From Pedobacter jejuensis (lineage in GTDB: Bacteria > Bacteroidota > Bacteroidia > Sphingobacteriales > Sphingobacteriaceae), in NCBI RefSeq assembly GCF_003725795.1, contig NZ_RBEE01000011.1, positions 124,001 through 188,000 of the forward strand: 64,000 bases of DNA. Direction: 5' to 3'. Positions 1 through 64,000 of the stretch are shown piece after piece. The position numbers and the translations under genes are program-made. How positions within the stretch are numbered: position 1 is the first letter of the stretch; each line of letters begins with the position of its first letter. The notes beneath the pieces were generated by a model, which was not told where the DNA came from, made no database searches, and worked only from the letters and a program-made list of their open reading frames with translations.

Positions 1-249
1 GCAGGGTTAATTAAAGGATATTATAAACCAAGATGGGAAATGTTCTTTCAAACCGTAGAGCAATCGTTTAAAACAGGAACAACAGTTGATTTAAAAGCAT
101 TTGATAAAAATGTAAAAAACTGGGAATGGAAATGGGTTAATCTGCATGACAATGCCTATTCTGACAAAATCAAAGGCAATTCGTTTGTAGTTGTTGCAAA
201 ACTTTACGCCAAATATAACGATACGATAAAAGCAGCGTATGCGAAATAA
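1..249 (+). CDS. Alpha-N-acetylglucosaminidase (GH89, NAGLU-like), 3' end only
   Basis: Only the last 82 residues lie in the window; the reading frame is open from base 1. The segment AGLIKGYYKPRWEMFF and the following helix-rich tail match the C-terminal domain of NAGLU-type enzymes, where human NAGLU has a similar YYTPRW segment. The family removes terminal alpha-linked N-acetylglucosamine from glycans. The catalytic domain lies upstream and cannot be judged. It is followed at once by a GH35 gene, so it is probably part of a glycan-degradation operon. Family assignment is from recall of the motif, not from a search. Confidence 0.8.
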   Translation, partial: AGLIKGYYKPRWEMFFQTVEQSFKTGTTVDLKAFDKNVKNWEWKWVNLHDNAYSDKIKGNSFVVVAKLYAKYNDTIKAAYAK

Positions 250-280
250 AAATTGCGTTAGGCCACTCCGTACTTATTAT

Positions 281-3241
281 ATGATGAAATGCGGTAGATC
301 TTTACTTTTGCTGCTGCTTGGCCTTTCTGCATTTATGTTTACCAATGCTCAGGAAGTTGTAAATGATCATATGTTTCACGAACTTCCTGAAGCAAAAAAC
401 TATAGTGATTTTGACAGTAAAGGCTTTTTAATCAACCGGAAAAGGACCTTTATTGTTTCGGCTGGGATGGAATATGCCCGGGTGCCACATCAGTTGTGGA
501 GGGAGCGTTTGCTACAACTTAAACGCGGTGGCTTTAATTGTATTGAGATTTATACCATCTGGAATTATCATGAACCTTTAGAAGGGAAATTTGAGTTTGA
601 TGGAGACAAGAACTTGGATCAGTTTCTGGCGTTAATTAAAGAATTAGGCCTTTATTCTATTGTGCGTGTCGGTCCTTACTATTGTGCAGAATGGGATCAG
701 GGTGGATATCCTACCTGGCTTCGATTTAAACCTGGTTTGCGGGTGAGAGAAGATAATGCAGAATTTAAAAAATACGTAGATCGTTTCTTTGATCGGCTGC
801 TACCTATTGTAATGAAACACCAGATTACAAAAGGTGGTTCCGTGATTTTGATACAACTGGAAAATGAACATCCAAAAGGCTGGGGAACAGATATGCCTAA
901 TGATTACTTTAAACACCTGCAAAGCAAATCGCTGGCTATGGGGATGGAAATTCCTTACTTTTTTAGCGGCTTACACCATGCTACTGATCCTGCAGGAAAG
1001 GGAAAACTGGATGATCCAAAAAGACCAAACCCTTGGTTTTCTACAGAATTTTGGAGCGTTTGGTATTCACAGTATGGTGCAAAACCAACAGATGCACCCC
1101 TTTACGATCGCCGAACCTGGAAAATCATTGCACATGGCGGCAACGGCTATAACTTTTATATGGCCCATGGTGGCTCTAACTTTGGATACACCAATAATGA
1201 TGAAGATGCAGCCTCATACGATTATGGCGCTGCGGTTGGACAGGCAGGAGATTTGCGTCCGCTTTATTTTACTTTTAAACGTGCGGGCTATTTTGCACGC
1301 AGTTTCCAGGAAATTTTGGAAAACAGTACCGATGCATCTGCAGCTTATCAATACTTAACAAATGATACTTCACTCCATATTAATGCAAGGAAGAGCGATG
1401 CCGGAACACTGATCTTTCTTGATAATCCGGCGGAAAAACAGTTAACCAAAACGATTACTGTTAAAGGTTTGCCATCTTTTACTATTAACTTATTGCCCGG
1501 CGAATTATATCCAATTGTACATCAGTTTAAATTAAATGATAAAGTAGAATTGAATTGGGGATTGTCAAGGATATTCGGTGTTGTTAAACAGCAAAATACA
1601 ACAACTATTTTGGTAGAAGCAAATGCTGGTGATCCAATCTATCTGAATCTTATTACGACTGTAAAAGCAATTGTAAGATCAACCGTTAACTCTGGCGATT
1701 TGAAAGTAAGCGGCAAAAACGTAACTTTAAATACGGTGTTTACACCATCGGAACAATCTTCCCTTTATCTTTTTAAAGCAGGCGATCAACTAATTCGGAT
1801 TGTGGTATTGGATAAAGCAGCTACCAATAAAACATGGATCACATCCGAAACAGGAAAAGAAGCGATAGTGACAGGTGTTTCCTATCTTGGTGAAGCGAAG
1901 TTAAGTAGCACAAGCTTTCAAGCAGCGGCAAGCTATCCATTAACAGGCGCAAAAGATACCCAGGCAATGCTTTACCTCGAAGACGGATTAAAAAAAATGA
2001 CTGTTTTACCGATTGAGGATATTAAAACAGATTCGCTACTTCATTTAACGCCCTGGGAAAACAAGGATGCAGCAATTTTTTCTTCATCTAAAATACAAAA
2101 CGGAAAATGGTTAGCTAGTGAAAATCCATTACAGATGGGTATGGATGGAAACCTGACCAATTCTGCCTGGTACCGCACAAAATTTAATGCACCTTCAGCG
2201 GGAAAATATACCTTACAGTCTGAAGGTGGCGACCGAGCAACGGTGTTTGTAGACGGAAAGCTGGTAACCAATTGGAAGATCAGAAACGGCGAGCTTACCC
2301 TCGTCCTGGAAAAGGGCATGCACAACCTTGCCTTTTTTACCGCCCATGATGGCCGTGATAAACTCGCAGCTTACCTTGGTCCGATTACGGAAATAGACAA
2401 AAAAGGGCTTTCTGGTGTTACCCGCATCAAAAAAGGAGGGCCATTTATTTCTACGCTTGATAAATGGTATTTCACCGCCGCGGCAGATTCCATGGCCATT
2501 AAAAGTGGTCCGCCATTACTCGATACGATTAAAACGCCACAATATAAAATTGGTGCTGATGCGTTTGGCCTTAAAGCGGGCTATGGCTGGTTTCAAACCA
2601 TTATCAAAGCCCAACCAGGCCTGCCGAGCCTAACCATCAGTTTTAAAAGTACGGATGAAAACGCAACCCTGTTTATTAATGGCAAAAAAGTATTAAGACA
2701 CGAAGGATGGAATATTCCTTTTGAGTATAAAATTACAGATGCAGCTATTTTAGCGCATCCGATTGAACTTTCTGTTTTTATAGAAAACCTAAGTAACGAG
2801 GGCGGCATCGACCAGCCTGTAAAAATAAACACGATGGCAGGTGGAACTGTTTTAAATGGCTGGAACATGAAAAATGGTGTAGATCCTGAAGACGCTACCG
2901 TAGAATGGAAAAATCTGATGAACACCGACTCATTAAATGGTCCACAATGGTATCGTTCCACTTTCAACCAGCAAAAAATAGCCAATAGGAAATTGGTGTG
3001 GAGGGTTCATCCTTATGGTTTGGGTCATGGTTCGGTTTGGATTAACGGGCATAACTTGGGGCGATATCCAGAAAAAATTGGCGATGTAGGCATGTATATT
3101 CCGGAACCCTGGTTAAAAGAAGGCTTGAATGAAATCGTTATTTATGATGAAGACGGTAAAACCCCCGGCAGAGTGAAGATAATGATGGAAACCGCATCCA
3201 GCAAAATCACTTATAACCTAAAAACAGAAGACATTAAATAA
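281..3241 (+). CDS. Beta-galactosidase, glycoside hydrolase family 35, secreted
   Basis: GH35 TIM barrel followed by beta-sandwich domains. An early segment IYTIWNYHEP is family-typical. The acid/base is expected at Glu-196 in LIQLENEHP and the nucleophile at Glu-256 in STEFWSVW (numbering from 281). The C-terminal part (WINGHNLGRY, then LKEGLNEIVIYD) is a galactose-binding-like sandwich common in GH35. The protein is about 986 residues, longer than the usual ~600, because of extra sandwich domains between residues 400 and 900. An in-frame ATG at 239 overlaps the GH89 gene, but ATG 281 gives a clean signal peptide (hydrophobic run SLLLLLLGLSAFMF ending at TNAQ), so I prefer it. Probably periplasmic or surface-exposed and co-transcribed with the flanking genes. 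Confidence 0.9.
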   Translation: MMKCGRSLLLLLLGLSAFMFTNAQEVVNDHMFHELPEAKNYSDFDSKGFLINRKRTFIVSAGMEYARVPHQLWRERLLQLKRGGFNCIEIYTIWNYHEPLEGKFEFDGDKNLDQFLALIKELGLYSIVRVGPYYCAEWDQGGYPTWLRFKPGLRVREDNAEFKKYVDRFFDRLLPIVMKHQITKGGSVILIQLENEHPKGWGTDMPNDYFKHLQSKSLAMGMEIPYFFSGLHHATDPAGKGKLDDPKRPNPWFSTEFWSVWYSQYGAKPTDAPLYDRRTWKIIAHGGNGYNFYMAHGGSNFGYTNNDEDAASYDYGAAVGQAGDLRPLYFTFKRAGYFARSFQEILENSTDASAAYQYLTNDTSLHINARKSDAGTLIFLDNPAEKQLTKTITVKGLPSFTINLLPGELYPIVHQFKLNDKVELNWGLSRIFGVVKQQNTTTILVEANAGDPIYLNLITTVKAIVRSTVNSGDLKVSGKNVTLNTVFTPSEQSSLYLFKAGDQLIRIVVLDKAATNKTWITSETGKEAIVTGVSYLGEAKLSSTSFQAAASYPLTGAKDTQAMLYLEDGLKKMTVLPIEDIKTDSLLHLTPWENKDAAIFSSSKIQNGKWLASENPLQMGMDGNLTNSAWYRTKFNAPSAGKYTLQSEGGDRATVFVDGKLVTNWKIRNGELTLVLEKGMHNLAFFTAHDGRDKLAAYLGPITEIDKKGLSGVTRIKKGGPFISTLDKWYFTAAADSMAIKSGPPLLDTIKTPQYKIGADAFGLKAGYGWFQTIIKAQPGLPSLTISFKSTDENATLFINGKKVLRHEGWNIPFEYKITDAAILAHPIELSVFIENLSNEGGIDQPVKINTMAGGTVLNGWNMKNGVDPEDATVEWKNLMNTDSLNGPQWYRSTFNQQKIANRKLVWRVHPYGLGHGSVWINGHNLGRYPEKIGDVGMYIPEPWLKEGLNEIVIYDEDGKTPGRVKIMMETASSKITYNLKTEDIK

Positions 3242-3278
3242 CAGCATATTTCCAACAAAACACATCAATAATACCATT

Positions 3279-4406
3279 ATGGAATTATCAAACAATAGAT
3301 TTACCACACTCGATATATTCAGGGGAATGACCATCTGTTTCATGATTATTGTAAATTCTCCTGGGTCTGGTGCGGTGGTATGGTCACCTTTGGATCATGC
3401 GGCCTGGTTTGGATTTACACCCACAGATCTCGTTTTTCCATCTTTTCTATTCGCAGTGGGTAATGCATTAAGTTTCTCTAAGAAAAAGATTGAAAGCAAT
3501 TCTGCTTTTTTAGCCAAGATATTTAAGCGTACGCTCATCATCTTTTTGCTGGGCTACCTGATGTATTGGTTTCCATTTATGCATCGTGATCATGATACCT
3601 GGGTATTCAATGCCTTAGCCAATACCCGTATTATGGGCGTGCTGCAACGAATTGCTTTGTGTTATTTTTTTGGTTCCTTAATTGTACATTATTGCTCAAA
3701 AAAAACGGCGATAATCATTTCTATACTATTACTGCTGCTCTATTGGGCGTTTTTGCTGCTGTTCGGGGCAACAGGAGAAGAGTACAGCATGTTGGGTAAT
3801 GCAGGCACCAAGCTTGATATTCTCATCCTCGGCGATGCCCATTTATACCACGATCATGGCGGGCCGATAGCTTTCGATCCGGAAGGATTATTGAGTACAA
3901 TTACTGGTATTGTTAACGTTATTGCCGGCTATCTGGCAGGCGTTTACATTCAACGAAAGGGAAAAAATTTTGAGTGTATAGCCAAACTATTGATGATGGG
4001 TGCATTACTGATTGGATTGGCCTTATTCTGGGGACAATTTTTTCCGATTGCTAAAAAACTATGGACCAGCTCTTTTGTGTTACTTACTATCGGACTGGAT
4101 TTAGTAATACTTGGTATATTGATTTATGCCATCGAACTCAAAAACATTAAATGGGGAACAAACTTTTTTTTAATTTTTGGGAGAAACTCTTTAGCCATTT
4201 ATCTTTTATCAGAGTTGCTGCTTGTAATTTTTCAACTGGTTCATGTTCAGCAAAGCCTCAGTTTCTATAACTGGATTAACAAAGTTTTTTACCAGGTGAT
4301 TTTTCCGGGTGCATTTGGTACCCTTGTATTTGCGGTGAGTTTTATGCTGCTCTGCTGGTTCGTGGGTTACCTAATGGATAAAAGAAAAATTTACATTAAA
4401 ATCTAA
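3279..4406 (+). CDS. HGSNAT/NagX-like membrane acyltransferase (DUF5009/COG4299 type)
   Basis: An integral membrane protein of 375 residues with about ten hydrophobic segments. The N-terminus TLDIFRGMTICFMIIVN and the segment around residues 40-56 (HAAWFGFTPTDLVFPSF) are hallmarks of the family that includes human heparan-alpha-glucosaminide N-acetyltransferase and bacterial NagX. His-40 aligns with the conserved histidine of that motif, which I take as the likely acetyl-carrying residue. Known HGSNAT moves acetyl groups across a membrane onto terminal glucosamine; the substrate here is unproven. It lies 37 bp after the GH35 gene and 6 bp before the GH92 gene, which suggests one operon with the GH89 enzyme upstream. 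Confidence 0.8.
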   Translation: MELSNNRFTTLDIFRGMTICFMIIVNSPGSGAVVWSPLDHAAWFGFTPTDLVFPSFLFAVGNALSFSKKKIESNSAFLAKIFKRTLIIFLLGYLMYWFPFMHRDHDTWVFNALANTRIMGVLQRIALCYFFGSLIVHYCSKKTAIIISILLLLLYWAFLLLFGATGEEYSMLGNAGTKLDILILGDAHLYHDHGGPIAFDPEGLLSTITGIVNVIAGYLAGVYIQRKGKNFECIAKLLMMGALLIGLALFWGQFFPIAKKLWTSSFVLLTIGLDLVILGILIYAIELKNIKWGTNFFLIFGRNSLAIYLLSELLLVIFQLVHVQQSLSFYNWINKVFYQVIFPGAFGTLVFAVSFMLLCWFVGYLMDKRKIYIKI

Positions 4407-4412
4407 TCCCGG

Positions 4413-7400
4413 ATGTTTGCTAAATTCTGCCTTTTATTCTGCACAATACTATCGCTGCTTTTTTTGTCCCTGTCCGTATATAGCCAAAGGCAATATACTC
4501 AGTCAAAAGCAAATTCGATTTATGTTGACCCTTTTATTGGCACAACGAAAAGCAATGTATTAACCAGCTGGGGAGGTAATGGCGGCACGTATCCGGGTGC
4601 CGTTGCGCCTTCAGGAAATATTCAGTTAACACCAGAAACGCGGGTTACCGGAGCAAAGGGCTATGATTACAGCGATCAACAGATTTTCTTTTTCAGCTGC
4701 TTTAAACACTTCAGCGGTTTCCCGGAAGGATCTTCCGGGCAGGTATTCATCCTCCCGGTGGAGAAAGGTAAAAACTTTGAACCAGGAAAATATAACCGCC
4801 CATTTAGTCATACGCAGGAAGAGGCAACACCTGGCTATTATAAAGTGGTATTTACCGATAATAACACCATAGCTGAAGCTGCAGCAAGTACCCGAACCGG
4901 GATTTTAAAATTTACTTTTCCTGCAAAGGTAGCGCCGCAGATATACATTGGGGAAGCCGGGGATATTAGCTTAAAGAGCAAACGTGTGGTTCATGGATCT
5001 TTGGGGAATACAACGATTAACCTATCATCCAACATCACTGAATCCGATGTCGTTAAGGGCGGATATTTATTAAGCTTTGAAAAATCAGATACTTCAGCGC
5101 AAATAATCACGCTTAAAATCAGTTCTTCTTCTGTAAGTTTTGAAGGTGCACAACAGAACATCGAAACAGAAATTGGCCAAATTGACTTTGAGGCTTTCCG
5201 GGAAAGGACAGCTAAGGAATGGGATACCCAATTGGCTACCGTCGATATAAAAGACCCATCAACTGCAAATAAAAAGGTTTTTTACACCGCACTTTACCAC
5301 TCATTGCTCATTCCATGGGTTATTTCTGATGTAGATGGGAAATACAAGGGAGCCGACGGTAAGACCTACCAAACGAAAAGAAAAAATCAATATGGAGGTT
5401 TTTCACCATGGGATACTTTTCGCTCTTTACATCCTTTGCTTACTTTACTTTATCCCGAAAAGCAAAATGATGTAATTCTTTCGATGCTTGATGTATATGA
5501 GCAAAGCGGATATTTGCCAACAGAAACCATGACTGGAAACCATGCTGTACCAATTATTGTGGATGCCTACTTAAAAGGGATTACCGGCTATGATAAAAAC
5601 CTTGCTTATAAAGCGATGAAAAATAGCATTGTAGATGGGCCATTCAGTAAAAATGATATGGAGATATACCATCAGCTGGGTTATGTGCCATTTTCCAAGT
5701 CAGAATCGGTAACCAGAACCATGGAGTATGCTTATGATGACTGGGCACTGTTGCAATTCGCAAAACTGGTCATGAAGAACAAGCCAGATCAGCAATTGCT
5801 GGAAACACGCGGATTAAATTACCGGAACATTTTTCATCCTTCAGATCTGTTTATGTTGCCAAGATTAGGCATTCAATTTAAGTTAAATCCTGGAATGACA
5901 GGCTATAAGGAAGGGAATAAATGGGTATATACCTATTTTGTTCCCCATAATGCGAAAGATCTTATCAATCTACTCGGTGGTCCACAAGTTTTTTCAAACC
6001 GTTTAGATTCTGCGATGGCTAACAACGTTATTCTGTACGATAATGAAACCGTTCTTCATTTGCCTTACCTTTTTAATGCAGCCGGGCGGCCTACACTCAC
6101 ACAGCAATGGCTAAGAAACATTATGCTCAACCGTTTCTCTGCAACGCCAGGCGGCCTGCCAGGAAACGATGACCTTGGATCTATGTCGAGCGCCTATATT
6201 TTTAATGCCATTGGGCTCTTTCCAATCAGCCCTGGAAACCCATTGTATGCTATTGGCGCACCCTTATTTGAATCCGTTACGCTCCACTTGTTCAATAAAA
6301 AAGATCTGGAAATTCATGCGGAAAACCAGTCTGCTAAAAATAAATATATTCATGCTTTATCTATCAATAACCACTCATACAATCAACTGGATATTTCACA
6401 TGAAATGCTAATGAAAGGCGGTCGGTTAAACTTTGTGATGAGTCCAGATGTTAAGCAAGCTTGGCCAACAGACAGAGACCCGATTTCGCTTTCAGCAACG
6501 AAAATAAATGCCAATATTAAACTTCTACACTCCAGCATCAGCAGTAAACGAGTAAGGCCTGATGAAGCATTTCAGATAAAATTCACCTTAAAAAATGAAG
6601 GAAGCCTTGGAACCAAACGCATCATTGTTTATGCTGATGGAAAACCATGGTTATCTAAATTTTGTCTTGTACCGCAGGGCCTTACCATAACTGACTCCAT
6701 AAGTGGTCGATTATACAAATTGGGAAAAGTAAAAATCGGTACGAACACATCAACAGCTACGGTGATTAATGTGATTAACCCTGTAAAGCATGTTGAACAG
6801 CCTTTCCTAATCTCGGGTTTGAATGTTAAACCCATTTTAAAACTAAACACGCAGCAGGAAATTACCTACCGGATAAAAAATATTACAGGAACTGCCCAAA
6901 CCTTTAAGCCGAATGTAATCCTTTCGAGGGATTCGAATAATAAGAAAATACTTCTTTATACGGATCAGGTGTACCTATTGCCAGGTCAGCAAAAAACCAT
7001 AAATCATCGATTTACTGTGAATCGAACCGGCCTGCAAACCATCAAAACCGGAAATATGCAAGCAATATTCAAAGTTTACGACACACCTTCAACAGCTTTG
7101 TTGCTAAATCTGGAGTTTGAGAATCTAAAAAACAATCAAGTTGTAGATCAATCTGGGTTTAAAAATAATGCATTGCTGATTAGCGGCGCAAATGATTCTA
7201 AAAAATATAATACTGAAATAGGAGATAGTACTTATCTGGAAATTCCAAATGCGCCTAGTTTAGATCAGATAGGAAATAGCCTCAGTATGATGGCTTGGGT
7301 TTATCCTACCGGAGAGGAAAAAGGGTTGACTGACATTATCACAAAAGGCGATAGCCATGTCATTCAAACAACTGATAATAAAACTTTAACATTCTTTGCA

Positions 7401-7709
7401 GGTGGCTGGGGAAGAGGCGATTGTACAGTGAAATTGCCTGCCAACTGGAAAAATAACTGGCATCATATTGCTGGCGTTTGTGAAGGCGATTTATTAAGCA
7501 TTTACCTGGATGGAAAATTAGCGGGAAGTACAAAAGTTGATGGCGTCAGCAACCTTTCTAACACCAGCAGATGGCAAATTGGCCGCAATGAAGAGTTTCC
7601 CTCAGAAAGAATCTTTCACGGGCAGATAGACCTAATTAAAATTTACGGAGAACCATTATTGGCAAAAGAAATTGAAGTGGTATTTCAAAAGGAAAAAAGT
7701 AAGTATTAG
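4413..7709 (+). CDS. GH92 alpha-mannosidase with C-terminal LamG domain, secreted
   Basis: Signal peptide at residues 1-25 (ends SLSVYSQ). The GH92 body shows YVDPFIGT near the N-terminus, KHFSGFPEGSSG, GGFSPWDTFRS and GNDDLGSMSSAYIFNAIG at residues 584-601; the paired Asp of GNDD are the expected catalytic-base region of this calcium-dependent family. Residues ~690-890 look like Ig-type sandwich modules. Residues ~900-1090 look like a LamG/concanavalin-like domain (MMAWVYPTG, WHHIAGVCEG, IYLDGKLAGS). Typical GH92 is ~750 residues, so the tail is an accessory, possibly carbohydrate-binding extension. The family removes alpha-mannose from N-glycan-type structures. Last gene of the cluster. Confidence 0.9.
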   Translation: MFAKFCLLFCTILSLLFLSLSVYSQRQYTQSKANSIYVDPFIGTTKSNVLTSWGGNGGTYPGAVAPSGNIQLTPETRVTGAKGYDYSDQQIFFFSCFKHFSGFPEGSSGQVFILPVEKGKNFEPGKYNRPFSHTQEEATPGYYKVVFTDNNTIAEAAASTRTGILKFTFPAKVAPQIYIGEAGDISLKSKRVVHGSLGNTTINLSSNITESDVVKGGYLLSFEKSDTSAQIITLKISSSSVSFEGAQQNIETEIGQIDFEAFRERTAKEWDTQLATVDIKDPSTANKKVFYTALYHSLLIPWVISDVDGKYKGADGKTYQTKRKNQYGGFSPWDTFRSLHPLLTLLYPEKQNDVILSMLDVYEQSGYLPTETMTGNHAVPIIVDAYLKGITGYDKNLAYKAMKNSIVDGPFSKNDMEIYHQLGYVPFSKSESVTRTMEYAYDDWALLQFAKLVMKNKPDQQLLETRGLNYRNIFHPSDLFMLPRLGIQFKLNPGMTGYKEGNKWVYTYFVPHNAKDLINLLGGPQVFSNRLDSAMANNVILYDNETVLHLPYLFNAAGRPTLTQQWLRNIMLNRFSATPGGLPGNDDLGSMSSAYIFNAIGLFPISPGNPLYAIGAPLFESVTLHLFNKKDLEIHAENQSAKNKYIHALSINNHSYNQLDISHEMLMKGGRLNFVMSPDVKQAWPTDRDPISLSATKINANIKLLHSSISSKRVRPDEAFQIKFTLKNEGSLGTKRIIVYADGKPWLSKFCLVPQGLTITDSISGRLYKLGKVKIGTNTSTATVINVINPVKHVEQPFLISGLNVKPILKLNTQQEITYRIKNITGTAQTFKPNVILSRDSNNKKILLYTDQVYLLPGQQKTINHRFTVNRTGLQTIKTGNMQAIFKVYDTPSTALLLNLEFENLKNNQVVDQSGFKNNALLISGANDSKKYNTEIGDSTYLEIPNAPSLDQIGNSLSMMAWVYPTGEEKGLTDIITKGDSHVIQTTDNKTLTFFAGGWGRGDCTVKLPANWKNNWHHIAGVCEGDLLSIYLDGKLAGSTKVDGVSNLSNTSRWQIGRNEEFPSERIFHGQIDLIKIYGEPLLAKEIEVVFQKEKSKY

Positions 7710-7781
7710 GTTAGAGTTTTTAAAGCAATATTTTAAATTATATAAACAGTTAGATTGCATCCTTAATACTGTTTAAACTGA

Positions 7782-7806
7782 AAAGGATAGACATTCATTA
7801 TCCTTT
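7782..7806 (+). terminator. Weak hairpin after the glycosidase operon
   Basis: An 8-bp inverted repeat (AAAGGATA ... TATCCTTT) with a 9-base loop lies about 70 bp after the GH92 stop. There is no T-tract after it on the plus strand, so termination is only a guess. Confidence 0.25.
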
Positions 7807-7840
7807 ATGCATAGATCAATAATTTGGATTTATATGAAAT

Positions 7841-7879
7841 AAAAAACGAGACAAACAGTGAAAAAACTGATTTGTCTCG
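7841..7879 (-). terminator. Rho-independent terminator, probably the original tRNA-Arg terminator
   Basis: A long hairpin (CGAGACAAA-CAGT, loop GAAAAA, ACTG-A-TTTGTCTCG) at 7847-7879 is followed on the minus strand by six T (A-run 7841-7846). It lies just beyond the left 18-bp copy of the tRNA-Arg 3' end, so before integration it would have sat about 5 bp past the tRNA. It now lies at the far end of the inserted element. Confidence 0.75.
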
Positions 7880-7883
7880 TGTG

Positions 7884-7901
7884 GTGCTCTCGACGAGATT
7901 C
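7884..7901. repeat. att site, distal copy
   Basis: 18-bp exact duplicate of the tRNA-Arg 3' end (other copy 9726-9743). No tRNA body adjoins it, so it marks the far boundary of the integrated element. Confidence 0.75.
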
Positions 7902-7973
7902 CATGATGTAAATTTAAGTGTTGATTATCTTTAAGTTATTTTATGTTTGTGTTTTCTGGTGTCAATCAGGTAT

Positions 7974-8372
7974 CTAAAATTTTTCCTGTAATTTATCAAT
8001 TTCGCTATCATGCCTTTCGATAATTTCCCACGCTTTCTTAAGGTTTTGTTTAAGGATTGATATCTCATTACTTAAAGTATCGATGCGATCACCCATCTCA
8101 TTCATTGTAGCTAAACCAGTTTTTTTGCTTAAATCTTTTTTCTGTTTATTGCCTTGGTTATCTAAAAGCCAATCACGGTTTAAATCGTAATTTATCACTA
8201 ACAGCTTAATTGTAGCAACAGTAATTGGCTCTTCGCCTCTCTCTATTCTGCTAATCTGACTCTTAGCAAGGTTTAATAAAGGTTCAGCCTCAATCATATT
8301 GTTAGCAACAAACTCTTTCCTAAATTCTTTAAATCTCTGTGCTACTCCTAAATCTGCTTTTTTTGTTTTCAT
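7974..8372 (-). CDS. XRE-like helix-turn-helix regulator with C-terminal coiled coil
   Basis: 132 residues. Residues 8-65 resemble a Bacteroidota XRE/HTH_3 domain: RFKEFRKEF, the recognition-helix region AKSQISRIERGEEPI, then INYDLNRDWLLDNQG. Residues ~85-132 (MGDRIDTLSNEISILKQNL and on) form a predicted coiled coil, probably for dimerisation. The turn region between helix 2 and helix 3 (NNMIEAEPLLNL) is poorer than usual. As the largest recognisable cargo gene of the tRNA-Arg element, it may be its old repressor. No downstream target is evident. Confidence 0.7.
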   Translation of the reverse strand: MKTKKADLGVAQRFKEFRKEFVANNMIEAEPLLNLAKSQISRIERGEEPITVATIKLLVINYDLNRDWLLDNQGNKQKKDLSKKTGLATMNEMGDRIDTLSNEISILKQNLKKAWEIIERHDSEIDKLQEKF

Positions 8373-8658
8373 TTTGTAAAGATATCTTGTTTGTGTTTTA
8401 GGGTCAATACTAGTTAAGTGATAATTTTGAATTGGAAGCTGACTTGTCCAAAGTTTGAATCTAGCCCATTTGATACATTGAATATGGCTTTATTTGAATA
8501 AAAAGAACATTGTTGTTAAAAGCATTATCCATTCTACAGATTCAAGTTGTTTTTTAATTCTTTTACATTCTTTCCAGTGACATTAAAAGTGTAACACTTT
8601 CATCACCATGAATGCTCACACCAATGCTAATAACATTTTTCCCACTCTGCAACAGCTA

Positions 8659-9117
8659 TCATTCAGAGTATAATATTTTTCCTCCAATTGACCTAGCATA
8701 AATTTCTAACCGGTTAAAAACCTCCTTAGATAATAAGTTAGATTTTTTATAAGGTATAGCCTCATAAGCTTTTTCAGTTTCGATGCCTGTAAATATATCT
8801 TTAGTCAATTTCTTTTTAACCAATCCGGTAATTATGATTTGATTATCGTTGCTGACCGCATAAATTACAAGCAAACGATCGTAAGATTCAACTACAATAG
8901 ATTGAGGTTCGGATTTAACCTGAAAGAATTCAGGGTCTTTGTTTCCAATAAAATAATTGTTAGCTAATAATTTGTTGCCTGATATCAAATAATTTTCTTT
9001 GGCCGTCTGACTATTTTTAATAATAATCTTTGTTGCTCCTGGAAATAAAACGCTGTCTTGCTTTTGGGCGAAACTTAGGAATGGAAATATAATAAAAAGG
9101 GTAAGTATGTATTTCAT
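8659..9117 (-). CDS. Secreted protein of unknown function
   Basis: 152 residues. The N-terminus MKYILTLFIIFPFLSFAQ is a clear signal peptide, with cleavage expected after the Ala-Gln region, so the product should reach the periplasm or outside. The mature part (~134 residues) alternates hydrophobic and polar residues, suggesting beta structure. I do not recognise the family. It lies inside the tRNA-Arg element between the regulator and the integrase fragment, with ~290 bp and ~180 bp of AT-rich DNA on either side. Coding is likely because of the intact signal peptide and length. Confidence 0.6.
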   Translation of the reverse strand: MKYILTLFIIFPFLSFAQKQDSVLFPGATKIIIKNSQTAKENYLISGNKLLANNYFIGNKDPEFFQVKSEPQSIVVESYDRLLVIYAVSNDNQIIITGLVKKKLTKDIFTGIETEKAYEAIPYKKSNLLSKEVFNRLEIYARSIGGKILYSE

Positions 9118-9294
9118 CGTTTTATATTTTTATTTTTTCTACACTAAAAATTTGCTCAATATCTTGAAGGTTTAAATCTTCATATTCTAGGATTGAGGGA
9201 AAGGATTATAAATTTCCTTCGTCAACATCATGTCTTTTGATTTGCTTGATTAAAATTCTTTCTCCTTATGTACAATTATCCAGGTATCAGTAGT

Positions 9295-9594
9295 CTAAAT
9301 ATGCAATTTATATCGCCATTTATCACAAGGCATATCTCTTAAAATAGCTGGCGAATACTTAAATCCACCAATACGCTCAAACATAGCGAACTCTTCGCTT
9401 AATAGGTTGTTCGCAAATGCTGAATTGTTTACTTTAGATTTTAAACGCAAGTTTTTCTTATCCCATTCAGATTCTAGAGATTTATAAATCTCTTTACGCT
9501 TTGATGGCTCGCCTGGTAAATGAAGTTGTATAGGATGATTATCATCAGAATGTTTTTTACCTTTAAATAATACAATTTTAAGTGATGCGGCCAC
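9295..9594 (-). pseudogene. Truncated tyrosine integrase (Arm DNA-binding region only)
   Basis: 99 residues. The start (SLKIVLFKGKKHSDDNHPI, then HLPGEPSKRKEIYKSLESEW and KNLRLK) follows the Arm DNA-binding pattern at the N-terminus of Bacteroidota tyrosine recombinases (KIVLRKxKxxxDGxxPIYLR... then xWDxxxxR). Full-length enzymes are ~400 residues; the core-binding and catalytic domains are absent and the last ~35 residues match nothing I know. It begins ~130 bp from the tRNA-Arg 3' end, where an integrase of such an element is expected. Functionally dead as a recombinase; it might still bind att DNA. Confidence 0.6.
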
Positions 9595-9675
9595 GGTACC
9601 AATTAGACGTCAATAAATATAGGTTTAAATAGTTTTATAAATACACTAAAAATATTAGTAATATTTATTTAAGCA

Positions 9676-9709
9676 TAAAAAAAGTTGATTATTAATACAT
9701 AATCAACTT
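9676..9709 (-). terminator. Terminator supplied to tRNA-Arg by the element
   Basis: Hairpin AAGTTGATTAT ... ATAATCAACTT (9682-9709) followed on the minus strand by a T-run (A-run from 9676). It lies 17 bp past the tRNA 3' end inside the element and would end the tRNA transcript in place of the displaced one at 7841-7879. Confidence 0.65.
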
Positions 9710-9726
9710 AATAAATGTTGTAAAAG

Positions 9727-9798
9727 TGCTCTCGACGAGATTCGAACTCATATCGACGGTACCGGAAACCGTAATTCTATCCATTGAACTACGAGAGC
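9727..9798 (-). tRNA. tRNA-Arg (anticodon CCG)
   Basis: 72 nt without encoded CCA. The acceptor stem pairs GCTCTCG with CGAGAGC; the discriminator is A. The anticodon arm is ACGGT-TTCCGGT-ACCGT, giving CCG in a 7-base loop (reads CGG, Arg). The T arm is ATGAG-TTCGAAT-CTCGT with one T-G pair; the D arm is GTTC...GAAT. The 3' 17 bases form the att core of the neighbouring element, and the tRNA is intact. Confidence 0.95.
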
Positions 9799-9968
9799 AT
9801 ATGGCTGCAAATATAGAAAATCAAAATGTTACTTTCCTTTAATATTTAGCCTAAAATAAACGATAGTTTTTTGATGATAATTTAAAATCCCTTTGGAAAA
9901 CTAAACAAATAGCAAAAGCTTACCCAATTCTTGTTTTACTTAAAATTAACCTACTGTTAACGGCAAAA

Positions 9969-10000
9969 TTGGCTTTTTTAGAAATAAAAATGCACCTTTG
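9969..10000 (+). promoter_or_regulatory. Candidate Bacteroidota promoter of mgtE
   Basis: TTGG at 9969-9972, a 20-base spacer and CACCTTTG at 9993-10000, close to the TTTG-N19-TAnnTTTG consensus with a poor first half of the minus-7 box. The start codon lies 49 bp further on. Confidence 0.35.
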
Positions 10001-10048
10001 CGAACCGCTCATAAAGGTTTAGGCATGTAATAAAATATTTTGTTGTGT

Positions 10049-11425
10049 ATGGAAGAATTGGTTGTAGATGAAGTTCAGGAACTGCTCGAAAAAGATAATG
10101 ATAAAGCATTAAAGCAATATCTCGATGCGCTGAATATTTCTGATGTAGAAGAACTTATTGATGAACTTCCACAGTATGCAGCCAAATTTATCGATACAAT
10201 TTCTTTAAACAGAGCAGTTAACGTTTTCAGGATTCTGGATTTTCCTACTCAGGAAAGGATTATAAAAAAACTTTCAGGCAATAAGCTAAATCAAATTATA
10301 AAAGATTTACCTCCTGATGATCGTACAGCACTTTTTAGTGAGTTAAAAGGCGATGTAGTAAAGAAGATGATTACCCTTCTTCCTCCAGAAGAGCGTAAAG
10401 AATCACTAGCACTTTTAGGTTACAAAGAAGATAGTATTGGTCGTTTGATGACGCCAGATTATATCGCGGTGAAGCCCGAATGGTCGATTTCAAGAGTACT
10501 TTCACATATCAGAAGATACGGTAAAAACTCAGAAACCATCGATGTTGTTTACGTAATTGATAAAGACGGTATTTTGCTTGATGACATTAGAATTCGCGAA
10601 GTTTTATTGGCAGATCCTGATGCAATTATTGGCGAGCTTACCGACAAAAGATTTATCGCTTTAAAAGCAAACGACCCGCAGGAAGATGCGATTAACATTT
10701 TCAGGATGAACAACCGTGTAGCATTGCCGGTTGTGGATGAAGGTAATATACTTTTGGGAATTGTTACGGTTGATGATATACTTTGGATTGCTAACGAGGA
10801 ATATACTGAGGATATGCATAAAATCGGTGGTACCGCTGCATTGGATGAACCTTACCTCGATACATCTATATTTAATCTGGTTAGGAAGCGGGTAGGTTGG
10901 CTGGCCATTTTAATGCTTGGTGAAATGCTTACGGCAACTGCAATGGGCTTTTTTGAAGGACAAATTCATAAAGCTACCGTATTGGCTTTATTCATTCCGC
11001 TAATTATTTCTTGCGGTGGAAATAGTGGTTCGCAGGCATCTACACTAATTATTCAGGCAATGGCCTTAGGCGAAGTAACCATTAAAGATTGGTGGCGGGT
11101 GATGAATAGAGAAATTAGCTCGGGTTTTTTATTGGGTTTTTCTTTGGGGGTTATAGGCTTTTTAAGAATTTTTTTCTGGCACCTGGCCTGGCCAAATACT
11201 TATGGAGAACATTGGCTTTTAATTGCTTTTACGATAAGCGTCTCACTGGTTTTTGTAGTACTTTGGGGTTCATTAAGCGGCTCAATGCTTCCAATATTGC
11301 TTAAAAGACTCGGTGCCGATCCAGCAACATCATCAGCGCCTTTTGTAGCAACACTGGTTGATGTTACCGGATTAATTATATATTTCAGTTTTGCAGTTTT
11401 ATTTTTAAAAGGCGTATTGCTCTAA
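10049..11425 (+). CDS. mgtE: Magnesium transporter MgtE
   Basis: 458 residues, inner membrane. The order is typical: an N-terminal helical solenoid (residues ~5-130 with repeated LPPD/LPPEERK turns), a tandem CBS pair (~135-255: GRLMTPDYIAVKPEW, then NRVALPVVDEGNILLGIVTV), then five membrane segments from ~285 with the conserved GGNSGSQAS and ATLVDVTGLIIYF segments of the pore domain. It imports Mg2+ (and possibly Co2+) and is gated by Mg2+ bound at the CBS interface. A TTG three codons upstream (10040) could extend it, but ATG 10049 is more credible. A HAD hydrolase gene follows after 9 bp. Confidence 0.93.
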   Translation: MEELVVDEVQELLEKDNDKALKQYLDALNISDVEELIDELPQYAAKFIDTISLNRAVNVFRILDFPTQERIIKKLSGNKLNQIIKDLPPDDRTALFSELKGDVVKKMITLLPPEERKESLALLGYKEDSIGRLMTPDYIAVKPEWSISRVLSHIRRYGKNSETIDVVYVIDKDGILLDDIRIREVLLADPDAIIGELTDKRFIALKANDPQEDAINIFRMNNRVALPVVDEGNILLGIVTVDDILWIANEEYTEDMHKIGGTAALDEPYLDTSIFNLVRKRVGWLAILMLGEMLTATAMGFFEGQIHKATVLALFIPLIISCGGNSGSQASTLIIQAMALGEVTIKDWWRVMNREISSGFLLGFSLGVIGFLRIFFWHLAWPNTYGEHWLLIAFTISVSLVFVVLWGSLSGSMLPILLKRLGADPATSSAPFVATLVDVTGLIIYFSFAVLFLKGVLL

Positions 11426-11434
11426 ATCAATTTT

Positions 11435-12055
11435 ATGGAAAATCAAGCTAAAATCACAACACTTTTTACCGATATCGGTGGCGTACTTTTAACCAATGGC
11501 TGGGATAGAAAGGCTAGGGGTGAAGCTGCGGTGCTTTTCAATTTAGATTCTGTAGAAGTTGAAGAACGCCATCATCTGACTTTTGATACTTACGAAGTAG
11601 GTAAAATCACTTTGGATGAGTATTTAGAACGTTTGGTTTTTTACGAAGAACGTACTTTTTCTTACGATGATTTTAAAGAATTCATGTTCAAAAAATCGCT
11701 TCCGTACCCGGAGATGATACAGTTGATTTGCGATTTAAAGAAAAAGTATAATTTAAAAGTTGCGGTGATAAGCAACGAGGGCAGAGAATTAAATCAATAT
11801 CGAATTAATACTTTCAAGCTAAATGAATTTGTTGATTTCTTTGTTTCATCAAGTTTTGTTCATTTTCGCAAACCAGACGCCGATATCTTTAAAGTTGCTA
11901 TCGATATTTCGCAAAGTGATGTTGCCACAAGTTTGTATATAGATGATAGAATGCTTTTTGTACAGGTTGCAGAAGGATTAGGTTTGCAAGGGATACATCA
12001 TACAGATTATGAAGATACAAAAGCACAATTGAAGGCATTTGGTTTGGAGGTTTAA
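11435..12055 (+). CDS. HAD-superfamily hydrolase (HAD-IA, YihX-like)
   Basis: 206 residues. Motif I is FTDIGGVLL with nucleophile Asp-13; the usual second Asp is Gly, as in the DLGxV subgroup (YihX and epoxide-hydrolase N-domains). Motif II is VAVISNEG, motif III is the Lys in FRKPDADIF, motif IV is LYIDDR. The helical cap (residues ~20-90) is a small C1 type. Likely a phosphatase of a small phosphorylated metabolite; the substrate cannot be read. Nine bp after mgtE, so probably co-transcribed. Confidence 0.85.
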   Translation: MENQAKITTLFTDIGGVLLTNGWDRKARGEAAVLFNLDSVEVEERHHLTFDTYEVGKITLDEYLERLVFYEERTFSYDDFKEFMFKKSLPYPEMIQLICDLKKKYNLKVAVISNEGRELNQYRINTFKLNEFVDFFVSSSFVHFRKPDADIFKVAIDISQSDVATSLYIDDRMLFVQVAEGLGLQGIHHTDYEDTKAQLKAFGLEV

Positions 12056-12074
12056 TCTTCAAAACAACATATTT

Positions 12075-12709
12075 GATAGTCTAAGAAATTCCTAACCATA
12101 AACTGTGGTTTTTCAAATAAATCCTCCGTGATTTCTGTGTTTCTGTGGCAAAAAACGCCCATAAAAAAAGCTGCCTTTCTGAGGCAGCTCTAGTTTGCGT
12201 CACCCTGAATTTATTTCAGGGTCTTTATAGCAGGAAAGATGCTGAAATAAATTCAGCAAGACGTGTGTTACAAGCAATACGGCAATAAAACATCAAAATA
12301 TTAAGTTTAAAATTCGAACTCATTTTTTTAGATAGCCTAAGAAATTCCCAACCATAAACTGTGGTTTTTCAAATAAATCCTCCGTGATTTCTGTGTTTCT
12401 GCGGCAAAAATTGCCCATAAAAAAAGCTGCCTTTTTTAGGCAGCTCTAGTTTGCGTCACCCTGAATTTATTTCAGGGTCGTTATTGCAGGAAAGATGCTG
12501 AAATAAATTCAGCAAGACGTATCGTACAAGCAATACGGCAATAAAATATCAAAATATTAAGTTTAAAATTCAAACTCAGGTTTTTAGATAGTCCAAGAAA
12601 TTCCCTACCATAAATCGTGGTTTTTCAAATAAATTCTCTGTGATTTCTGTGTTTCTGTGGCAAAAAATGCCCATAAAAAAAGCTGCCTTTTTGAGGCAGC
12701 TCTAAACAA
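12075..12709. repeat. Tandem array, 256-bp period, about 2.5 copies
   Basis: Copies begin at 12075, 12331 and 12587 (each GATAGYC-AAGAAATTCC), exactly 256 bp apart; the third stops after the hairpin. Each unit carries a dispersed CTGTGTTTCTGYGGC segment and an AGCTGCC ... GGCAGCT hairpin (12169, 12425, 12681). The first two units also carry a double-hairpin element (ACCCTGAA/TTCAGGGT then GCTGAA/TTCAGC). The array fills the convergent gap between the HAD gene and ychF; there is no coding potential. Confidence 0.9.
12675..12701 (-). terminator. Terminator of ychF
   Basis: Hairpin AGCTGCC-TTTTTGA-GGCAGCT at 12681-12701, followed on the minus strand by a T-run, 22 bp after the ychF stop. Two more copies of the same hairpin lie 256 and 512 bp further downstream within the tandem array. 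Confidence 0.75.
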
Positions 12710-12722
12710 TTCGTTTTAATCA

Positions 12723-13817
12723 CTAAACATTAAACCTAAAATGCATAATATCACCATCTTCAACGATGTATGTTTTGCCTTCTACGCCTAATTTACCAGC
12801 TTCTTTACAAGCATTTTCCGAACCTAAGGTTACAAAATCATTGTATTTTATTACTTCAGCACGGATAAATCCTTTTTCAAAATCTGTATGAATAACACCA
12901 GCCGCTTGAGGTGCTGTAAAACCTTTGGTAATTGTCCACGCTCTAACTTCTTGTACACCAGCAGTAAAATACGTGTATAAGTTTAATAATTTATAAGCTG
13001 TTCTGATTAATTTATTCACGCCAGATTCTGTTAAGCCTAAATCTGCTAAAAACTCCTCACGTTCTTCGTAGCTATCCAATTCAGCAATTTCTGATTCTAT
13101 TTTTGCAGAAATTACCAGTACTTCAGCTTTTTCATCGGCTACATTTGCTTTAACCAAATCAACATATTTGTTTCCGGTTAGTACCGAAGCTTCATCAACA
13201 TTACAAACGTACATTACCGGTTTTTGCGTCAATAAACCCAAATCCTCGATGTAATCAAAATCATCTTGAGGCAGGTTTGCAGTACGAATGGATTTTCCAC
13301 TTTCTAAATGGGCTTTTACAACAGTTAAAATGTCAAAGGTGCGTTTTGCATCTTTATCGGTTTTAGCCATTTTTTCTACCTTTTGAATTCGTTTATCAAC
13401 GGTATCCAAATCTTTCAATTGCAATTCGGTATCGATAATTTCTTTATCACGAATTGGGTCAACGGAACCATCAACGTGAATTACATTACCATCATCAAAA
13501 CAACGTAAAACATGGATTATTGCATTTGTAGCACGGATGTTTCCTAAAAACTGATTGCCTAAGCCTTCACCTTTGGATGCACCTTTAACTAAACCAGCGA
13601 TATCAACTATCTCAATTGTATTTGGCTGAACTTTATTCGGTTTCACCAATTCTGCAAGTTTTGTCAATCTTTCATCGGGCACAGTAATTACGCCAACATT
13701 GGGCTCAATTGTACAGAACGGAAAGTTTGCCGCTTGTGCTTTTGCATTTGATAAACAATTAAAAAGTGTCGATTTACCCACATTTGGTAAGCCAACTATA
13801 CCACATTGTAATGCCAT
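12723..13817 (-). CDS. ychF: Redox-regulated ATPase YchF (OBG-like)
   Basis: 364 residues, the normal family length. G1 is GLPNVGKS (9-16), followed by the switch region FPFCTIEPNVG and G3 in VDIAGLVKGASKGEGLGNQF. The G4 position reads NVDEAS rather than NKxD, the known basis of ATP over GTP preference. A central coiled-coil insert and a C-terminal TGS domain (WTITKGFTAPQAAGVIHTDF) follow. A cytosolic, ribosome-associated P-loop ATPase with a role in translation and stress. Start ATG at 13817; the upstream region is packed with short tandem repeats. Confidence 0.95.
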   Translation of the reverse strand: MALQCGIVGLPNVGKSTLFNCLSNAKAQAANFPFCTIEPNVGVITVPDERLTKLAELVKPNKVQPNTIEIVDIAGLVKGASKGEGLGNQFLGNIRATNAIIHVLRCFDDGNVIHVDGSVDPIRDKEIIDTELQLKDLDTVDKRIQKVEKMAKTDKDAKRTFDILTVVKAHLESGKSIRTANLPQDDFDYIEDLGLLTQKPVMYVCNVDEASVLTGNKYVDLVKANVADEKAEVLVISAKIESEIAELDSYEEREEFLADLGLTESGVNKLIRTAYKLLNLYTYFTAGVQEVRAWTITKGFTAPQAAGVIHTDFEKGFIRAEVIKYNDFVTLGSENACKEAGKLGVEGKTYIVEDGDIMHFRFNV

Positions 13818-13822
13818 TTATA

Positions 13823-13975
13823 TTATATTGATTTACGATTATATTGATTTACGTTTTTGGTTGTTCGTTTTTAGTTTTTGGTTGTTCGTTGTTCGTTTTT
13901 AGCTAAACCTAGCTCTTCGCTTTCAGCCTTTCACCTTTCACCTTTCACCTTTCACCTTTCACCTTTCACCTTTTT
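13823..13975. repeat. Three short tandem repeats upstream of ychF
   Basis: Two copies of TTATATTGATTTACG (13823-13837, 13839-13853), two copies of TTTTTGGTTGTTCG (13854, 13875), then six perfect CCTTTCA heptamers (13927-13968) plus a partial. They occupy most of the divergent gap between ychF and the membrane-protein gene at 14068. Confidence 0.9.
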
Positions 13976-14020
13976 CAGGCGGCAAAGATAAGCTTTTAAA
14001 CCTTTATTTTAAGTCAGCAA

Positions 14021-14052
14021 TTTGTGGCTAATGGATATTTTATCTAAGTTTA
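14021..14052 (+). promoter_or_regulatory. Candidate promoter of the DUF5362-like gene
   Basis: TTTG at 14021-14024, a 20-base spacer and TAAGTTTA at 14045-14052 (one mismatch to TAnnTTTG). This places the start codon (14068) about 15 bp after the box. Confidence 0.35.
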
Positions 14053-14067
14053 TCCAAAATTATAAAA

Positions 14068-14532
14068 ATGAGCATGGAAGATTTGGAGCAAACGCCTCAG
14101 GAAGTAAAATTAATAGTAACAGAAGAAATGAGAAGTTACATTTATGAAATTTCGAAGTGGGCAAGGTTTTTATCCATCATTGGTTTCATTTTAGCTGCTT
14201 TTTTAATTATTGGTTCTTTCGGAATTGGTGCTGCAATAACAGCAAATCCTGCTATGGTAGCACAGCTTGGTCCGTTGGCTGGTGCAGGTGCAATTGGCAT
14301 AACTATATTTTATCTCCTTTTAGCGCTAATGTATTTTTACCCTAGTTTGTTACTTTTTAGGTTTTCAAATAAAGGTAAACAGGGTATTTTGTATGGCGAC
14401 CAAGAAAGTTTAAACGATGCCATGATGAATATGAAATCATTATTTAAGTTTTGGGGAATATTCACGATTGTAATTATGATTTGCTATTTCCTTTTTATGT
14501 TGCTTTTTGCAGCAAGCATGGTTAAAGCTTAA
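14068..14532 (+). CDS. DUF5362-like small membrane protein
   Basis: 154 residues with three strong hydrophobic segments: ~33-55 (FLSIIGFILAAFLIIGSFG), ~66-96 and ~128-150. A polar N-terminus with VTEEMRSYIYEISKWARFL and a loop FRFSNKGKQGILYGDQESL between helices two and three match the DUF5362 pattern I recall. Function is unknown; inner membrane expected. Converges with the broken beta-lactamase-like gene, whose stop is the next base. A second Met at residue 3 is an equally possible start. Confidence 0.7.
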   Translation: MSMEDLEQTPQEVKLIVTEEMRSYIYEISKWARFLSIIGFILAAFLIIGSFGIGAAITANPAMVAQLGPLAGAGAIGITIFYLLLALMYFYPSLLLFRFSNKGKQGILYGDQESLNDAMMNMKSLFKFWGIFTIVIMICYFLFMLLFAASMVKA

Positions 14533-15445
14533 TTATTTAAAATATTTCTGCATACCATCTGGTTGTTTCCAGCCGAAATTCGGCTCGTAATGGTTCCATA
14601 AAAGATTGCTAAGTTTCCTTATCATAACCCAACCTTCGTTACTATAATTCCACGAGGTATCTTTTTGGTTTTTTGTTGTAATACAGAAAACATAATCACC
14701 ATGTGGTGCATTAACCAGTAAAACCTCCGACGGGCGGCATCAACAGCGCCCGATTTGGATGCAACTTGTACTGTAGGAGGAATTTGAGATAGCGCCTCCG
14801 TATCCCAGTAAATGCGGATTAAATTTCTGTAAATCCTCTCTGATGCTGCTGGATTTATCATTTTACCATCTCTAATTAAGATTAGTAGAGTTGCCATTTC
14901 TTTAGGCGTTGTTTGGCCCCAACCGTATTTTTTCTGGTATTGGCTTCTGCCAGGTGTGCGAGAATTAACCCTTGTATTTTTAAACCATTGCTATCCATAA
15001 CAGCATTAATCGCAGTTCCTGTTCCGGCTAAAAGTTGCGACCATAAACTTGCTGTGTTATCGCTAGTGGTTATCATCAGCATTAAATCCTTACTAAGCGC
15101 AATTTTTTCACTGTCTTTAAATGAACCTAAAATATCTTCACCAGCATAAAGCAAGCTATCACAATACATTAGCTCGCTATGATAATCAAGCTCACCCTGC
15201 TCAATTTTATTAAATATCCCACAGGTAATGGGCACTTTAATCATGCTAGCGGTTGGGAAAATCGCATCGGCGTTTATTGAAGCTATTTTGCCAGTTTTTA
15301 GATTTTTAACATAAATACCAACATCGCCATTGAAGCCTCTTACCAATTCATTTAACTTCAATTGAAGTTTTTTATCAATTTTTTCTTGTCCGAATGAATA
15401 TAGAGATGCAATTACTATGAATAATAACAGAAAGGTTTTCTTCAT
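14533..15445 (-). pseudogene. Class A beta-lactamase-like serine hydrolase with two frameshifts
   Basis: Read across two single-base losses, the gene gives ~304 residues, a normal class A length. Frame 1 (from 15445) carries signal peptide MKKTFLLLFIVIASLYSFGQ, TASMIKVP (active Ser and Lys) and TTSDNTAS (SDN motif). After a 5-A run (14977-14981) the frame must shift to continue NTRVNSRTPGR ... YGWGQTTPKEMATLL, then SKSGAVDAAR (the KTG-box equivalent). Near 14725-14730 a second shift restores EVLLVNAPHGDYVF to a stop at 14533-14535. The omega loop lacks a plain ExxLN, so this may be a beta-lactamase-related hydrolase and not a drug-degrading enzyme. Genuine decay or sequence errors cannot be separated here. 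Confidence 0.8.
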
Positions 15446-15471
15446 AAAGGAAGATTTAAAGATAAAATAAA

Positions 15472-15497
15472 AAAGTCTCGATTTTCATCGAGACTTT
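15472..15497 (-). terminator. Terminator of the DUF3276 / ABC exporter pair
   Basis: Hairpin AAAGTCTCGA ... TCGAGACTTT with a short loop, followed on the minus strand by TTTTATTTTATC. It lies 22 bp after the DUF3276 stop. Confidence 0.75.
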
Positions 15498-15518
15498 GAT
15501 TATTGAAATTGTATATAC

Positions 15519-15842
15519 TTAAAAAGAAAAATCGTCATTAGGTTTGGTGCTGTGTTCTCCATTTTCAGAGTATTCATAGCGCTTTTCAACAACATCCTGG
15601 TGAGTTTTAATGTATTCAACAGTTTCGGTTAGGCCTTCTGCAAATTTTTCGAAATCTTCTTTGTATAAAAAGATTTTATGTTTTACAAATACTCCGTCTT
15701 CTAATCTTTTCTTGCTCTCGGTAACTGTTAAATAATAATCACCTGAACGAGTAGCCTTCACGTCGAAAAAATAAGTTCTCTTACCTGCTCTTACTTTCTT
15801 TGAAAAAACTTCTTCTCTCTCTTTATTGTCGAATTCTCCCAT
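15519..15842 (-). CDS. DUF3276 protein (PUR-alpha-like nucleic-acid-binding)
   Basis: 107 residues from ATG 15842 (MGEFDNKEREEVFSKK), the usual start for this Bacteroidota/spirochaete family; the open frame continues 25 codons further upstream without family similarity. Core segments VRAGKRTYFFDVKATRSGDYYL and KHKIFLYKEDFEKFAEGL form a PUR repeat; related Borrelia protein binds DNA/RNA. The acidic tail EYSENGEHSTKPNDDFSF is typical. Probably binds single-stranded nucleic acid and may regulate expression. Directly downstream of the ABC exporter gene. Confidence 0.85.
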   Translation of the reverse strand: MGEFDNKEREEVFSKKVRAGKRTYFFDVKATRSGDYYLTVTESKKRLEDGVFVKHKIFLYKEDFEKFAEGLTETVEYIKTHQDVVEKRYEYSENGEHSTKPNDDFSF

Positions 15843-15920
15843 GGTTGGTATTGATGTTGGTTTTTGGTTTCGGTAAATATAAAGCAAATATTTAAAGTTC
15901 AAAATAGAATTTAACACAAA

Positions 15921-17711
15921 TTAACTACTTCTGGTTTCTTCTTCTAAAAGTTGGTTGTGGTATAGTTCTGCATAGTTACCATTTAAGCTAAGCAATTCAT
16001 TATGTGTTCCTTGTTCTATAACTTTTCCATCATCCAATACCAGAATTTTATCAGCATTCTTAATTGTTGAAATTCTGTGTGCAATTAAAATGCTGGTTTT
16101 ACCATTCATTATTTTACCTAAATTTTGCAAAATTTCTTCTTCCGTTCGGGTATCCACAGCTGAGAGACAATCATCAAATATTAAAATTTTTGGCGATTTA
16201 ATTAAAGCTCTTGCAATCGATACACGCTGCTTTTGCCCGCCTGAAAGTGTTATCCCGCGTTCGCCAAGCATGGTTTCGAATTTTTCATCGAAATCAATAA
16301 TGTTGTGATAAACCGATGCGTTCTTTGCTGCATCATATACTTCATCATCTGTAACAGTATCTAAACCAAATGCAATGTTGTTCTTAATTGTATCAGAGAA
16401 AAGGAAAACTTCCTGAGGCACAAAACCAATCTGGCTGCGATAGTTTTTTAGATTTAGCAATTTTAAATTTTCTCCATCAATAATAATCGTACCGTTTTCT
16501 ACATCATACATACGCATTATTAAATTGGCTAATGTAGATTTTCCTGAACCAGTTTTACCAATTATGGCTACAAACTCACCATTTTTAATGTCGAAGCTAA
16601 CATTTTTTAATGCTTCAATACCTGTATCAGGATAGGTAAAACTCACATTTTTAAAGCTAATGTTTCCATTTAAGGTTTTTTCTTCTGAGTTGGTAGATTG
16701 AATATCAGAAGGGATATCTAAAAACTCATTAATCCTTTTCTGCGATGCGGCCGCACGTTGAATGAGTGATGTAACCCATCCGAGCATGGTTACCGGAAAT
16801 GTTAATTGATTGATATAAATAATAAATTCGGCAATGTTTCCAGCTGTTATACTGCCGTTCATTACTTGGATACCACCAATGTAAATTGTTAGAATGGTGC
16901 TTAAACCAATTAATAAAAGCATTGTGGGGTAAAATAATGCCGAAACCTTTACCAAACCCATCGAATCTTTTTTATACTCGTTACTTTGGGCTTCGAACAT
17001 GTTTCTGGTGTAATCTTCACGAACGTATGATTTGATAATTCTTATACCTGAAAACCGTTCCTGAACAAAGCTTGAAAGATCTGATAAGCGTTCCTGAATT
17101 CTTCCGCTTTTCTTAAAAATTAAAGTATTTACATAATAGATAATGATAACAAGGAAAGGAAGTGGTAAAAGGCAATAAATGGCAAGTTTTGAATTCACAT
17201 CAAACATCGACCAAATGATTAGCACCGATAAAACAAAAGTGTTTATGGTGTACATGATGGCTGGCCCGACATACATTCTAACTCGATTTACATCCTCAGT
17301 AGCCCTATTCATCAAATCGCCGGTATTATTTCTACGATAAAAAGCTAAACTCAATTTTTGATAGTGCTGGTAAATATCGTTTTTCATATCAAACTCAATG
17401 TGCCTCGACATAAGAATGATAGTTTGGCGCATAAAAAACAGAAACAGACCCCGAAGTATGTACAGCAGGATTACCAAAAGGCCAAAATATAAAAGGCTAT
17501 TGCTAAAAATATCGTAAATAACTTGCTGACGGTCAAAACCATTAAATAGATTGTAAATCTGGATGTTTTCTGTAATTAAATCGAATGCATAACCGATAAC
17601 CTGGGCAGGTACAACACCAAAAATGTTAGATATTACAACGAAAATGCTTCCCGGAATTATCCACCATTTATATTTAAGGAAGTATTTATTTAAACGACTC
17701 AGGTGTTTCAT
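15921..17711 (-). CDS. ABC exporter half-transporter (MdlB/BmrA-like multidrug/lipid type)
   Basis: 596 residues with a six-helix membrane domain (1-325) fused to an ATPase (350-590). Walker A is GKTGSGKST (385-393), the signature LSGGQ (489-493), Walker B ILIFDD with Asp-513, and the switch histidine His-545 in LIAHR. The catalytic glutamate after Walker B is Asp-514, giving DDCLSAVD. This is the exchange seen in the degenerate site of heterodimeric exporters, but no partner gene adjoins. Acts as a dimer in the inner membrane and exports lipids or drugs; the substrate is unknown. Start ATG 17711, divergent from leucine dehydrogenase. Confidence 0.9.
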   Translation of the reverse strand: MKHLSRLNKYFLKYKWWIIPGSIFVVISNIFGVVPAQVIGYAFDLITENIQIYNLFNGFDRQQVIYDIFSNSLLYFGLLVILLYILRGLFLFFMRQTIILMSRHIEFDMKNDIYQHYQKLSLAFYRRNNTGDLMNRATEDVNRVRMYVGPAIMYTINTFVLSVLIIWSMFDVNSKLAIYCLLPLPFLVIIIYYVNTLIFKKSGRIQERLSDLSSFVQERFSGIRIIKSYVREDYTRNMFEAQSNEYKKDSMGLVKVSALFYPTMLLLIGLSTILTIYIGGIQVMNGSITAGNIAEFIIYINQLTFPVTMLGWVTSLIQRAAASQKRINEFLDIPSDIQSTNSEEKTLNGNISFKNVSFTYPDTGIEALKNVSFDIKNGEFVAIIGKTGSGKSTLANLIMRMYDVENGTIIIDGENLKLLNLKNYRSQIGFVPQEVFLFSDTIKNNIAFGLDTVTDDEVYDAAKNASVYHNIIDFDEKFETMLGERGITLSGGQKQRVSIARALIKSPKILIFDDCLSAVDTRTEEEILQNLGKIMNGKTSILIAHRISTIKNADKILVLDDGKVIEQGTHNELLSLNGNYAELYHNQLLEEETRSS

Positions 17712-17787
17712 ACTTCACAAACTTAGCCAATGCGAAACAAATTTTGTTATAGTTTAGTTAAAATCATGTAATAATGGTTTTTTATTT

Positions 17788-17795
17788 TATTTTTG
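17788..17795 (+). promoter_or_regulatory. Minus-7 box of the leucine dehydrogenase promoter
   Basis: TATTTTTG matches TAnnTTTG exactly. It overlaps an in-frame TTG (17793), so that TTG cannot be the translation start if this box is used; ATG 17820 then has a ~18-nt leader. No good minus-33 box is seen. Confidence 0.5.
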
Positions 17796-17819
17796 CAGCA
17801 GGTTAGCCGAACGTTCATT

Positions 17820-18908
17820 ATGCCAGCAAATTCTTCGTCAGATTCATCAATACTAGAGCAATTAAGTGCTTACGGGCATAAAAAATTGGTTTATTGTAAT
17901 GATCCCGATTCAGGTTTAAAAGCTATCATTGCTATTCACGATACCACTTTAGGTCCGGCTTTAGGCGGAACCCGCATGTGGAGCTACGCTACCGAAGGCG
18001 AAGCATTAGAAGATGCATTGCGTTTATCAAGGGGAATGACCTACAAATCTGCCATCACAGGTTTAAATCTAGGTGGTGGAAAAGGTGTCATTATTGGCGA
18101 TTCGAGGAAAGACAAAACAGAAGCTTTAATGCGTAGTTATGGCAGGTTTATTAAAAATCTGAATGGCGAATTTATAACTGCCGAAGAAATGGGCACCAAT
18201 ACCCGTGATATGGAATTCATTCGTATGGAAACCACTCATGTAACAGGCGTTCCAGAATCTATTGGTGGTGCCGGAAATCCTGCTCCATTTACTGCCCAAG
18301 GTGTATATTTAGGCATAAAAGCAAGTGTTAAAGAAGTTTTCGGTACCGATATGCTTGCTGGTAGAACAATTGTTATACAAGGAATTGGCAATGTGGGCGA
18401 ACATTTAGTTGCTTTACTAAGAAAAGAAAATGCCGAAGTTTTAATTAGTGATATTAATCAGGAGCAACTGACTTATGTTGCACGTAAGTATAAAGCTAAG
18501 CCCATCGAAGCAGATAAAATTTTCGGAATAGATGCAGATGTTTATGCGCCTTGCGCAATGGGAGCAACCGTTAATAATAAAACCATTGAGCGCATGAAAT
18601 TTGCAATTATTGCTGGTTCGGCCAATAACCAACTGAAAGATGAAGTTTTAGATAGCGAGATGCTAATGAAAAAAGGAATTCTATTTGCTCCAGATTATTT
18701 AATTAATGCAGGAGGTTTAATTTCTTGTTACTCTGAGCTAACTGGCTTTGGTAAAAAACGTACCGTACAGCTAACAGAAAATATTTACGACGCAACAAGA
18801 AATGTTATCAAACTAAGTAAAGCAGAACAAATACCAACAAATATTGCTGCAAATCGTATTGCTGAAAAACGTATTGCAGATATAAAGAAAATCAAATCAA
18901 CATATTAA
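17820..18908 (+). CDS. Leucine dehydrogenase (Glu/Leu/Phe/Val dehydrogenase family)
   Basis: 362 residues. The catalytic lysine region reads LNLGGGKGVIIGD (Lys-88), with substrate-pocket LGPALGGTRMW (residues 44-54). The NAD-binding Rossmann fold has IQGIGNVGEH, preceded by PAPFTAQGVYLG. The family reversibly deaminates branched-chain amino acids to 2-keto acids using NAD+ in the cytosol; in Bacteroidota this supplies branched fatty acid precursors. A TTG start nine codons upstream lies inside a promoter box, so ATG 17820 is chosen. Confidence 0.88.
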   Translation: MPANSSSDSSILEQLSAYGHKKLVYCNDPDSGLKAIIAIHDTTLGPALGGTRMWSYATEGEALEDALRLSRGMTYKSAITGLNLGGGKGVIIGDSRKDKTEALMRSYGRFIKNLNGEFITAEEMGTNTRDMEFIRMETTHVTGVPESIGGAGNPAPFTAQGVYLGIKASVKEVFGTDMLAGRTIVIQGIGNVGEHLVALLRKENAEVLISDINQEQLTYVARKYKAKPIEADKIFGIDADVYAPCAMGATVNNKTIERMKFAIIAGSANNQLKDEVLDSEMLMKKGILFAPDYLINAGGLISCYSELTGFGKKRTVQLTENIYDATRNVIKLSKAEQIPTNIAANRIAEKRIADIKKIKSTY

Positions 18909-18953
18909 ATATTTTATTAATCGGTTATAAAAACCACACTCGTTCTTACATTC

Positions 18954-19904
18954 ATGTTAAACAGAAGGCACTTAAGAATTAAAGCTTTGCAAAATATTTT
19001 TGCATGGCACATGGCAGACAAAAAAGACATTAAAGGTGATCTTAAAATTTTAATGCAAAGCATAGATAGCGTTTACGAAATGTATATCTGGATGCTTTCT
19101 TTAATGGTAGAAGTTACCGAATTTACTGCCAACGATGCTGCAGAACGTGCTAATAAGCACATTAAAACTGCAGATGATATCAATCCAAACATGAAATTGC
19201 TGCACAATAAATTTAGTGTATTAATGCAGCAAAATCCCGAATATGTAGCTTCTGTTAAAAAGTACAAAGTAGATTGGGGTTTCGATCCAGAAATTCGTAA
19301 AACAGTTTACAACTCGCTAAAAGCTTCGAAGGAATATGCAGAATATCTTGCCAATCCTGATGAAAGTTTAGAATCATCAAAAGACATTATCAAATACATT
19401 TTCAGAAAAATTATTTTAAAGAACCAGGCCATTATTCAGGTTTTTGAAGAGAAATTTATCAATTGGCAGGTTGACCATGAAGTGATGAAGGGTATGGTGG
19501 CCAAAACGCTTAAAAACTTCGTTCATGATGATCCATTTAAAAATAAGCTTACTGAGATAAGTGCAGATTGGATTGAGGATAGTCAGTTTGTACAGGATCT
19601 ATTTGTACATACTTTGCAAAATGACGCCAAATATCAGGAAATGATTGCTGAAAGAACTAAAAATTGGGAATCGGAGCGTATCGCTTTAATGGATACAATT
19701 TTAATGAAAATGGCAATTTGTGAACTTTTAAACTTCCCATCAATTCCGGTTAAAGTTACCATTAACGAGTATTTAGAATTATCAAAAGATTACAGTACAC
19801 CGAAAAGTAATTCGTTTATAAACGGTATTTTAGACAAAATTTTAGGCGATTTAAAGAAAACCAATACCATTAAAAAAATCGGTCGCGGATTAATTGAAGA
19901 ATAA
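18954..19904 (+). CDS. nusB: Transcription antitermination factor NusB (long Bacteroidota form)
   Basis: 316 residues, about twice E. coli NusB. It begins MLNRRHLRIKALQNIFAWHM, the usual NusB first helix. The C-terminal third (MDTILMKMAICELLNFPSIPVKVTINEYLELSK, given here by its first part around residues 245-275) carries the conserved NusB core EYLELSKDYSTPKSNSFING. The central part is extra helices. NusB with S10 (NusE) supports rRNA antitermination. It is the first gene of a collinear run; the next start (19906) follows its stop by one base. Confidence 0.9.
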   Translation: MLNRRHLRIKALQNIFAWHMADKKDIKGDLKILMQSIDSVYEMYIWMLSLMVEVTEFTANDAAERANKHIKTADDINPNMKLLHNKFSVLMQQNPEYVASVKKYKVDWGFDPEIRKTVYNSLKASKEYAEYLANPDESLESSKDIIKYIFRKIILKNQAIIQVFEEKFINWQVDHEVMKGMVAKTLKNFVHDDPFKNKLTEISADWIEDSQFVQDLFVHTLQNDAKYQEMIAERTKNWESERIALMDTILMKMAICELLNFPSIPVKVTINEYLELSKDYSTPKSNSFINGILDKILGDLKKTNTIKKIGRGLIEE

Positions 19905-19905
19905 A

Positions 19906-20361
19906 ATGAAAAGAGTATTTATCCTTTTTATAGCTGCCTTATCATTTGCAGCTTGTCGTAATGCTAACACAAATGCTCCAGAAAGCTCAAATGTTTCTGT
20001 AGGCAACGATACTTCAAATATATCTAAAATTGCACCAGCAGATGCAGCGGTAATAACCTTTGAACGTGAGATTTTCGATTTTGAAAAAATACAGCAGGGT
20101 GAAAAGGTTCAGCATGATTTTAAGTTTAAAAACACAGGTAAAAGTCCATTGATAATTTCGAATGCTACTGCTACCTGTGGTTGCACCATTCCTGAAACGC
20201 CAAAAGAACCTATATTGCCAGGTAAAGAAGGCGTAATTAAAGTAGTTTTTAATAGCGAAGGGAAAATGGGCATGCAAGATAAAGTTATTACAGTAACATC
20301 AAATGCTAATCCTAATGTAAGTACCGTTCATTTGGTTGGCGAAGTGTTAGAAAAAAAATAA
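19906..20361 (+). CDS. DUF1573 lipoprotein
   Basis: 151 residues. The lipobox LSFAAC puts the lipidated cysteine at residue 17, so the protein is membrane-anchored in the periplasm or outer membrane. The domain is DUF1573: FDFEKIQQGEKVQHDFKF, then KFKNTGKSPLIISNATATC and CGCTIPETPKEPI with adjacent cysteines. The fold is Ig/ASPM-like; function is unknown. A TTG four codons upstream is in frame, but ATG 19906 gives a cleaner start just past the nusB stop. Confidence 0.88.
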   Translation: MKRVFILFIAALSFAACRNANTNAPESSNVSVGNDTSNISKIAPADAAVITFEREIFDFEKIQQGEKVQHDFKFKNTGKSPLIISNATATCGCTIPETPKEPILPGKEGVIKVVFNSEGKMGMQDKVITVTSNANPNVSTVHLVGEVLEKK

Positions 20362-20442
20362 TCAATAATAAATCATCCAATATCAATAGCCATGTTAAAT
20401 CAGATGGCTAATTAATAAATTTAAATCACAAATAAAGAACAA

Positions 20443-20760
20443 ATGATATCAACAGTAATTTTGCAAGCAGCAGGTGGCGGTATGTTAGGTACAATTGTAC
20501 CAATGGTACTAATCATGGTAGTTTTCTACTTTTTTATGATTCGCCCGCAAATTAAAAAAGCTAAAGACCATAAAAAATTAGTTGCCGATTTAGGCATTGG
20601 AGATAAAATCGTAACCACAGCAGGTATTCACGGTAAAATTGTTGGTGCAAATGATACAACTTTTTTAATCGAAACTGAAGGTGGTGGTAAAATCAGGTTT
20701 GATAAATCTGCGATTTCATTGGACGCTACTAAAGCATCAACTACGCCAGCAAAGGTTTAA
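20443..20760 (+). CDS. yajC: Preprotein translocase subunit YajC
   Basis: 105 residues. A single membrane helix (~14-33) runs into the family motif FYFFMIRPQIKKAKDHKK, then a cytosolic domain with LGIGDKIVTTAGIHGKI. YajC accompanies SecDF in the translocon; the fused secDF gene lies elsewhere in this window (45445-48435). A clear terminator follows the stop. Confidence 0.93.
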   Translation: MISTVILQAAGGGMLGTIVPMVLIMVVFYFFMIRPQIKKAKDHKKLVADLGIGDKIVTTAGIHGKIVGANDTTFLIETEGGGKIRFDKSAISLDATKASTTPAKV

Positions 20761-20784
20761 TCAAAATCTTAAAAGAATAATGTG

Positions 20785-20818
20785 CAGTTCCGAATGTTTT
20801 CGGGACTGTTTTTGTTTT
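20785..20818 (+). terminator. Terminator after yajC
   Basis: Hairpin CAGTTCCGAA-TGTT-TTCGGGACTG followed by TTTTTGTTTT, 24 bp after the yajC stop. Confidence 0.8.
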
Positions 20819-20882
20819 ACTACATTTGGTAAAATGGATTATTGCATTAAACGTAGGCATTCCATTTGAAACTTAATTATTT

Positions 20883-21830
20883 ATGCCCTTTATCAAATTA
20901 ACTAAAATAGAGAGAAGACGTGTTTTTAGCCTTTTAGCATGTTTGCTATTGGCTATAGCTGCATGGCTTTTTATGGCATTAAATAATAAATATGTTTACA
21001 CAGCTAAAACTGTATTAATTTATAAGAACTTTCCTCAAAACCGGGCTTTTCATCCCTTACAGTCCGATACGGTGGATTTACAGGTAGAAGGAACAGGCTG
21101 GCAATTGCTTTTCGCCCGACTAAGAATTAACCCTCAATCCATTGCGGTAAGTTTAAATCAGCTTAACACCCGGGAATTTGTAGTGTTTTCTGATCAATTG
21201 TACAATGTAAATAAGCAATTGGAAACTTCGCAAAAAGTAATTTCTGTGAAACCTGATACGCTATATTTTGATTTTACCAAACGAACTGTGAAGAAGGTAC
21301 CTGTTAAATTGATTCAGAAAATTGAATTTGTAAAACAGTATGGAGTTGCTAGCGAGATTAAGTTAAATCCGAAGTTTGTAACTGTTACTGGTCCGATTGA
21401 AGAATTGGCTAAAATTTCTGAATGGTCTACCGATACACTAAAATTAGATAAGGTTCAGAGTAGTGCAACGTTTAGGGTAAATATGCAACACAGCACGCAC
21501 AAAAATGTGAGTATTTTCCCGTCATCAGTAGAAGTGCGCTTGCCTGTTGATGAATTTACAGAAAAGACGGTTGAAGTTCCTTTAAAAATTATTAATAATA
21601 GAAACTTTTATGGCGTAAGGCTTTATCCTAAAAGAGTTAAAATTACTTTTTTAGTTGCGCTAAGTTATTTTGAGCAGGTTGATGAAAGTTTTATAACTGC
21701 TGTGGTTGATCTAGATGAATGGTCTGTGTTACATCACAATCAATTTACGGTAAAGCTTACCGAATTTCCTGAATATTGCAAACTGATTAAGATTAATCCA
21801 TCGAAAGTTGATTTCATAGTAGAAAAATAA
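20883..21830 (+). CDS. YbbR-like domain protein, membrane-anchored
   Basis: 315 residues. One membrane helix at ~17-34 (SLLACLLLAIAAWLFMAL) is followed by an extracytoplasmic region with YbbR-type repeats: a segment ending VTVTGPIEELAKI, and later VEVPLKII and VRLYPKRVKIT. YbbR/CdaR proteins in Firmicutes regulate a diadenylate cyclase, but no such gene adjoins here and the Bacteroidota role is not established. Its stop overlaps the coaE start by one base, so the two are translationally coupled. Confidence 0.8.
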   Translation: MPFIKLTKIERRRVFSLLACLLLAIAAWLFMALNNKYVYTAKTVLIYKNFPQNRAFHPLQSDTVDLQVEGTGWQLLFARLRINPQSIAVSLNQLNTREFVVFSDQLYNVNKQLETSQKVISVKPDTLYFDFTKRTVKKVPVKLIQKIEFVKQYGVASEIKLNPKFVTVTGPIEELAKISEWSTDTLKLDKVQSSATFRVNMQHSTHKNVSIFPSSVEVRLPVDEFTEKTVEVPLKIINNRNFYGVRLYPKRVKITFLVALSYFEQVDESFITAVVDLDEWSVLHHNQFTVKLTEFPEYCKLIKINPSKVDFIVEK

Positions 21831-22435
21831 TGTATAAAGTTGGTATAACAGGAGGTATTGGCAGTGGAAAAACAACTGTGTGCAGAGTTTTTGAGGTTTT
21901 GGGTATTCCTGTGTTTTACGCAGATACGGAAGCCAAAAATATCATGATTAAAGATACAGAACTTATCGAAGGTGTAAAATCCGCTTTTGGTAAAAACAGT
22001 TACTTTGATGATGGAAAACTTAACAATAAACACATAGCTGGAATCGTATTTAATAGTGAAACTGAATTGGCAAAATTAAATGCATTGGTACATCCGGCAG
22101 TTTTTAGAGCTTTTGATACGTGGGCCAAGGAGATAAAAACTGATGTTCCATACACATTAAAGGAAGCTGCATTGCTTTTTGAAAGCGATTCATATAAAAT
22201 GTGCGACACTTCAATTTTAGTTACAGCACCAGTAGAAACTAAAATCAATCGTGTTATGCAACGTGATAATGTTACAGCAGAACAGGTGAAAGCTAGAATG
22301 AACAAACAATTGAGTGATGAGGAAAAAGCTAAAATGGCAGATCACTTTATTATTAACGATGAAGAACATTCGATTATAGAACAAGTTTTAAGTCTTCACA
22401 GGCATTTTTTGCAAGTTGTATCAACTCAAAAGTAA
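21830..22435 (+). CDS. coaE: Dephospho-CoA kinase
   Basis: 201 residues, normal length. The P-loop is GGIGSGKTT (8-16); further family segments are FYADTEAKNI, LVHPAVFRAF and LKEAALLFES, then VTAPVETKINRVMQRD. It phosphorylates dephospho-CoA at the 3' hydroxyl, the last step of coenzyme A synthesis. Final gene of the nusB-to-coaE run, followed by a repeat array. Confidence 0.95.
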   Translation: MYKVGITGGIGSGKTTVCRVFEVLGIPVFYADTEAKNIMIKDTELIEGVKSAFGKNSYFDDGKLNNKHIAGIVFNSETELAKLNALVHPAVFRAFDTWAKEIKTDVPYTLKEAALLFESDSYKMCDTSILVTAPVETKINRVMQRDNVTAEQVKARMNKQLSDEEKAKMADHFIINDEEHSIIEQVLSLHRHFLQVVSTQK

Positions 22436-22474
22436 CTCGATAAAACAATTCCTTTTAATAATATGCCTAATAAA

Positions 22475-23095
22475 CTAAAATCCTGCCTTATCCTTAAATC
22501 TCATTGATATCGTGATGTCAATAGTTTCATATATACTTACTATTCCAAAAATGGGAAATCCTAAAATGGAATTAGAGGATAATTTTTCTGCTCTAAAATC
22601 CTGCCTTATCCTTAAATCTTATCAATATCGTGATGTCAATAGTTTCATATGCACACGTTAATCCAAAAATGGGAAATCCTAAAATGGAATTAGAGGTTTT
22701 CTGCTCTAAAATCCTGCCTTATCCTTAAATCTTATTAATATCGTGATGTTAATAGTTTCATATGCACATTTTAATCCAAAAATGGGAAATCTTAAAAAAG
22801 AATTAGAGGATAATTTTTCTTCTCTAGAATCCTGTCTTATACTTAAATCTTATTAATATCGTGATGTTAATAGTTTCATATGTACTTACTAATCCAAAAA
22901 TGGAAAATCTTAAAAAAGAATTAGAGGATAATTTTTCTGCTCTAAAATCCTGCCTTATCCTTAAATCTTATTAATATCGTGATGTTAATAGTTTCGTGTG
23001 TAGTTGTTAATCCAAAAATAGGAAATCCTAAAATGAAATTAGAGAATAATTTTTCTGCTCTAAAATCCTACCTTATCCTTAAATCTTATTAATCC
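22475..23095. repeat. Tandem array, ~118-bp period, five copies plus a partial
   Basis: Units start CTARAATCCTRYCTTATMCTT at 22475, 22593, 22705, 22824, 22942 and 23060 (periods 118, 112, 119, 118, 118; the 112 unit lacks six bases). The whole unit is conserved, so it is not a CRISPR array. Each unit carries an inverted repeat ATTRATATC-GT-GATGTYAAT, and each junction a TTAGAG ... CTCTAA stem. It fills the 666-bp gap between coaE and the exonuclease gene; no ORF is evident. Confidence 0.92.
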
Positions 23096-23101
23096 TGGTA
23101 A

Positions 23102-24058
23102 ATGATTTTAGACGATTTTATCTCCATCACTCCAACAGGATTATACTGTGCTTATGGCGACTTTTATTTAGATCCTCAACAGCCTGTTACCGAAGCCGTT
23201 ATTTCTCATGCCCATGGCGACCATGCAATTGGTGGAAGCCAGAACGTATATTGTACAGCCGCCACCGAAAGCTTTATGAAACATCGCTACCGCAAATTTG
23301 CAGCTGTAGATTTCCACATAAAGCCATATCATGAAACCTTTAAAATTAAAGATGTAGCCATAACATTTTATTCTGCGGGGCACATATTAGGTTCAGCGCA
23401 GGTTTTAATGGAATATCAAGGTGTAAAATATTTATATACCGGAGATTATAAAATTGAACCAGATGCCACTTGCGAACCATTTGAGTTTATACAAGCCGAT
23501 GTTTTAATTACCGAGAGCACATTTGCCAATCCTGGAACAAAACACCCATCAGCAATTGATGAGATTAAAAAACTTAATGAAACAAATGCCAACATTATGC
23601 TTGGTGCTTATGCATTGGGTAAAAGCCAGCGGATTATTCAATTGCTGAATACGCATTGCCCAACAAAAAATATTATGGTGCACCATAGCATTATGCCGTT
23701 TGTAAAAATTTACGAAGATTATGGGTTGAAGATTGGCGGCTATAAAATGTACGATAGAAAAGTGATGAAAAGTAATCTGGAAAACCAGGTTTATATTGTG
23801 CCGCCAATGGTTTTTCATAGTTACCATAAAGCAATTAATGTTGTTCGGGTGTTTGCTTCGGGGTGGAAAAATTTACAACAACAAAATGGAATTTCATTAT
23901 ACATTTCCGATCACGCCGATTGGGATGCAATATTAGAAACTATCCAAAAAGTTCAACCGAAACAATTATGGACTTTACATGGCGATGGGAAACATTTAAA
24001 GGAATATTTTGAAGGTAAATTGGAAGTAAAAATCCTTAATAGTAAAATGAATGATTGA
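23102..24058 (+). CDS. Ligase-associated MBL-fold DNA exonuclease
   Basis: 318 residues. The metallo-beta-lactamase signature is SHAHGDHAIGG (HxHxDH); further metal-site parts are SAGHILGSAQ, TGDYK and a C-terminal ISDHADW (beta-CASP-like). This matches the putative exonuclease usually clustered with an ATP-dependent DNA ligase and helicase in bacteria (family as recalled: ligase-associated DNA exonuclease). No ligase gene lies nearby here; instead a tiny DUF5522 gene follows. Likely a cytosolic DNA-repair nuclease. Start ATG 23102 lies a few bases past the repeat array. Confidence 0.82.
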   Translation: MILDDFISITPTGLYCAYGDFYLDPQQPVTEAVISHAHGDHAIGGSQNVYCTAATESFMKHRYRKFAAVDFHIKPYHETFKIKDVAITFYSAGHILGSAQVLMEYQGVKYLYTGDYKIEPDATCEPFEFIQADVLITESTFANPGTKHPSAIDEIKKLNETNANIMLGAYALGKSQRIIQLLNTHCPTKNIMVHHSIMPFVKIYEDYGLKIGGYKMYDRKVMKSNLENQVYIVPPMVFHSYHKAINVVRVFASGWKNLQQQNGISLYISDHADWDAILETIQKVQPKQLWTLHGDGKHLKEYFEGKLEVKILNSKMND

Positions 24059-24130
24059 GAGGATGATAGAATTATTTAAAGTACAAGCAGCATTCTTGAA
24101 GTCTCTCAGTTCAAAATTCACTAATTATAA

Positions 24131-24274
24131 ATGAAAGAGGGCGAAGACTTTTACTTTAACGAAGATGGATTTATGGTGTTTACAGAAGCCTATCATCTAA
24201 AACGAGGCTATTGTTGTAAAAACAAGTGCAAGCATTGTCCGTGGGGATATGGCAAAAAGAAAGAGAAAAAGTAA
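24131..24274 (+). CDS. DUF5522 small cysteine-rich protein
   Basis: 47 residues starting MKEGEDFYFNEDGFMVF. The core YHLKRGYCCKNKCKHCPWGY has four cysteines (28, 29, 33, 36) plus a histidine in a pattern suited to zinc binding, and a lysine-rich tail. I recognise it as DUF5522, a short Bacteroidota/proteobacterial family of unknown role. It follows the exonuclease gene by 72 bp on the same strand and converges with the Uma2 gene. Confidence 0.8.
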   Translation: MKEGEDFYFNEDGFMVFTEAYHLKRGYCCKNKCKHCPWGYGKKKEKK

Positions 24275-24275
24275 T

Positions 24276-24878
24276 TTAAGCCTTATTAAATCGAACTCGA
24301 TTGTAGATATCACTTAAAGCGACTTCAAAACCCATTGAAACAAACTGTAAAGTATTGCTAATTTCTTTGTGCTCTTTCAGCTCCCATTGCTGTTTATCAT
24401 TTAGATAGAACGCCTCAATACTAATTAATTCAGAATCAATTAGTATATATTCCTTTAAAGTTGGAATTTCTTTATATAGATCAAATTTATGGCCTCTATC
24501 ATAGTTTTTAGTTGAGGGAGATAAAATTTCTATAATTACAGTAGGCTCGATAAAACTTTCACTGTCAACATCACTTTGTTTTGCATTGTTGCAATAAATC
24601 GAAATATCTGGGTAAGTAAATAAACCATTCGTTGGGATTTGCATACGCATATCGCTACCAAAAGGACGACATTTTTTCCCTTTTAAATTACTCCCAATCT
24701 CCGTAAATAAATTAGAGAAAATTTCATTGTGATTTGTGCTTGCACCAGACATTGCAAATATCTCGCCTTGAAAATATTCGTGTTTTTCTTGTGAAGCTTT
24801 TTCCATTTCAAGATATTCTTCAACAGAAAAATGCCTTTTTTTATATGCTACAGCAGGCTCATTTACAATCAAATCCAT
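24276..24878 (-). CDS. Uma2 family putative endonuclease (DUF820)
   Basis: 200 residues with the PD-(D/E)xK-like fold of Uma2: [37 protein letters not shown] and the hallmark [19 protein letters not shown] followed by [10 protein letters not shown]. The family is abundant in cyanobacteria and Bacteroidota, often in many copies; its role is uncertain and may relate to mobile elements. No partner gene is seen. Its stop is two bases past the DUF5522 stop on the other strand. Confidence 0.85.
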
Positions 24879-24947
24879 ACTCTAATTTAAATAAAAATCT
24901 TCAATTCGAATAATTTGATGTTTTGAGTAATTGAATAGGAATTTTAT

Positions 24948-25670
24948 TTAATGGGCATGCCCGGCAAAAAATCCTATCAATGCAACACCAATACCCAATA
25001 AAACGGCAATCATTTTTCGGGTGTTAATTTTATGGTCGGCGCTGGATTCGAATAAAATAGTAGTAGAAATGTGTAAGAAAATACCAATTACAATACCCAT
25101 TATTTTATTAAAATAGGCATCGATACCACCAATTGTGCCATTGCTTAAACCAATACTTACATAAAAACCCAACGGAGCCATTACTGCAAAAATTAACAGA
25201 TAAATAATAATGCTGCCTTTTTTAAAATGGTTTTGCATCAAAATACTTGCTAAAGCAAATGCAGCTGGTATATGATGTAAAGAAATGCCAAAAATTAACT
25301 CATTATGTTGGTCTTTAGCTAATGGCATTCCCTCTAAAAATGCATGCAAACAGAGGCTAATCATAATCCCGAAAGGAAATACATTGCCATCTTGATGTTT
25401 GTGGATGTGACCGTGTTCTACACCTTCAGAAAATTGCTCTAAAAATATTTGAAGCAAGAAGCCAATTAAAATAAAAATTCCTATTTGTCCTTTATCTGTT
25501 CCACTATAAGCATCTGGAATTAAGTGTAAAACGGTTATGGCAAAAAGGTAGGCACCACTAAAAGATAGTATTAACTTCAGTAGTTTAGATTTATCGCTTT
25601 TAACCAAAAATATGGCAGTGCCTCCTAAAAAAGCACAGAAAAAAAGTACGGCAAATTTCCAAGCTTCCAT
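24948..25670 (-). CDS. ZIP family metal transporter
   Basis: 240 residues, about eight hydrophobic helices. ZIP motifs are HLIPDAYSG (helix 2 region), HAFLEGMPLA (helix 4) and HHIPAAFALASIL (helix 5), with a histidine-rich loop EHGHIHKHQDG between helices 3 and 4. Helix 5 has His-Ile-Pro-Ala instead of the usual glutamate, so metal coordination may differ from zinc importers such as ZupT. The C-terminus ends GFFAGHAH. Inner membrane. Third gene of an overlapping operon; its ATG overlaps the PAP2 stop. Confidence 0.88.
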   Translation of the reverse strand: MEAWKFAVLFFCAFLGGTAIFLVKSDKSKLLKLILSFSGAYLFAITVLHLIPDAYSGTDKGQIGIFILIGFLLQIFLEQFSEGVEHGHIHKHQDGNVFPFGIMISLCLHAFLEGMPLAKDQHNELIFGISLHHIPAAFALASILMQNHFKKGSIIIYLLIFAVMAPLGFYVSIGLSNGTIGGIDAYFNKIMGIVIGIFLHISTTILFESSADHKINTRKMIAVLLGIGVALIGFFAGHAH

Positions 25671-26233
25671 TAAAATTCGGGTTGTAGTTTTTTAAATAGT
25701 AGAGAACAAATAAAACCAATCATCGATCCAAGTACTGCGCCAGCAGTAACATCAATAGGGTAGTGCACACCAACATAAACCTGGGCAAAGCTAACACTTG
25801 CGGCCCAAAATATCCCAATGGGTAAAATTGGTTTCCAGCGGCTGTAGAAAATGCAAATCAAAAAAACGGCAATACCGAAATGATTGGTTGCATGGGCAGA
25901 CGGAAAGCTTAAACCGCTTCCGCAAGGTACCCGATTAATAATAAAATTGGCTAAGCTAAAATCATTACAAGGCCTAACTCTACTCACAAATGGTTTTACC
26001 ACTTTCGAAGCCATAAAATCACTTACGGCGAAAGTAAAAATTATCATTCCAATGATGTATAAACCCTGTTTTTTGTATTGCTTTATACAAAACACAACAA
26101 TAAAAAGATAAAGAGGCGACCAAAAGAAACGATTACGCAATAAAGGCATCAGCCAATCGAAAAAGCCGTTTGAAAGTCCACGGTGGATTTTCAAAAACAA
26201 CTCAACATCAAATTGCTGTATGCTTTCTATCAT
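25670..26233 (-). CDS. PAP2-family membrane phosphatase
   Basis: 187 residues, about five membrane segments. The three phosphatase motifs are KPFVSRVRP, PSAHATNHFG and the AQVYVGVHYPID segment. In the third motif the usual Arg six residues before the catalytic His is Gln, a variant I recall from other Bacteroidota PAP2 proteins. It may dephosphorylate undecaprenyl pyrophosphate or lipid phosphates on the periplasmic side. Four-base overlap with the methyltransferase stop and one-base overlap with the ZIP start indicate one transcript. Confidence 0.88.
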   Translation of the reverse strand: MIESIQQFDVELFLKIHRGLSNGFFDWLMPLLRNRFFWSPLYLFIVVFCIKQYKKQGLYIIGMIIFTFAVSDFMASKVVKPFVSRVRPCNDFSLANFIINRVPCGSGLSFPSAHATNHFGIAVFLICIFYSRWKPILPIGIFWAASVSFAQVYVGVHYPIDVTAGAVLGSMIGFICSLLFKKLQPEF

Positions 26234-26961
26234 GCCTTTGTGCAGATTAAAATCAATCGGTCAGAGTTTGCTTCATCAAAATCATCTAGTAAATAGCTAC
26301 CAAATGTTTTCTGTATTACCATTCCGGCCTTTGTTAGCATTCTTTCAAAATCATTAAAACTAAATGCCTGAACTCGCTCTTCGAAGCTGTAAATTTTGCT
26401 ATTGTCTTCAAAATCTATCTTTTTGATGATTTTACCATCAACCACACTTTTTGTTATTTTAAAAGCAATACCATCAAGCGATTTTATTTCACATAAGTTT
26501 AAATTCCTGATAATTTTCTCCGTGTTAAAATAATCAAGTACCAAAATTCCATCTGCTTTCAAGCACTTTCTAAAAGTTTTCAAAGCGTTTACATGCTCCT
26601 GTTCAGTATCAAAGTAACCAAAACTGGTAAATAAATTTACGGCAACATCAAAGTAATTGATGTAAAAAAGCTTCCGCATATCGTGTACCAGAAAGTGCAA
26701 TTTTTGGTTTTCGAAATGCTTAGCGTATTTAATACTTTGCTCTGATAAATCTATTCCGGTTACATCAAAGCCCTTTTTGTTTAAGTAAATCGAATGTCTG
26801 CCTTTGCCGCAGGCAATATCAAGCATTTTCGATTCTGGCTTGGGTTGAATAAATTTAGTAATATTATCAATAAAAAGTTCGGCTTCTGCGTCGTTTCTTT
26901 GTTGGTAAAGTATATGATAGTATGGAGAATTAAACCAATATTGAAACCACTTGCGCTGCAT
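26230..26961 (-). CDS. SAM-dependent methyltransferase, class I
   Basis: 243 residues from ATG 26961 (MQRKWFQYWFNSPYYHILYQ). The open frame extends 27 codons further, but this start fits the family N-terminus as I recall it. SAM-binding motif I is LDIACGKGRHSIYL, then the acidic end GIDLSEQSI and DVAVNLFTSFGYF. The substrate is not evident; homologues are usually listed as generic small-molecule methyltransferases. First gene of the operon with PAP2 and ZIP. Confidence 0.85.
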   Translation of the reverse strand: MQRKWFQYWFNSPYYHILYQQRNDAEAELFIDNITKFIQPKPESKMLDIACGKGRHSIYLNKKGFDVTGIDLSEQSIKYAKHFENQKLHFLVHDMRKLFYINYFDVAVNLFTSFGYFDTEQEHVNALKTFRKCLKADGILVLDYFNTEKIIRNLNLCEIKSLDGIAFKITKSVVDGKIIKKIDFEDNSKIYSFEERVQAFSFNDFERMLTKAGMVIQKTFGSYLLDDFDEANSDRLILICTKA

Positions 26962-27087
26962 AGAAAAAGCCTTTTGTTTTCGAATTTGCAAACTTAGATA
27001 AATTTGGGTTAATCGAGATACATTAATTTCATGGCTACGCAATTTTATTGGCTAATATTTGATTTAAAATTTGTCATTGTTATTTCG

Positions 27088-27510
27088 GAAATTAAAGTCA
27101 GCATTTCATTGAGGATTGCAGCCCTGCCAACCGCTGTAGCCCTCGTAGAAAAACTCGGGGCTGCCGCTATTGTCAGGTTTAGAAACAGCGGTTGGTTATG
27201 CAGGTGGCTAAATAATTTTATCGATTTAGTTTTTTTTTGGAAATTATCGTCAGCATTTCATTGGGGAATGCAGCCCTGCCAACCGCTGTAGCCCTCGTTG
27301 AAAAACTCGGGGCTGCCGCTATTGTCAGGTTTAGAAACGGCGGTTGGTTATGCAGGTGGCTAAATAATTTTATGGTTTTATTTTTTTATTTTGGAAATTA
27401 TCGTCAGCATTTCATTGGTAATTGCAGCCCTGCCATTCGCCTTATACCGATGAAAAATCGGTATGCTCGCTACTGTCAGGTTTAGAAACAGCGGTTGGTT
27501 ATACAGGTGG
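27088..27510. repeat. Tandem array, ~153-bp period, three copies
   Basis: GTCAGCATTTCATT recurs at 27097, 27249 and 27403. Each unit runs through GCAGCCCTGCC, a CTCG/CGAG or CCGAT/ATCGG palindrome, CTGTCAGGTTTAGAAACRGCGG and GGTTATRCAGGTGG. The third unit has CCGATGAAAAATCGG in place of the CTCG palindrome. The frame stays open by chance of the period, but nothing suggests a protein. Part of a dispersed family (see 48605-48940). Confidence 0.9.
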
Positions 27511-27639
27511 GAAATATTCTAAATCGTCATTTCGAGAGCAGCCGAGAAATCTTTGTAATTAGAAAGTTTCTGTACATGCGGATACAGATCGATTAAAATG
27601 AAACATTATGCCAGCGGGTTTTTAAAACCAGCACAATCA

Positions 27640-27735
27640 TAATATCCCTAAACCCGACTTAGTGAGATGCCGATTTTTCATCGGCAGAAACGAGGGCGGG
27701 GCTGCTTTCTCAAAAGTACTACTGCAATTGCTTTC
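27640..27735 (-). repeat. Dispersed GCCGATTTTTCATCGGC repeat, inverted copy
   Basis: Reverse complement of the unit at 48605-48725: it contains the palindrome GCCGATTTTTCATCGGC and ends in CAATTGCTTTCCAAA. The remainder up to the gene at 28003 is AT-rich, and I see no feature in it. Confidence 0.8.
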
Positions 27736-28002
27736 CAAAAAAAACAAAATTTAAAAAACACCATCTTCATTTCGAATAAAGCCCGGAAATCTAATTAATT
27801 CCCAAAACCAAATAATTTAAACCCTAATTTTTTACGAGCTAAAAACTAATCACACGTTTTACTGCATCTTTAGCATCAATTTCTACCAAATACATAGTGT
27901 AAATAGATATAAAAATAATGTAAATTAACTTTTCAAACATGGCGTAAATGCCTGCTATCTTGATTTTTTTCTTATTTTTGGACTTCATACAAAATACGCG
28001 AA

Positions 28003-29391
28003 GTGACTTTAATAAAATCGATTTCAGGAATAAGGGGAACTATTGGCGGACAGGCAGGAAATGGCTTAACACCTATAGATATAGTAAAATTTACAGCAGC
28101 TTTTGGAAGTTGGGTAGTGCAAAAAACAGGGAATAAGAAAATAGTTTTAGGTCGCGATGCTCGAATTTCTGGTGAAATGGTTAATAATTTGGTTATTGGA
28201 ACTTTACAAGGTTTAGGTATCGAGGTGATTGATTTAGGCCTTTCTACCACGCCGACCGTAGAAGTTGCCGTGCCAGATGAGCAAGCTGGAGGAGGCATTA
28301 TTTTAACTGCAAGCCACAACCCAAAACAATGGAATGCTTTAAAGTTACTAAACCAGAACGGTGAATTTATTAGCGATTTAGATGGGAAAGAAGTTTTAGA
28401 TATCGCAGAAAATGCAGCTTTTGAATTTGCAGAAGTTGATAAATTAGGCAAGGTTACTAAAAATGATACCTACCTGCAAAAACATATTGACAAGGTTTTA
28501 GCATTGCCATTGGTTGATGTAGAAGCGATTAAAAAGGCTGATTTTAAAGTTGTAATTGATTGTGTAAATTCTACTGGCGGCATTTTTATTCCGACATTAT
28601 TAAAAGCTTTAGGTGTAACAAGGGTTACAGAGTTATACTGTGAGCCTAATGGTCAGTTTCCTCATAATCCAGAGCCGCTTCCAGAAAATTTAACTGCAAT
28701 TTCAAAAGAGGTGCAAAAACAAAATGCCGATTTAGGTATTGTGGTTGACCCCGATGTTGATCGCTTGTGTTTCGTAAATGAAGATGGAAGCATGTTTGGC
28801 GAAGAATACACGCTCGTTGCGGTTGCAGATTACGTTTTGAAAAATACACCTGGCAATACCGTTTCAAACCTTTCATCTACCCGAGCTTTACGCGATGTAA
28901 CAGAAAAGGCAGGTTCGGTATACAACGCATCAGCAGTGGGCGAAGTGAATGTTGTAAATAAAATGAAAGAAACCAATGCTATTATTGGTGGTGAAGGAAA
29001 CGGTGGAATCATATATCCCGAATCTCACTACGGCAGAGATGCATTGGTTGGAATCGCTCTGTTTTTAACGCATTTGGCAAAATTCGGTAAGTCGATTTCT
29101 CTATTGAGAAGTAGTTATCCGCAATACCACATCTCAAAAAATAAAATTACCCTTACGCCAGAAATGGATATCGATAATCTATTAAAACAGGTAGAAGAAA
29201 AATATAAAAACCAGCCTTATAGTACAATCGATGGTTTAAAAATTGAGTTTGATAAAACATGGGTGCATTTACGTCGTTCTAATACCGAGCCGATTATTCG
29301 CATTTACAGTGAAGCAGAAAACGAAACAGTTGCCGAAAGCTTGGCCAACAAAATCATTTCCGATATCAAAGAAATCCTTAAATTAAACTAG
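28003..29391 (+). CDS. glmM: Phosphoglucosamine mutase-like phosphohexomutase
   Basis: 462 residues with a GTG start (V/MTLIKSISGIRGTIGG), the normal N-terminus of this group. The phosphoserine loop is LTASHNPKQWNALK with Ser-104, the metal loop DPDVDRLCFV, the sugar loop GGEGNGGI and the phosphate loop RRSNTEPIIRIYSEAE. It interconverts glucosamine-6-P and glucosamine-1-P for peptidoglycan and lipid A; phosphomannomutase/phosphoglucomutase activity cannot be excluded from sequence. Four bases before the cysteine desulfurase start. Confidence 0.85.
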   Translation: MTLIKSISGIRGTIGGQAGNGLTPIDIVKFTAAFGSWVVQKTGNKKIVLGRDARISGEMVNNLVIGTLQGLGIEVIDLGLSTTPTVEVAVPDEQAGGGIILTASHNPKQWNALKLLNQNGEFISDLDGKEVLDIAENAAFEFAEVDKLGKVTKNDTYLQKHIDKVLALPLVDVEAIKKADFKVVIDCVNSTGGIFIPTLLKALGVTRVTELYCEPNGQFPHNPEPLPENLTAISKEVQKQNADLGIVVDPDVDRLCFVNEDGSMFGEEYTLVAVADYVLKNTPGNTVSNLSSTRALRDVTEKAGSVYNASAVGEVNVVNKMKETNAIIGGEGNGGIIYPESHYGRDALVGIALFLTHLAKFGKSISLLRSSYPQYHISKNKITLTPEMDIDNLLKQVEEKYKNQPYSTIDGLKIEFDKTWVHLRRSNTEPIIRIYSEAENETVAESLANKIISDIKEILKLN

Positions 29392-29394
29392 CAC

Positions 29395-30543
29395 ATGAAA
29401 AGAGTTTATTTAGATAATGCTGCTACAACGCCTTTAGATGCAGCTGTGATTGCAGAAATGACGAATGTGATGGAAAACTATTTTGGTAATCCATCGGCTA
29501 TTCATGCGCTTGGCAGAGAGGTAAGAACTTTGGTAGAAAAAGCCCGTAAAACCGTGGCAAATCTTCTAGGTGCTTCACCATCCGAAATATTTTTTACATC
29601 TGGCGGTACCGAAGCCGACAACACAGCAATTCGTTGTGGCATTTCTGCTTATGGAATTAAACATGCAATTACGTCAAAAATCGAACATCATGCGGTTGAG
29701 CAAACCTTAAACATTATGTTGAAGAATGGCGAAATTGATAAGTTGAGCTTCGTAAATATCGATGAGAAGGGAAACGTAGATTACGCACATCTTGAAGAAT
29801 TGCTGCAGCAAAATGAACGTACCTTTGTTTCATTAATGCATGCGAATAATGAATTGGGAACCTTAACTGATATGGTTAAAGTTGGCGATATATGCGAAAA
29901 ATACAATGCAATTTATCATGCCGATACCGTTCAAACTATGGGGCATTACACCCATAATGTTCGAGAATTAAAAGCACATTTTATTGTTTGCGCTGCTCAT
30001 AAACTGCATGGACCAAAAGGCGTTGGCTTTTTATATGTAAATAGCAATGTTAAAATTCCGCCTATGATTTATGGTGGAGCACAAGAGCGCAACATGCGTG
30101 GTGGAACAGAAAATGTTTATGGTATTGTTGGTTTGGCAAAAGCTTTAGAAATTGCTTATGCCGAAATGGAACAACATCAAAACTACATTCAAACGTTAAA
30201 AGATTATTTAAAAAATGCTTTGATTGCTGAGATTCCGGGTATAGCTTTTAATGGTGAAACCGATGCAGATAAAAGCCTGTATACGGTTCTAAATGTGTCA
30301 TTTCCAGAAATGGATATGGCTGATATGTTATTATTTAATTTAGATATTAATGGCATCTGTGCATCTGGTGGAAGCGCCTGCTCATCAGGCTCAAACATTG
30401 GTTCGCATGTATTAAATGGTATTCATGCCGATCCAAATCGACCTTCTGTGCGCTTTTCTTTTAGTAAATTTACTACAAAAGAAGAGTTGGATTATGTAAT
30501 TGAAAAAGTTAAAATGGTGGTTAAGCAGAATGCTTTAGCCTAA
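29395..30543 (+). CDS. Cysteine desulfurase (NifS/IscS class)
   Basis: 382 residues, PLP enzyme. It begins VYLDNAATTPLD; the PLP lysine is Lys-203 in AHKLHGPKG; the persulfide cysteine is Cys-329 in GGSACSSGS, followed by SHVLNGI and RFSFSKF. It moves sulfur from cysteine to Fe-S or thiolation acceptors. No iscU or suf partner adjoins, so the acceptor is open (tRNA thiolation or Fe-S assembly). Likely co-transcribed with the mutase. Confidence 0.92.
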   Translation: MKRVYLDNAATTPLDAAVIAEMTNVMENYFGNPSAIHALGREVRTLVEKARKTVANLLGASPSEIFFTSGGTEADNTAIRCGISAYGIKHAITSKIEHHAVEQTLNIMLKNGEIDKLSFVNIDEKGNVDYAHLEELLQQNERTFVSLMHANNELGTLTDMVKVGDICEKYNAIYHADTVQTMGHYTHNVRELKAHFIVCAAHKLHGPKGVGFLYVNSNVKIPPMIYGGAQERNMRGGTENVYGIVGLAKALEIAYAEMEQHQNYIQTLKDYLKNALIAEIPGIAFNGETDADKSLYTVLNVSFPEMDMADMLLFNLDINGICASGGSACSSGSNIGSHVLNGIHADPNRPSVRFSFSKFTTKEELDYVIEKVKMVVKQNALA

Positions 30544-30566
30544 AATATCAACAACCAAATAGGAAC

Positions 30567-30594
30567 AGTCTCGGAGCAATTCGGGACTTTTTTT
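30567..30594 (+). terminator. Terminator after the cysteine desulfurase
   Basis: Hairpin AGTCTCGG-AGCAA-TTCGGGACT followed by a run of T, 24 bp after the stop. The next ~450 bp to 31042 is AT-rich and holds nothing I recognise. Confidence 0.75.
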
Positions 30595-31042
30595 GTGGCT
30601 AAGAATTATTTATCGGATTTTTTGAAAAGTGAATTCAATTATTTTTTTAGTTTCAGTCCTGTATTATTGTGGGTATTTGCAGTAAAGCATTGCAAGACTT
30701 CAATTATTCATTTTTAATACAAATTTTACCGGCATTTATGAAATTGCTGAAAAGCTCGGTTTGATACTTTTTTATAGCGAAAAAATTATAAGGCTATTTC
30801 GACACAATAAATCTTTGGATATTTCAAAACAAAATCCTATATTTAATATAAGATAAAGGCAATCCATGGCCAATAATATTTAGTTCCTCAACGAAACCTT
30901 ATCAAAAATCCCTTTGGTATAAGGTTAAGCAAAATTTCAAAACAACTTTTTTGAGTCTTCAACAGGAGAAATCAACACATAATTTTTTTTGAAAATTTAA
31001 TCAATCTACAAAAGCAACAAAGCTTTTATAAAACTTATCGTT

Positions 31043-31243
31043 ATGGAAAATCAGGAAATCAATCCACAATCAACAAATCTTGAAACTGGAAAATCGTTAA
31101 AAGGCAGAAAACACATTTACAAATTCATTTTGTTGCCGTTTTCGTTTGAATCATCAAATCACTTCAATAAAATTCATAAAAGGAAATTTAACTCCTTTGG
31201 TTGCATACACGAACTGCGAAAGTTATCAGGTTCGATGTTATAA
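31043..31243 (+). CDS. Small protein, diverged paralogue of the 31380 product
   Basis: 66 residues starting MENQEINPQSTNL. I do not recognise a family. Its C-terminus FNSFGCIHELRKLSGSML aligns without gaps to the end of the next small protein (NNSFGPGHEPGTTPGSGI): NSFG, HE and GS match, as does the MEN start. The middle (HIYKFILLPFSFESSNHF) is more hydrophobic than in the paralogue, and the Gly/Pro pattern at the end is lost, suggesting decay after duplication. No promoter or partner seen. Confidence 0.45.
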   Translation: MENQEINPQSTNLETGKSLKGRKHIYKFILLPFSFESSNHFNKIHKRKFNSFGCIHELRKLSGSML

Positions 31244-31379
31244 TTTTTAATTTCACACAAAATAGAAATCGTTCGTAACGAAAAGAAAGGAAGAGTTATG
31301 CTTAAACTCATTCCTAAAACGGCTATCAAAAACAATATTATTTTTCAAATGTTCTACACTTACATCAAATCAAAATACC

Positions 31380-31583
31380 ATGGAAAATAATAAAGAAAAA
31401 GGTAAAGTTGTTGAGAATGAATTGCTTGATAAAACAGCAGAAGACATTAAAGAAGACAGAAAACTGGATGAGAATAAATCATCAAAAGTATCTACTAACT
31501 TATTTGACAAAGACAAAGGACGCAAAAACAACTCATTTGGTCCAGGACATGAGCCAGGAACAACCCCAGGTTCAGGTATTTAA
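31380..31583 (+). CDS. Small hydrophilic protein with C-terminal NSFGPGHEPGTTPGSGI
   Basis: 67 residues, highly charged (many Lys, Glu, Asp), probably disordered for residues 1-50, ending in a Gly/Pro-rich motif after RKN. I recall no named family. The coding case rests on the related product at 31043, a start at ATG 31380 and a terminator right after the stop. An overlapping frame (from 31408) is also open, but its product looks random. Cytosolic, function unknown. Confidence 0.6.
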   Translation: MENNKEKGKVVENELLDKTAEDIKEDRKLDENKSSKVSTNLFDKDKGRKNNSFGPGHEPGTTPGSGI

Positions 31584-31615
31584 TATTTAAAGTAAAATAA
31601 AATATTACTAAATTT

Positions 31616-31643
31616 AAGCCACAGCATTTGTTGTGGCTTTTTA
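31616..31643 (+). terminator. Terminator after the small-protein gene
   Basis: Hairpin AAGCCACA-GCATTTG-TTGTGGCTT followed by TTTT, 32 bp after the stop at 31583 and just before the MBL gene. Confidence 0.75.
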
Positions 31644-31656
31644 AGTTAACCCTAAA

Positions 31657-32556
31657 ATGGAAAGAAGAAATTTTATCAAGAATTCTGCACTAGCAATGGC
31701 ACTACTATCGGTTTATAAAACTGATGTTTTTGCACAAAAAGAACTATTAAGAGCTTATAATTTTAAGGCACTTAGAAATAATGTTGGAGTTTTTACAGAG
31801 CAAGGTGGAACAATCGGCTGGTTAAATTCATCTAGCGGATATGTAGTAGTTGACTCACAGTTTCCTGCATCAGCACCACATGTTATAGATGAGTTAAAGA
31901 AACTGGGTGAGAAACCTTTTAAATACCTTATCAATACACATCATCATAGCGATCACACCGCCGGAAATATTGCTTTTAAAGGTTTAGCAGAGAAAGTTGT
32001 TGCTCATCAAAATTCACTCGTAAATCAAAAGAAGGGCGCAGAGAAAGCAAATAATTTAGATAAGCAACTTTTGCCAGATACTACATTTGGAACAGGTTGG
32101 AAGGCACCAGCAGGCGATGAAAAAATCAGTGCATATTATTACGGTTCTGCTCATACCAATGGCGATGCCGTTTTTCACTTCGAAAATGCAAATATTGTTC
32201 ATGTTGGCGATTTAGTCTCGAATAGAAAATATCCCTACATTGATAGAGAAAATGGCGCTCACATTGGAAATTGGATTACCGCTTTGGAGAAGATTCACAA
32301 TCAATTTGATAACGATACCATGTTTATTTATGGCCACAGTCGCGAACCAGAAAAAATTACAGGAAACAAAGCAGATATTAAAGCTTTCCAAAATTACCTG
32401 CAAAATTTATTGGCCTTCGTCGGTTCAGAAATAAAAGCAGGAAAAAGTAAAGAAGACATTCTAAAAGCAACTTCAATACCTAACGCACCAGAATGGCAAG
32501 GTGAGGGAATACAAAGGAGCTTAACAGCTGCTTATGATGAATTAAAAGGAGCTTAA
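31657..32556 (+). CDS. MBL-fold metallo-hydrolase, exported
   Basis: 299 residues. The N-terminus MERRNFIKNSALAMALLSVY resembles a Tat-like (RRxF) signal ending near TDVFAQ, so a periplasmic location is likely. The metal motif is INTHHHSDHTAG (HxHxDH), with later ligands in YYGSAHTNGD, HVGDLVSNRKYP and IYGHS. It resembles the QuiP/SoxH/beta-lactamase-like hydrolases; the substrate is unknown, and it need not act on beta-lactams. Start ATG 31657. A strong inverted repeat follows the stop. Confidence 0.85.
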   Translation: MERRNFIKNSALAMALLSVYKTDVFAQKELLRAYNFKALRNNVGVFTEQGGTIGWLNSSSGYVVVDSQFPASAPHVIDELKKLGEKPFKYLINTHHHSDHTAGNIAFKGLAEKVVAHQNSLVNQKKGAEKANNLDKQLLPDTTFGTGWKAPAGDEKISAYYYGSAHTNGDAVFHFENANIVHVGDLVSNRKYPYIDRENGAHIGNWITALEKIHNQFDNDTMFIYGHSREPEKITGNKADIKAFQNYLQNLLAFVGSEIKAGKSKEDILKATSIPNAPEWQGEGIQRSLTAAYDELKGA

Positions 32557-32569
32557 AAAATTGCTCAAT

Positions 32570-32602
32570 TTTCGCAAATTGTGATTAGCACAATTTGCGA
32601 AA
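32570..32602. terminator. Perfect 14-bp inverted repeat (terminator-like)
   Basis: TTTCGCAAATTGTG-ATTAG-CACAATTTGCGAAA, 13 bp after the MBL stop. The stem is long and perfect, but the following bases (TTAACCC) are not a T-run; it could be a terminator or an operator palindrome. Confidence 0.55.
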
Positions 32603-32709
32603 TTAACCCTTCATATCTACCCAAACTTTTTATCAATTTATAACCGTTCTATATTCTAAATATTTCTGCTAGCACTTTATAAATCAACCATAAGGTAGCT
32701 CATATCTGC

Positions 32710-32717
32710 TATATTTG
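32710..32717 (+). promoter_or_regulatory. Minus-7 box of the cydAB promoter
   Basis: TATATTTG matches TAnnTTTG, 24 bp before ATG 32742. An in-frame TTG at 32715 overlaps it, which argues against that TTG as a start. No clear minus-33 box. Confidence 0.5.
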
Positions 32718-32741
32718 TGCTACACAAAATCCAAATCAGAT

Positions 32742-34070
32742 ATGGATGATTTTTTAGCAGCTCGTTCCCAAATGGCCTTGTCTTTAGGCTTTCACATTAT
32801 ATTTTCTTGTATTGGTATGGTTATGCCATTCTTTATGGCGGTGTCTCATTACAAATGGCTAAAGACGAATGATGAAGGATATAAAAACTTAACGAAAGCC
32901 TGGAGCAAAGGAGTAGCCATCTTTTTTGCGACTGGGGCTGTTTCAGGTACCATGTTATCCTTTGAATTGGGTTTGTTATGGCCAAAGTTTATGGAACATG
33001 CTGGTCCGATATTCGGTATGCCCTTTTCTTTAGAGGGAACGGCATTTTTTATCGAGGCCATTGCATTAGGTTTTTTTCTATACGGTTGGAATAAATTAAA
33101 CAAGTGGTTCCATTGGTTTACCGGAATGGTTGTGGGTGTAAGTGGTTTAGCTTCAGGTATTTTGGTGGTAGCTGCAAATGCTTGGATGAATGCACCTTCA
33201 GGCTTCGATTTTGTTAACGGACAGTATCTAAACATAGATCCCATACAAGCTATGCTAAACAAAGCATGGTTTTCACAAGCACTACACATGTGTTTAGCTG
33301 CTTTTACCGCTACAGGTTTTGCAGTAGCAGGTGTGCATGCGTTAATGATATTAAGAAATCAAAACAAAGATTTTCATTTAAAAGCATTTAAAATTGCTGC
33401 GGTATTTGCTTGTATTGGAGCATTATTGCAGCCATTAAGCGGTGATATATCCGCAAAGGATGTTGCGAAAAGGCAACCTGCTAAACTTGCTGCAATGGAA
33501 GCTCTTTATAAAACTGAAAAGCCTGCGCCATTACTTATTGGGGGTATAGTAAATGAAAAAGAGAAAACCGTAAAAGGCGCAATCAAAATTCCGGGTGCGC
33601 TAAGTTTTCTTGCTCATGGTAATTTTAAGGCGGAAGTTAAAGGGCTCGACCAAATTCCGGCAAACCAACAGCCGCCTGTTGCCATTACCCATTATGCTTT
33701 TCAAATTATGGTTGGGATTGGTACTATGCTCATGTTTATTTCATTAATTTATTTTTTCAATTTACTAAGAAAGAAACCTCTCCTAGAGAAACGCTGGTTA
33801 CTAAAATTATTTGTATTGGCAATACCGCTTGGTTATTTGGCATTGGAAGCTGGCTGGGTAGTAACCGAGGTGGGCAGGCAGCCCTGGATAATTTATGGTA
33901 TCATGCGAACAAAAGATGCCGTAACACCAATGCCCGGCATTGCATATTCCTTTTATATTTTCTCGGCAATTTACTTTTCGCTAAGCATTGTAGTTACATT
34001 CTTGCTTTATCGACAAATAAAAATGGTTCCTGTGCTGTACAATGATAAATCGATTGTTAAAACGAATTAG
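32742..34070 (+). CDS. cydA: Cytochrome bd ubiquinol oxidase subunit I
   Basis: 442 residues, about nine membrane helices. His-18 in SLGFHIIFSC is the b595 ligand position; FSLEGTAFFIEA carries the conserved glutamate; the GRQPW motif appears in EVGRQPWIIYGI; the Met/His heme b558 region is THYAFQIMVGIG. At 442 residues it has the short quinol loop (E. coli CydA is 522). Terminal oxidase with high oxygen affinity, used at low oxygen. The start is Met at 32742. cydB follows after 89 bp that hold a dispersed repeat. Confidence 0.94.
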   Translation: MDDFLAARSQMALSLGFHIIFSCIGMVMPFFMAVSHYKWLKTNDEGYKNLTKAWSKGVAIFFATGAVSGTMLSFELGLLWPKFMEHAGPIFGMPFSLEGTAFFIEAIALGFFLYGWNKLNKWFHWFTGMVVGVSGLASGILVVAANAWMNAPSGFDFVNGQYLNIDPIQAMLNKAWFSQALHMCLAAFTATGFAVAGVHALMILRNQNKDFHLKAFKIAAVFACIGALLQPLSGDISAKDVAKRQPAKLAAMEALYKTEKPAPLLIGGIVNEKEKTVKGAIKIPGALSFLAHGNFKAEVKGLDQIPANQQPPVAITHYAFQIMVGIGTMLMFISLIYFFNLLRKKPLLEKRWLLKLFVLAIPLGYLALEAGWVVTEVGRQPWIIYGIMRTKDAVTPMPGIAYSFYIFSAIYFSLSIVVTFLLYRQIKMVPVLYNDKSIVKTN

Positions 34071-34076
34071 CCACAG

Positions 34077-34146
34077 ATGAAAAGAATAACCACAGATAAA
34101 CAATTTTTAAAAGATACACTAAGCCAAATCCGTGTTAACATGTGGC
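34077..34146. repeat. Dispersed CCACAGAT/GTGTTAACATGTGGC repeat within the cydA-cydB spacer
   Basis: CCACAGATGAAAAG, CCACAGATAAAC, then GATACACTAAG and CCGTGTTAACATGTGGC: a genome-style dispersed sequence whose relatives (CTGTGTTTCTGTGGCAAA type) recur at 12130, 12390, 12645, 37235, 37752 and 49010-49055. It sits inside an operon. Confidence 0.65.
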
Positions 34147-34159
34147 AAAAAGATAATTT

Positions 34160-35164
34160 ATGGAATACGTTGTAATCACTTTTTTATGTTTAGGTATTTT
34201 GCTTTATTTCCTATTGGGCGGGGCAGATTTTGGAGCTGGAATTATTGAGTTATTTACTTCTGCAAACAACCGAAGTAAAACCCGCAAAACCATGTATCAA
34301 GCTATCGGACCAGTGTGGGAAGCGAATCACATGTGGCTTATCATCGCAATTGTAATTCTTTTTGTGGGGTTTCCGCGTATTTATACTACCATGTCGGTTT
34401 ACCTTCATATCCCGCTTTTAATTATGCTTATCGGCATTATTGCTCGCGGCACTGCATTTGTTTTTCGGCATTACGATGCAATAAAAGATGATATGCATTG
34501 GCTTTACAATCGTATTTTCAGGTACTCCAGCTTTATCACACCTTTATTCTTAGGCATTATTGCCGGCAGTTTAATTTCAGGTCATATCGATACGAAGGCT
34601 AACGATTTTTCTTCTGCATACATTTACAGTTGGTTAAATTGGTTTTCAGTATCAGTAGGACTATTTACGGTTGCACTTTGTGGTTTTCTGGCAGCCATTT
34701 ATTTAATCGGCGAAACTACAGAAGCTTATGATAAACGTCGGTTTATTAAGAAGGCCGAATACATGAATATCGCTGCAGTAGTTTTCGGAGCGATGGTTTT
34801 TATCGCTGCACAATTAGATAATATACCATTAACAGATTGGGTTTTCAAAAATCCGGTAGGACTTTCTGCCATCGTTTTGGCAAGTTTATCGCTGATTTTA
34901 CTTTGGTACTTGTTGATAAAAGGGAAAACACAAGTACTTAGAATTCTAGCCGGTTTCCAAGTTACCATGATTTTGCTAGCAATAAGTTATGCCCATTTCC
35001 CAAACTTTATTCGCCTAAAAAACGGCGATGCAATTTCTCTTTTCGAAACCATCGGTCCGGAAAAAACGATTTATAGTTTAGGTATGGCCTTGCTACTAGG
35101 AAGTATTTTAATTCTTCCTTTTCTTGGGTATTTGTTTTACAAGTTTCAGAAGAAAGAAGAATAG
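34160..35164 (+). CDS. cydB: Cytochrome bd ubiquinol oxidase subunit II
   Basis: 334 residues, about eight membrane helices. The N-terminal segment LLGGADFGAGIIELF and IGPVWEANHMWLI are diagnostic; FVFRHYDA and FLAAIYLIGET follow. It pairs with CydA in the cytochrome bd complex. No CydX-like small ORF or cydDC genes are seen nearby. Confidence 0.94.
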   Translation: MEYVVITFLCLGILLYFLLGGADFGAGIIELFTSANNRSKTRKTMYQAIGPVWEANHMWLIIAIVILFVGFPRIYTTMSVYLHIPLLIMLIGIIARGTAFVFRHYDAIKDDMHWLYNRIFRYSSFITPLFLGIIAGSLISGHIDTKANDFSSAYIYSWLNWFSVSVGLFTVALCGFLAAIYLIGETTEAYDKRRFIKKAEYMNIAAVVFGAMVFIAAQLDNIPLTDWVFKNPVGLSAIVLASLSLILLWYLLIKGKTQVLRILAGFQVTMILLAISYAHFPNFIRLKNGDAISLFETIGPEKTIYSLGMALLLGSILILPFLGYLFYKFQKKEE

Positions 35165-35215
35165 AATACACATTTTTATCGTTCTGAGGCTGTAGAAGAC
35201 CGTTAAATTACTATT

Positions 35216-35290
35216 CTGATTTGCTAAAATTATTTGAAAAGCAAATGCAGTAATTCTTCGGTTCTGATAGTCCCGCTATCGTTTCAATCT
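35216..35290. repeat. Diverged copy of the dispersed TTTGGAAAGCAATTGCAG repeat
   Basis: TTATTTGAAAAGCAAATGCAGTA ... then GGTTCTGATAGTCCCGCTA resembles the first half of the units at 48611 and 48833 (shown here only in parts). The rest of the 285-bp gap before the peptidase terminator shows nothing else. Confidence 0.55.
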
Positions 35291-35392
35291 TTTTGTTTAT
35301 GTCATGCTGAGCTTGTCGAAACACTGCAACAAAAGTATTTCCACTTTATCGGGTTTATCGAACATGAGTCTGTACAAGAAAATTAATAGCAT

Positions 35393-35422
35393 AAAAAAGG
35401 AGCATCCGTTTCCAAATGCTCC
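35393..35422 (-). terminator. Terminator of the M28 peptidase gene
   Basis: Hairpin GGAGCAT ... ATGCTCC (35399-35422) followed on the minus strand by six T, 28 bp after the stop. Confidence 0.8.
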
Positions 35423-35449
35423 GTTTAAAGAAGTTTTTAGATGATTTAT

Positions 35450-36997
35450 TTATAATCCACCTTTTCTATTCGATTTTGTTTGAACTGGCCAAGTAACTTG
35501 TTTGCCTGTACGTTCGTTCACAGGCAAATCAGTTGCTTTTTCTGTCGATGTTTTTTCAGGGTCTTCGCATGCCATATAAACCATAATTGCAGCTAAAATC
35601 ACATTGCTTCTTATCTCATCAAAAACTAATTTATCATAGCTGTCGCGGTTTGTGTGCCAGGTATAAGTTCCATAATCCCAACTGGTAGAACTTAGCGAAT
35701 AGCCTAATGCTCCGGCTGCAACAAATGATGCAAAATCAGAACCTCCTGCACCTGGCATTCCTGGGAAACTGGTTTTAATTTGATTTTTGATGGTATCAGG
35801 TACTGCAGCTAACCAACGTGTTATGTAATCTTTGGATTTAGCAAAACCTTGTCCGCCAATATTAACCACTCTACCTGTTCCATTATCTTGGTTAAATAAT
35901 GCCTGTAAGTTGCTCACAATTTCCGGATGGTCTTCTACAAAAGCTCGCGAACCATTTAAGCCTTGCTCTTCACTTCCCCAATGGCCAACTAAAATTGTAC
36001 GTTTGGGGTTCGGATAAAATTTCTTTAAAATCCGCATGGCTTCCATCATCAAAATTGTTCCAGAACCATTATCTGTTGCGCCACTTGCAGCATCCCATGA
36101 ATCAAAGTGTGCCGATAGCATAACATATTCTTTAGGTTTCTGCTTACCTTTTATTTCTGCAATTGTATTAAATGTTGGCACAACACCCAATTCTTTGGAT
36201 TCTGACTCTATTTTTAACATCGGTTTATTTCCATTTACTGCTAAGCGATAAACAAGACCATAGTCTTCAACCGATAAATCAACAGTGGGGATTTTAGTTG
36301 TATTTGCGCCAAAAACTTTATCTACACCAAAACCCTGCGACCAATTGTTTATAATGATGCCTGCTGCACCTGCGTTTTCAATCGCTAAGGCTAAATTTTT
36401 AGCATTTAAACCAGTTTTAGAAATCCCTGCTGCCCAGGCTTTTGCAGCATCTGCTTTTTCTTTCTTGTATTTGTCGAACAAATCTTTTGTAGCAAATTCT
36501 TCCCAGTTTTTTTCTGGTCGGCCAGAAATTTGATTCATTGAAATTAAAACTAGCTTTCCTTTAGCGTTTGGTAACCATTTTTGAAAAGAAATGGAATCGG
36601 TAATGGCAGGCAAAACAATTGCTTCAGCGTTAACAGCCTTACCGTTAGTTGATGGACTCCACGCCAATTGTGTACCTTCTAAGGTTCTTAATCTTGGGCT
36701 AACCAAATCAATATGTGTTACGCCTCTTTCCCAACCACGCCATTCGCCCCATTTTTCGTTTCTTGCAGAGATTCCCCAATCGCTGTATTTTTTAACTGCC
36801 CAATCGTTCGCTTGTTTCATTTGCGGTGAGCCAACCAATCGCGGACCAACAACATCAAGAAGTTCGTGAGCTAATTTTTCTAATTGTGAGTTTTCGTTAA
36901 CCTCTTTAACGATATTATCGATTATTTTTTTGTCTTGCGCAAAAATAAAAGATGAGGTAAATAGTAGGAAAGTTGGAAATAGTAGTTTTTTATTCAT
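35450..36997 (-). CDS. M28 family zinc aminopeptidase/carboxypeptidase, secreted
   Basis: 515 residues. Signal peptide 1-20 (LLFPTFLLFTSSFIFAQ). A PA-type insert occupies about 120-275. Zinc ligands are His-297 (SAHFDSWD), Asp-309 (GATDNGSG), the glutamates 343-344 (WGSEEQG; one catalytic, one ligand), Asp-371 (FNQDNG) and His near 462 (YTWHTNRD). Likely releases N-terminal amino acids from peptides in the periplasm or outside; human PGCP-like architecture. Monocistronic with its own terminator. Confidence 0.9.
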   Translation of the reverse strand: MNKKLLFPTFLLFTSSFIFAQDKKIIDNIVKEVNENSQLEKLAHELLDVVGPRLVGSPQMKQANDWAVKKYSDWGISARNEKWGEWRGWERGVTHIDLVSPRLRTLEGTQLAWSPSTNGKAVNAEAIVLPAITDSISFQKWLPNAKGKLVLISMNQISGRPEKNWEEFATKDLFDKYKKEKADAAKAWAAGISKTGLNAKNLALAIENAGAAGIIINNWSQGFGVDKVFGANTTKIPTVDLSVEDYGLVYRLAVNGNKPMLKIESESKELGVVPTFNTIAEIKGKQKPKEYVMLSAHFDSWDAASGATDNGSGTILMMEAMRILKKFYPNPKRTILVGHWGSEEQGLNGSRAFVEDHPEIVSNLQALFNQDNGTGRVVNIGGQGFAKSKDYITRWLAAVPDTIKNQIKTSFPGMPGAGGSDFASFVAAGALGYSLSSTSWDYGTYTWHTNRDSYDKLVFDEIRSNVILAAIMVYMACEDPEKTSTEKATDLPVNERTGKQVTWPVQTKSNRKGGL

Positions 36998-37229
36998 TTC
37001 AGTTTGCTTAATTGATAGGCTAATTTAAGGATTAAGGTGATGGGAGTGGTGATGTTAATGGAAATGTTGCAGATTGGTATGTTTTACCAGCTCTGGGATG
37101 GCTCTTTCTTTATTCTCTATAAAAAAGAGGCGTTTCTGCGAGCTTATCTTCTGCAGATGAGCTTATGAAAGTTTGTGGTGTTCTGAAAGTTTGTTTAAAA
37201 CATCCTCCATAAAATACAGCTTATATTTC

Positions 37230-37582
37230 CGCGTCTTCTGTGTTTCCATGGCAAATCTCAGGAAAGCGTATTATCACTGTAGTTTTTAGGCGTTTGAATT
37301 CCCCTCTTGAGGGGTGCGCGAAGGGTGGTTTTTTTTTACTGCCTCTCCCCAAGAATTAAAAAACCTGTGTATTTTAAACCTAATTGCCGTGGAAAGCCCT
37401 CAATCCCGATTTTTCATCGGGAGCGGACCTGAAACAAAAAGCAGGACTGAATTAACCGAAGTTCTTCAAGCCCTGCTTTTCATATTATATTTAAATATTA
37501 ATTAGTCGATTTGTACAAATGAACCAATGACTAATGAACCAATTTAGTTATTCAACATTTTAATAAAAGCACCTAATTTAGC
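37230..37582. repeat. Segmental duplication, copy A (includes a copied accD 3' end)
   Basis: Matches 37745-38099 at an offset of 514-517 bp: CTTCTGTGTTTCC, GGAAAGCGTATTATCACTG, CCCCTCTTGAGGGG, a CCGATTTTTCATCGG palindrome, an AAAAGCAGG/CCTGCTTTT hairpin and TTAGTTATTCA. It ends in a copy of the last 12 codons of accD (LGAFIKMLNN, stop at 37544), now detached from any gene. Confidence 0.9.
37436..37481. terminator. Hairpin in duplication copy A
   Basis: AAAAGCAGG ... CCTGCTTTT; duplicate of the accD terminator at 37953-37998, left without a gene to terminate. Confidence 0.6.
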
Positions 37583-37586
37583 GACA

Positions 37587-37652
37587 CGTCTTGCTGAATT
37601 TATTTCAGCATCTTTCCTGCCAATAAGACCCTGAAATAAATTCAGGGTGACG
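37587..37652. repeat. Double-hairpin dispersed element (66 bp)
   Basis: CGTCTTGCTGAATTTATTTC ... TTCAGGGTGACG: two hairpins, GCTGAA/TTCAGC and ACCCTGAA/TTCAGGGT, separated by a short spacer. Inverted copies lie in the 256-bp array (12198-12262, 12454-12518) and a diverged copy at 45295-45371. It separates the two duplication copies. Confidence 0.85.
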
Positions 37653-37744
37653 TTAACTCGCAAAAAGCAACTTATTAATAATGTTAAGGAAAACCAATAA
37701 TCGAGCTCAGGTTTATAGCGTCGTTCAATCCGGCTTGTATCTCT

Positions 37745-38099
37745 GTGACTTCTGTGTTTCCGTGGCAAATCTCAGGAAAGCGTATTATCACTGTAGTTTT
37801 TAGGCGTTTGAATTCCCCTCTTGAGGGGTGCCCGAAGGGCGGGGTGTTGTTTTTACTGCCTCTTCCCAAGAATTACAGAACCTGAGTAATTTAAACCTGA
37901 TTGCCGTGGAAAGCCCGCAATCCCGATTTTTCATCGGGAGCGGACTTGAAACAAAAAGCAGGACTGAATTAACCGAAGTTCTTCAAGCCCTGCTTTTCAT
38001 ATTATATTTAAATATTAATTAGTCGATTTGCACAAATGAACAAATGACTAATGAACCAATTTAGTTATTCATCATTTTAATAAAAGCACCTAATTTAGC
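37745..38099. repeat. Segmental duplication, copy B (adjoins intact accD)
   Basis: The copy that still runs into the functional accD 3' end (stop at 38061). It differs from copy A at scattered positions, e.g. TTCATCATT against TTCAACATT in the accD tail, so the duplication is not very recent. Confidence 0.9.
37953..37998 (-). terminator. Terminator of accD
   Basis: AAAAGCAGG ... CCTGCTTTT with a ~26-base loop; on either strand the stem ends in T4. It lies 63 bp after the accD stop. Confidence 0.65.
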
Positions 38100-38906
38100 T
38101 TTCATTGCCCTTCTATCTACAATAAAATCTAGAAAACCGTGTTCTAAAACGAATTCTGATGTTTGGAAACCTTTTGGTAAATCCTTTTTAATGGTTTCTT
38201 TTATAACACGGGGTCCGGCAAAACCAATTAACGCACCTGGTTCGGCAATGTTAATATCGCCTAACATTGCATAAGATGCCGTTACGCCGCCCGTTGTTGG
38301 GTCGGTTAGTAAAGAAATGTATGGTATTTTTGCCTGACTTAATAAAGCTAGTTTAGCTGATGTTTTAGCCATTTGCATTAGCGAAAATGCAGCTTCCATC
38401 ATTCTTGCACCGCCAGATTTTGAAATCATTAAGAAGGGAATTTTATGCTTAATGCTGTAATCTATAGAGCGAGCAATTTTTTCGCCAACTACCGAACCCA
38501 TAGAACCGCCAATGAAAGCAAAATCCATACAGGCAATTACCAAATCCTGACCTTCAATTTTACCAACACCAGCACGAATTGCATCTTTCAAACCAGTTTT
38601 GGCCTGACTTTCGATAATTCTTTCTGTGTAAGGTTTATTGTCGTTAAAATTTAGTGGGTCGCCAGATGTTAAATTGGCGAAAAGCTCTTTAAAGTCATTA
38701 TTATCAAATAAAACTTCGAAATATTCTTTAGAACCTACCCGAAGGTGATAATCGCAATAATGGCAAACGTATTTGTTTTCCTGAAGTTCGGTTTGATGAA
38801 GCGGTTTTTTGCAATTCGGACATTTGTTCCATACGCCATCAGGTGCTTCTTTCTTCTCTTCAGTTTTGGTAATAATACCTTTATTCTCTCTCTTAAACCA
38901 AGCCAT
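38061..38906 (-). CDS. accD: Acetyl-CoA carboxylase carboxyltransferase subunit beta
   Basis: 281 residues. The N-terminal zinc ribbon has Cys-29, 32, 48 and 51 (CPNC ... CHYC). The crotonase-like carboxyltransferase core includes [36 protein letters not shown] and IGFAGPRVI with [12 protein letters not shown]. With AccA it transfers carboxyl from biotin to acetyl-CoA, starting fatty acid synthesis. Its last codons have been copied ~517 bp downstream. Confidence 0.95.
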
Positions 38907-39189
38907 ATTTTATTTTAAAGAATTGGATTGCAAAGAAACGAAAAATATAATCAAGTTTATAAATTAGCAGGAATCAAATTTCAATAATCAAACCTGGTAG
39001 GAGAGAATGACCAAAAATCAAATCTCCATAGTCAAATTAGCGGGAAGGAATAACTAAGAATCGAATTTCAACCATAAAAACACTCTTTCCGATTTGTAAT
39101 GTTTTAAAATTGCTTATTGAAACTTCATCATTCATCTTAATTGTTTATTGAAAATTGATAATTGTTTAATATTTGATTATTTAGCCCAA

Positions 39190-39229
39190 AGTGTTTCTTT
39201 TACACTAAGGATAATGTGTTTGTTACACT
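39190..39229. promoter_or_regulatory. Paired GTGTTT(N)TTACACT inverted repeats upstream of fbaA
   Basis: AGTGTTTCTTTTACACT (39190-39206) and TGTGTTTGTTACACT (from 39215) are two similar imperfect palindromes ~25 bp apart, about 100 bp before the aldolase start. Possible operator; no known factor assigned. The remaining 425-bp gap from accD (38907 on) has weak AATCAAAT-type repeats and nothing else. Confidence 0.35.
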
Positions 39230-39331
39230 AAACCTGCCTTATTTGGTTCTAAGGCAAATAATTCTGTTGTTACAAAAGCTACATAATGTTAATTTTTTTT
39301 ATAACTTAGGACTTAATAAAATTAACAAGAG

Positions 39332-40411
39332 ATGAGTTTAAAAGGCTACAAAGGCGTAATTTACGGAGATGCCGTTCAAGAATTATTTGAACAGGCTAAA
39401 AAACATCAGTTTGCTTTACCAGCGGTAAACGTAACCGGTACAAACACGGTTAACGCGGTATTGGAAACTGCTAAGGCAGTAAATTCGCCTGTTATGATTC
39501 AATTATCTAATGGTGGTGCGCAGTTCTATGCTGGTAAAACTTTAGATAATGAGAAATTGCAAGCATGTATTTTAGGTGCAGTATCGGCAGCTAAACATGT
39601 ACATTTATTGGCAGAGCATTATGGTGTTGCAGTCGTTTTACATACAGACCACGCCGCTAAAAAATTATTGCCTTGGATTGATGGCCTTTTAGATCATGGC
39701 GAAAAATTCTTCGCTGAAACTGGTAAACCTTTGTTTTCTTCGCACATGTTAGATTTATCAGAAGAATCGATAGAAGAAAACATGGAAATTTCTGCGAAGT
39801 ATTTGGCTCGCATGGCAAAAATGAATATGACTATCGAAATCGAACTTGGCGTTACAGGTGGTGAGGAAGATGGTGTTGATAATAGTGATGTTGATAGTTC
39901 GAAATTATATACTCAGCCAAGTGAAGTTGCTTATGCTTACGAAGAATTAAGCAAAGTTTCTCCACGCTTTACTGTTGCAGCAGCTTTTGGTAATGTTCAT
40001 GGTGTTTATAAACCAGGAAACGTAAAATTACAACCAGTTATTCTTAAAAACTCTCAGGATTTTGTGAAAGAGAAATTTAGCTTAACTGCTGAAAAACCGA
40101 TTAACTTCGTTTTTCATGGCGGTTCTGGTTCTTCGCAAGAGGAAATTAGAGAAGCAATTTCTTATGGTGCCATTAAAATGAACATTGACACAGATATGCA
40201 ATGGGCATTTTGGGAAGGTATTTTAGAATATTATAAAAAGAACGAAGCTTATCTTCAAGGCCAGATTGGTAACCCTGATGGAGAGGATAAACCAAACAAA
40301 AAGTATTACGACCCACGTGTATGGTTGCGTAAAGGCGAAGAAACTTTTGTTAAGCGTTTAACGAGTGCTTTCGAAGATTTAAATTGCATTAATGTTAACG
40401 ATAAGCTATAA
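39332..40411 (+). CDS. fbaA: Fructose-bisphosphate aldolase, class II
   Basis: 359 residues, the E. coli FbaA length. Zinc and active-site segments: VVLHTDHAAKKLLPWIDGLL (His-Thr-Asp-His), IEIELGVTGGEEDGVDN, AAFGNVHGVYKPGNV, FVFHGGSGSS and KMNIDTDMQWAFW. Cleaves fructose-1,6-bisphosphate in glycolysis and forms it in gluconeogenesis. Single gene with its own terminator. Confidence 0.95.
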   Translation: MSLKGYKGVIYGDAVQELFEQAKKHQFALPAVNVTGTNTVNAVLETAKAVNSPVMIQLSNGGAQFYAGKTLDNEKLQACILGAVSAAKHVHLLAEHYGVAVVLHTDHAAKKLLPWIDGLLDHGEKFFAETGKPLFSSHMLDLSEESIEENMEISAKYLARMAKMNMTIEIELGVTGGEEDGVDNSDVDSSKLYTQPSEVAYAYEELSKVSPRFTVAAAFGNVHGVYKPGNVKLQPVILKNSQDFVKEKFSLTAEKPINFVFHGGSGSSQEEIREAISYGAIKMNIDTDMQWAFWEGILEYYKKNEAYLQGQIGNPDGEDKPNKKYYDPRVWLRKGEETFVKRLTSAFEDLNCINVNDKL

Positions 40412-40481
40412 TGTTTTTGATTGATTCTGATGTTTGACTAATTATTCAATCATTCAAAAATCATTCATCCAATAATTAAAC

Positions 40482-40525
40482 AAAAGCGCCCTAGGTTTAA
40501 AAGCTTATGGCGCTTTTGTTTGTTT
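40482..40525 (+). terminator. Terminator of fbaA
   Basis: Stem AAAAGCGCC (40482-40490) with GGCGCTTTT (40509-40517), then GTTTGTTTT. Confidence 0.75.
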
Positions 40526-40553
40526 TATGGTATATTTAGGAAAACAATGTTTG

Positions 40554-41036
40554 ATGAAAAAATCCAAAAGTGATTCTAAAAAAAATAATTTTTTTGAAAA
40601 GTTTGCTAACGCTGCTACAAAATTCACAGGGAGTTCATTCGCATTTATTTCTGCAACAGCGATAGTAGTAATTTGGGCTATCACTGGTCCGCTTTTTAAT
40701 TATTCTGAAACCTGGCAATTGGTAATAAATACTGGAACCACGGTTATTACCTTTTTAATGGTCTTTTTAATTCAAAAGGCACAAAATAAAGATGGAAAGG
40801 CAATTCAGTTAAAATTAAACGAACTGATTGCTGCACAGCAAGGTGCGAGTAATAGAATGGTAGATATTGAGGACTTGAGTGAACAAGAATTAGATCAGTT
40901 GCATAAATTTTACGTTACAATTGCGAAACTTGCAAAGAAAGAGGCCGATATTCATTGTTCCCATTCTATAGATGTGGCAAAGGAGCTAAACGAAATGAAA
41001 TTGAAAACAAATAAAAATCTTAAACAACCAAAATAA
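40554..41036 (+). CDS. Low-affinity iron permease-like small membrane protein
   Basis: 160 residues from ATG 40554 (an in-frame ATG at 40527 lies in the fbaA terminator tail). Two membrane helices, around 28-46 (FAFISATAIVVIWAITGP) and 58-76 (LVINTGTTVITFLMVFLIQ), followed by QNKDGKAIQLKLNELI. This is the pattern of PF04120, named after fungal Fet4 but of unproven role in bacteria. Its stop overlaps the GNAT start by one base. Confidence 0.82.
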   Translation: MKKSKSDSKKNNFFEKFANAATKFTGSSFAFISATAIVVIWAITGPLFNYSETWQLVINTGTTVITFLMVFLIQKAQNKDGKAIQLKLNELIAAQQGASNRMVDIEDLSEQELDQLHKFYVTIAKLAKKEADIHCSHSIDVAKELNEMKLKTNKNLKQPK

Positions 41037-41458
41037 TGAGTCTGCTAGTTCAAAAAGTTAATCATCCCGAAGATTTAGATAAAGTATTTGCTATACGTAA
41101 AGTTGTGTTTGTTGATGAACAAAATTGTCCACCCGAATTGGAATGGGAGCATGAAGATGAATCGACACATTTTTTGGCAACACAGAATGGCAGACCTTGT
41201 GGTGCTTGCAGATGGCGAAAAACAGAAAATGGCTATAAATTGGAGCGTTTTGCGGTTTTGAAAGATTTTAGAGGACAAGGTGTAGGTAGAGCGCTAATTG
41301 CAGAAGCATTATCTGATTTACCCTCCGATGCGGATTACGTTTATTTAAACTCACAATTGGATGCGATGAGTTTATATGCAAAATTTGGTTTTGTTGCAGA
41401 GGGCGATCAATTTGAAGAAGCTGGGATACAGCATTTTAAAATGGTAAAAAAGGTTTAG
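41036..41458 (+). CDS. GNAT family N-acetyltransferase
   Basis: 140 residues. The segment VFAIRKVVFVDEQNCPPELEWEHED is typical of the ElaA/YjcF-like GNATs. The acetyl-CoA loop is VLKDFRGQGVGRALI (R/Q-x-x-G-x-G/A), followed by LNSQLDAMSLYAKFGF. Substrate unknown. Translationally coupled to the upstream membrane protein. Confidence 0.88.
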   Translation: MSLLVQKVNHPEDLDKVFAIRKVVFVDEQNCPPELEWEHEDESTHFLATQNGRPCGACRWRKTENGYKLERFAVLKDFRGQGVGRALIAEALSDLPSDADYVYLNSQLDAMSLYAKFGFVAEGDQFEEAGIQHFKMVKKV

Positions 41459-41492
41459 CCTGATTTATTTGGGCATTGAACCTACAAACTAT

Positions 41493-42443
41493 TTATAGTT
41501 CTGCTAATTTTAATTTATCCCACATAAAAGGTTGTAGATACTGCCAATAGTCTCCTCCTAAAGATAGGTTTACCGTATGAGTCATATTCGGCTGAGGAAC
41601 TAAAGTACAAGTGTTTCCCGAGTTATTAATTGCTTGCTGTGTAGGTATTGCATTTTGTGTCCAGGTATATCCATCTGCGCCAGAGTCATATTCTTTGGCA
41701 TGAAACATTAATACTGGAGAATCGTAAGAATCAAATTTTATAAGTCCTGGTTGATTGGCAGGGTCACTATTAATCAGAGAGGAACCCGTTGAAATAGAAC
41801 CATTAGTTTTACTTGAAAGACCAGGAAAATTGTTAATACCAATATTTGAATCATATTCAGTTGCATTTAGAAGTGAAAGCACACCACCTGCAGAACCTCC
41901 AAAAACCACAATTCTATTTGTATCAATGAAATATGTATTGGCATTATATTTTAAGTATCTAATCCCGTTTTGTATATCTTCTAAAGCACATTGAACTGCA
42001 AATAATCTCAATTGCGGACTTTGATTTCCTCCCGACTTTGTTAGCCTATAATTGAGCGATGCACATATATAGCCAGCTTGCGCATAGGTGTAGACTTCAG
42101 CCTTCCAGGCATCCTTATCTCCGCTAGAAAAGCCACCACCGTGAATCATAACTAACAGAGGTTGTTTTTTTGTACTACTAGCATTTGGCGGAAGATAAAT
42201 ATCCATGGTTAAGGATAGGTTATTGGTACCAACTTCGATTTGTTTAGTTTTTTCGGAGGTATATTGCAGATTTTGAAAATTAGGCCTTGTACTAAAAGTT
42301 ACTTCCTTTAATCGAATTTCAGATTCCTGATAAATATTTTTTAAATATTGTCCTTCGGGATTTATCGGTTTGGTTTCCTCATTTTTACTGCAACCCAATA
42401 GAGTTATTGAAATCAGTACAGTTAGTGTAAAAATCCTCATCAT
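41493..42443 (-). CDS. Alpha/beta-hydrolase esterase lipoprotein
   Basis: 316 residues. Lipoprotein signal MMRIFTLTVLISITLLGCSK (Cys at 18). The oxyanion motif is VMIHGGGFSSGD, the nucleophile elbow VVFGGSAGGVLS, and a candidate His is near NMTHTVNLS. This is a carboxylesterase/Est-like (BD-FAE or type-B-like) fold, anchored in the envelope; substrates may be acetylated sugars or small esters. Converges with the GNAT gene; the upstream 189 bp shows no clear motif. Confidence 0.86.
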   Translation of the reverse strand: MMRIFTLTVLISITLLGCSKNEETKPINPEGQYLKNIYQESEIRLKEVTFSTRPNFQNLQYTSEKTKQIEVGTNNLSLTMDIYLPPNASSTKKQPLLVMIHGGGFSSGDKDAWKAEVYTYAQAGYICASLNYRLTKSGGNQSPQLRLFAVQCALEDIQNGIRYLKYNANTYFIDTNRIVVFGGSAGGVLSLLNATEYDSNIGINNFPGLSSKTNGSISTGSSLINSDPANQPGLIKFDSYDSPVLMFHAKEYDSGADGYTWTQNAIPTQQAINNSGNTCTLVPQPNMTHTVNLSLGGDYWQYLQPFMWDKLKLAEL

Positions 42444-42632
42444 TGTCTAGTTTAACATTTTGACGTTATATCTTATCAAAAGTTTAACGATATGTTAAGA
42501 GAATATGACTTTGATCTTTATTGGTAGATGAACTTACAAATATTTGAATTTGAGAAATTAAAATTTAAGCTGAATGGAAAGATTTAGGCTATTTCAATTG
42601 GAAATATTATTAAATGTTTAGAATGACATGAT

Positions 42633-43499
42633 TTAAGATTGATTAAATAATCTTCCAGATAATTTCATTGCCTCGTCCCATTTATCCATATTAAGTTCCA
42701 CAGTTTCGCATCTGCTGTTTAAATAGGCTATTACATCTTCTGTGGCTATATTACCTGTTAAATCATCAGCAGCCATTGGGCAACCTCCATAACCCTTTAG
42801 GGCAGAATCGATTCGCTTCACACCTGAATTATAAGCTGCCTCAATTTTCTCAAATCGCTCGGCAGGAGTGGAGTGTAAATGAATTCCGATTTCGGTATTG
42901 CTGAACCTAGTAATAAGTTTAGGTAGAATATTGGTAATACTTTCTGGAGTTGAAACGCCAACCGTATCGGCTAAAGAAAGAATTTTAACGCCTTTCGACA
43001 CAAGAATATCAGCCCATTTTTCTACAATCTCATAGTTCCAAACATCACCATAAGGATTTCCAAAGCCCATTGATAGGTAAATAACAGCTGTTTTATTGTT
43101 GTTAGCACAAAGCAAAAGCATCTCTTCAACAGTTGCTAATGATTGCTCAATACTAGAATTTGTATTGCGTTGTTGAAAAGTTTCGGAAATGGAAAATGGA
43201 AAACCGAGGTAACTAATCTCATTATGTTTAATAGCCGCTTCAACGCCTTTTAAATTGGCTACAATGGCTAAAAGTTTGGTAGAAGTGTTACCTAAATCTA
43301 AATTAGAAAGAACTTCACTGGTATCAGCCATCTGCAGAATTGCTTTTGGAGATACGAAACTTCCAAAATCTAAGGTATCAAAACCCACTTTAAGTAGCAG
43401 ATTTAAATATGCTGCCTTTAATTCTGTTGGAATGAATCCGTGCAAGCCTTGCATGGCATCACGTGGGCATTCTACTAACTTAAATTGGTTTAGGCTCAT
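42633..43499 (-). CDS. Hydroxymethylglutaryl-CoA lyase
   Basis: 288 residues, DRE-TIM-like barrel. It begins VECPRDAMQGLHGFIPTE (metal-binding Arg-Asp), with DFGSFVSPKAILQMAD, the metal histidines in GIHLHSTP and the catalytic Cys in GYGGCPMAADDLTGN. It cleaves HMG-CoA to acetoacetate and acetyl-CoA, in leucine degradation. Upstream lies a simple-sequence region. Confidence 0.9.
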   Translation of the reverse strand: MSLNQFKLVECPRDAMQGLHGFIPTELKAAYLNLLLKVGFDTLDFGSFVSPKAILQMADTSEVLSNLDLGNTSTKLLAIVANLKGVEAAIKHNEISYLGFPFSISETFQQRNTNSSIEQSLATVEEMLLLCANNNKTAVIYLSMGFGNPYGDVWNYEIVEKWADILVSKGVKILSLADTVGVSTPESITNILPKLITRFSNTEIGIHLHSTPAERFEKIEAAYNSGVKRIDSALKGYGGCPMAADDLTGNIATEDVIAYLNSRCETVELNMDKWDEAMKLSGRLFNQS

Positions 43500-43618
43500 A
43501 TCGATTCGGTTTTAACCGCAAATTGCTCAAAGTTTTCCACAAAGAAGATATTAAACAACTATTTAATGGAAATGGACGATGGGTGATTGAAAATGGATAA
43601 TTGAAAATGGAAAATGGG

Positions 43619-43725
43619 CAATGAACAATTAATAACTACCAATGAACCAATGACCAATAAACCAATTACCAATGATCCAATGAACGAACGTACTAATGAC
43701 CAATGAACCAATGATCTAATGAACT
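43619..43725. repeat. Simple-sequence ACCAATGA-type repeat
   Basis: Imperfect iterations of ACCAATGAMC (e.g. ACCAATGAACCAATGACC) about ten times. The same motif appears at 37517, 38034, 49560 (reverse strand) and 50093. It overlaps the last codons of the NADH dehydrogenase gene. Confidence 0.8.
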
Positions 43726-45032
43726 TCCTTTGCTTCTTCTCTATAATCGATGCTTCTGTCTTTAGCAAATGTTCTGATAATCAATCTTGTGCCTCTATCA
43801 TAGCTGAAATAACTCCAAAGCCAATTGATAAAAACAATAAGTTTATTTCGAAAGCCGACTAAGGTCATCAGGTGAACAAACATCCAGGTAAACCAGGCAA
43901 ATATTCCTTGAAAATGAATTTTACCTATATCAACTACAGCTTTATTTCTGCCAACGGTTGCCATTGAACCTTTATCGAAATATTTAAATTTTTCAAGCGG
44001 CTTTTTTTCTACGATATTCATCAAGTTTTTTGCTAAATGATGCCCCTGTTGTATGGCTGCTGGAGCAACTCCCGGGTGCCCGTTTGGCGTTTCTTCATCA
44101 ATAATAGCAGCAACATCGCCAATAGCATAAACATTTGGATAACCTACCACTAAGTTCTGGGTATCTGTTTTCAATCTTCCTCCACGAACAACTTCGGCTT
44201 TATCCAAACCAGCTAAAACTTCCCCTTTTACTCCAGCACTCCAAATAACGGTAGAGCTTAAAATTGGCGATTTATCTTGTAAGCTTAAGGTATGTCCATC
44301 GTAACCTAATACGCGGGTTTCATTCATTACTTTAACGCCCATTTGCAATAAGAAATCTTTTGATTTCTGTTGGGCTTGTGGAGACATCGGACCTAGCAAC
44401 TCAGGCGAATTTTCAACAAGGTATATGTTCACCTTTTTCAAATCCATTTCCGGGTAATCGTTAGGAATAACATGCTTTTTAAGCTCAGCAATGGCACCAG
44501 CGGTTTCTACACCTGTTGGTCCGCCGCCAACAACAACAAAATTTAATAAAGCACTCTTTTTGTCCTTATCTGTTTCGATAAGTGATTTTTCGAAGTTTTG
44601 TAGAATCAAGCTTCTTAAGTCTAATGCTTCTGGGATAGATTTCATTGGCATTGAATTCGCTTCAATTTCTTTATTGCCGAAGAAATTACTGGTTGAGCCC
44701 GTTGCAATTACCAGATAATCATAATTAACTTTTCCAATATCAGTTAGCAAACAATTTTCTGCTGCAATAACCTCTTTAACTTTAGCTACCCTAAAAGTTA
44801 GGTTTTTTTGTCCTTTGAAAATTTTACGAAGTGGAAAAGCGATAGAATCTGCCTCCAATCCTCCTGTAGCTACCTGATATAGTAAAGGTTGAAAAGTGTG
44901 GTAATTATGTTTATCCAACATAACCACTTGAAAAGGTTTGTTTTTTAATCTTTTTGCTAATTCGATTCCACCAAATCCACCGCCAACTATAACTACTCTA
45001 GGGTATTCACTTTTAGGAAGTTGTAAATCCAT
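43716..45032 (-). CDS. NAD(P)/FAD-dependent oxidoreductase, type II NADH dehydrogenase
   Basis: 438 residues. The FAD fold has VVIVGGGFGGIELAKRL near residue 14, then the family segment YHTFQPLLYQVATGGL. The NADH fold has FVVVGGGPTGVETAGAI. The FAD closing motif is VYAIGDVAA. The C-terminus has hydrophobic stretches for membrane attachment (FAWFTWMFVHLMTLVGF). It passes electrons from NADH to menaquinone without pumping protons. Its last codons run into the ACCAATGA simple repeat. Confidence 0.92.
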   Translation of the reverse strand: MDLQLPKSEYPRVVIVGGGFGGIELAKRLKNKPFQVVMLDKHNYHTFQPLLYQVATGGLEADSIAFPLRKIFKGQKNLTFRVAKVKEVIAAENCLLTDIGKVNYDYLVIATGSTSNFFGNKEIEANSMPMKSIPEALDLRSLILQNFEKSLIETDKDKKSALLNFVVVGGGPTGVETAGAIAELKKHVIPNDYPEMDLKKVNIYLVENSPELLGPMSPQAQQKSKDFLLQMGVKVMNETRVLGYDGHTLSLQDKSPILSSTVIWSAGVKGEVLAGLDKAEVVRGGRLKTDTQNLVVGYPNVYAIGDVAAIIDEETPNGHPGVAPAAIQQGHHLAKNLMNIVEKKPLEKFKYFDKGSMATVGRNKAVVDIGKIHFQGIFAWFTWMFVHLMTLVGFRNKLIVFINWLWSYFSYDRGTRLIIRTFAKDRSIDYREEAKEVH

Positions 45033-45294
45033 TTTTTATCTGATTGTTTAATGCTAATGTAACAAAAAGATAGCCAAAAGGTTTAAGATTTGACATTCAG
45101 TAGCAATCATTCCCTTATATAACTTTGGTATGACGATATGGGTTTTATGGAAGTTTTTAGTACAGGTTTAAGTGCCTAAACCTGATGGAAACGAGCATGA
45201 AGCGCAGCGAAATAAAGTGTACAGCAGGACAGGTCTAACCCAAGAATTGCTGGTTTTGATTTTCAAAAACCTCAACGTGTTATTTTAACTAAGT

Positions 45295-45371
45295 CGTCAT
45301 GCTGAATTTATTTCAGCATCTTAATAGAGAGCTAATTTATTATAAAGACCCTGTAATAAATTTACGGTGAA
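45295..45371. repeat. Double-hairpin dispersed element, diverged copy
   Basis: CGTCATGCTGAATTTATTTC ... then GACCCTGTAATAAATTTACGG. The first hairpin (GCTGAA/TTCAGC) is intact; the second (ACCCTG.A ...) has decayed. Related to 37587-37652. The rest of the gap 45033-45294 shows nothing further. Confidence 0.75.
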
Positions 45372-45391
45372 ACACTTTTAAAGTAAAAGGC

Positions 45392-45424
45392 AAAAAAAAA
45401 CGCCCCGATTAGATCGAGGCGTTT
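45392..45424 (-). terminator. Terminator of secDF
   Basis: AAACGCCTCGAT ... GGGGCGTTT hairpin followed on the minus strand by nine T, 21 bp past the stop. Confidence 0.85.
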
Positions 45425-45444
45425 AAATATGTTCTATAAAAATC

Positions 45445-48435
45445 TTAGTTTTTCTTCTCTGCAGAACTTCCCAAATCGATTACGATAGGAGTAGAGATGC
45501 ATAGTGATGAGTACGTACCAATAATACGACCAATTAACAATGCGAAGATAAACCCACGGATGCTATCGCCACCAAAGATGAAGATAACCAATAGCACGAA
45601 GAATACCGTTAGTGATGTTAAAATGGTACGACTTAATGTGCTGTTTAAAGCAAAGTTAATTAAGTTGTTACGTGCTTCGCCATGTAAATCTTCCTTGCCC
45701 GATTCTTTTAGTTTCTCACGAATACGGTCGAACACAACAACAGTTTCTGTCATGGTGTAACCCATTACCGTTAAAATTGCTGCAATAAAATCCTGACCAA
45801 TTTCTAATGAGAATGGCATAACACCATCTAAAATTGTGTAGAATGATAGTACCATAAGCACATCATGGAATAATGCAATTACTGCACCTAAACCATATTG
45901 CCATTTTTTGAAACGTACTACGATGTAAATAAACATGAACAAACATGATAATAACACTGCGTAGAAAGCACCATTAACAATATCACTAGCGATAATTGGA
46001 GTTACTTTTTGCGAGCTAACAATTTCATATTTAGAACCTGCTAAACCTTTATTTAAAGCATCTTCTACAACTTTGTCCGTTTTAGGATTTTGATCTTCAA
46101 TGTGGAACGTGGTTGTAATTTTTACCTGACTATCTTCGCCTGCAGTTTTCACTTCAGGTGTTTCGTTGCCAAAAACAGGATTTAATTTTACTTTTAAATC
46201 TTCTGTGTTAACGGCTTTGTCGAAATGAACCAAATAAGTTCTACCACCTTTAAAATCTACACCCAGGTTTAAACCACCGTTTTTAAAGTAGAATACAAAA
46301 CCTAAAACAATTATTACAGTAGAAATAACATAGTAAATTTTACGGCGACCAACAAAGTTGAAAGCCACATTTTTAAAGGCATTACGGGTAAAGTTGTTAT
46401 CAAAATTGATTTCAATTTTACGGTTCAGTAATGAATCAAAAACAACTCTCGAGATTGCAACAGCTGCAAATAATGATGATAGAATACCAATACATAATGT
46501 GGTTGCAAAACCTTGAACTGGTCCGCTACCGAAGAACCAAAGAATTGCTCCTAAGATAAATAAAGTAACATTTGAGTCGATAATTGAAGGCATTGCATGT
46601 TTAAAACCTTCTTTAATTGCAGTTGCAACATTCTTTCCTTGCGCAAGTTCTTCACGAATCCTTTCAAAAATTAGGATGTTCGCATCAACTGATAAACCAA
46701 TTACCAAAACGATACCAGCAATACCAGGTAAGGTTAATACTGCTCCAAGTGAAACCAATATCCCCATAATGAAGAATAAGTTTAACAATAAAGCAAAGTT
46801 AGCTACCCAACCAGCACGGTGGTAATACAGAGCCATAAAGACTAAGATTACGATAAATGCGATGATGAAAGATATTAAACCATCATGAATGGCTTGTGCA
46901 CCTAACGTAGGACCAACAATGTAGCTACCAGCAATACGAGCAGGAGCAGGCAATTTACCAGCCTTTAAAATGTTCGATAAATCTTTTGTATCTTCTTGCG
47001 TAAAGTTTCCTGAAATAGATGAAACACCATTTGGAATTTCTCCACCAACTCTTGGAGCTGTATAAACACTGTTATCTAAAACTACAGCGATAGATTTGTT
47101 ATCATTTTCATCGTTAACATTTCCTGCAGCCTGAGCAGTAATTTTTTTCCATTTTGCAGCGCCTTCGCTGGTCATGTACATGGTTACTTCAGGCTTGCCT
47201 TTTTGGTCAAAATCATTACGAGAATCGCTAATCGCGTCACCACCTAAATCTGGTTTACCATCAGCACTTGTAACTTTAATTGCATATAGTTCAAAAACCT
47301 TAGAGCCTTCCATAGGTTTTGCACTCCACATAAACTTCATTGTAGAAGGTATAGAAGCAGCTACTTCAGGCATTTTGAAGTATGCATTAACTTTAGCCGT
47401 ATCTTTTTGTGCAACCCAACCAACAACTGGTCCTGGGCGTAAAGCCGGCTGACCATTTTCTCCTTGATAAGTCGGAATGCTTAAAATTGAAAATAATGGG
47501 TTTGATTTTGCTACAGCAGCTTTTGCAGCCGTTGAGTCTTTTTTACCTAAACCAGCTAACTTGCCACCTTTAGTAGTATCAGTTGCTGACTTTTCTAAAC
47601 CTGCTAACTTTCCGCCTGTAGCCGGGGTAGCAGTTGTATCAGCTGATGCTGTAGTTGTAGGTTCTTTTAATGTAGAAGCCAAAGTTTTATTGATGTTTTC
47701 TAATAAAGAAACCACTTCTTGCACTTCGTAAACTTGCCAAAATTGTAATTCGGCAGAACCTTGCAATAATTTATAAACACGCTCTTTATCCTGCACACCC
47801 GGCATTTCAATCAAAATACGATTGCTGCCTTCTTGCTTTTGCATATTTGGACTAACAACACCAAAACCATCAATACGCGAACGCAAAATGATAAATGAAC
47901 GGTCGATAGCACTTGTTGCTTCTTTTTCTAAAAACGATTGAACCTCGCCATTACTAGCGCTCGATTTTAATTGAGTTGCATTATCCTGGTTAGAAAAGTA
48001 ATCTGCAAGTTTTACGCCTGGGCTTAGTTTTTCAAATTCATTAACAAACAATTTAATGTAATCTTTACCACCAGCGTTTAGTTGAACTTGAGCGTTCTGT
48101 AAAGCTTTGTTAAAATTAGCATCAGTTGTATTATCTGCTAAAGATTTAACCAATTCTGCTAACGATATTTCCATCGTTACATTCATTCCGCCTTTTAAAT
48201 CTAAGCCTAAATTAATTTCTTTAGATTTAACAGATTGATAAGTAAAACCCAAAAGAGGATAAACTTTCTCCGTACTCATCGAATCTAAATAAGCCTTCTC
48301 TTTGGCTAAATCACCTTTCGCATAGTTTTTTGCGTCTTTTTCTACACTGGATGCTACCAAAGTAAAAGAAAGTGCATACGCACAAACGATAGCTAATACT
48401 ATCGCTATAAACTTAATAAAACCTTTTCCTTGCAT
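45445..48435 (-). CDS. secDF: Protein translocase SecDF (fused SecD and SecF)
   Basis: 996 residues. The SecD half begins with helix 1 (~7-30) and the motif INLGLDLKGGMNV (75-86), later IPNGVSSISGNF and GLSVDANILIFERIREE. The SecF half has LNLGVDFKGGRTYLVHF and GYTMTETVVVFDRIREKL. Twelve membrane helices in total. It uses the proton motive force to finish protein export. Residues ~257-311 are a Thr/Ala/Lys-rich stretch with two GGKLAGL copies, inserted in the first periplasmic domain. YajC is encoded at 20443. Confidence 0.96.
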   Translation of the reverse strand: MQGKGFIKFIAIVLAIVCAYALSFTLVASSVEKDAKNYAKGDLAKEKAYLDSMSTEKVYPLLGFTYQSVKSKEINLGLDLKGGMNVTMEISLAELVKSLADNTTDANFNKALQNAQVQLNAGGKDYIKLFVNEFEKLSPGVKLADYFSNQDNATQLKSSASNGEVQSFLEKEATSAIDRSFIILRSRIDGFGVVSPNMQKQEGSNRILIEMPGVQDKERVYKLLQGSAELQFWQVYEVQEVVSLLENINKTLASTLKEPTTTASADTTATPATGGKLAGLEKSATDTTKGGKLAGLGKKDSTAAKAAVAKSNPLFSILSIPTYQGENGQPALRPGPVVGWVAQKDTAKVNAYFKMPEVAASIPSTMKFMWSAKPMEGSKVFELYAIKVTSADGKPDLGGDAISDSRNDFDQKGKPEVTMYMTSEGAAKWKKITAQAAGNVNDENDNKSIAVVLDNSVYTAPRVGGEIPNGVSSISGNFTQEDTKDLSNILKAGKLPAPARIAGSYIVGPTLGAQAIHDGLISFIIAFIVILVFMALYYHRAGWVANFALLLNLFFIMGILVSLGAVLTLPGIAGIVLVIGLSVDANILIFERIREELAQGKNVATAIKEGFKHAMPSIIDSNVTLFILGAILWFFGSGPVQGFATTLCIGILSSLFAAVAISRVVFDSLLNRKIEINFDNNFTRNAFKNVAFNFVGRRKIYYVISTVIIVLGFVFYFKNGGLNLGVDFKGGRTYLVHFDKAVNTEDLKVKLNPVFGNETPEVKTAGEDSQVKITTTFHIEDQNPKTDKVVEDALNKGLAGSKYEIVSSQKVTPIIASDIVNGAFYAVLLSCLFMFIYIVVRFKKWQYGLGAVIALFHDVLMVLSFYTILDGVMPFSLEIGQDFIAAILTVMGYTMTETVVVFDRIREKLKESGKEDLHGEARNNLINFALNSTLSRTILTSLTVFFVLLVIFIFGGDSIRGFIFALLIGRIIGTYSSLCISTPIVIDLGSSAEKKN

Positions 48436-48604
48436 TGTTTGTTTAAAATAATTTGTCTTTCGCTGTTTTTTAACAAGTCGGCAAATCTAATTAAATTTTT
48501 AAATTATAGAACCCCTTAATTGATAATTTATTAACATAAATTTTTACGGGGCAATAAAGCCACTTTTGTTACGCAGAACTTATTGAAGCTTTTGATTTTG
48601 AAGC

Positions 48605-48725
48605 TGAAATTTATTTGGAAAGCAATTGCAGCAGCTTTTTGCTTTGGTTCGGTCCCGCTAATGTTCCTGCCGATGAAAAATCGGCATCTACGAATATCGG
48701 GTTTAGATGGCACGAGAAGGGTAGC
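48605..48725. repeat. Dispersed repeat with GCCGATGAAAAATCGGC palindrome, copy 1
   Basis: TTATTTGGAAAGCAATTGCAG, GGTTCGGTCCCGCTAATG, CCTGCCGATGAAAAATCGGC and ATATCGGGTTTAG in order (from 48611). Copy 2 lies 222 bp further; an inverted copy is at 27640-27735. Confidence 0.9.
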
Positions 48726-48826
48726 TATTAAATTGTAAATTGCTTAATCTACTATTAATGGAGGATGTATTGAGGATGTTTAGTTACTATAACAGTTTAG
48801 TAGTATTGTTATAGCAGGTGACTTAT

Positions 48827-48940
48827 TTGGAAAGCAATTGCAGTAGCTTTTGGGTTTGGTTCGGTCCCGCTAATGTTCCTGCCGATGAAAAATCGGCATC
48901 CACGAATATCGGGTTTAGGTGGCACGGATAGGATAAAGAT
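48827..48940. repeat. Dispersed repeat with GCCGATGAAAAATCGGC palindrome, copy 2
   Basis: Same order of segments as copy 1 with a few substitutions (GCAGTAGCTTTTGG, GGCATCCACG). Between this and folA (to 49067) there is an iteration of YCTCTGTRAA-type sequence of the dispersed CTGTG family. Confidence 0.9.
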
Positions 48941-49067
48941 TTTCGGCTGAGCGCAATTATCACCGCTATTGACAATTGCTTTAGCTAATCATAGTTTCTT
49001 TTTGTCCTCTGTAAATTCTTTTTATCCTCTGTGAAAATCTCTTTTTCTCTGTGGTTAATAAAAAAAG

Positions 49068-49571
49068 TTACTTTCTTTTCAAAACCTCAAAAGTATAATC
49101 GTATTTATTCTTTTCATCAGCTTGATGTGGCTCAGAACTAATCGTTTCCCATTCATTTCTATCTATTGCAGGGAAGAAAGTATCCGCATCAAAAGTATGG
49201 TGGATAGTTGTCAAATAAAGTATATCCGTTTTCGGTAAAGCCTGGCGATAAATCTCTGCACCGCCAACAATGAATACTGGTTTTTCTTCACTTTTGGTTA
49301 TTTCCAAAGCTTCATCTAAGCTATTTACTATTTCTACGCCATCAATGTGCAATGAGGTATCTCTTGTAATTACGATATTTCTGCGGTTTGGCAAAGGTTT
49401 GCCAACAGAATCAAACGTCTTACGACCCATAATAACGGTATGCCCAGAAGTGGTTTGTTTAAAAAACTTTAAATCAGCAGGCATATGCCATAAAAGTTGG
49501 TTGTTTTTACCAATGGCGAAGTTTTCGCCTACGGCAACGGCTATAGAGATAGATTTTTGTTCATTAGTCAT
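49068..49571 (-). CDS. folA: Dihydrofolate reductase
   Basis: 167 residues. It begins ISIAVAVGENFAIGKNNQLLWHMPADLKFFK, shown here by its key segments IGKNNQLLWHMPADLKFF (with the catalytic acidic residue in MPADLK), then GRKTFDSVGKPLPNRRNIV and FIVGGAEIYRQALP for NADPH binding. It regenerates tetrahydrofolate used by thymidylate synthase, encoded two genes upstream (minus strand order: thyA, four-helix protein, folA). Confidence 0.94.
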   Translation of the reverse strand: MTNEQKSISIAVAVGENFAIGKNNQLLWHMPADLKFFKQTTSGHTVIMGRKTFDSVGKPLPNRRNIVITRDTSLHIDGVEIVNSLDEALEITKSEEKPVFIVGGAEIYRQALPKTDILYLTTIHHTFDADTFFPAIDRNEWETISSEPHQADEKNKYDYTFEVLKRK

Positions 49572-49660
49572 TAGTCATTCGTTAATTAGTCATTGGACAT
49601 TAGTTCATTAGTTTGCAGGGATTTTAAACATAGTGCAAAATTAACTTGTAATTACTTCGG

Positions 49661-50032
49661 TTATTGTATTTCGGGCTTGTTTCCGATATATTTAATATAT
49701 GCATTCAATTTTAAGTGAATAGTTTGCAAGTCCAAATAAAGCACTTGATAAATCTCGTCTGAGATGAGTTTTCGATTTTTTGATTTCCTTAAAAAAGATT
49801 TCACCTCTAAAATTGAGCCTCGGCTGTAATAACAAAAGTTCTTATTTTCTTTGAAATGATAGCGGCCATATCCCTCAGCAATATTTGCGCTAATTGAATC
49901 GGCAGCTCTGCATAATTGTTTTCCGATGGTATCTTTCGAAAAATAATCCCAAGTAATTACAATGTTCCATATCTTATCTGAAATTACTTCAGAAAGATTA
50001 TAAACTTCTAAGTCTTCTAATTTATAATTCAT
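49661..50032 (-). CDS. Four-helix-bundle protein (23S rRNA intervening-sequence family)
   Basis: 123 residues. The pattern LEVYNLSEVISDKIWNIV, then QLCRAADSISANIAEGYGR and LEVKSFLRKS is diagnostic. The family was first seen encoded in rRNA intervening sequences and is scattered widely; function is unclear and it is often near repeats. Here it lies between thyA and folA, flanked on both sides by AATGACTAAT-type simple repeats, which suggests an insertion. Confidence 0.9.
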   Translation of the reverse strand: MNYKLEDLEVYNLSEVISDKIWNIVITWDYFSKDTIGKQLCRAADSISANIAEGYGRYHFKENKNFCYYSRGSILEVKSFLRKSKNRKLISDEIYQVLYLDLQTIHLKLNAYIKYIGNKPEIQ

Positions 50033-50124
50033 GTTTTTATTTTTTAAAATGAATTATAAGGATGATTTTTCTTAAGTTTTATTAGACACCCAAACAAATG
50101 ACTAATGAACAAATGACCAATGAA

Positions 50125-50946
50125 CTACACCGCCACTACACCCTTAATATGTGGATGCGCCTCATAATTCTCCAAAGTAAAATCTTCAAACTTAAAATCG
50201 AAAATGCTTTTCACATCAGGATTAATTTTCATTGTAGGCAACGGTTTTGGCGCTCTACTTAATTGAAGATTGGCTTGCTCAATGTGGTTGTTATACAAAT
50301 GCGCATCACCTAAAGTATGAACAAAATCTCCGGCTTGTAAGTCACAAACCTGTGCCACCATCATCGTTAACAAAGCGTATGATGCAATATTGAATGGTAC
50401 GCCTAAGAAAATATCAGCACTGCGCTGATACAATTGTAAACTAAGTGTGCCTTTTGTTTCACCCTTTAGGGGGTTAGCGGGTGCAACATAAAACTGGAAA
50501 AAAGCATGGCAAGGTGGTAAAGCCATATTTTCAATTTCAGCAACATTCCATGCAGAAACAATAATTCTACGCGAATCTGGATTATTTTTTATCGTATTGA
50601 TGATATTGGTAATCTGGTCGATATGTTTACCATCAGGTGTTGGCCAACTTCTCCACTGCGAACCATAAACAGGACCTAAATCTCCATTTTCATCTGCCCA
50701 TTCATCCCAAATACGTACACCATTATCTTTTAAGTATTTGATATTGGTATCGCCTGTTAAAAACCAAATTAATTCGTGAATGATTGATTTTAAATGCAGT
50801 TTTTTAGTTGTAACCATCGGGAAGCCTTCCTGCAAATTAAATCGCATTTGGTGACCAAAAACACTAATGGTTCCGGTGCCGGTACGGTCATGTTTTTGTG
50901 CGCCATTATCCAGCACATGCTGCATTAAATCTAAATATTGTTTCAT
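50125..50946 (-). CDS. thyA: Thymidylate synthase
   Basis: 273 residues from ATG 50946 ([18 protein letters not shown]), the standard start; the open frame upstream (57 codons) is not family-like. Catalytic Cys is in [12 protein letters not shown]; further segments are [11 protein letters not shown] and [20 protein letters not shown]. It methylates dUMP to dTMP. Compared with E. coli ThyA there is an extra ~10-residue loop [10 protein letters not shown] right after FYVA. Divergent from ispE. Confidence 0.95.
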
Positions 50947-51073
50947 ATACCCCAAACCCCTGATGGGGATTTTAATCTTGAATAAATTATCAATTACAAA
51001 TATGTAAAAAATCTTAATCCCGAAATCTTTTAGTTTTCTACATTGATGGATTTTTAAACAAGCCTGACTTTTG

Positions 51074-51081
51074 TATGTTTG
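51074..51081 (+). promoter_or_regulatory. Minus-7 box of the ispE promoter
   Basis: TATGTTTG matches TAnnTTTG, 63 bp before the ispE start; between them lies a CTCAAATCTCAAATCTCAAATC iteration (first 20 bases: CTCAAATCTCAAATCTCAAA). Confidence 0.45.
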
Positions 51082-51143
51082 CATCAGAACAATATTTGAC
51101 TTTGAGGTAAATCTCAAATCTCAAATCTCAAATCTCAATCTGC

Positions 51144-51947
51144 ATGTTATCTTTTCCAAACGCAAAAATAAATCTGGGTTTAAACATTACCGAAAAAAGG
51201 GCGGATGGCTATCACAACCTCGAAACTGTTTTTTATCCAATAAATATAAAAGATGCTGTAGAAATTACAGATAACGAACATACATCTTGCAAAATTCATG
51301 GTATTGATATTCCTGGAGATGCGAATGATAATCTCTGTTTAAAAGCTTATCACCTCATCAAAGCTGATTTTGATATTCCATCGCAACAAATAAATCTTTT
51401 GAAAAATATTCCGGTAGGTGCTGGTTTGGGTGGTGGCTCTGCAGATTGCGCTTTTGTAATTAAACTGATTAATGAAAAATTCAATTTGGGTTTATCGGTA
51501 GATGAAATGGAAAATTATGCTCGTCAGCTAGGTGCGGATTGTGCTTTTTTTATCGAAAACAAGCCAGTTTATGCTTTCAATAAAGGCGATGAGTTCGAAA
51601 AATGTGAAGTAGATTTGTCAGCCTGGTTTAAAGTTTTGGTGAAACCACCTTTACATGTCAGCACAGCTGACGCATACGCTTTGGTAAAACCTAAAAAGCC
51701 TTTGCAATCGTTAAAAGAAATCATACATTTGTCGCCAACAACATGGAAAAATAAGGTTATCAACGATTTCGAAATTTCGGTTTTCGCAAAATATCCCCAA
51801 ATTCATCAAATAAAAACCAATTTATACGATGCAGGCGCAACATTCGCTTTAATGAGTGGTAGCGGTTCGTCGGTTTTTGCAATTTTTAACGAACCCGTTA
51901 AACTGCCCGAACTGGAAAAAGACAATTTAGTTTATTATAATATTTAA
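51144..51947 (+). CDS. ispE: 4-diphosphocytidyl-2-C-methyl-D-erythritol kinase
   Basis: 267 residues, GHMP kinase. Motif 1 is SFPNAKINLGLNIT (Lys in AKINL), the ATP loop PVGAGLGGGSADCAF and motif 3 ALMSGSGSSVFAIF. It phosphorylates CDP-methylerythritol in the non-mevalonate isoprenoid pathway. Confidence 0.95.
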   Translation: MLSFPNAKINLGLNITEKRADGYHNLETVFYPINIKDAVEITDNEHTSCKIHGIDIPGDANDNLCLKAYHLIKADFDIPSQQINLLKNIPVGAGLGGGSADCAFVIKLINEKFNLGLSVDEMENYARQLGADCAFFIENKPVYAFNKGDEFEKCEVDLSAWFKVLVKPPLHVSTADAYALVKPKKPLQSLKEIIHLSPTTWKNKVINDFEISVFAKYPQIHQIKTNLYDAGATFALMSGSGSSVFAIFNEPVKLPELEKDNLVYYNI

Positions 51948-52026
51948 AAGAGCTGAAAGGTAAAAGCTGAAAGACTAAAGCAAAATGCGTCTTGATATTG
52001 GATACTGAATAATCGTGAATAACAAA

Positions 52027-52446
52027 ATGAACATAAATCTCATCCGCAAAAGCGGAAAATTTAATTTTGAGGCAGTAAATGAAAGTGGCTTTACTGTAGA
52101 ATTGGATGCTAAAGCTGCTATTGGAGGCGAAGGTAAAGGTTTCAGGCCAATGGAGATGCTTTTGGTAGGTCTTGGTGGTTGTAGTGGCATTGATATGGTT
52201 AATGTTTTAACGAAACAAAAAGAACCTTTAGATGATATTAAAATAGCCATTAATGCCACACGAAAAGACGAAGAGATGCCACCAATTTTCGATGAAATTG
52301 AAATTCATTTCGATTTATTTGGCGATTTAAGCGCTGCAAAAGTAGAACGTGCTTTAGCCATGACTTTCGATAAATATTGCTCTGTTTCGAACATCTTAGG
52401 CCGCTCTGCGAAAATAAACTTTACATACAAAATAAATAAGGTTTAA
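52027..52446 (+). CDS. OsmC family protein
   Basis: 139 residues from ATG 52027 (a GTG four codons upstream is in frame). OsmC/Ohr fold: FRPMEMLLVGLGGCSGIDMV carries the first cysteine, and DKYCSVSNILGRSA the second; the two form the redox-active pair. Such proteins reduce organic peroxides or have an unknown role. Between ispE and metZ, same strand. Confidence 0.88.
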   Translation: MNINLIRKSGKFNFEAVNESGFTVELDAKAAIGGEGKGFRPMEMLLVGLGGCSGIDMVNVLTKQKEPLDDIKIAINATRKDEEMPPIFDEIEIHFDLFGDLSAAKVERALAMTFDKYCSVSNILGRSAKINFTYKINKV

Positions 52447-52516
52447 GGTAAAAGGTTTTAGGCTTAAGGTCTCGAATCTCATATCACAAATCTCAATACT
52501 CATATCACAAAACAAA

Positions 52517-53686
52517 ATGAAATCCGAAAATTTTGAAACCATAGCGATACGAACTCAAACCGAACGCAGTTCGCACAAAGAACATTCTGCGCCAATTTAC
52601 TTAACATCGAGCTATAAATTTGATGATGCCGAAGAAATGCGGGCTTTATTTGCAAATGAAAAGGAGGGTAACGTTTACAGTCGCTATTCAAACCCAAACA
52701 CATCAGAATTTATAGAAAAAATGTGTCTTTTAGAAGGTGCTGAAGATGGTTTCGCAACAGCAACTGGTATGGCCGCTATTTTTACTACGTTTGGTGCTTT
52801 CTTAAAAAGCGGCGACCATATTATTTCTAGCCGCTCCGTTTTTGGTTCTACACACCAGTTGTTAACCAATGTTTTCTCTAAATGGGGTGTAACTTTCGAT
52901 TATGCCGATTTAGACAAACCTGAAGATTGGGAAGGTCTGATTAAGCCAAATACAAAAATGATTTTTGTAGAAACGCCGTCAAATCCTGGTATTGATATTA
53001 TCGATTTGCAATTTTTGGGCGATTTGGCGAAAAAATACAATCAACTTTTAGTAGTTGATAACTGTTTTGCTACACCTTATTTACAGCAGCCGATTAAGTT
53101 AGGTGCTCATATTTCTATTCATTCGGCAACAAAATATATCGACGGACAAGGGCGTGTTTTGGGTGGCGTAATTTTAGGCACCAAAGAATTAATTACAGAA
53201 GTGATAGGTTTTGCCCGCCACAGTGGTCCTGCTTTATCGCCCTTCAATGCCTGGATTTTATCTAAAAGTTTAGAAACCTTGGCCGTTCGCATGGACCGCC
53301 ATTGCGAAAACGCATTAAAAGTAGCCGAATATCTTGAAAGACACCCTAAAATTAAGTTGGTAAAATACCCTTTCCTACCATCGCACCCACAATATGAAAT
53401 TGCCAAAAAGCAAATGAAACAAGGTGGTGGTGTTGTTACTATTGTTGTTGATGGCGGTGTTCAAGGCGCCAGCAAATTTATGGATGGATTGAAAATGTTT
53501 TCCATTTCGGCAAATCTTGCAGATACACGCTCCATTGCAACGCATCCAGCTACCAGCACGCACAGCAAATTAACAGAAGAAGAACGAAATATAGTGGGTA
53601 TAGAACAAGGCTCCGTTCGCTTATCAATCGGGCTAGAACATATTAATGATATTCTTGCAGACATTGAGCAGGCGTTAACTTCATAG
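52517..53686 (+). CDS. metZ: O-succinylhomoserine sulfhydrylase / trans-sulfuration PLP enzyme
   Basis: 389 residues, Cys/Met-metabolism PLP family. PLP lysine is Lys-206 in SATKYIDGQGRVLGG, a spelling typical of MetZ. Other segments are YSRYSNPNTSEFIEKM, SSRSVFGSTHQLLTNVF, FVETPSNPGIDI and TRSIATHPATSTHSK. It probably forms homocysteine directly from an activated homoserine and sulfide; cystathionine synthase activity is the alternative. Followed by a strong terminator. Confidence 0.88.
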   Translation: MKSENFETIAIRTQTERSSHKEHSAPIYLTSSYKFDDAEEMRALFANEKEGNVYSRYSNPNTSEFIEKMCLLEGAEDGFATATGMAAIFTTFGAFLKSGDHIISSRSVFGSTHQLLTNVFSKWGVTFDYADLDKPEDWEGLIKPNTKMIFVETPSNPGIDIIDLQFLGDLAKKYNQLLVVDNCFATPYLQQPIKLGAHISIHSATKYIDGQGRVLGGVILGTKELITEVIGFARHSGPALSPFNAWILSKSLETLAVRMDRHCENALKVAEYLERHPKIKLVKYPFLPSHPQYEIAKKQMKQGGGVVTIVVDGGVQGASKFMDGLKMFSISANLADTRSIATHPATSTHSKLTEEERNIVGIEQGSVRLSIGLEHINDILADIEQALTS

Positions 53687-53707
53687 CCTTCAGAAGGAGG
53701 AACTACA

Positions 53708-53751
53708 AGCGAGATAGGGAACCAGGTGTTTTTTCTATCTCGCTTTTTTTT
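53708..53751 (+). terminator. Terminator of metZ
   Basis: AGCGAGATAG ... CTATCTCGCT hairpin followed by TTTTTTT, 22 bp after the stop. Confidence 0.85.
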
Positions 53752-53769
53752 ATCTCTACTTTTCCATCT

Positions 53770-54030
53770 AAACTTTAATGCGTTAGTACACTTTAATCTT
53801 AAAATCCTATAATCCTGCAAATCCTAGCTATTATTTATACTTGCATCAATATCTTAGAAATTTAGAACGGTAGTGCACTTTAATCTTAAAATCCTATAAT
53901 CCTCAAATCTTAGCCATTACTTACTCTTGCATCTATATCTCAGAAATTTAGAACGGTATTGCACATTAATCTTAAAATCCTATAATCCTGAAAATCCTAG
54001 CCATTACTTACCCTACATCAATACCTACAT
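53770..54030. repeat. Tandem array, ~87-bp period, three copies
   Basis: CACTTTAATCTTAAAATCCT recurs at 53789 and 53876, with CACATTAATC at 53962 (periods 87 and 86). Each unit continues ATAATCCTG-AAATCCTAGCC and TTTAGAACGGTA. It is related to other AATCCT-rich DNA at 22475-23095, 55165-55200, 55310-55340 and 55830-55870. Confidence 0.9.
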
Positions 54031-54043
54031 GCCAAACACAGCT

Positions 54044-54051
54044 TAAATTTG
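54044..54051 (+). promoter_or_regulatory. Minus-7 box of the pirin promoter
   Basis: TAAATTTG matches TAnnTTTG, 25 bp before ATG 54076. It overlaps an in-frame TTG (54049), arguing against that start. An AAGGAAA stretch precedes the ATG. Confidence 0.5.
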
Positions 54052-54075
54052 TATCATAAACAAGAAAGGAAATTT

Positions 54076-54798
54076 ATGTCACAGTTTATTTTGCACAAAG
54101 AAAACACCAGAGGCCATGCAAATCATGGCTGGTTAAACGCCCATCATTCATTCAGTTTTGCTAACTATTACAATCCTGATAGAATGCATTTTGGGGTTTT
54201 AAGAGTTTTAAATGACGACTTAATTGATGGTGGAATGGGTTTTGGTGCGCATCCACATGATAATATGGAAATCATTACGATTCCATTGGCTGGAGCTATT
54301 GCTCATAAAGACAGCATGGGTAATTCAGCTGTTATTAATGCTGGTGAAATTCAGGTTATGAGTGCGGGTACTGGCGTAAGCCATAGTGAATTTAATGCTT
54401 TGGAGGATGTTCAGCTAAACTTATTGCAAATCTGGTTGTTTCCAAATAAAAAGAACGTTACACCACGTTACGACCAAAAAGCTTTAAATGTTGATGCTCG
54501 ACACAATAATTTTCAGCAGATTTTATCTCCAAATGCAGAAGATGATAATGTTTGGATTCATCAGGATGCTTGGTTCTCACTGGGTAAATTCGATGAAGGA
54601 TTTGAAACAGCATATAAAATCAAAAAAGCTGGAAACGGTGTATATGCTTTTGTGATTAGCGGCGAAGTTACCATTGACGGACAAACACTAAGCAAACGCG
54701 ATGCAATTGGTATCTGGGATACAGAAAGCATCAGTTTTAAAGCAATTTCTGCAGATGCAGAGGTTCTGTTAATGGATATTCCGATGGAATTGAATTAA
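54076..54798 (+). CDS. Pirin family protein (bicupin)
   Basis: 240 residues. The pirin N-domain is NHGWLNAHHSFSFANYY, then the iron-binding FGAHPHDNMEIITIPL (two His) and VSHSEFNALED (His, Glu). The C-terminal cupin is more divergent (YAFVISGEVTIDGQTL). Bacterial pirins include quercetinases and redox-dependent regulators; the role here is open. Single gene with its own promoter and terminator. Confidence 0.92.
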   Translation: MSQFILHKENTRGHANHGWLNAHHSFSFANYYNPDRMHFGVLRVLNDDLIDGGMGFGAHPHDNMEIITIPLAGAIAHKDSMGNSAVINAGEIQVMSAGTGVSHSEFNALEDVQLNLLQIWLFPNKKNVTPRYDQKALNVDARHNNFQQILSPNAEDDNVWIHQDAWFSLGKFDEGFETAYKIKKAGNGVYAFVISGEVTIDGQTLSKRDAIGIWDTESISFKAISADAEVLLMDIPMELN

Positions 54799-54815
54799 TA
54801 ATTATTTTTTATCAT

Positions 54816-54850
54816 ACCTCATAGGTATTAAAAACCTATGAGGTTTATTA
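54816..54850 (+). terminator. Terminator of the pirin gene
   Basis: ACCTCATAGGT ... ACCTATGAGGT (54816-54844), then TTATTATTTT. Confidence 0.65.
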
Positions 54851-54862
54851 TTTTGGATAAAT

Positions 54863-55159
54863 ATGCAAACCACAATACTTTATATTGGCAGAGATACAGA
54901 AATTACCGTCGTGATGAATCGCTTACTTAATGCCAAGCCAGAATGGAAGGGTATTTGCGTTTGTAGCGATGCGGAGGCGATATCTATTTTAGAAAATCAG
55001 GAAGTGGATTTGATTCTTTTGGGTAATGGTATTGATTCAGACGCAGAAGAAATATTAAAGAAAAATATTTTGTCTATTCAACCGAAGGTTAAAATTATAC
55101 AGCATTATGGTGGTGGAAGTGGTCTGCTGTACGGAGAAATTATGACTGCACTGGGCTAA
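54863..55159 (+). CDS. Short receiver-like protein without phosphorylation site
   Basis: 98 residues. It begins TTILYIGRDTEITVVMNRLL, then VCSDAEAISILENQEVDLILLGNGI: the alpha/beta rhythm of a CheY-like receiver. At the end of strand 3, where the phospho-accepting Asp should be, the sequence is LILLGNG with no Asp, and the acidic pair near the N-terminus is replaced. Likely a pseudo-receiver or unrelated Rossmann-like protein. No kinase gene nearby. Coding supported by ATG 54863 shortly after a terminator and by the regular fold pattern. Confidence 0.6.
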   Translation: MQTTILYIGRDTEITVVMNRLLNAKPEWKGICVCSDAEAISILENQEVDLILLGNGIDSDAEEILKKNILSIQPKVKIIQHYGGGSGLLYGEIMTALG

Positions 55160-55329
55160 CTGTCGTCTACTAGGATTAATAGGATTACAGGATTTTAGGA
55201 TGAAATGAGAATAGTATGGAAGGCGAGTTAATCCTCTCATTCAAAAATTATTGTATTATTTAATTCTAAACCATTGATACTACTATCCTGATTTTTATTG
55301 CAAATTAATGCTAAAATCAAATAATCCCA

Positions 55330-55725
55330 TTAATCCTGGTTTTTGTTGTCCGGATGCTTTGTATTATAAACTCTTTTAAAAGTAAGACTCCTACTTCCAA
55401 AATTAATTAATAATCCAACGGGAAGTTTATATGCCTCAAGATAATTGATTGCTTGAGCAAGGTGTGCATCGTTTAATTCACTTACAGCTTTTAGTTCAAC
55501 CATGATATTGTTTTCAACGAAAAAATCAACTCTTCTGCACCCAATTTTCGTTTCCCGATAAAAAATAGTCATCGTCATCTCTTCTTTGTAAGATAGATTT
55601 TCAATCGACATTTCAATACCTAATGCTTTTTGATAAATCTTTTCCTGAAATCCAGAACCTAAAAAAGAATGAACTTTCATTGCACAGCCGATAATTCGAC
55701 CTGTGATATCGCCATATTTCATCAT
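55330..55725 (-). CDS. GxxExxY family protein
   Basis: 131 residues. The name motif is GSGFQEKIYQKAL; other family parts are IGCAMKVHSFLG, the Asp and Glu-x-Lys pair in RRVDFFVENNIMVELKA and LAQAINYLEAYKLPVGLLINFG. The D...ExK arrangement suggests a PD-(D/E)xK nuclease-like fold; the function is not established. Often found as isolated genes among repeats, as here. Start at 55725 (or the second Met, 55722). Confidence 0.9.
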   Translation of the reverse strand: MMKYGDITGRIIGCAMKVHSFLGSGFQEKIYQKALGIEMSIENLSYKEEMTMTIFYRETKIGCRRVDFFVENNIMVELKAVSELNDAHLAQAINYLEAYKLPVGLLINFGSRSLTFKRVYNTKHPDNKNQD

Positions 55726-55876
55726 AATAAATAAATTTATTTTTTTAGAAATAGGGACTTTCTTTCAACCAAACTAAGCTATAAAATCTAGAAATACAAT
55801 GTTTTTAAATGACAATTTTAATCAGATGTTAAAATCCTAAAATCGTTTAATCATTAAAATCCTGGTAAATCCTCGT

Positions 55877-56155
55877 CTAGCTAATATACGCCCTGTCTTC
55901 GTCGCTCAAATCTTTCTTATTCTCGGTAGGATTATTTTTCTGAATCTCATCATCGTAGCTGCTAACTGTTTTTCTTGGTCGGCCGGCGATGAAACCGATG
56001 ATAAAACCAACAATAATGCAAATGCCAATTACCAAAAGTTTTGATACCGCAACAGTTGTAACTAAGAAGTTAAAATCGACAGGCTCGGTATTAACCATTA
56101 AAAATATGGTCAATATTGCTGTTAGAATGATGATGAAAATGGTTTTTCCGCTCAT
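55877..56155 (-). CDS. LapA-like small membrane protein (DUF1049)
   Basis: 92 residues. Two membrane helices (4-20, 38-58) with NTEPVDFNFLV between them, which is the LapA/YciS pattern, then a polar tail GRPRKTVSSYDDEIQ. In E. coli LapA works with LapB in LPS assembly control; no lapB is seen here. Three bp after the stop of the gene at 58963-56159, so probably co-transcribed with it. Confidence 0.78.
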   Translation of the reverse strand: MSGKTIFIIILTAILTIFLMVNTEPVDFNFLVTTVAVSKLLVIGICIIVGFIIGFIAGRPRKTVSSYDDEIQKNNPTENKKDLSDEDRAYIS

Positions 56156-56158
56156 GGG

Positions 56159-58963
56159 TTAAAAGCTATAATTAAATGAAAACTCTAATATCGGATTTTG
56201 ATTGTAAATCTTATTAACAAAAACCAATCTGGCTCCAACATCAACAACAGGTTGATAGCGCAAAATGTTTAAACTACTATTCAATTCTACGCCATAAGTT
56301 TTTGGCTGACTCAAATCTGTGTTTATTCCAATGTTTTCATAATGGCTAAACAAACCAGCCCTAAAATTTCTAATGTATGCCAGCGAACCCAATTCCCAAT
56401 CAGGAAAGGCAAAGGGAAAACGATAATTAAAAAGCAAAGTGTTTTGTAATTTACTTTTCGCTAAGATGTTGTTGTAACCATAAACAGTCGAAATTTCTGT
56501 AGCGTATTGATTTACGCCGCTTGCTTTCTGATAATTAAAACTTGCCAGGAAAGAATGATTTTTAGCTAAACCAGGAAAGTAAAAGAAACTTTCTAGCGCC
56601 ATAATTTCGCCACCCAAATTTTTATCAAAAGGTTGGTGATTATAGGTGGCTCTTAACACTTGCGCCCATTCTGGAGCAATATCTCTTTCGGTGGTGCGGA
56701 CGCTATGGTTAAACGTAAAATTATATTCCATCGGAAATTTAAGCTCGCGAATAAAATTGCCAGGCATGTTTTCGAGTAAATACCTTTGGGTAAAACTTGT
56801 TGCCGCATTTAGTGTAAAGGTGTAATTATGATTTCTTGCATTAAACGAAAGCGGAAGAGCTGCATTTAATTTCACATAGTTCTCTCGCCAATCGCCTTGC
56901 TGACTAATGTTTTTAGCTCGATAGAACGTTCGTTTAGGTCGGTTGCGGTATAGCAAGCTAAAAACTGGATAAAGTGCTTTATAGCTAATATCTGCAGTGT
57001 ATTCAAATCGTTTCAAATCACGGTGGTATTTTGCGCCAGTATAGAAGTCCATCGTGTTCAATAAATTGTTTGATTGAAGTTCTAAACCAAAAACATATTC
57101 ATTATCGATTACCGGAATTATGCTGTGAAAACTCAATAAGTTTAAGGCCTGATGAAAGCGTTTTGACTGGAATGAACTATCTGGAATTTTTTCAAAAACA
57201 TTGCCTACGTTTTCTTGCTTTTCTGCTGCTGATGAAAAATCAACAAACGTTAAAGGACCAACAGGTTTTTCAATAAGAGATTTTTCCGCAATTTCATAAC
57301 CGTTAATTTTGTAATCGTTAAAAGTTATACTACCATCTTCAGTTTCTGTGGGATTAAAGGCACCATATTTGGCGCTACTTAATGCATTAATTCTTTTCGT
57401 TTTAATGTTAATGCTGTAAATATTATCGATGCCACTAAAGTGTGCGTTAAAAACAATTTTATCTCCGATAAAAATTGGTCTATTCAGTTGCTGTCTGCTG
57501 CCAGAAATGATATTAATCTTTTTGCCATTTTCCAATAACCACAAACTTTTTCCTTTTTCGCTCACGCTGATGTAAGCAATCCGATTTCCGGTTTTATCAA
57601 AGCTTGGTGTTTGCAAAATTTCGTTTTCTTGGTTGGGGTAGGTTTTTAAAATCTTCCCCGAAGTAGCATCGATTTCTACCAGATTAAACTGATTGCTCAA
57701 GTCAACTTTTGCTACAATAATTTTTTTACCGTCTGCAGAAAGGCTAGGGGAGAAGAGGCGACTTCTGCTACTGAGCTTATTGAATTTTTTAGTCTTAAAA
57801 TTATAGCTACATATTACGCTATAACTTCGTTGTTTATACCGCGGGTCGTAACGGATTTCATCCCAAACCAAAAGGTTATTTTTATAGCTAAACCAAGGCT
57901 GTTCCTGATAACCAATTCCGAATAATTTTTGTTCGGTTTTATCTTCGTTTATGATAACAAAATATCGAGCCTGTTGCTTACTTTCTTTCAGTGCCAAAAT
58001 CTGATTTTTATTTAGGCGAACTGGTAGAAAATAATTGGTAGCTAATGATGTTTTCTGATTCAGACTTTCGTAGTTTTCAGCCGAGATTTTTCCTTCCTGA
58101 ATTTTCCATTTTTCAATAAGATTTTCTTGAGTATTGGCGAAGTAATTTTTGGTGTTTTTTCCGGTAAACTTTTTTAAGCTTTGCGAAAATGGATAAAGCC
58201 TCAAAGGTCTTTTTCTGATGTCGCCCAGCAAACTGTCTGAGATAAACTTTCCATATTTTGCTTTCATATTCGCCACCATTAAAAATCCGGTTTGGTAGTA
58301 GCCTGGAGTTACATCTTTGTTCGAGCCAAAATATGCTTTGCTGTACGAAAATTTTTCTCCCTCCAATAGTGAGGTTCTGTAAGGCATAATCCATTTTGGT
58401 TGTCGCCCGCGACCAGAGTTGGTTAATGCAGTTTCGTTCACTACGGCGTCGCCTTCAAAAAACCAAATCGGGATGCCCACACCCATGTAAGCGAAATAAA
58501 CCAACTCAGGAAATGGATGGGCTTGTGTTCCTGTCAATTTGTCAAACTGAGCAACATGTCGAAGCTCGTGTACCGCAAGGTTATTCAACCAGTCTTGGCT
58601 ATCAAAATTTTGTGGAGGCGTCGCATAAAATTCTGACTTCTTCGGGCCGAGCTGAACAAAGCCATTGGCAATGGTTCCTTGATTCTGTAATAGGATAGGG
58701 ATAGCTGTTTTTTGCTGACGCAAACTAAGTCCAACCTTTGGATAAATAAATGGTAGGGTATTGGCCATTCGTTGTGCATCTTTTTCAAGCTCTCTTGGGT
58801 AAATGATTTTAAAGCCCCCCGAACAAATATAGTTCCATTTTACACTAAGCGGGTTTTGGTCGGAACTAAAAATTTGCCCAAAAACCGATTGTGAAATAAT
58901 TGTTGATGTAATGATGGCTAAGTAACTGATAAATAGTGTACTGTTATGTTTATTGAATTTCAT
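56159..58963 (-). CDS. Large outer-membrane-type protein: gluzincin-like domain, TolB-like propeller, beta-barrel tail
   Basis: 934 residues. Signal peptide ~1-30 (ends SQSVFGQ). A peptidase-like domain has VHELRHVAQFD (HExxH at 132-136) with a downstream Glu-170 in IWFFEGDAVVNE, the gluzincin zinc pattern. Residues ~310-580 hold PD40/TolB-like repeats (LFSPSLSADGKKIIVAKVD, FDKTGNRIAYISVS). The last ~300 residues are alternating strands ending in FNYSF, as in an outer-membrane barrel with a terminal aromatic. Homologues are usually called translocation protein TolB. Peptidase activity is plausible but unproven. Confidence 0.8.
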   Translation of the reverse strand: MKFNKHNSTLFISYLAIITSTIISQSVFGQIFSSDQNPLSVKWNYICSGGFKIIYPRELEKDAQRMANTLPFIYPKVGLSLRQQKTAIPILLQNQGTIANGFVQLGPKKSEFYATPPQNFDSQDWLNNLAVHELRHVAQFDKLTGTQAHPFPELVYFAYMGVGIPIWFFEGDAVVNETALTNSGRGRQPKWIMPYRTSLLEGEKFSYSKAYFGSNKDVTPGYYQTGFLMVANMKAKYGKFISDSLLGDIRKRPLRLYPFSQSLKKFTGKNTKNYFANTQENLIEKWKIQEGKISAENYESLNQKTSLATNYFLPVRLNKNQILALKESKQQARYFVIINEDKTEQKLFGIGYQEQPWFSYKNNLLVWDEIRYDPRYKQRSYSVICSYNFKTKKFNKLSSRSRLFSPSLSADGKKIIVAKVDLSNQFNLVEIDATSGKILKTYPNQENEILQTPSFDKTGNRIAYISVSEKGKSLWLLENGKKINIISGSRQQLNRPIFIGDKIVFNAHFSGIDNIYSINIKTKRINALSSAKYGAFNPTETEDGSITFNDYKINGYEIAEKSLIEKPVGPLTFVDFSSAAEKQENVGNVFEKIPDSSFQSKRFHQALNLLSFHSIIPVIDNEYVFGLELQSNNLLNTMDFYTGAKYHRDLKRFEYTADISYKALYPVFSLLYRNRPKRTFYRAKNISQQGDWRENYVKLNAALPLSFNARNHNYTFTLNAATSFTQRYLLENMPGNFIRELKFPMEYNFTFNHSVRTTERDIAPEWAQVLRATYNHQPFDKNLGGEIMALESFFYFPGLAKNHSFLASFNYQKASGVNQYATEISTVYGYNNILAKSKLQNTLLFNYRFPFAFPDWELGSLAYIRNFRAGLFSHYENIGINTDLSQPKTYGVELNSSLNILRYQPVVDVGARLVFVNKIYNQNPILEFSFNYSF

Positions 58964-60113
58964 TTATGTAAATTACTAAAATAATTAGTTTTTTGATTTT
59001 TATTGAATATTATTTAACTAATTAATAATTTTATTTAAAGTTATTATATTTATGATTTACAGTTTGTTATATATTTTTTATTAATCTTAAATAATGGATT
59101 TTATTCAATTTTAATCTATCGATTTAAACTTGTTCTGCATGTTTCGGGTAACTGATAATTTATTGAATTATACGGTGCTTAAATTACACTAATTAATTGA
59201 TTTAAAAATGAAAATTTGTACAACAAATATGAATGATGTATGTAGCGTTCTCCAATTTTTGTGCTAAATGTTTAACTATTCTCCCGGTGTAAACTCAAGA
59301 ATTTAAAGATATGGGCGAGTTTAACAAGAATGATTTTTATTGTTAAATTTTAGAATTAATGAATCATAGTGAGAATTGTTAAATTGAAATCACTTTGCAG
59401 ATCAATAATTAGATAATCAAAGTGGATATTTTATATATGATATTGCTATTGTAAGCATTAGAATTATCTGATTTTATATATGACGAATTGACAGTTTTAC
59501 ATAAGTTAGTTATTAGAAATTATCAAACATCAAATAGAAATCAATTGTTAAATTTCTGTTGTATTAGGCAATCTTGTTTTATACAGAATTCAATTGTGGG
59601 TCAAATGTAATTCGGTTTTTTAAAGATCGATTCGATTAAATTTGAAAACTGCATTGCCTTATAATCCTTAGGTTTGAGATTAAAATTCTTATAAAGGAAG
59701 GCTTTGGAACAGCAAATATTTGATAGAGAATGATAAAATAACTTTAGAATATGAGGTGGTTTTTTGATGTTGAAGCCTTGAATAAACATTAAATTTATTC
59801 GTTATTTACCTCGAATTAATCGAAAATTTGCGCCTTTAACGATGATTCCTCAGCATATAGGGATTTATTTTAAACAAAAATATTTTTATCTGATAATTTG
59901 TTAAATAGCATAAATACCTTGTTTCTATAGCCATAAAGGCATTTTATATAAGTTTTTGTCTAAAACTTGTTAGAGATGTCAATTATAGACTAAGAGGGAT
60001 ATTTTAACGCTAAAGTTCTTATGAGCGCTTATATAAAACTTGAAATTTTGGCGAGCAGATCTATTATTAAGCAATAAATAATTATCTTCTTTAAGTCTTA
60101 TTTTGATTAAAAT
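58964..60113. other. Long AT-rich gap without recognised gene
   Basis: 1150 bp between the starts/stops of two minus-strand genes. It is markedly AT-rich with no tandem repeat, no tRNA fold that I can draw and no convincing ORF; the only frame above 60 codons (59601-59789, minus) looks random. Upstream control region of the large gene may lie at 58964-59100. A small RNA cannot be excluded. Confidence 0.5.
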
Positions 60114-60992
60114 CTAGGCGTGATTTTTCTTGTTTTTGTAGATAGGATATAGAAAAACAGAAGCTAATATGATGGTGGCACCAATGTAAAATCCGGTCGT
60201 CATTTGTTCTTTATCCTTAAAGAAAATGAAGGCTAAAAGGATGCCATAAACCGGCTCCAAATTGGTTACTAATGCGGTCCGAAAAGCTGATAAAGTTTTC
60301 ATAACAGATACGCCTGCAACATATGCAACGGAGGTACAAAGCGTACCTAAAATCGTTAAATAAATCCAGTCATTTGTGCCCAAATTAAAAGGCACATTTA
60401 GAAAGGAGCCATCGTAAAAACGATACAAAGTTATCCAAAATAGCCCACCAGAAAGTTCATAAAATCCTATGATAGAAGGCTGGATTTTTTGTACAAATGT
60501 GGAATTGATAGTGGAAAAAATACTTGCTGCAAATGCTGCAGAAAGACCGAAAATTATACCCAAAGTATATTGACTTTCGAACTTAAATATCATGTAAATT
60601 CCAACAATAATTAATAAACCAATTATGATATCTCCTTTATAAACTGGATGCTTTTTAATTAGCGGCTCTAGTATTGCTGTAAATAATGTAAATGATGAAA
60701 GGCAAACTAACGTAACTGAAACCGTAGAAACCTTTATGGCATGAAAGAAAAATATCCAATGAATGGCTACAATTCCGCCTGTTAAAAATAGTTGAATAAA
60801 CTGCTTTTTCGTAATTTTTATATTGGTTTTGGTAATGCTAAACCACGCAAATAATGTTATCGAAGCAATTAAAACTCTATACCAAACCATCGGTACAGCA
60901 TCAATAGAAATCATTTTACCAAGCACGCCTGTAAAGCCCCAAACAAAAACGGTAAGATGCAGGATTAGTAAGTTTTTTTTATTCGCATCCAT
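60114..60992 (-). CDS. EamA/DMT-family transporter
   Basis: 292 residues, ten membrane helices in two EamA repeats: VFVWGFTGVLGKMISI with WYRVLIAS in repeat 1, then FGLSAAFAASIFSTINSTFV and the final EPVYGILLAFIFFKDKEQM in repeat 2. Exports small metabolites (amino acids or similar); substrate unknown. Its start overlaps the LptF/G stop by one base. Confidence 0.9.
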   Translation of the reverse strand: MDANKKNLLILHLTVFVWGFTGVLGKMISIDAVPMVWYRVLIASITLFAWFSITKTNIKITKKQFIQLFLTGGIVAIHWIFFFHAIKVSTVSVTLVCLSSFTLFTAILEPLIKKHPVYKGDIIIGLLIIVGIYMIFKFESQYTLGIIFGLSAAFAASIFSTINSTFVQKIQPSIIGFYELSGGLFWITLYRFYDGSFLNVPFNLGTNDWIYLTILGTLCTSVAYVAGVSVMKTLSAFRTALVTNLEPVYGILLAFIFFKDKEQMTTGFYIGATIILASVFLYPIYKNKKNHA

Positions 60993-62095
60993 TATTTTGG
61001 GGCACGTTTTAATAGGTAAAAACCTAGCAATCCGAATACAATTGTTGGTGATAAAACGGCAACAAAAGGAGGTAAACCTCCCTTGGTAGAAAACATCTGA
61101 GTAAATTGATTAAATACGATATAAGCGAAGCTGATAAATATTCCAATACCTAATGAAACACCAACCCCTCCACGCACCTTCCGTGAGGATAATGCAACAC
61201 CAATTAATGTAAGTACAAAGGCCGATAATGGATGTATATACCGTTTATATTGTTCGAACATTAAATCGTTCATAATTCCTGTTCCGCGTATTTTTTCTTT
61301 CCTTATTTTTTCTGCAAGTTCTGGTGTTGAAAGGTTCTGTACCACGTTATCATAAGCAGAAAAATCATCCGGACGCATATCTAAAATGGTATCTTTTAGT
61401 TTACCATTGCCGTAAATCATGGTTTCTTTTAGTCCATCAATTTTTCGAATGGAGTAATTGCTCAACTGCCATTTTCGCTTAGTAGAATCCCATTTAATGT
61501 TATCTGCAATTATTTTTCTGGTAAGCACATCACCATCAAAATTATCTAGTGAAAAGCGATATCCATAATTTGTTTTGTTATCAAAACTTTGAATATAGAT
61601 ATAGGTTTTATCATCCAGTTTCATGTGGATGTTTGATTTAGTCGAAGGGTCGTTTCGTTTAACAAAATTATTTTCGAAGCTGTTTTTCAACGTATTTGTG
61701 TACGGAAGTATATAAAGATTGGATACTAAATTGGCAGAAAATATGATGGTTGCTGAAACAAAATATGGCCATAAAAATCTATTAAAACTAACTCCGCCAC
61801 TTAAAATGGGAACAATCTCGGTCTGATCGGCCATTTTTGCTGTAAAAAATATTACGGCAATAAAGTTAATTAATGGCGATAGCATGTTGATGTAAAATGG
61901 GATCGAACCTGCATAGTATTTAGACAAGACGCCCCAAAAACCCAAACCACTTTTTAAAAAATCATCAAGCTTTTCTGATAAATCGAAAACAATAATTATA
62001 ATTACAAAAATGGCCAGGGTATAAATAAATGTGCCCAGGTATTTGCCAATAATGTATCGGTCGATAATTTTTATTCTGCTTGTTATAAAATTCAT
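60992..62095 (-). CDS. LptF/LptG family permease of LPS transport
   Basis: 367 residues. Three N-terminal membrane helices (IDRYIIGKYLGTFIYTL at the start; FYINMLSPLINFIAVIFF), a periplasmic beta-jellyroll domain (~130-270) and three C-terminal helices (HPLSAFVLTLIGVALSSRKVRGG). It extracts LPS from the inner membrane with LptB/LptC. Which of LptF or LptG it is cannot be told from this window. Two bp after the tgt stop. Confidence 0.88.
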   Translation of the reverse strand: MNFITSRIKIIDRYIIGKYLGTFIYTLAIFVIIIIVFDLSEKLDDFLKSGLGFWGVLSKYYAGSIPFYINMLSPLINFIAVIFFTAKMADQTEIVPILSGGVSFNRFLWPYFVSATIIFSANLVSNLYILPYTNTLKNSFENNFVKRNDPSTKSNIHMKLDDKTYIYIQSFDNKTNYGYRFSLDNFDGDVLTRKIIADNIKWDSTKRKWQLSNYSIRKIDGLKETMIYGNGKLKDTILDMRPDDFSAYDNVVQNLSTPELAEKIRKEKIRGTGIMNDLMFEQYKRYIHPLSAFVLTLIGVALSSRKVRGGVGVSLGIGIFISFAYIVFNQFTQMFSTKGGLPPFVAVLSPTIVFGLLGFYLLKRAPK

Positions 62096-62096
62096 T

Positions 62097-63227
62097 TTAT
62101 AGCTTATTGCCTAATACTTTAACCATTTGGTTTTTCCACTCGTAAAATTCGCCGCTGATAATTTTTTCTCTTGCTTGTTTAACCAACCAAAGGTAAAAAT
62201 GCAGGTTATGTAGCGTAGCAATTTGTGCGCCAAGCATTTCTTTGCTATGTACCAAATGTCTAAGATAGGCTTTGCTTGTTACCAAATCAACATGCAAATC
62301 GCTATCAGGTTCTATTGGCGAAAAATCATTTTCCCACTTTTTATTTCGAATGTTTATAATGCCGTTTTTTGTAAACAACATACCATTTCTGGCATTTCTT
62401 GTTGGCATTACACAATCAAACATATCAATGCCCAAGGCAATATTTTCTAAAATATTAATTGGCGTACCAACGCCCATTAAATAACGTGGTTTTTCGTAGG
62501 GTAATATATCGCAAACTACTTCAGTCATTGCATACATTTCTTCGGCAGGTTCACCGACTGATAAACCACCAATTGCATTACCTTCCCTGTCCATACTTGC
62601 GATAAATTCGGCTGATTTAACCCTTAAATCTTTATAAACCGAGCCTTGCACAATTGGGAAAAGCGTTTGGTCGAATCCATATTTTGGTTGGGTAGTATCA
62701 AAACGAGTGCAACAACGTTTTAACCAACGATGTGTCATTTTAATGGATTCAGCCGCATATTTATAATCGCAAGGGTATGGTGTACATTCATCAAAAGCCA
62801 TAATGATATCAGCTCCGATGGTTCGTTGGATATCCATTGCGTACTCCGGCGTAAAAAGGTGTTTTGAACCATCAATATGAGAATTGAAAGTAACGCCTTC
62901 CTCTTTAATTTTACGCACCTTGCTTAACGAATACACTTGGTAACCACCGCTATCGGTTAAAATTGGCCGATCCCAACCGATAAATTTATGCAGGCCACCT
63001 GCTTTTTCTAAAGTATCTAATCCTGGTCTTAAATAAAGATGGTACGTATTGCCTAAAATTATTTGTGCGTTAATATCTTGCTCTAATTCTCTTTGGTGTA
63101 CTGCTTTTACCGTTCCTGCAGTACCAACAGGCATAAAAATTGGGGTTTGTATTTCGCCATGAGCAGTAGTAACTGTTCCGGCTCTGGCTTTGGAAAGTGG
63201 ATCTTTAGCCTGTAAAGTAAATTTCAT
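62097..63227 (-). CDS. tgt: tRNA-guanine transglycosylase, queuine type
   Basis: 376 residues, TIM barrel. Catalytic segments are LTDSGGYQVYSL (Asp-92), GGLSVGEP (substrate loop, ~220-226) and GIDMFDCVMPTRNARNG (nucleophilic Asp, 268 or 271). It inserts a queuosine precursor at position 34 of GUN tRNAs. The C-terminal zinc site normally reads CxCxxC ... H; here the region 306-325 is EPDSDLHVDLVTSKAYLRHL with no cysteine, while His-340 of TLHNL is kept. I recall the same in other Bacteroidota Tgt proteins. Confidence 0.94.
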   Translation of the reverse strand: MKFTLQAKDPLSKARAGTVTTAHGEIQTPIFMPVGTAGTVKAVHQRELEQDINAQIILGNTYHLYLRPGLDTLEKAGGLHKFIGWDRPILTDSGGYQVYSLSKVRKIKEEGVTFNSHIDGSKHLFTPEYAMDIQRTIGADIIMAFDECTPYPCDYKYAAESIKMTHRWLKRCCTRFDTTQPKYGFDQTLFPIVQGSVYKDLRVKSAEFIASMDREGNAIGGLSVGEPAEEMYAMTEVVCDILPYEKPRYLMGVGTPINILENIALGIDMFDCVMPTRNARNGMLFTKNGIINIRNKKWENDFSPIEPDSDLHVDLVTSKAYLRHLVHSKEMLGAQIATLHNLHFYLWLVKQAREKIISGEFYEWKNQMVKVLGNKL

Positions 63228-63424
63228 TTGTAGTGTATAATTTATTGATGGGTAAACGAATCCCTTTAATTAACAATAATAGAGCGTTATTAGGCATTAT
63301 TTACCGTTGAAAAATCTGCCAAAAGTAGCAAAATTTGAGGGTTTATTTTTGTTTAATTTTTTATCCACATAAAAGTGTATTACAGATTAAAAATGAGAAA
63401 TTTGCGCCTATTTATTTTGATACC

Positions 63425-64000
63425 GTGATATTAACCTTAACCGAAATTTGTTTACTTTCTGCATTTGCTATTTGTCTGTTTGTACAATTGTATTTTGTTC
63501 TTTTTGTGCATTTAAAACTTGCTAAGATTACTGTAGAAGAGTTGCCACAATCAGCTAAATTTCCTTTAAGTGTTATTATATGCGCAAGGAATGAAATTAG
63601 CAATCTTCAAAAATATTTGCCATCTGTATTAAACCAAAACTATCCGGATTTTGAGGTTGTGGTAGTTAATGATAGGTCGTGGGATGGTACAGAAGAATAC
63701 CTGGAACAACTCGAAACGCAGCACGCCAATCTTAAAATAGTAAAGATTTTAGATAACGATAAATTCATTGCCGGTAAGAAATTTGCAGTAACAATGGGTA
63801 TTAAGGCTGCAAAAAGCGAATGGCTGGTGTTTACCGATGCCGATTGTGTACCCGAAAGCGATAACTGGTTAATGTATATGCAGAAACCCGCAGATGAACA
63901 AACGGAGATTGTTTTAGGTTATTCGCCATATTTAAAAAGGCGAAGTTTGTTAAATGCCCTTATCCGCTTCGAAACTTTTTTTACTGCTGTAAATTATCTT
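63425..64000 (+). CDS. Glycosyltransferase family 2, N-terminal part (runs off the window)
   Basis: 192 codons are present from a GTG start at 63425, and no stop occurs before the window ends. One membrane helix at ~5-30 (ICLLSAFAICLFVQLYFV) is followed by a GT2 domain: LSVIICARNEISNLQKYL, VVVVNDRSWDGTEEYL and the DxD motif in VFTDADCVP. The motif spacing is normal. It likely makes a cell-surface glycan or lipid. The start is uncertain because no ATG is in frame upstream. Confidence 0.85.
   Translation, partial: MILTLTEICLLSAFAICLFVQLYFVLFVHLKLAKITVEELPQSAKFPLSVIICARNEISNLQKYLPSVLNQNYPDFEVVVVNDRSWDGTEEYLEQLETQHANLKIVKILDNDKFIAGKKFAVTMGIKAAKSEWLVFTDADCVPESDNWLMYMQKPADEQTEIVLGYSPYLKRRSLLNALIRFETFFTAVNYL

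Follow-up and report, generated by a model that had tools for sequence, protein, structure and literature searches.

We propose that an operon of Pedobacter jejuensis, cut by the start of the 64,000-nucleotide stretch of DNA analysed here (the window), is a PUL-type locus for glycans built on inositol, that is, the GPI anchors and/or GIPC of plants, fungi or algae; we put the probability of this reading at roughly 55%. It contains a GH89 gene and an HGSNAT/NagX-like gene, and the pairing of these two families across genomes is not due to chance. The wider proposal, that Bacteroidota have loci dedicated to GPI/GIPC glycan heads, in which an HGSNAT–NAGLU relay would acetylate and remove the glucosamine beside inositol or glucuronate and an inositol oxygenase would burn the core, we regard as an even bet. 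The putative acetylate-then-cleave pair as such is well supported by anatomy: supported as genomics, unproven as chemistry.

The operon and its glycosidases

The operon comprises six genes in the order susC, susD, GH89, GH35, HGSNAT/NagX-like and GH92 (Table 1). The four that the original prediction had placed in one tight run are all present and real, in a single run on the plus strand. From susC to GH92 the intergenic gaps are 4, 5, -11, 37 and 6 bases, the last three falling within that run. Upstream of the window, where the original prediction advised a look for susC/susD, such a pair lies directly before GH89, within the operon, as in a Bacteroidota PUL.

Table 1. Genes of the operon; positions are those of the window unless contig C11 is named
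Gene	Position	Strand	Product	Evidence or remark
susC	C11 117389-120547, upstream of window			Pfam TonB plug/barrel
susD	C11 120552-122033, upstream of window			Pfam SusD_RagB
GH89	C11 122039-124249; in window 1..249	+	alpha-N-acetylglucosaminidase, 736 aa	last 82 codons + stop inside window
GH35	239..3241	+	glycosidase, 1000 aa, probable beta-galactosidase	PF01301 3e-72
HGSNAT/NagX-like	3279..4406	+	transmembrane protein, 375 aa, probable N-acetyltransferase	sequence alignment, fold match
GH92	4413..7709	+	alpha-mannosidase, C-terminal LamG-like domain, 1098 aa	PF07971 1.1e-137, PF13385 1e-19

The prediction had presupposed a GH89 catalytic domain upstream, and one is there: Pfam matches the NAGLU N, barrel and C domains, and E304 and E435 align with the catalytic Glu pair of human NAGLU, E316 and E446 in our numbering. 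The GH35 protein finds its best solved matches among beta-galactosidases, and the best solved match of GH92 is the alpha-1,2-mannosidase 6f8z; as read from their sequences, the N-termini of both resemble signal peptides. An exo-glucosaminidase identity for GH35, which would yield free glucosamine, is less probable and was not adopted, given these beta-galactosidase matches and an NCBIfam match that covers residues 57-217 and scores 108.7 bits vs 1500.

In human lysosomes HGSNAT acetylates the terminal glucosamine of heparan sulfate and NAGLU then removes it; the two enzymes are those of Sanfilippo C and B, respectively. The host studied here is a soil bacterium, with relatives of both lysosomal enzymes in one operon.

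The membrane protein is a probable N-acetyltransferase

The predicted structure of the membrane protein has the HGSNAT transmembrane fold (Z 39.6 over 342 residues, rmsd 2.6 to 8vli_B). It aligns only to residues 263-663 of the human chain and lacks the N-terminal luminal domain. Its second fold match is GWT1/PIG-W (Z 20.6, 14% identity), an enzyme that acts on GlcN-inositol lipids, acylating inositol in biosynthesis. By alignment with HGSNAT, H40 and D50 correspond to the catalytic H297 and its Asp partner D307, the His-40/His297 correspondence having been counted by us along the alignment; R117 and E202 fall on glucosamine contacts, and N26 on Asn286, which holds the acetyl carbonyl. The original equation of His-40 with the active histidine of HGSNAT stands in the alignment and in the histidine of all 40 GH89-linked relatives, but gains no placement from the structure model (pLDDT 81), in which the loop 29-40 is below 50, so that the position of His-40 rests on the alignment. 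Catalytic His and Asp are kept in 40/40 linked and also in 22/22 unlinked relatives, and therefore leave the identity of the acceptor unproven; Asn is found at the Asn286 position in 17/40 linked and 15/22 unlinked relatives. Together these features identify a probable N-acetyltransferase.

Which family does it belong to? Pfam gave only a sub-threshold Acyl_transf_3 match for the window protein, and neither P0001 nor P0002 matched DUF5009 (PF16401) with a limit of E=1. With the NCBIfam NagX model (NF046061 equivalog) it scores 164.6 bits, far below the curated cut-off of 480, and is thus a relative of NagX and no called member; its counterpart at a second GH89-acetyltransferase locus elsewhere in this genome scores 324.9 bits.

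A different function, that of a sugar transporter like TfMurT of Tannerella importing the released sugar, we consider very unlikely. TfMurT, a proposed MurNAc transporter, is a distant homologue of NagX according to the available part of PMC9007349, and two relatives (L128/L129) have as neighbours a BadF-type kinase and a protein with a SIS domain, in our reading MurK and MurQ; their sister L017 adjoins GH89. Yet the fold and the active-site residues match HGSNAT, and the same text argues against transport for NagX itself.

GH89 and the acetyltransferase are linked across genomes

The original prediction raised the question whether such genes adjoin GH89 more often than chance in Bacteroidota, and the neighbourhood is indeed conserved beyond chance. 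Among 247 genomes of the class, an acetyltransferase gene lies within 5 kb of 7 of the 18 GH89 genes, vs 0.08 expected under random placement (with manually entered genome sizes and gene counts, and fragments joined on visual inspection), which rules out a chance neighbourhood. In 151 genomes of the family, at least 21 of 56 GH89 genes (58 rows merged by hand; the counts are lower bounds) have one within 7 kb. A wider scan covered the 80 loci closest to the GH89 of the window, many of which are closely related to one another, and found the pair in 31, in 30 of these within two genes. The remaining proteins of paired operons were mostly regulators (FecR, ECF sigma factors, HTCS) among the best 25 of 38 matched families.

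Could common descent alone, and no joint role of the two proteins, explain the neighbourhood? Related species do account for many of the 80 loci, but this is the least likely reading that we considered, for linkage recurs on the tree. A tree of 62 acetyltransferases shows 6 changes between linked and unlinked labels, at least 5 of them forced, against a shuffled mean of 18.3; it leaves out L013, a long-branched DUF5009 row, with which, counted as linked, the changes are 7 and at least 6 forced. Moreover, the genome of the window carries a second GH89-acetyltransferase locus whose acetyltransferase is of another subfamily, and the pairing occurs in one Verrucomicrobiota locus (L109).

Another possibility is that the membrane protein acts as NagX does, as an amino-sugar helper that acetylates free periplasmic glucosamine for GlcNAc uptake and not in series with GH89. 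NagX of Shewanella and others is likewise an inner-membrane acetyltransferase with a catalytic His and a proposed role in periplasmic glucosamine acetylation; it differs in its proposed acceptor, free glucosamine, and often lies in chitin operons. NagX is the closest named family of the window protein, the available part of PMC9007349 reports that it is important to five bacteria when they use glucosamine, and a third acetyltransferase copy in the genome adjoins a glucosamine-6-phosphate deaminase/PIG-L fusion. Nevertheless we judge this reading unlikely. The product of GH89 is GlcNAc and not glucosamine, the operon has no evident glucosaminidase other than, conceivably, GH35, and linkage to GH89 recurs in several acetyltransferase subfamilies. 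Furthermore, 20 GH89-unlinked acetyltransferase regions, picked among the matches listed and 11 to 20 kb long, carry no GH89, MIOX, GH28 or GH92 label, and only two (L129 and L130) have susC/susD; with labels so sparse, the acetyltransferase does not behave as a general PUL gene, an explanation that we accordingly rejected.

Inositol genes recur in the paired loci

The extra gene that recurs beside the pair is MIOX (myo-inositol oxygenase), which aligns over nearly its full length with a solved inositol oxygenase and points to inositol-linked glycans. Of the 31 paired loci 12 carry it, and of the 49 unpaired GH89 loci none does (p=2.3e-6, a value that, like the others from the 80 loci, overstates independence because many are close kin). 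Among genomes, MIOX (E<1e-50) is found in 7/11 with GH89 vs 12/236 others. The second GH89 locus of the window's genome has MIOX, a Mucilaginibacter MAG (L038) has a window-type operon with MIOX inside, and L148/L149 has operons of both the window type and the second type side by side with GH28 and MIOX. At L049, PI-PLC-C1 (3e-129) and GH115 lie directly 3' of the pair, and L052 and L080 have the same label order.

The association has its limits. The window locus contains no MIOX, uronidase or phospholipase gene, and so lacks the marks that we propose for an inositol-glycan PUL; among the eight scanned loci of its acetyltransferase clade, L038 is the one that has MIOX and the other seven are without, as are 19 of the 31 paired loci within the sequence covered, some stretches of which are short. 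As a glycan marker MIOX alone is weakened by 15 MIOX regions without GH89, only two of which have GH92 or GH28, and 5 of 12 MIOX+GH89 loci have no GH28 or GH115. GH115 is not enriched (3/31 paired vs 3/49 unpaired); PI-PLC, GH2 and a large metallophosphoesterase, each in 3/31 paired vs 0/49 unpaired loci, fall short of significance (p=0.055).

Heparan is not the probable substrate

The heparan analogy of the original prediction found no support. PF07940 (heparinase II/III) has no match in the genome, and the single PF00884 (sulfatase) match over the cut-off lies roughly 186 kb away from the second GH89-acetyltransferase locus, on a contig other than the window's, so that neither of the two loci has a sulfatase nearby. 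Heparan/heparin was therefore not adopted as substrate, and the operon lacks the neighbouring heparinase II/III or sulfatase of a heparan sulfate degradation locus. A related alternative keeps acetylation before cleavage and makes the substrate an inositol-free polymer, for example a polysaccharide of bacteria or plants that resembles heparosan or has lost part of its acetyl groups. According to the available text of PMC8225759, a GH89 from Bacteroides cleaves GlcNAc-alpha1,4-GlcA, with heparosan oligosaccharides as substrate; one GH89 locus (G110) has PL8 and GH88-like genes; and most window-type loci are without MIOX. We think it quite improbable all the same, as the genome has no heparinase II/III match and no sulfatase match nearby. 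At the G110 PL8 locus no acetyltransferase is found within the 20 kb covered, and an inositol-free polymer leaves the MIOX and PI-PLC of paired loci unexplained.

A proposed model for the degradation of inositol glycans

We return to inositol-built glycans. SusC/SusD would carry the head-group into the periplasm, where GH35 may take off beta-galactose and GH92 alpha-mannose to expose a terminal un-acetylated alpha-glucosamine. The HGSNAT-like protein would N-acetylate this periplasmic glucosamine across the inner membrane with cytosolic acetyl-CoA, and GH89 would then free the acetylated sugar as GlcNAc. In sister loci GH28 or GH115 may strip inositol of its glucuronic acid, phosphatases or PI-PLC may release inositol from phosphate and lipid, and MIOX would convert inositol to glucuronate. 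What we infer is the sequence of the steps, that the acetylated amine is bound to a glycan, and the substrate, most of all that of the window locus, where inositol genes are absent. Of the originally predicted acetylation and cleavage across the inner membrane, the gene pair, fold, residues and conserved neighbourhood stand; the analogy with heparan is unsupported.

What would such a relay achieve? The glucosamine of GPI/GIPC can be un-acetylated, so GH89 alone should fail. The available part of PMC11496612 describes tomato heads in both acetylated and un-acetylated form, with ions reported at m/z 596 for GlcN-GlcA-inositol-phosphate, at 638 for the acetylated form and, as a probable assignment, at 435 for GlcA-inositol-phosphate; that of PMC6151786 describes fungal, GPI and plant cores containing GlcN-inositol or GlcNAc-GlcA-inositol. 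Plant GPI is given as Man3-GlcN-inositol with beta-Gal (PMC7769824, in part), and a glycan of this kind, with its beta-Gal, alpha-Man, GlcN and inositol, would employ all four enzymes of the window.

The bacterial pair shares with human HGSNAT and NAGLU the same two families, fold and active-site residues, and a proposed acetylation before alpha-GlcNAc removal. It differs in its SusC/SusD operon, in the shorter acetyltransferase (375 vs 663 aa), in loci without nearby sulfatase or heparinase II/III and in a probable substrate that contains inositol. The Botrytis GIPC phospholipase C attacks one of the substrate classes that we consider probable and sets inositol-phosphate-glycan heads free; it differs in cutting the lipid off, and the available descriptions of it yielded no glycan catabolism. 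In the accessible parts of the open-licence literature we found no bacterial route for GPI/GIPC glycan heads.

GIPC belong to the major lipids of the plant plasma membrane and are the predominant plant glycosphingolipids, and GPI anchors occur throughout eukaryotes. If our reading is true, these loci would be a bacterial counterpart of the lysosomal pathway aimed at the predominant plant glycosphingolipids; it would name a substrate for HGSNAT-like subfamilies, account for the inositol oxygenase in such loci and supply enzymes for inositol-glycan analysis, and simple bacteria would allow tests of the acetylate-then-cleave principle that underlies human MPS III.

A six-gene operon with a second locus in the same genome

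As the original prediction had it, a GH89 gene stands beside a HGSNAT-like acetyltransferase in one run with GH35 and GH92; the run is a six-gene operon, and the susC and susD genes that might be expected upstream are its first two members. The left edge of the window (C11:124001-188000, in a genome of 4.8 Mb and 45 contigs) intersects the operon, and only the final 82 codons and the stop of the 736-aa GH89 gene lie within the window. Successive intergenic gaps are 4, 5, -11, 37 and 6 bases. Profile searches matched the operon genes to Pfam and NCBIfam families, and by eye GH89, GH35 and GH92 have signal-peptide-like N-termini. The operon was probably acquired horizontally, because its genes have a raised G+C content (38.7-40.8% versus 34.6% in the flanks, C11 84001-104000 and 132000-154000) and the closest GH89 relatives, among the best 80 of at least 592 genomic stretches, belong to Mucilaginibacter and not to the host genus, Pedobacter.

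One further GH89 is found in this genome, within a different polysaccharide-utilisation-type locus (PUL) on contig C2. The myo-inositol oxygenase (MIOX) of that locus matches its family at 1.3e-107, can be aligned with an inositol oxygenase of solved structure over nearly its entire length (residues 34-293 of 295) and has what we take to be the iron ligands of that enzyme. The nearest model for the GH28, below the cut-off, is rhamnogalacturonidase, and the HGSNAT/NagX-like proteins of the two loci share 30% identity. A third acetyltransferase copy (L130) is perhaps an ordinary NagX.

Loci described in the text and their coordinates
Feature	Position	Content
Window operon	C11:117389-131709	susC, susD, GH89, GH35, HGSNAT/NagX-like membrane protein, GH92
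Second GH89 locus	C2	LacI-type regulator (by eye), MIOX, susC, susD, metallophosphoesterase, second HGSNAT/NagX-like protein, GH89, GH28, GH92
L130, third acetyltransferase copy	C43:259001-279000	adjoins glucosamine-6-phosphate deaminase/PIG-L fusion
L140, PUL in genome G301	C6:807801-827800	GH28, GH92, MIOX, GH28, susCD; no GH89 or acetyltransferase within this stretch

Conservation of the active sites

Alignment of the GH89 to human NAGLU extends over residues 66-727 and places E304 and E435, both invariant among 17 aligned GH89 sequences, opposite E316 and E446 in the human precursor, which we take to be its catalytic residues in that numbering. Sequence comparison pairs the membrane protein with human HGSNAT (2e-21), and an AlphaFold2 model built from 17 sequences (pLDDT 81) has HGSNAT as its best fold match (Z 39.6, 342 residues), followed by GWT1 (Z 20.6) and then by matches of 6.0 or less. 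Human HGSNAT is described as using a catalytic dyad of H297 and D307, with glucosamine contacted by R372 and E499 and the acetyl carbonyl held by N286 (PMC11199644). Counted along the sequence alignment, H297, D307, N286, R372 and E499 correspond to H40, D50, N26, R117 and E202, so that the suspected equivalence of His-40 with the active histidine holds by sequence. H40, D50, R117 and E202 are conserved in 40/40 GH89-linked relatives and, in the same order, in 22, 22, 21 and 20 of the 22 unlinked ones; asparagine occupies the N26 column in 17/40 linked versus 15/22 unlinked relatives. Since both groups conserve H40, D50, R117 and E202, these four do not separate linked from unlinked acetyltransferases; they are compatible with an enzyme that acts on an amino sugar. 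NagX has been tied to glucosamine use by the fitness of mutants in five bacteria and proposed to acetylate glucosamine in the periplasm (PMC9007349); according to a paper from 2025, function has been confirmed for none of the DUF5009 proteins (PMC12423673).

Pairing of GH89 and acetyltransferase genes

Does the pairing exceed chance? Among 247 genomes of the class, GH89 occurs in 11 (18 genes) and the acetyltransferase in 32. The anticipated excess is evident: an acetyltransferase lies within 5 kb of 7/18 GH89 genes, whereas random placement gives a mean of 0.08 and produced a value of 7 in 0 of 200,000 trials. Two further GH89 genes (genomes G101 and G065) are separated from an acetyltransferase by about 22 and 31 kb, within a single long co-directional cluster. 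Across 151 family genomes, an acetyltransferase stands no more than 7 kb from at least 21 of 56 GH89 genes and no more than 10 kb from at least 24. A public-genome scan with a GH89 alignment confirmed at least 592 stretches, and of the best 80 loci, which were analysed, 31 contain an acetyltransferase, in 30 cases within two genes. Paired loci include ones from Sphingobacteriaceae, Chitinophagaceae, Flavobacteriaceae, Prolixibacteraceae, Spirosomataceae and one Opitutaceae MAG; of the 80, 16 are placed outside Bacteroidota by record title, and 15 of these are without an acetyltransferase. On a tree of 62 acetyltransferases the linked label changes six times, and well-supported branches force at least five of these changes, compared with a mean of 18.3 for shuffled labels; linkage has been gained or lost on several occasions. 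In 20 regions surrounding unlinked acetyltransferases there is no GH89, MIOX, GH28 or GH92 label, and two have susC/susD. Acetylation followed by cleavage is the best reading of this gene pair, judged from sequence. In the searchable, mainly open-licence literature, with few subscription papers or preprints, GH89 and DUF5009 were not found together.

Other arrangements were also seen. Two unlinked relatives (L128, L129) sit beside BadF-type kinase and SIS-domain genes, in what look like MurT-like settings; their sister, L017, adjoins GH89 and shares a genome with L129. Gut-type Bacteroidales loci (L069-L072, L074-L076, L078) have susCD and tandem GH89 genes, most also with glycerate kinase and an Exo_endo_phos-type protein, and L070 at least with a GntP-type permease; the similar L085 has a single GH89, then an acetyltransferase. 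Locus L041 has consecutive genes for alpha-L-fucosidase, GH89, the acetyltransferase and an alkaline phosphatase that contains a GDPD-type stretch.

A probable link to inositol

Comparison of the 31 paired with the 49 unpaired loci ties the gene pair to MIOX, present in 12/31 versus 0/49 (p=2.3e-6, inflated, as are such values generally here, by the close kinship of many of the 80 loci). Paired loci also more often have GH92 (19/31 versus 3/49), GH28 (11/31 versus 1/49), SSF symporter (9/31 versus 1/49), GH35 (8/31 versus 1/49), small metallophosphoesterase (7/31 versus 1/49) and susC (25/31 versus 20/49); PI-PLC occurs in 3/31 versus 0/49, short of significance, GH115, a family of alpha-1,2-glucuronidases, in 3/31 versus 3/49, and the Exo_endo_phos type in 1/31 versus 9/49. 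In the family genomes MIOX is found no more than 25 kb from 15 GH89 genes, of which 14 have an acetyltransferase within 6 kb; the remaining one (G364) sits in a different-looking cluster. A Mucilaginibacter MAG locus (L038) reads susC-susD-MIOX-GH89-GH35-acetyltransferase-GH92, which is the window operon with MIOX inside, and genome G328 (L148, L149) has, next to one another, an operon of the window type, a LacI-type gene, GH28, MIOX and an operon of the C2 type. Locus L049 has consecutive GH89, acetyltransferase, PI-PLC-C1 (3e-129), GH115 and metallophosphoesterase genes, an order of labels repeated in L052 and L080. Among the 12 loci with MIOX and GH89, seven have GH28 and five neither GH28 nor GH115.

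Inositol use by MIOX extends beyond such loci, since only two of 15 MIOX regions without GH89 (L131-L145) have GH92 or GH28 and ten have an SSF symporter nearby. Symporter and MIOX perhaps form a small inositol-uptake module. The gene content of L140 fits a mannose-type head of glycosylinositol phosphorylceramides (GIPC) without glucosamine.

What might the substrate be? The plant GIPC core is given as GlcNAc-alpha1,4-GlcA-alpha1,2-inositol, the GPI core as Man3-alpha1,4-GlcN-alpha1,6-inositol and one fungal core as GlcN-alpha1,2-inositol (PMC6151786), and free-glucosamine head-groups are known in plants (PMC11496612; PMC9113257). A 2020 review knew of only one plant GPI glycan, which carries beta-1,4-galactose on mannose (PMC7769824). 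In the searchable, mainly open-licence literature, myo-inositol oxygenase and polysaccharide utilization were not found together, and among the matches listed none, by title or start of abstract, concerned bacterial breakdown of inositol-glycan heads. From gene content, the substrates are likely to be inositol-linked glycans. This assignment is less sure for the window locus, where no MIOX, uronidase or phospholipase gene is present, than for its MIOX-bearing kin; within the window acetyltransferase clade, L038 alone of eight scanned loci has MIOX. Breakdown of the plant GPI glycan would take GH35, GH92, acetyltransferase and GH89, which are all the enzymes of the window operon.
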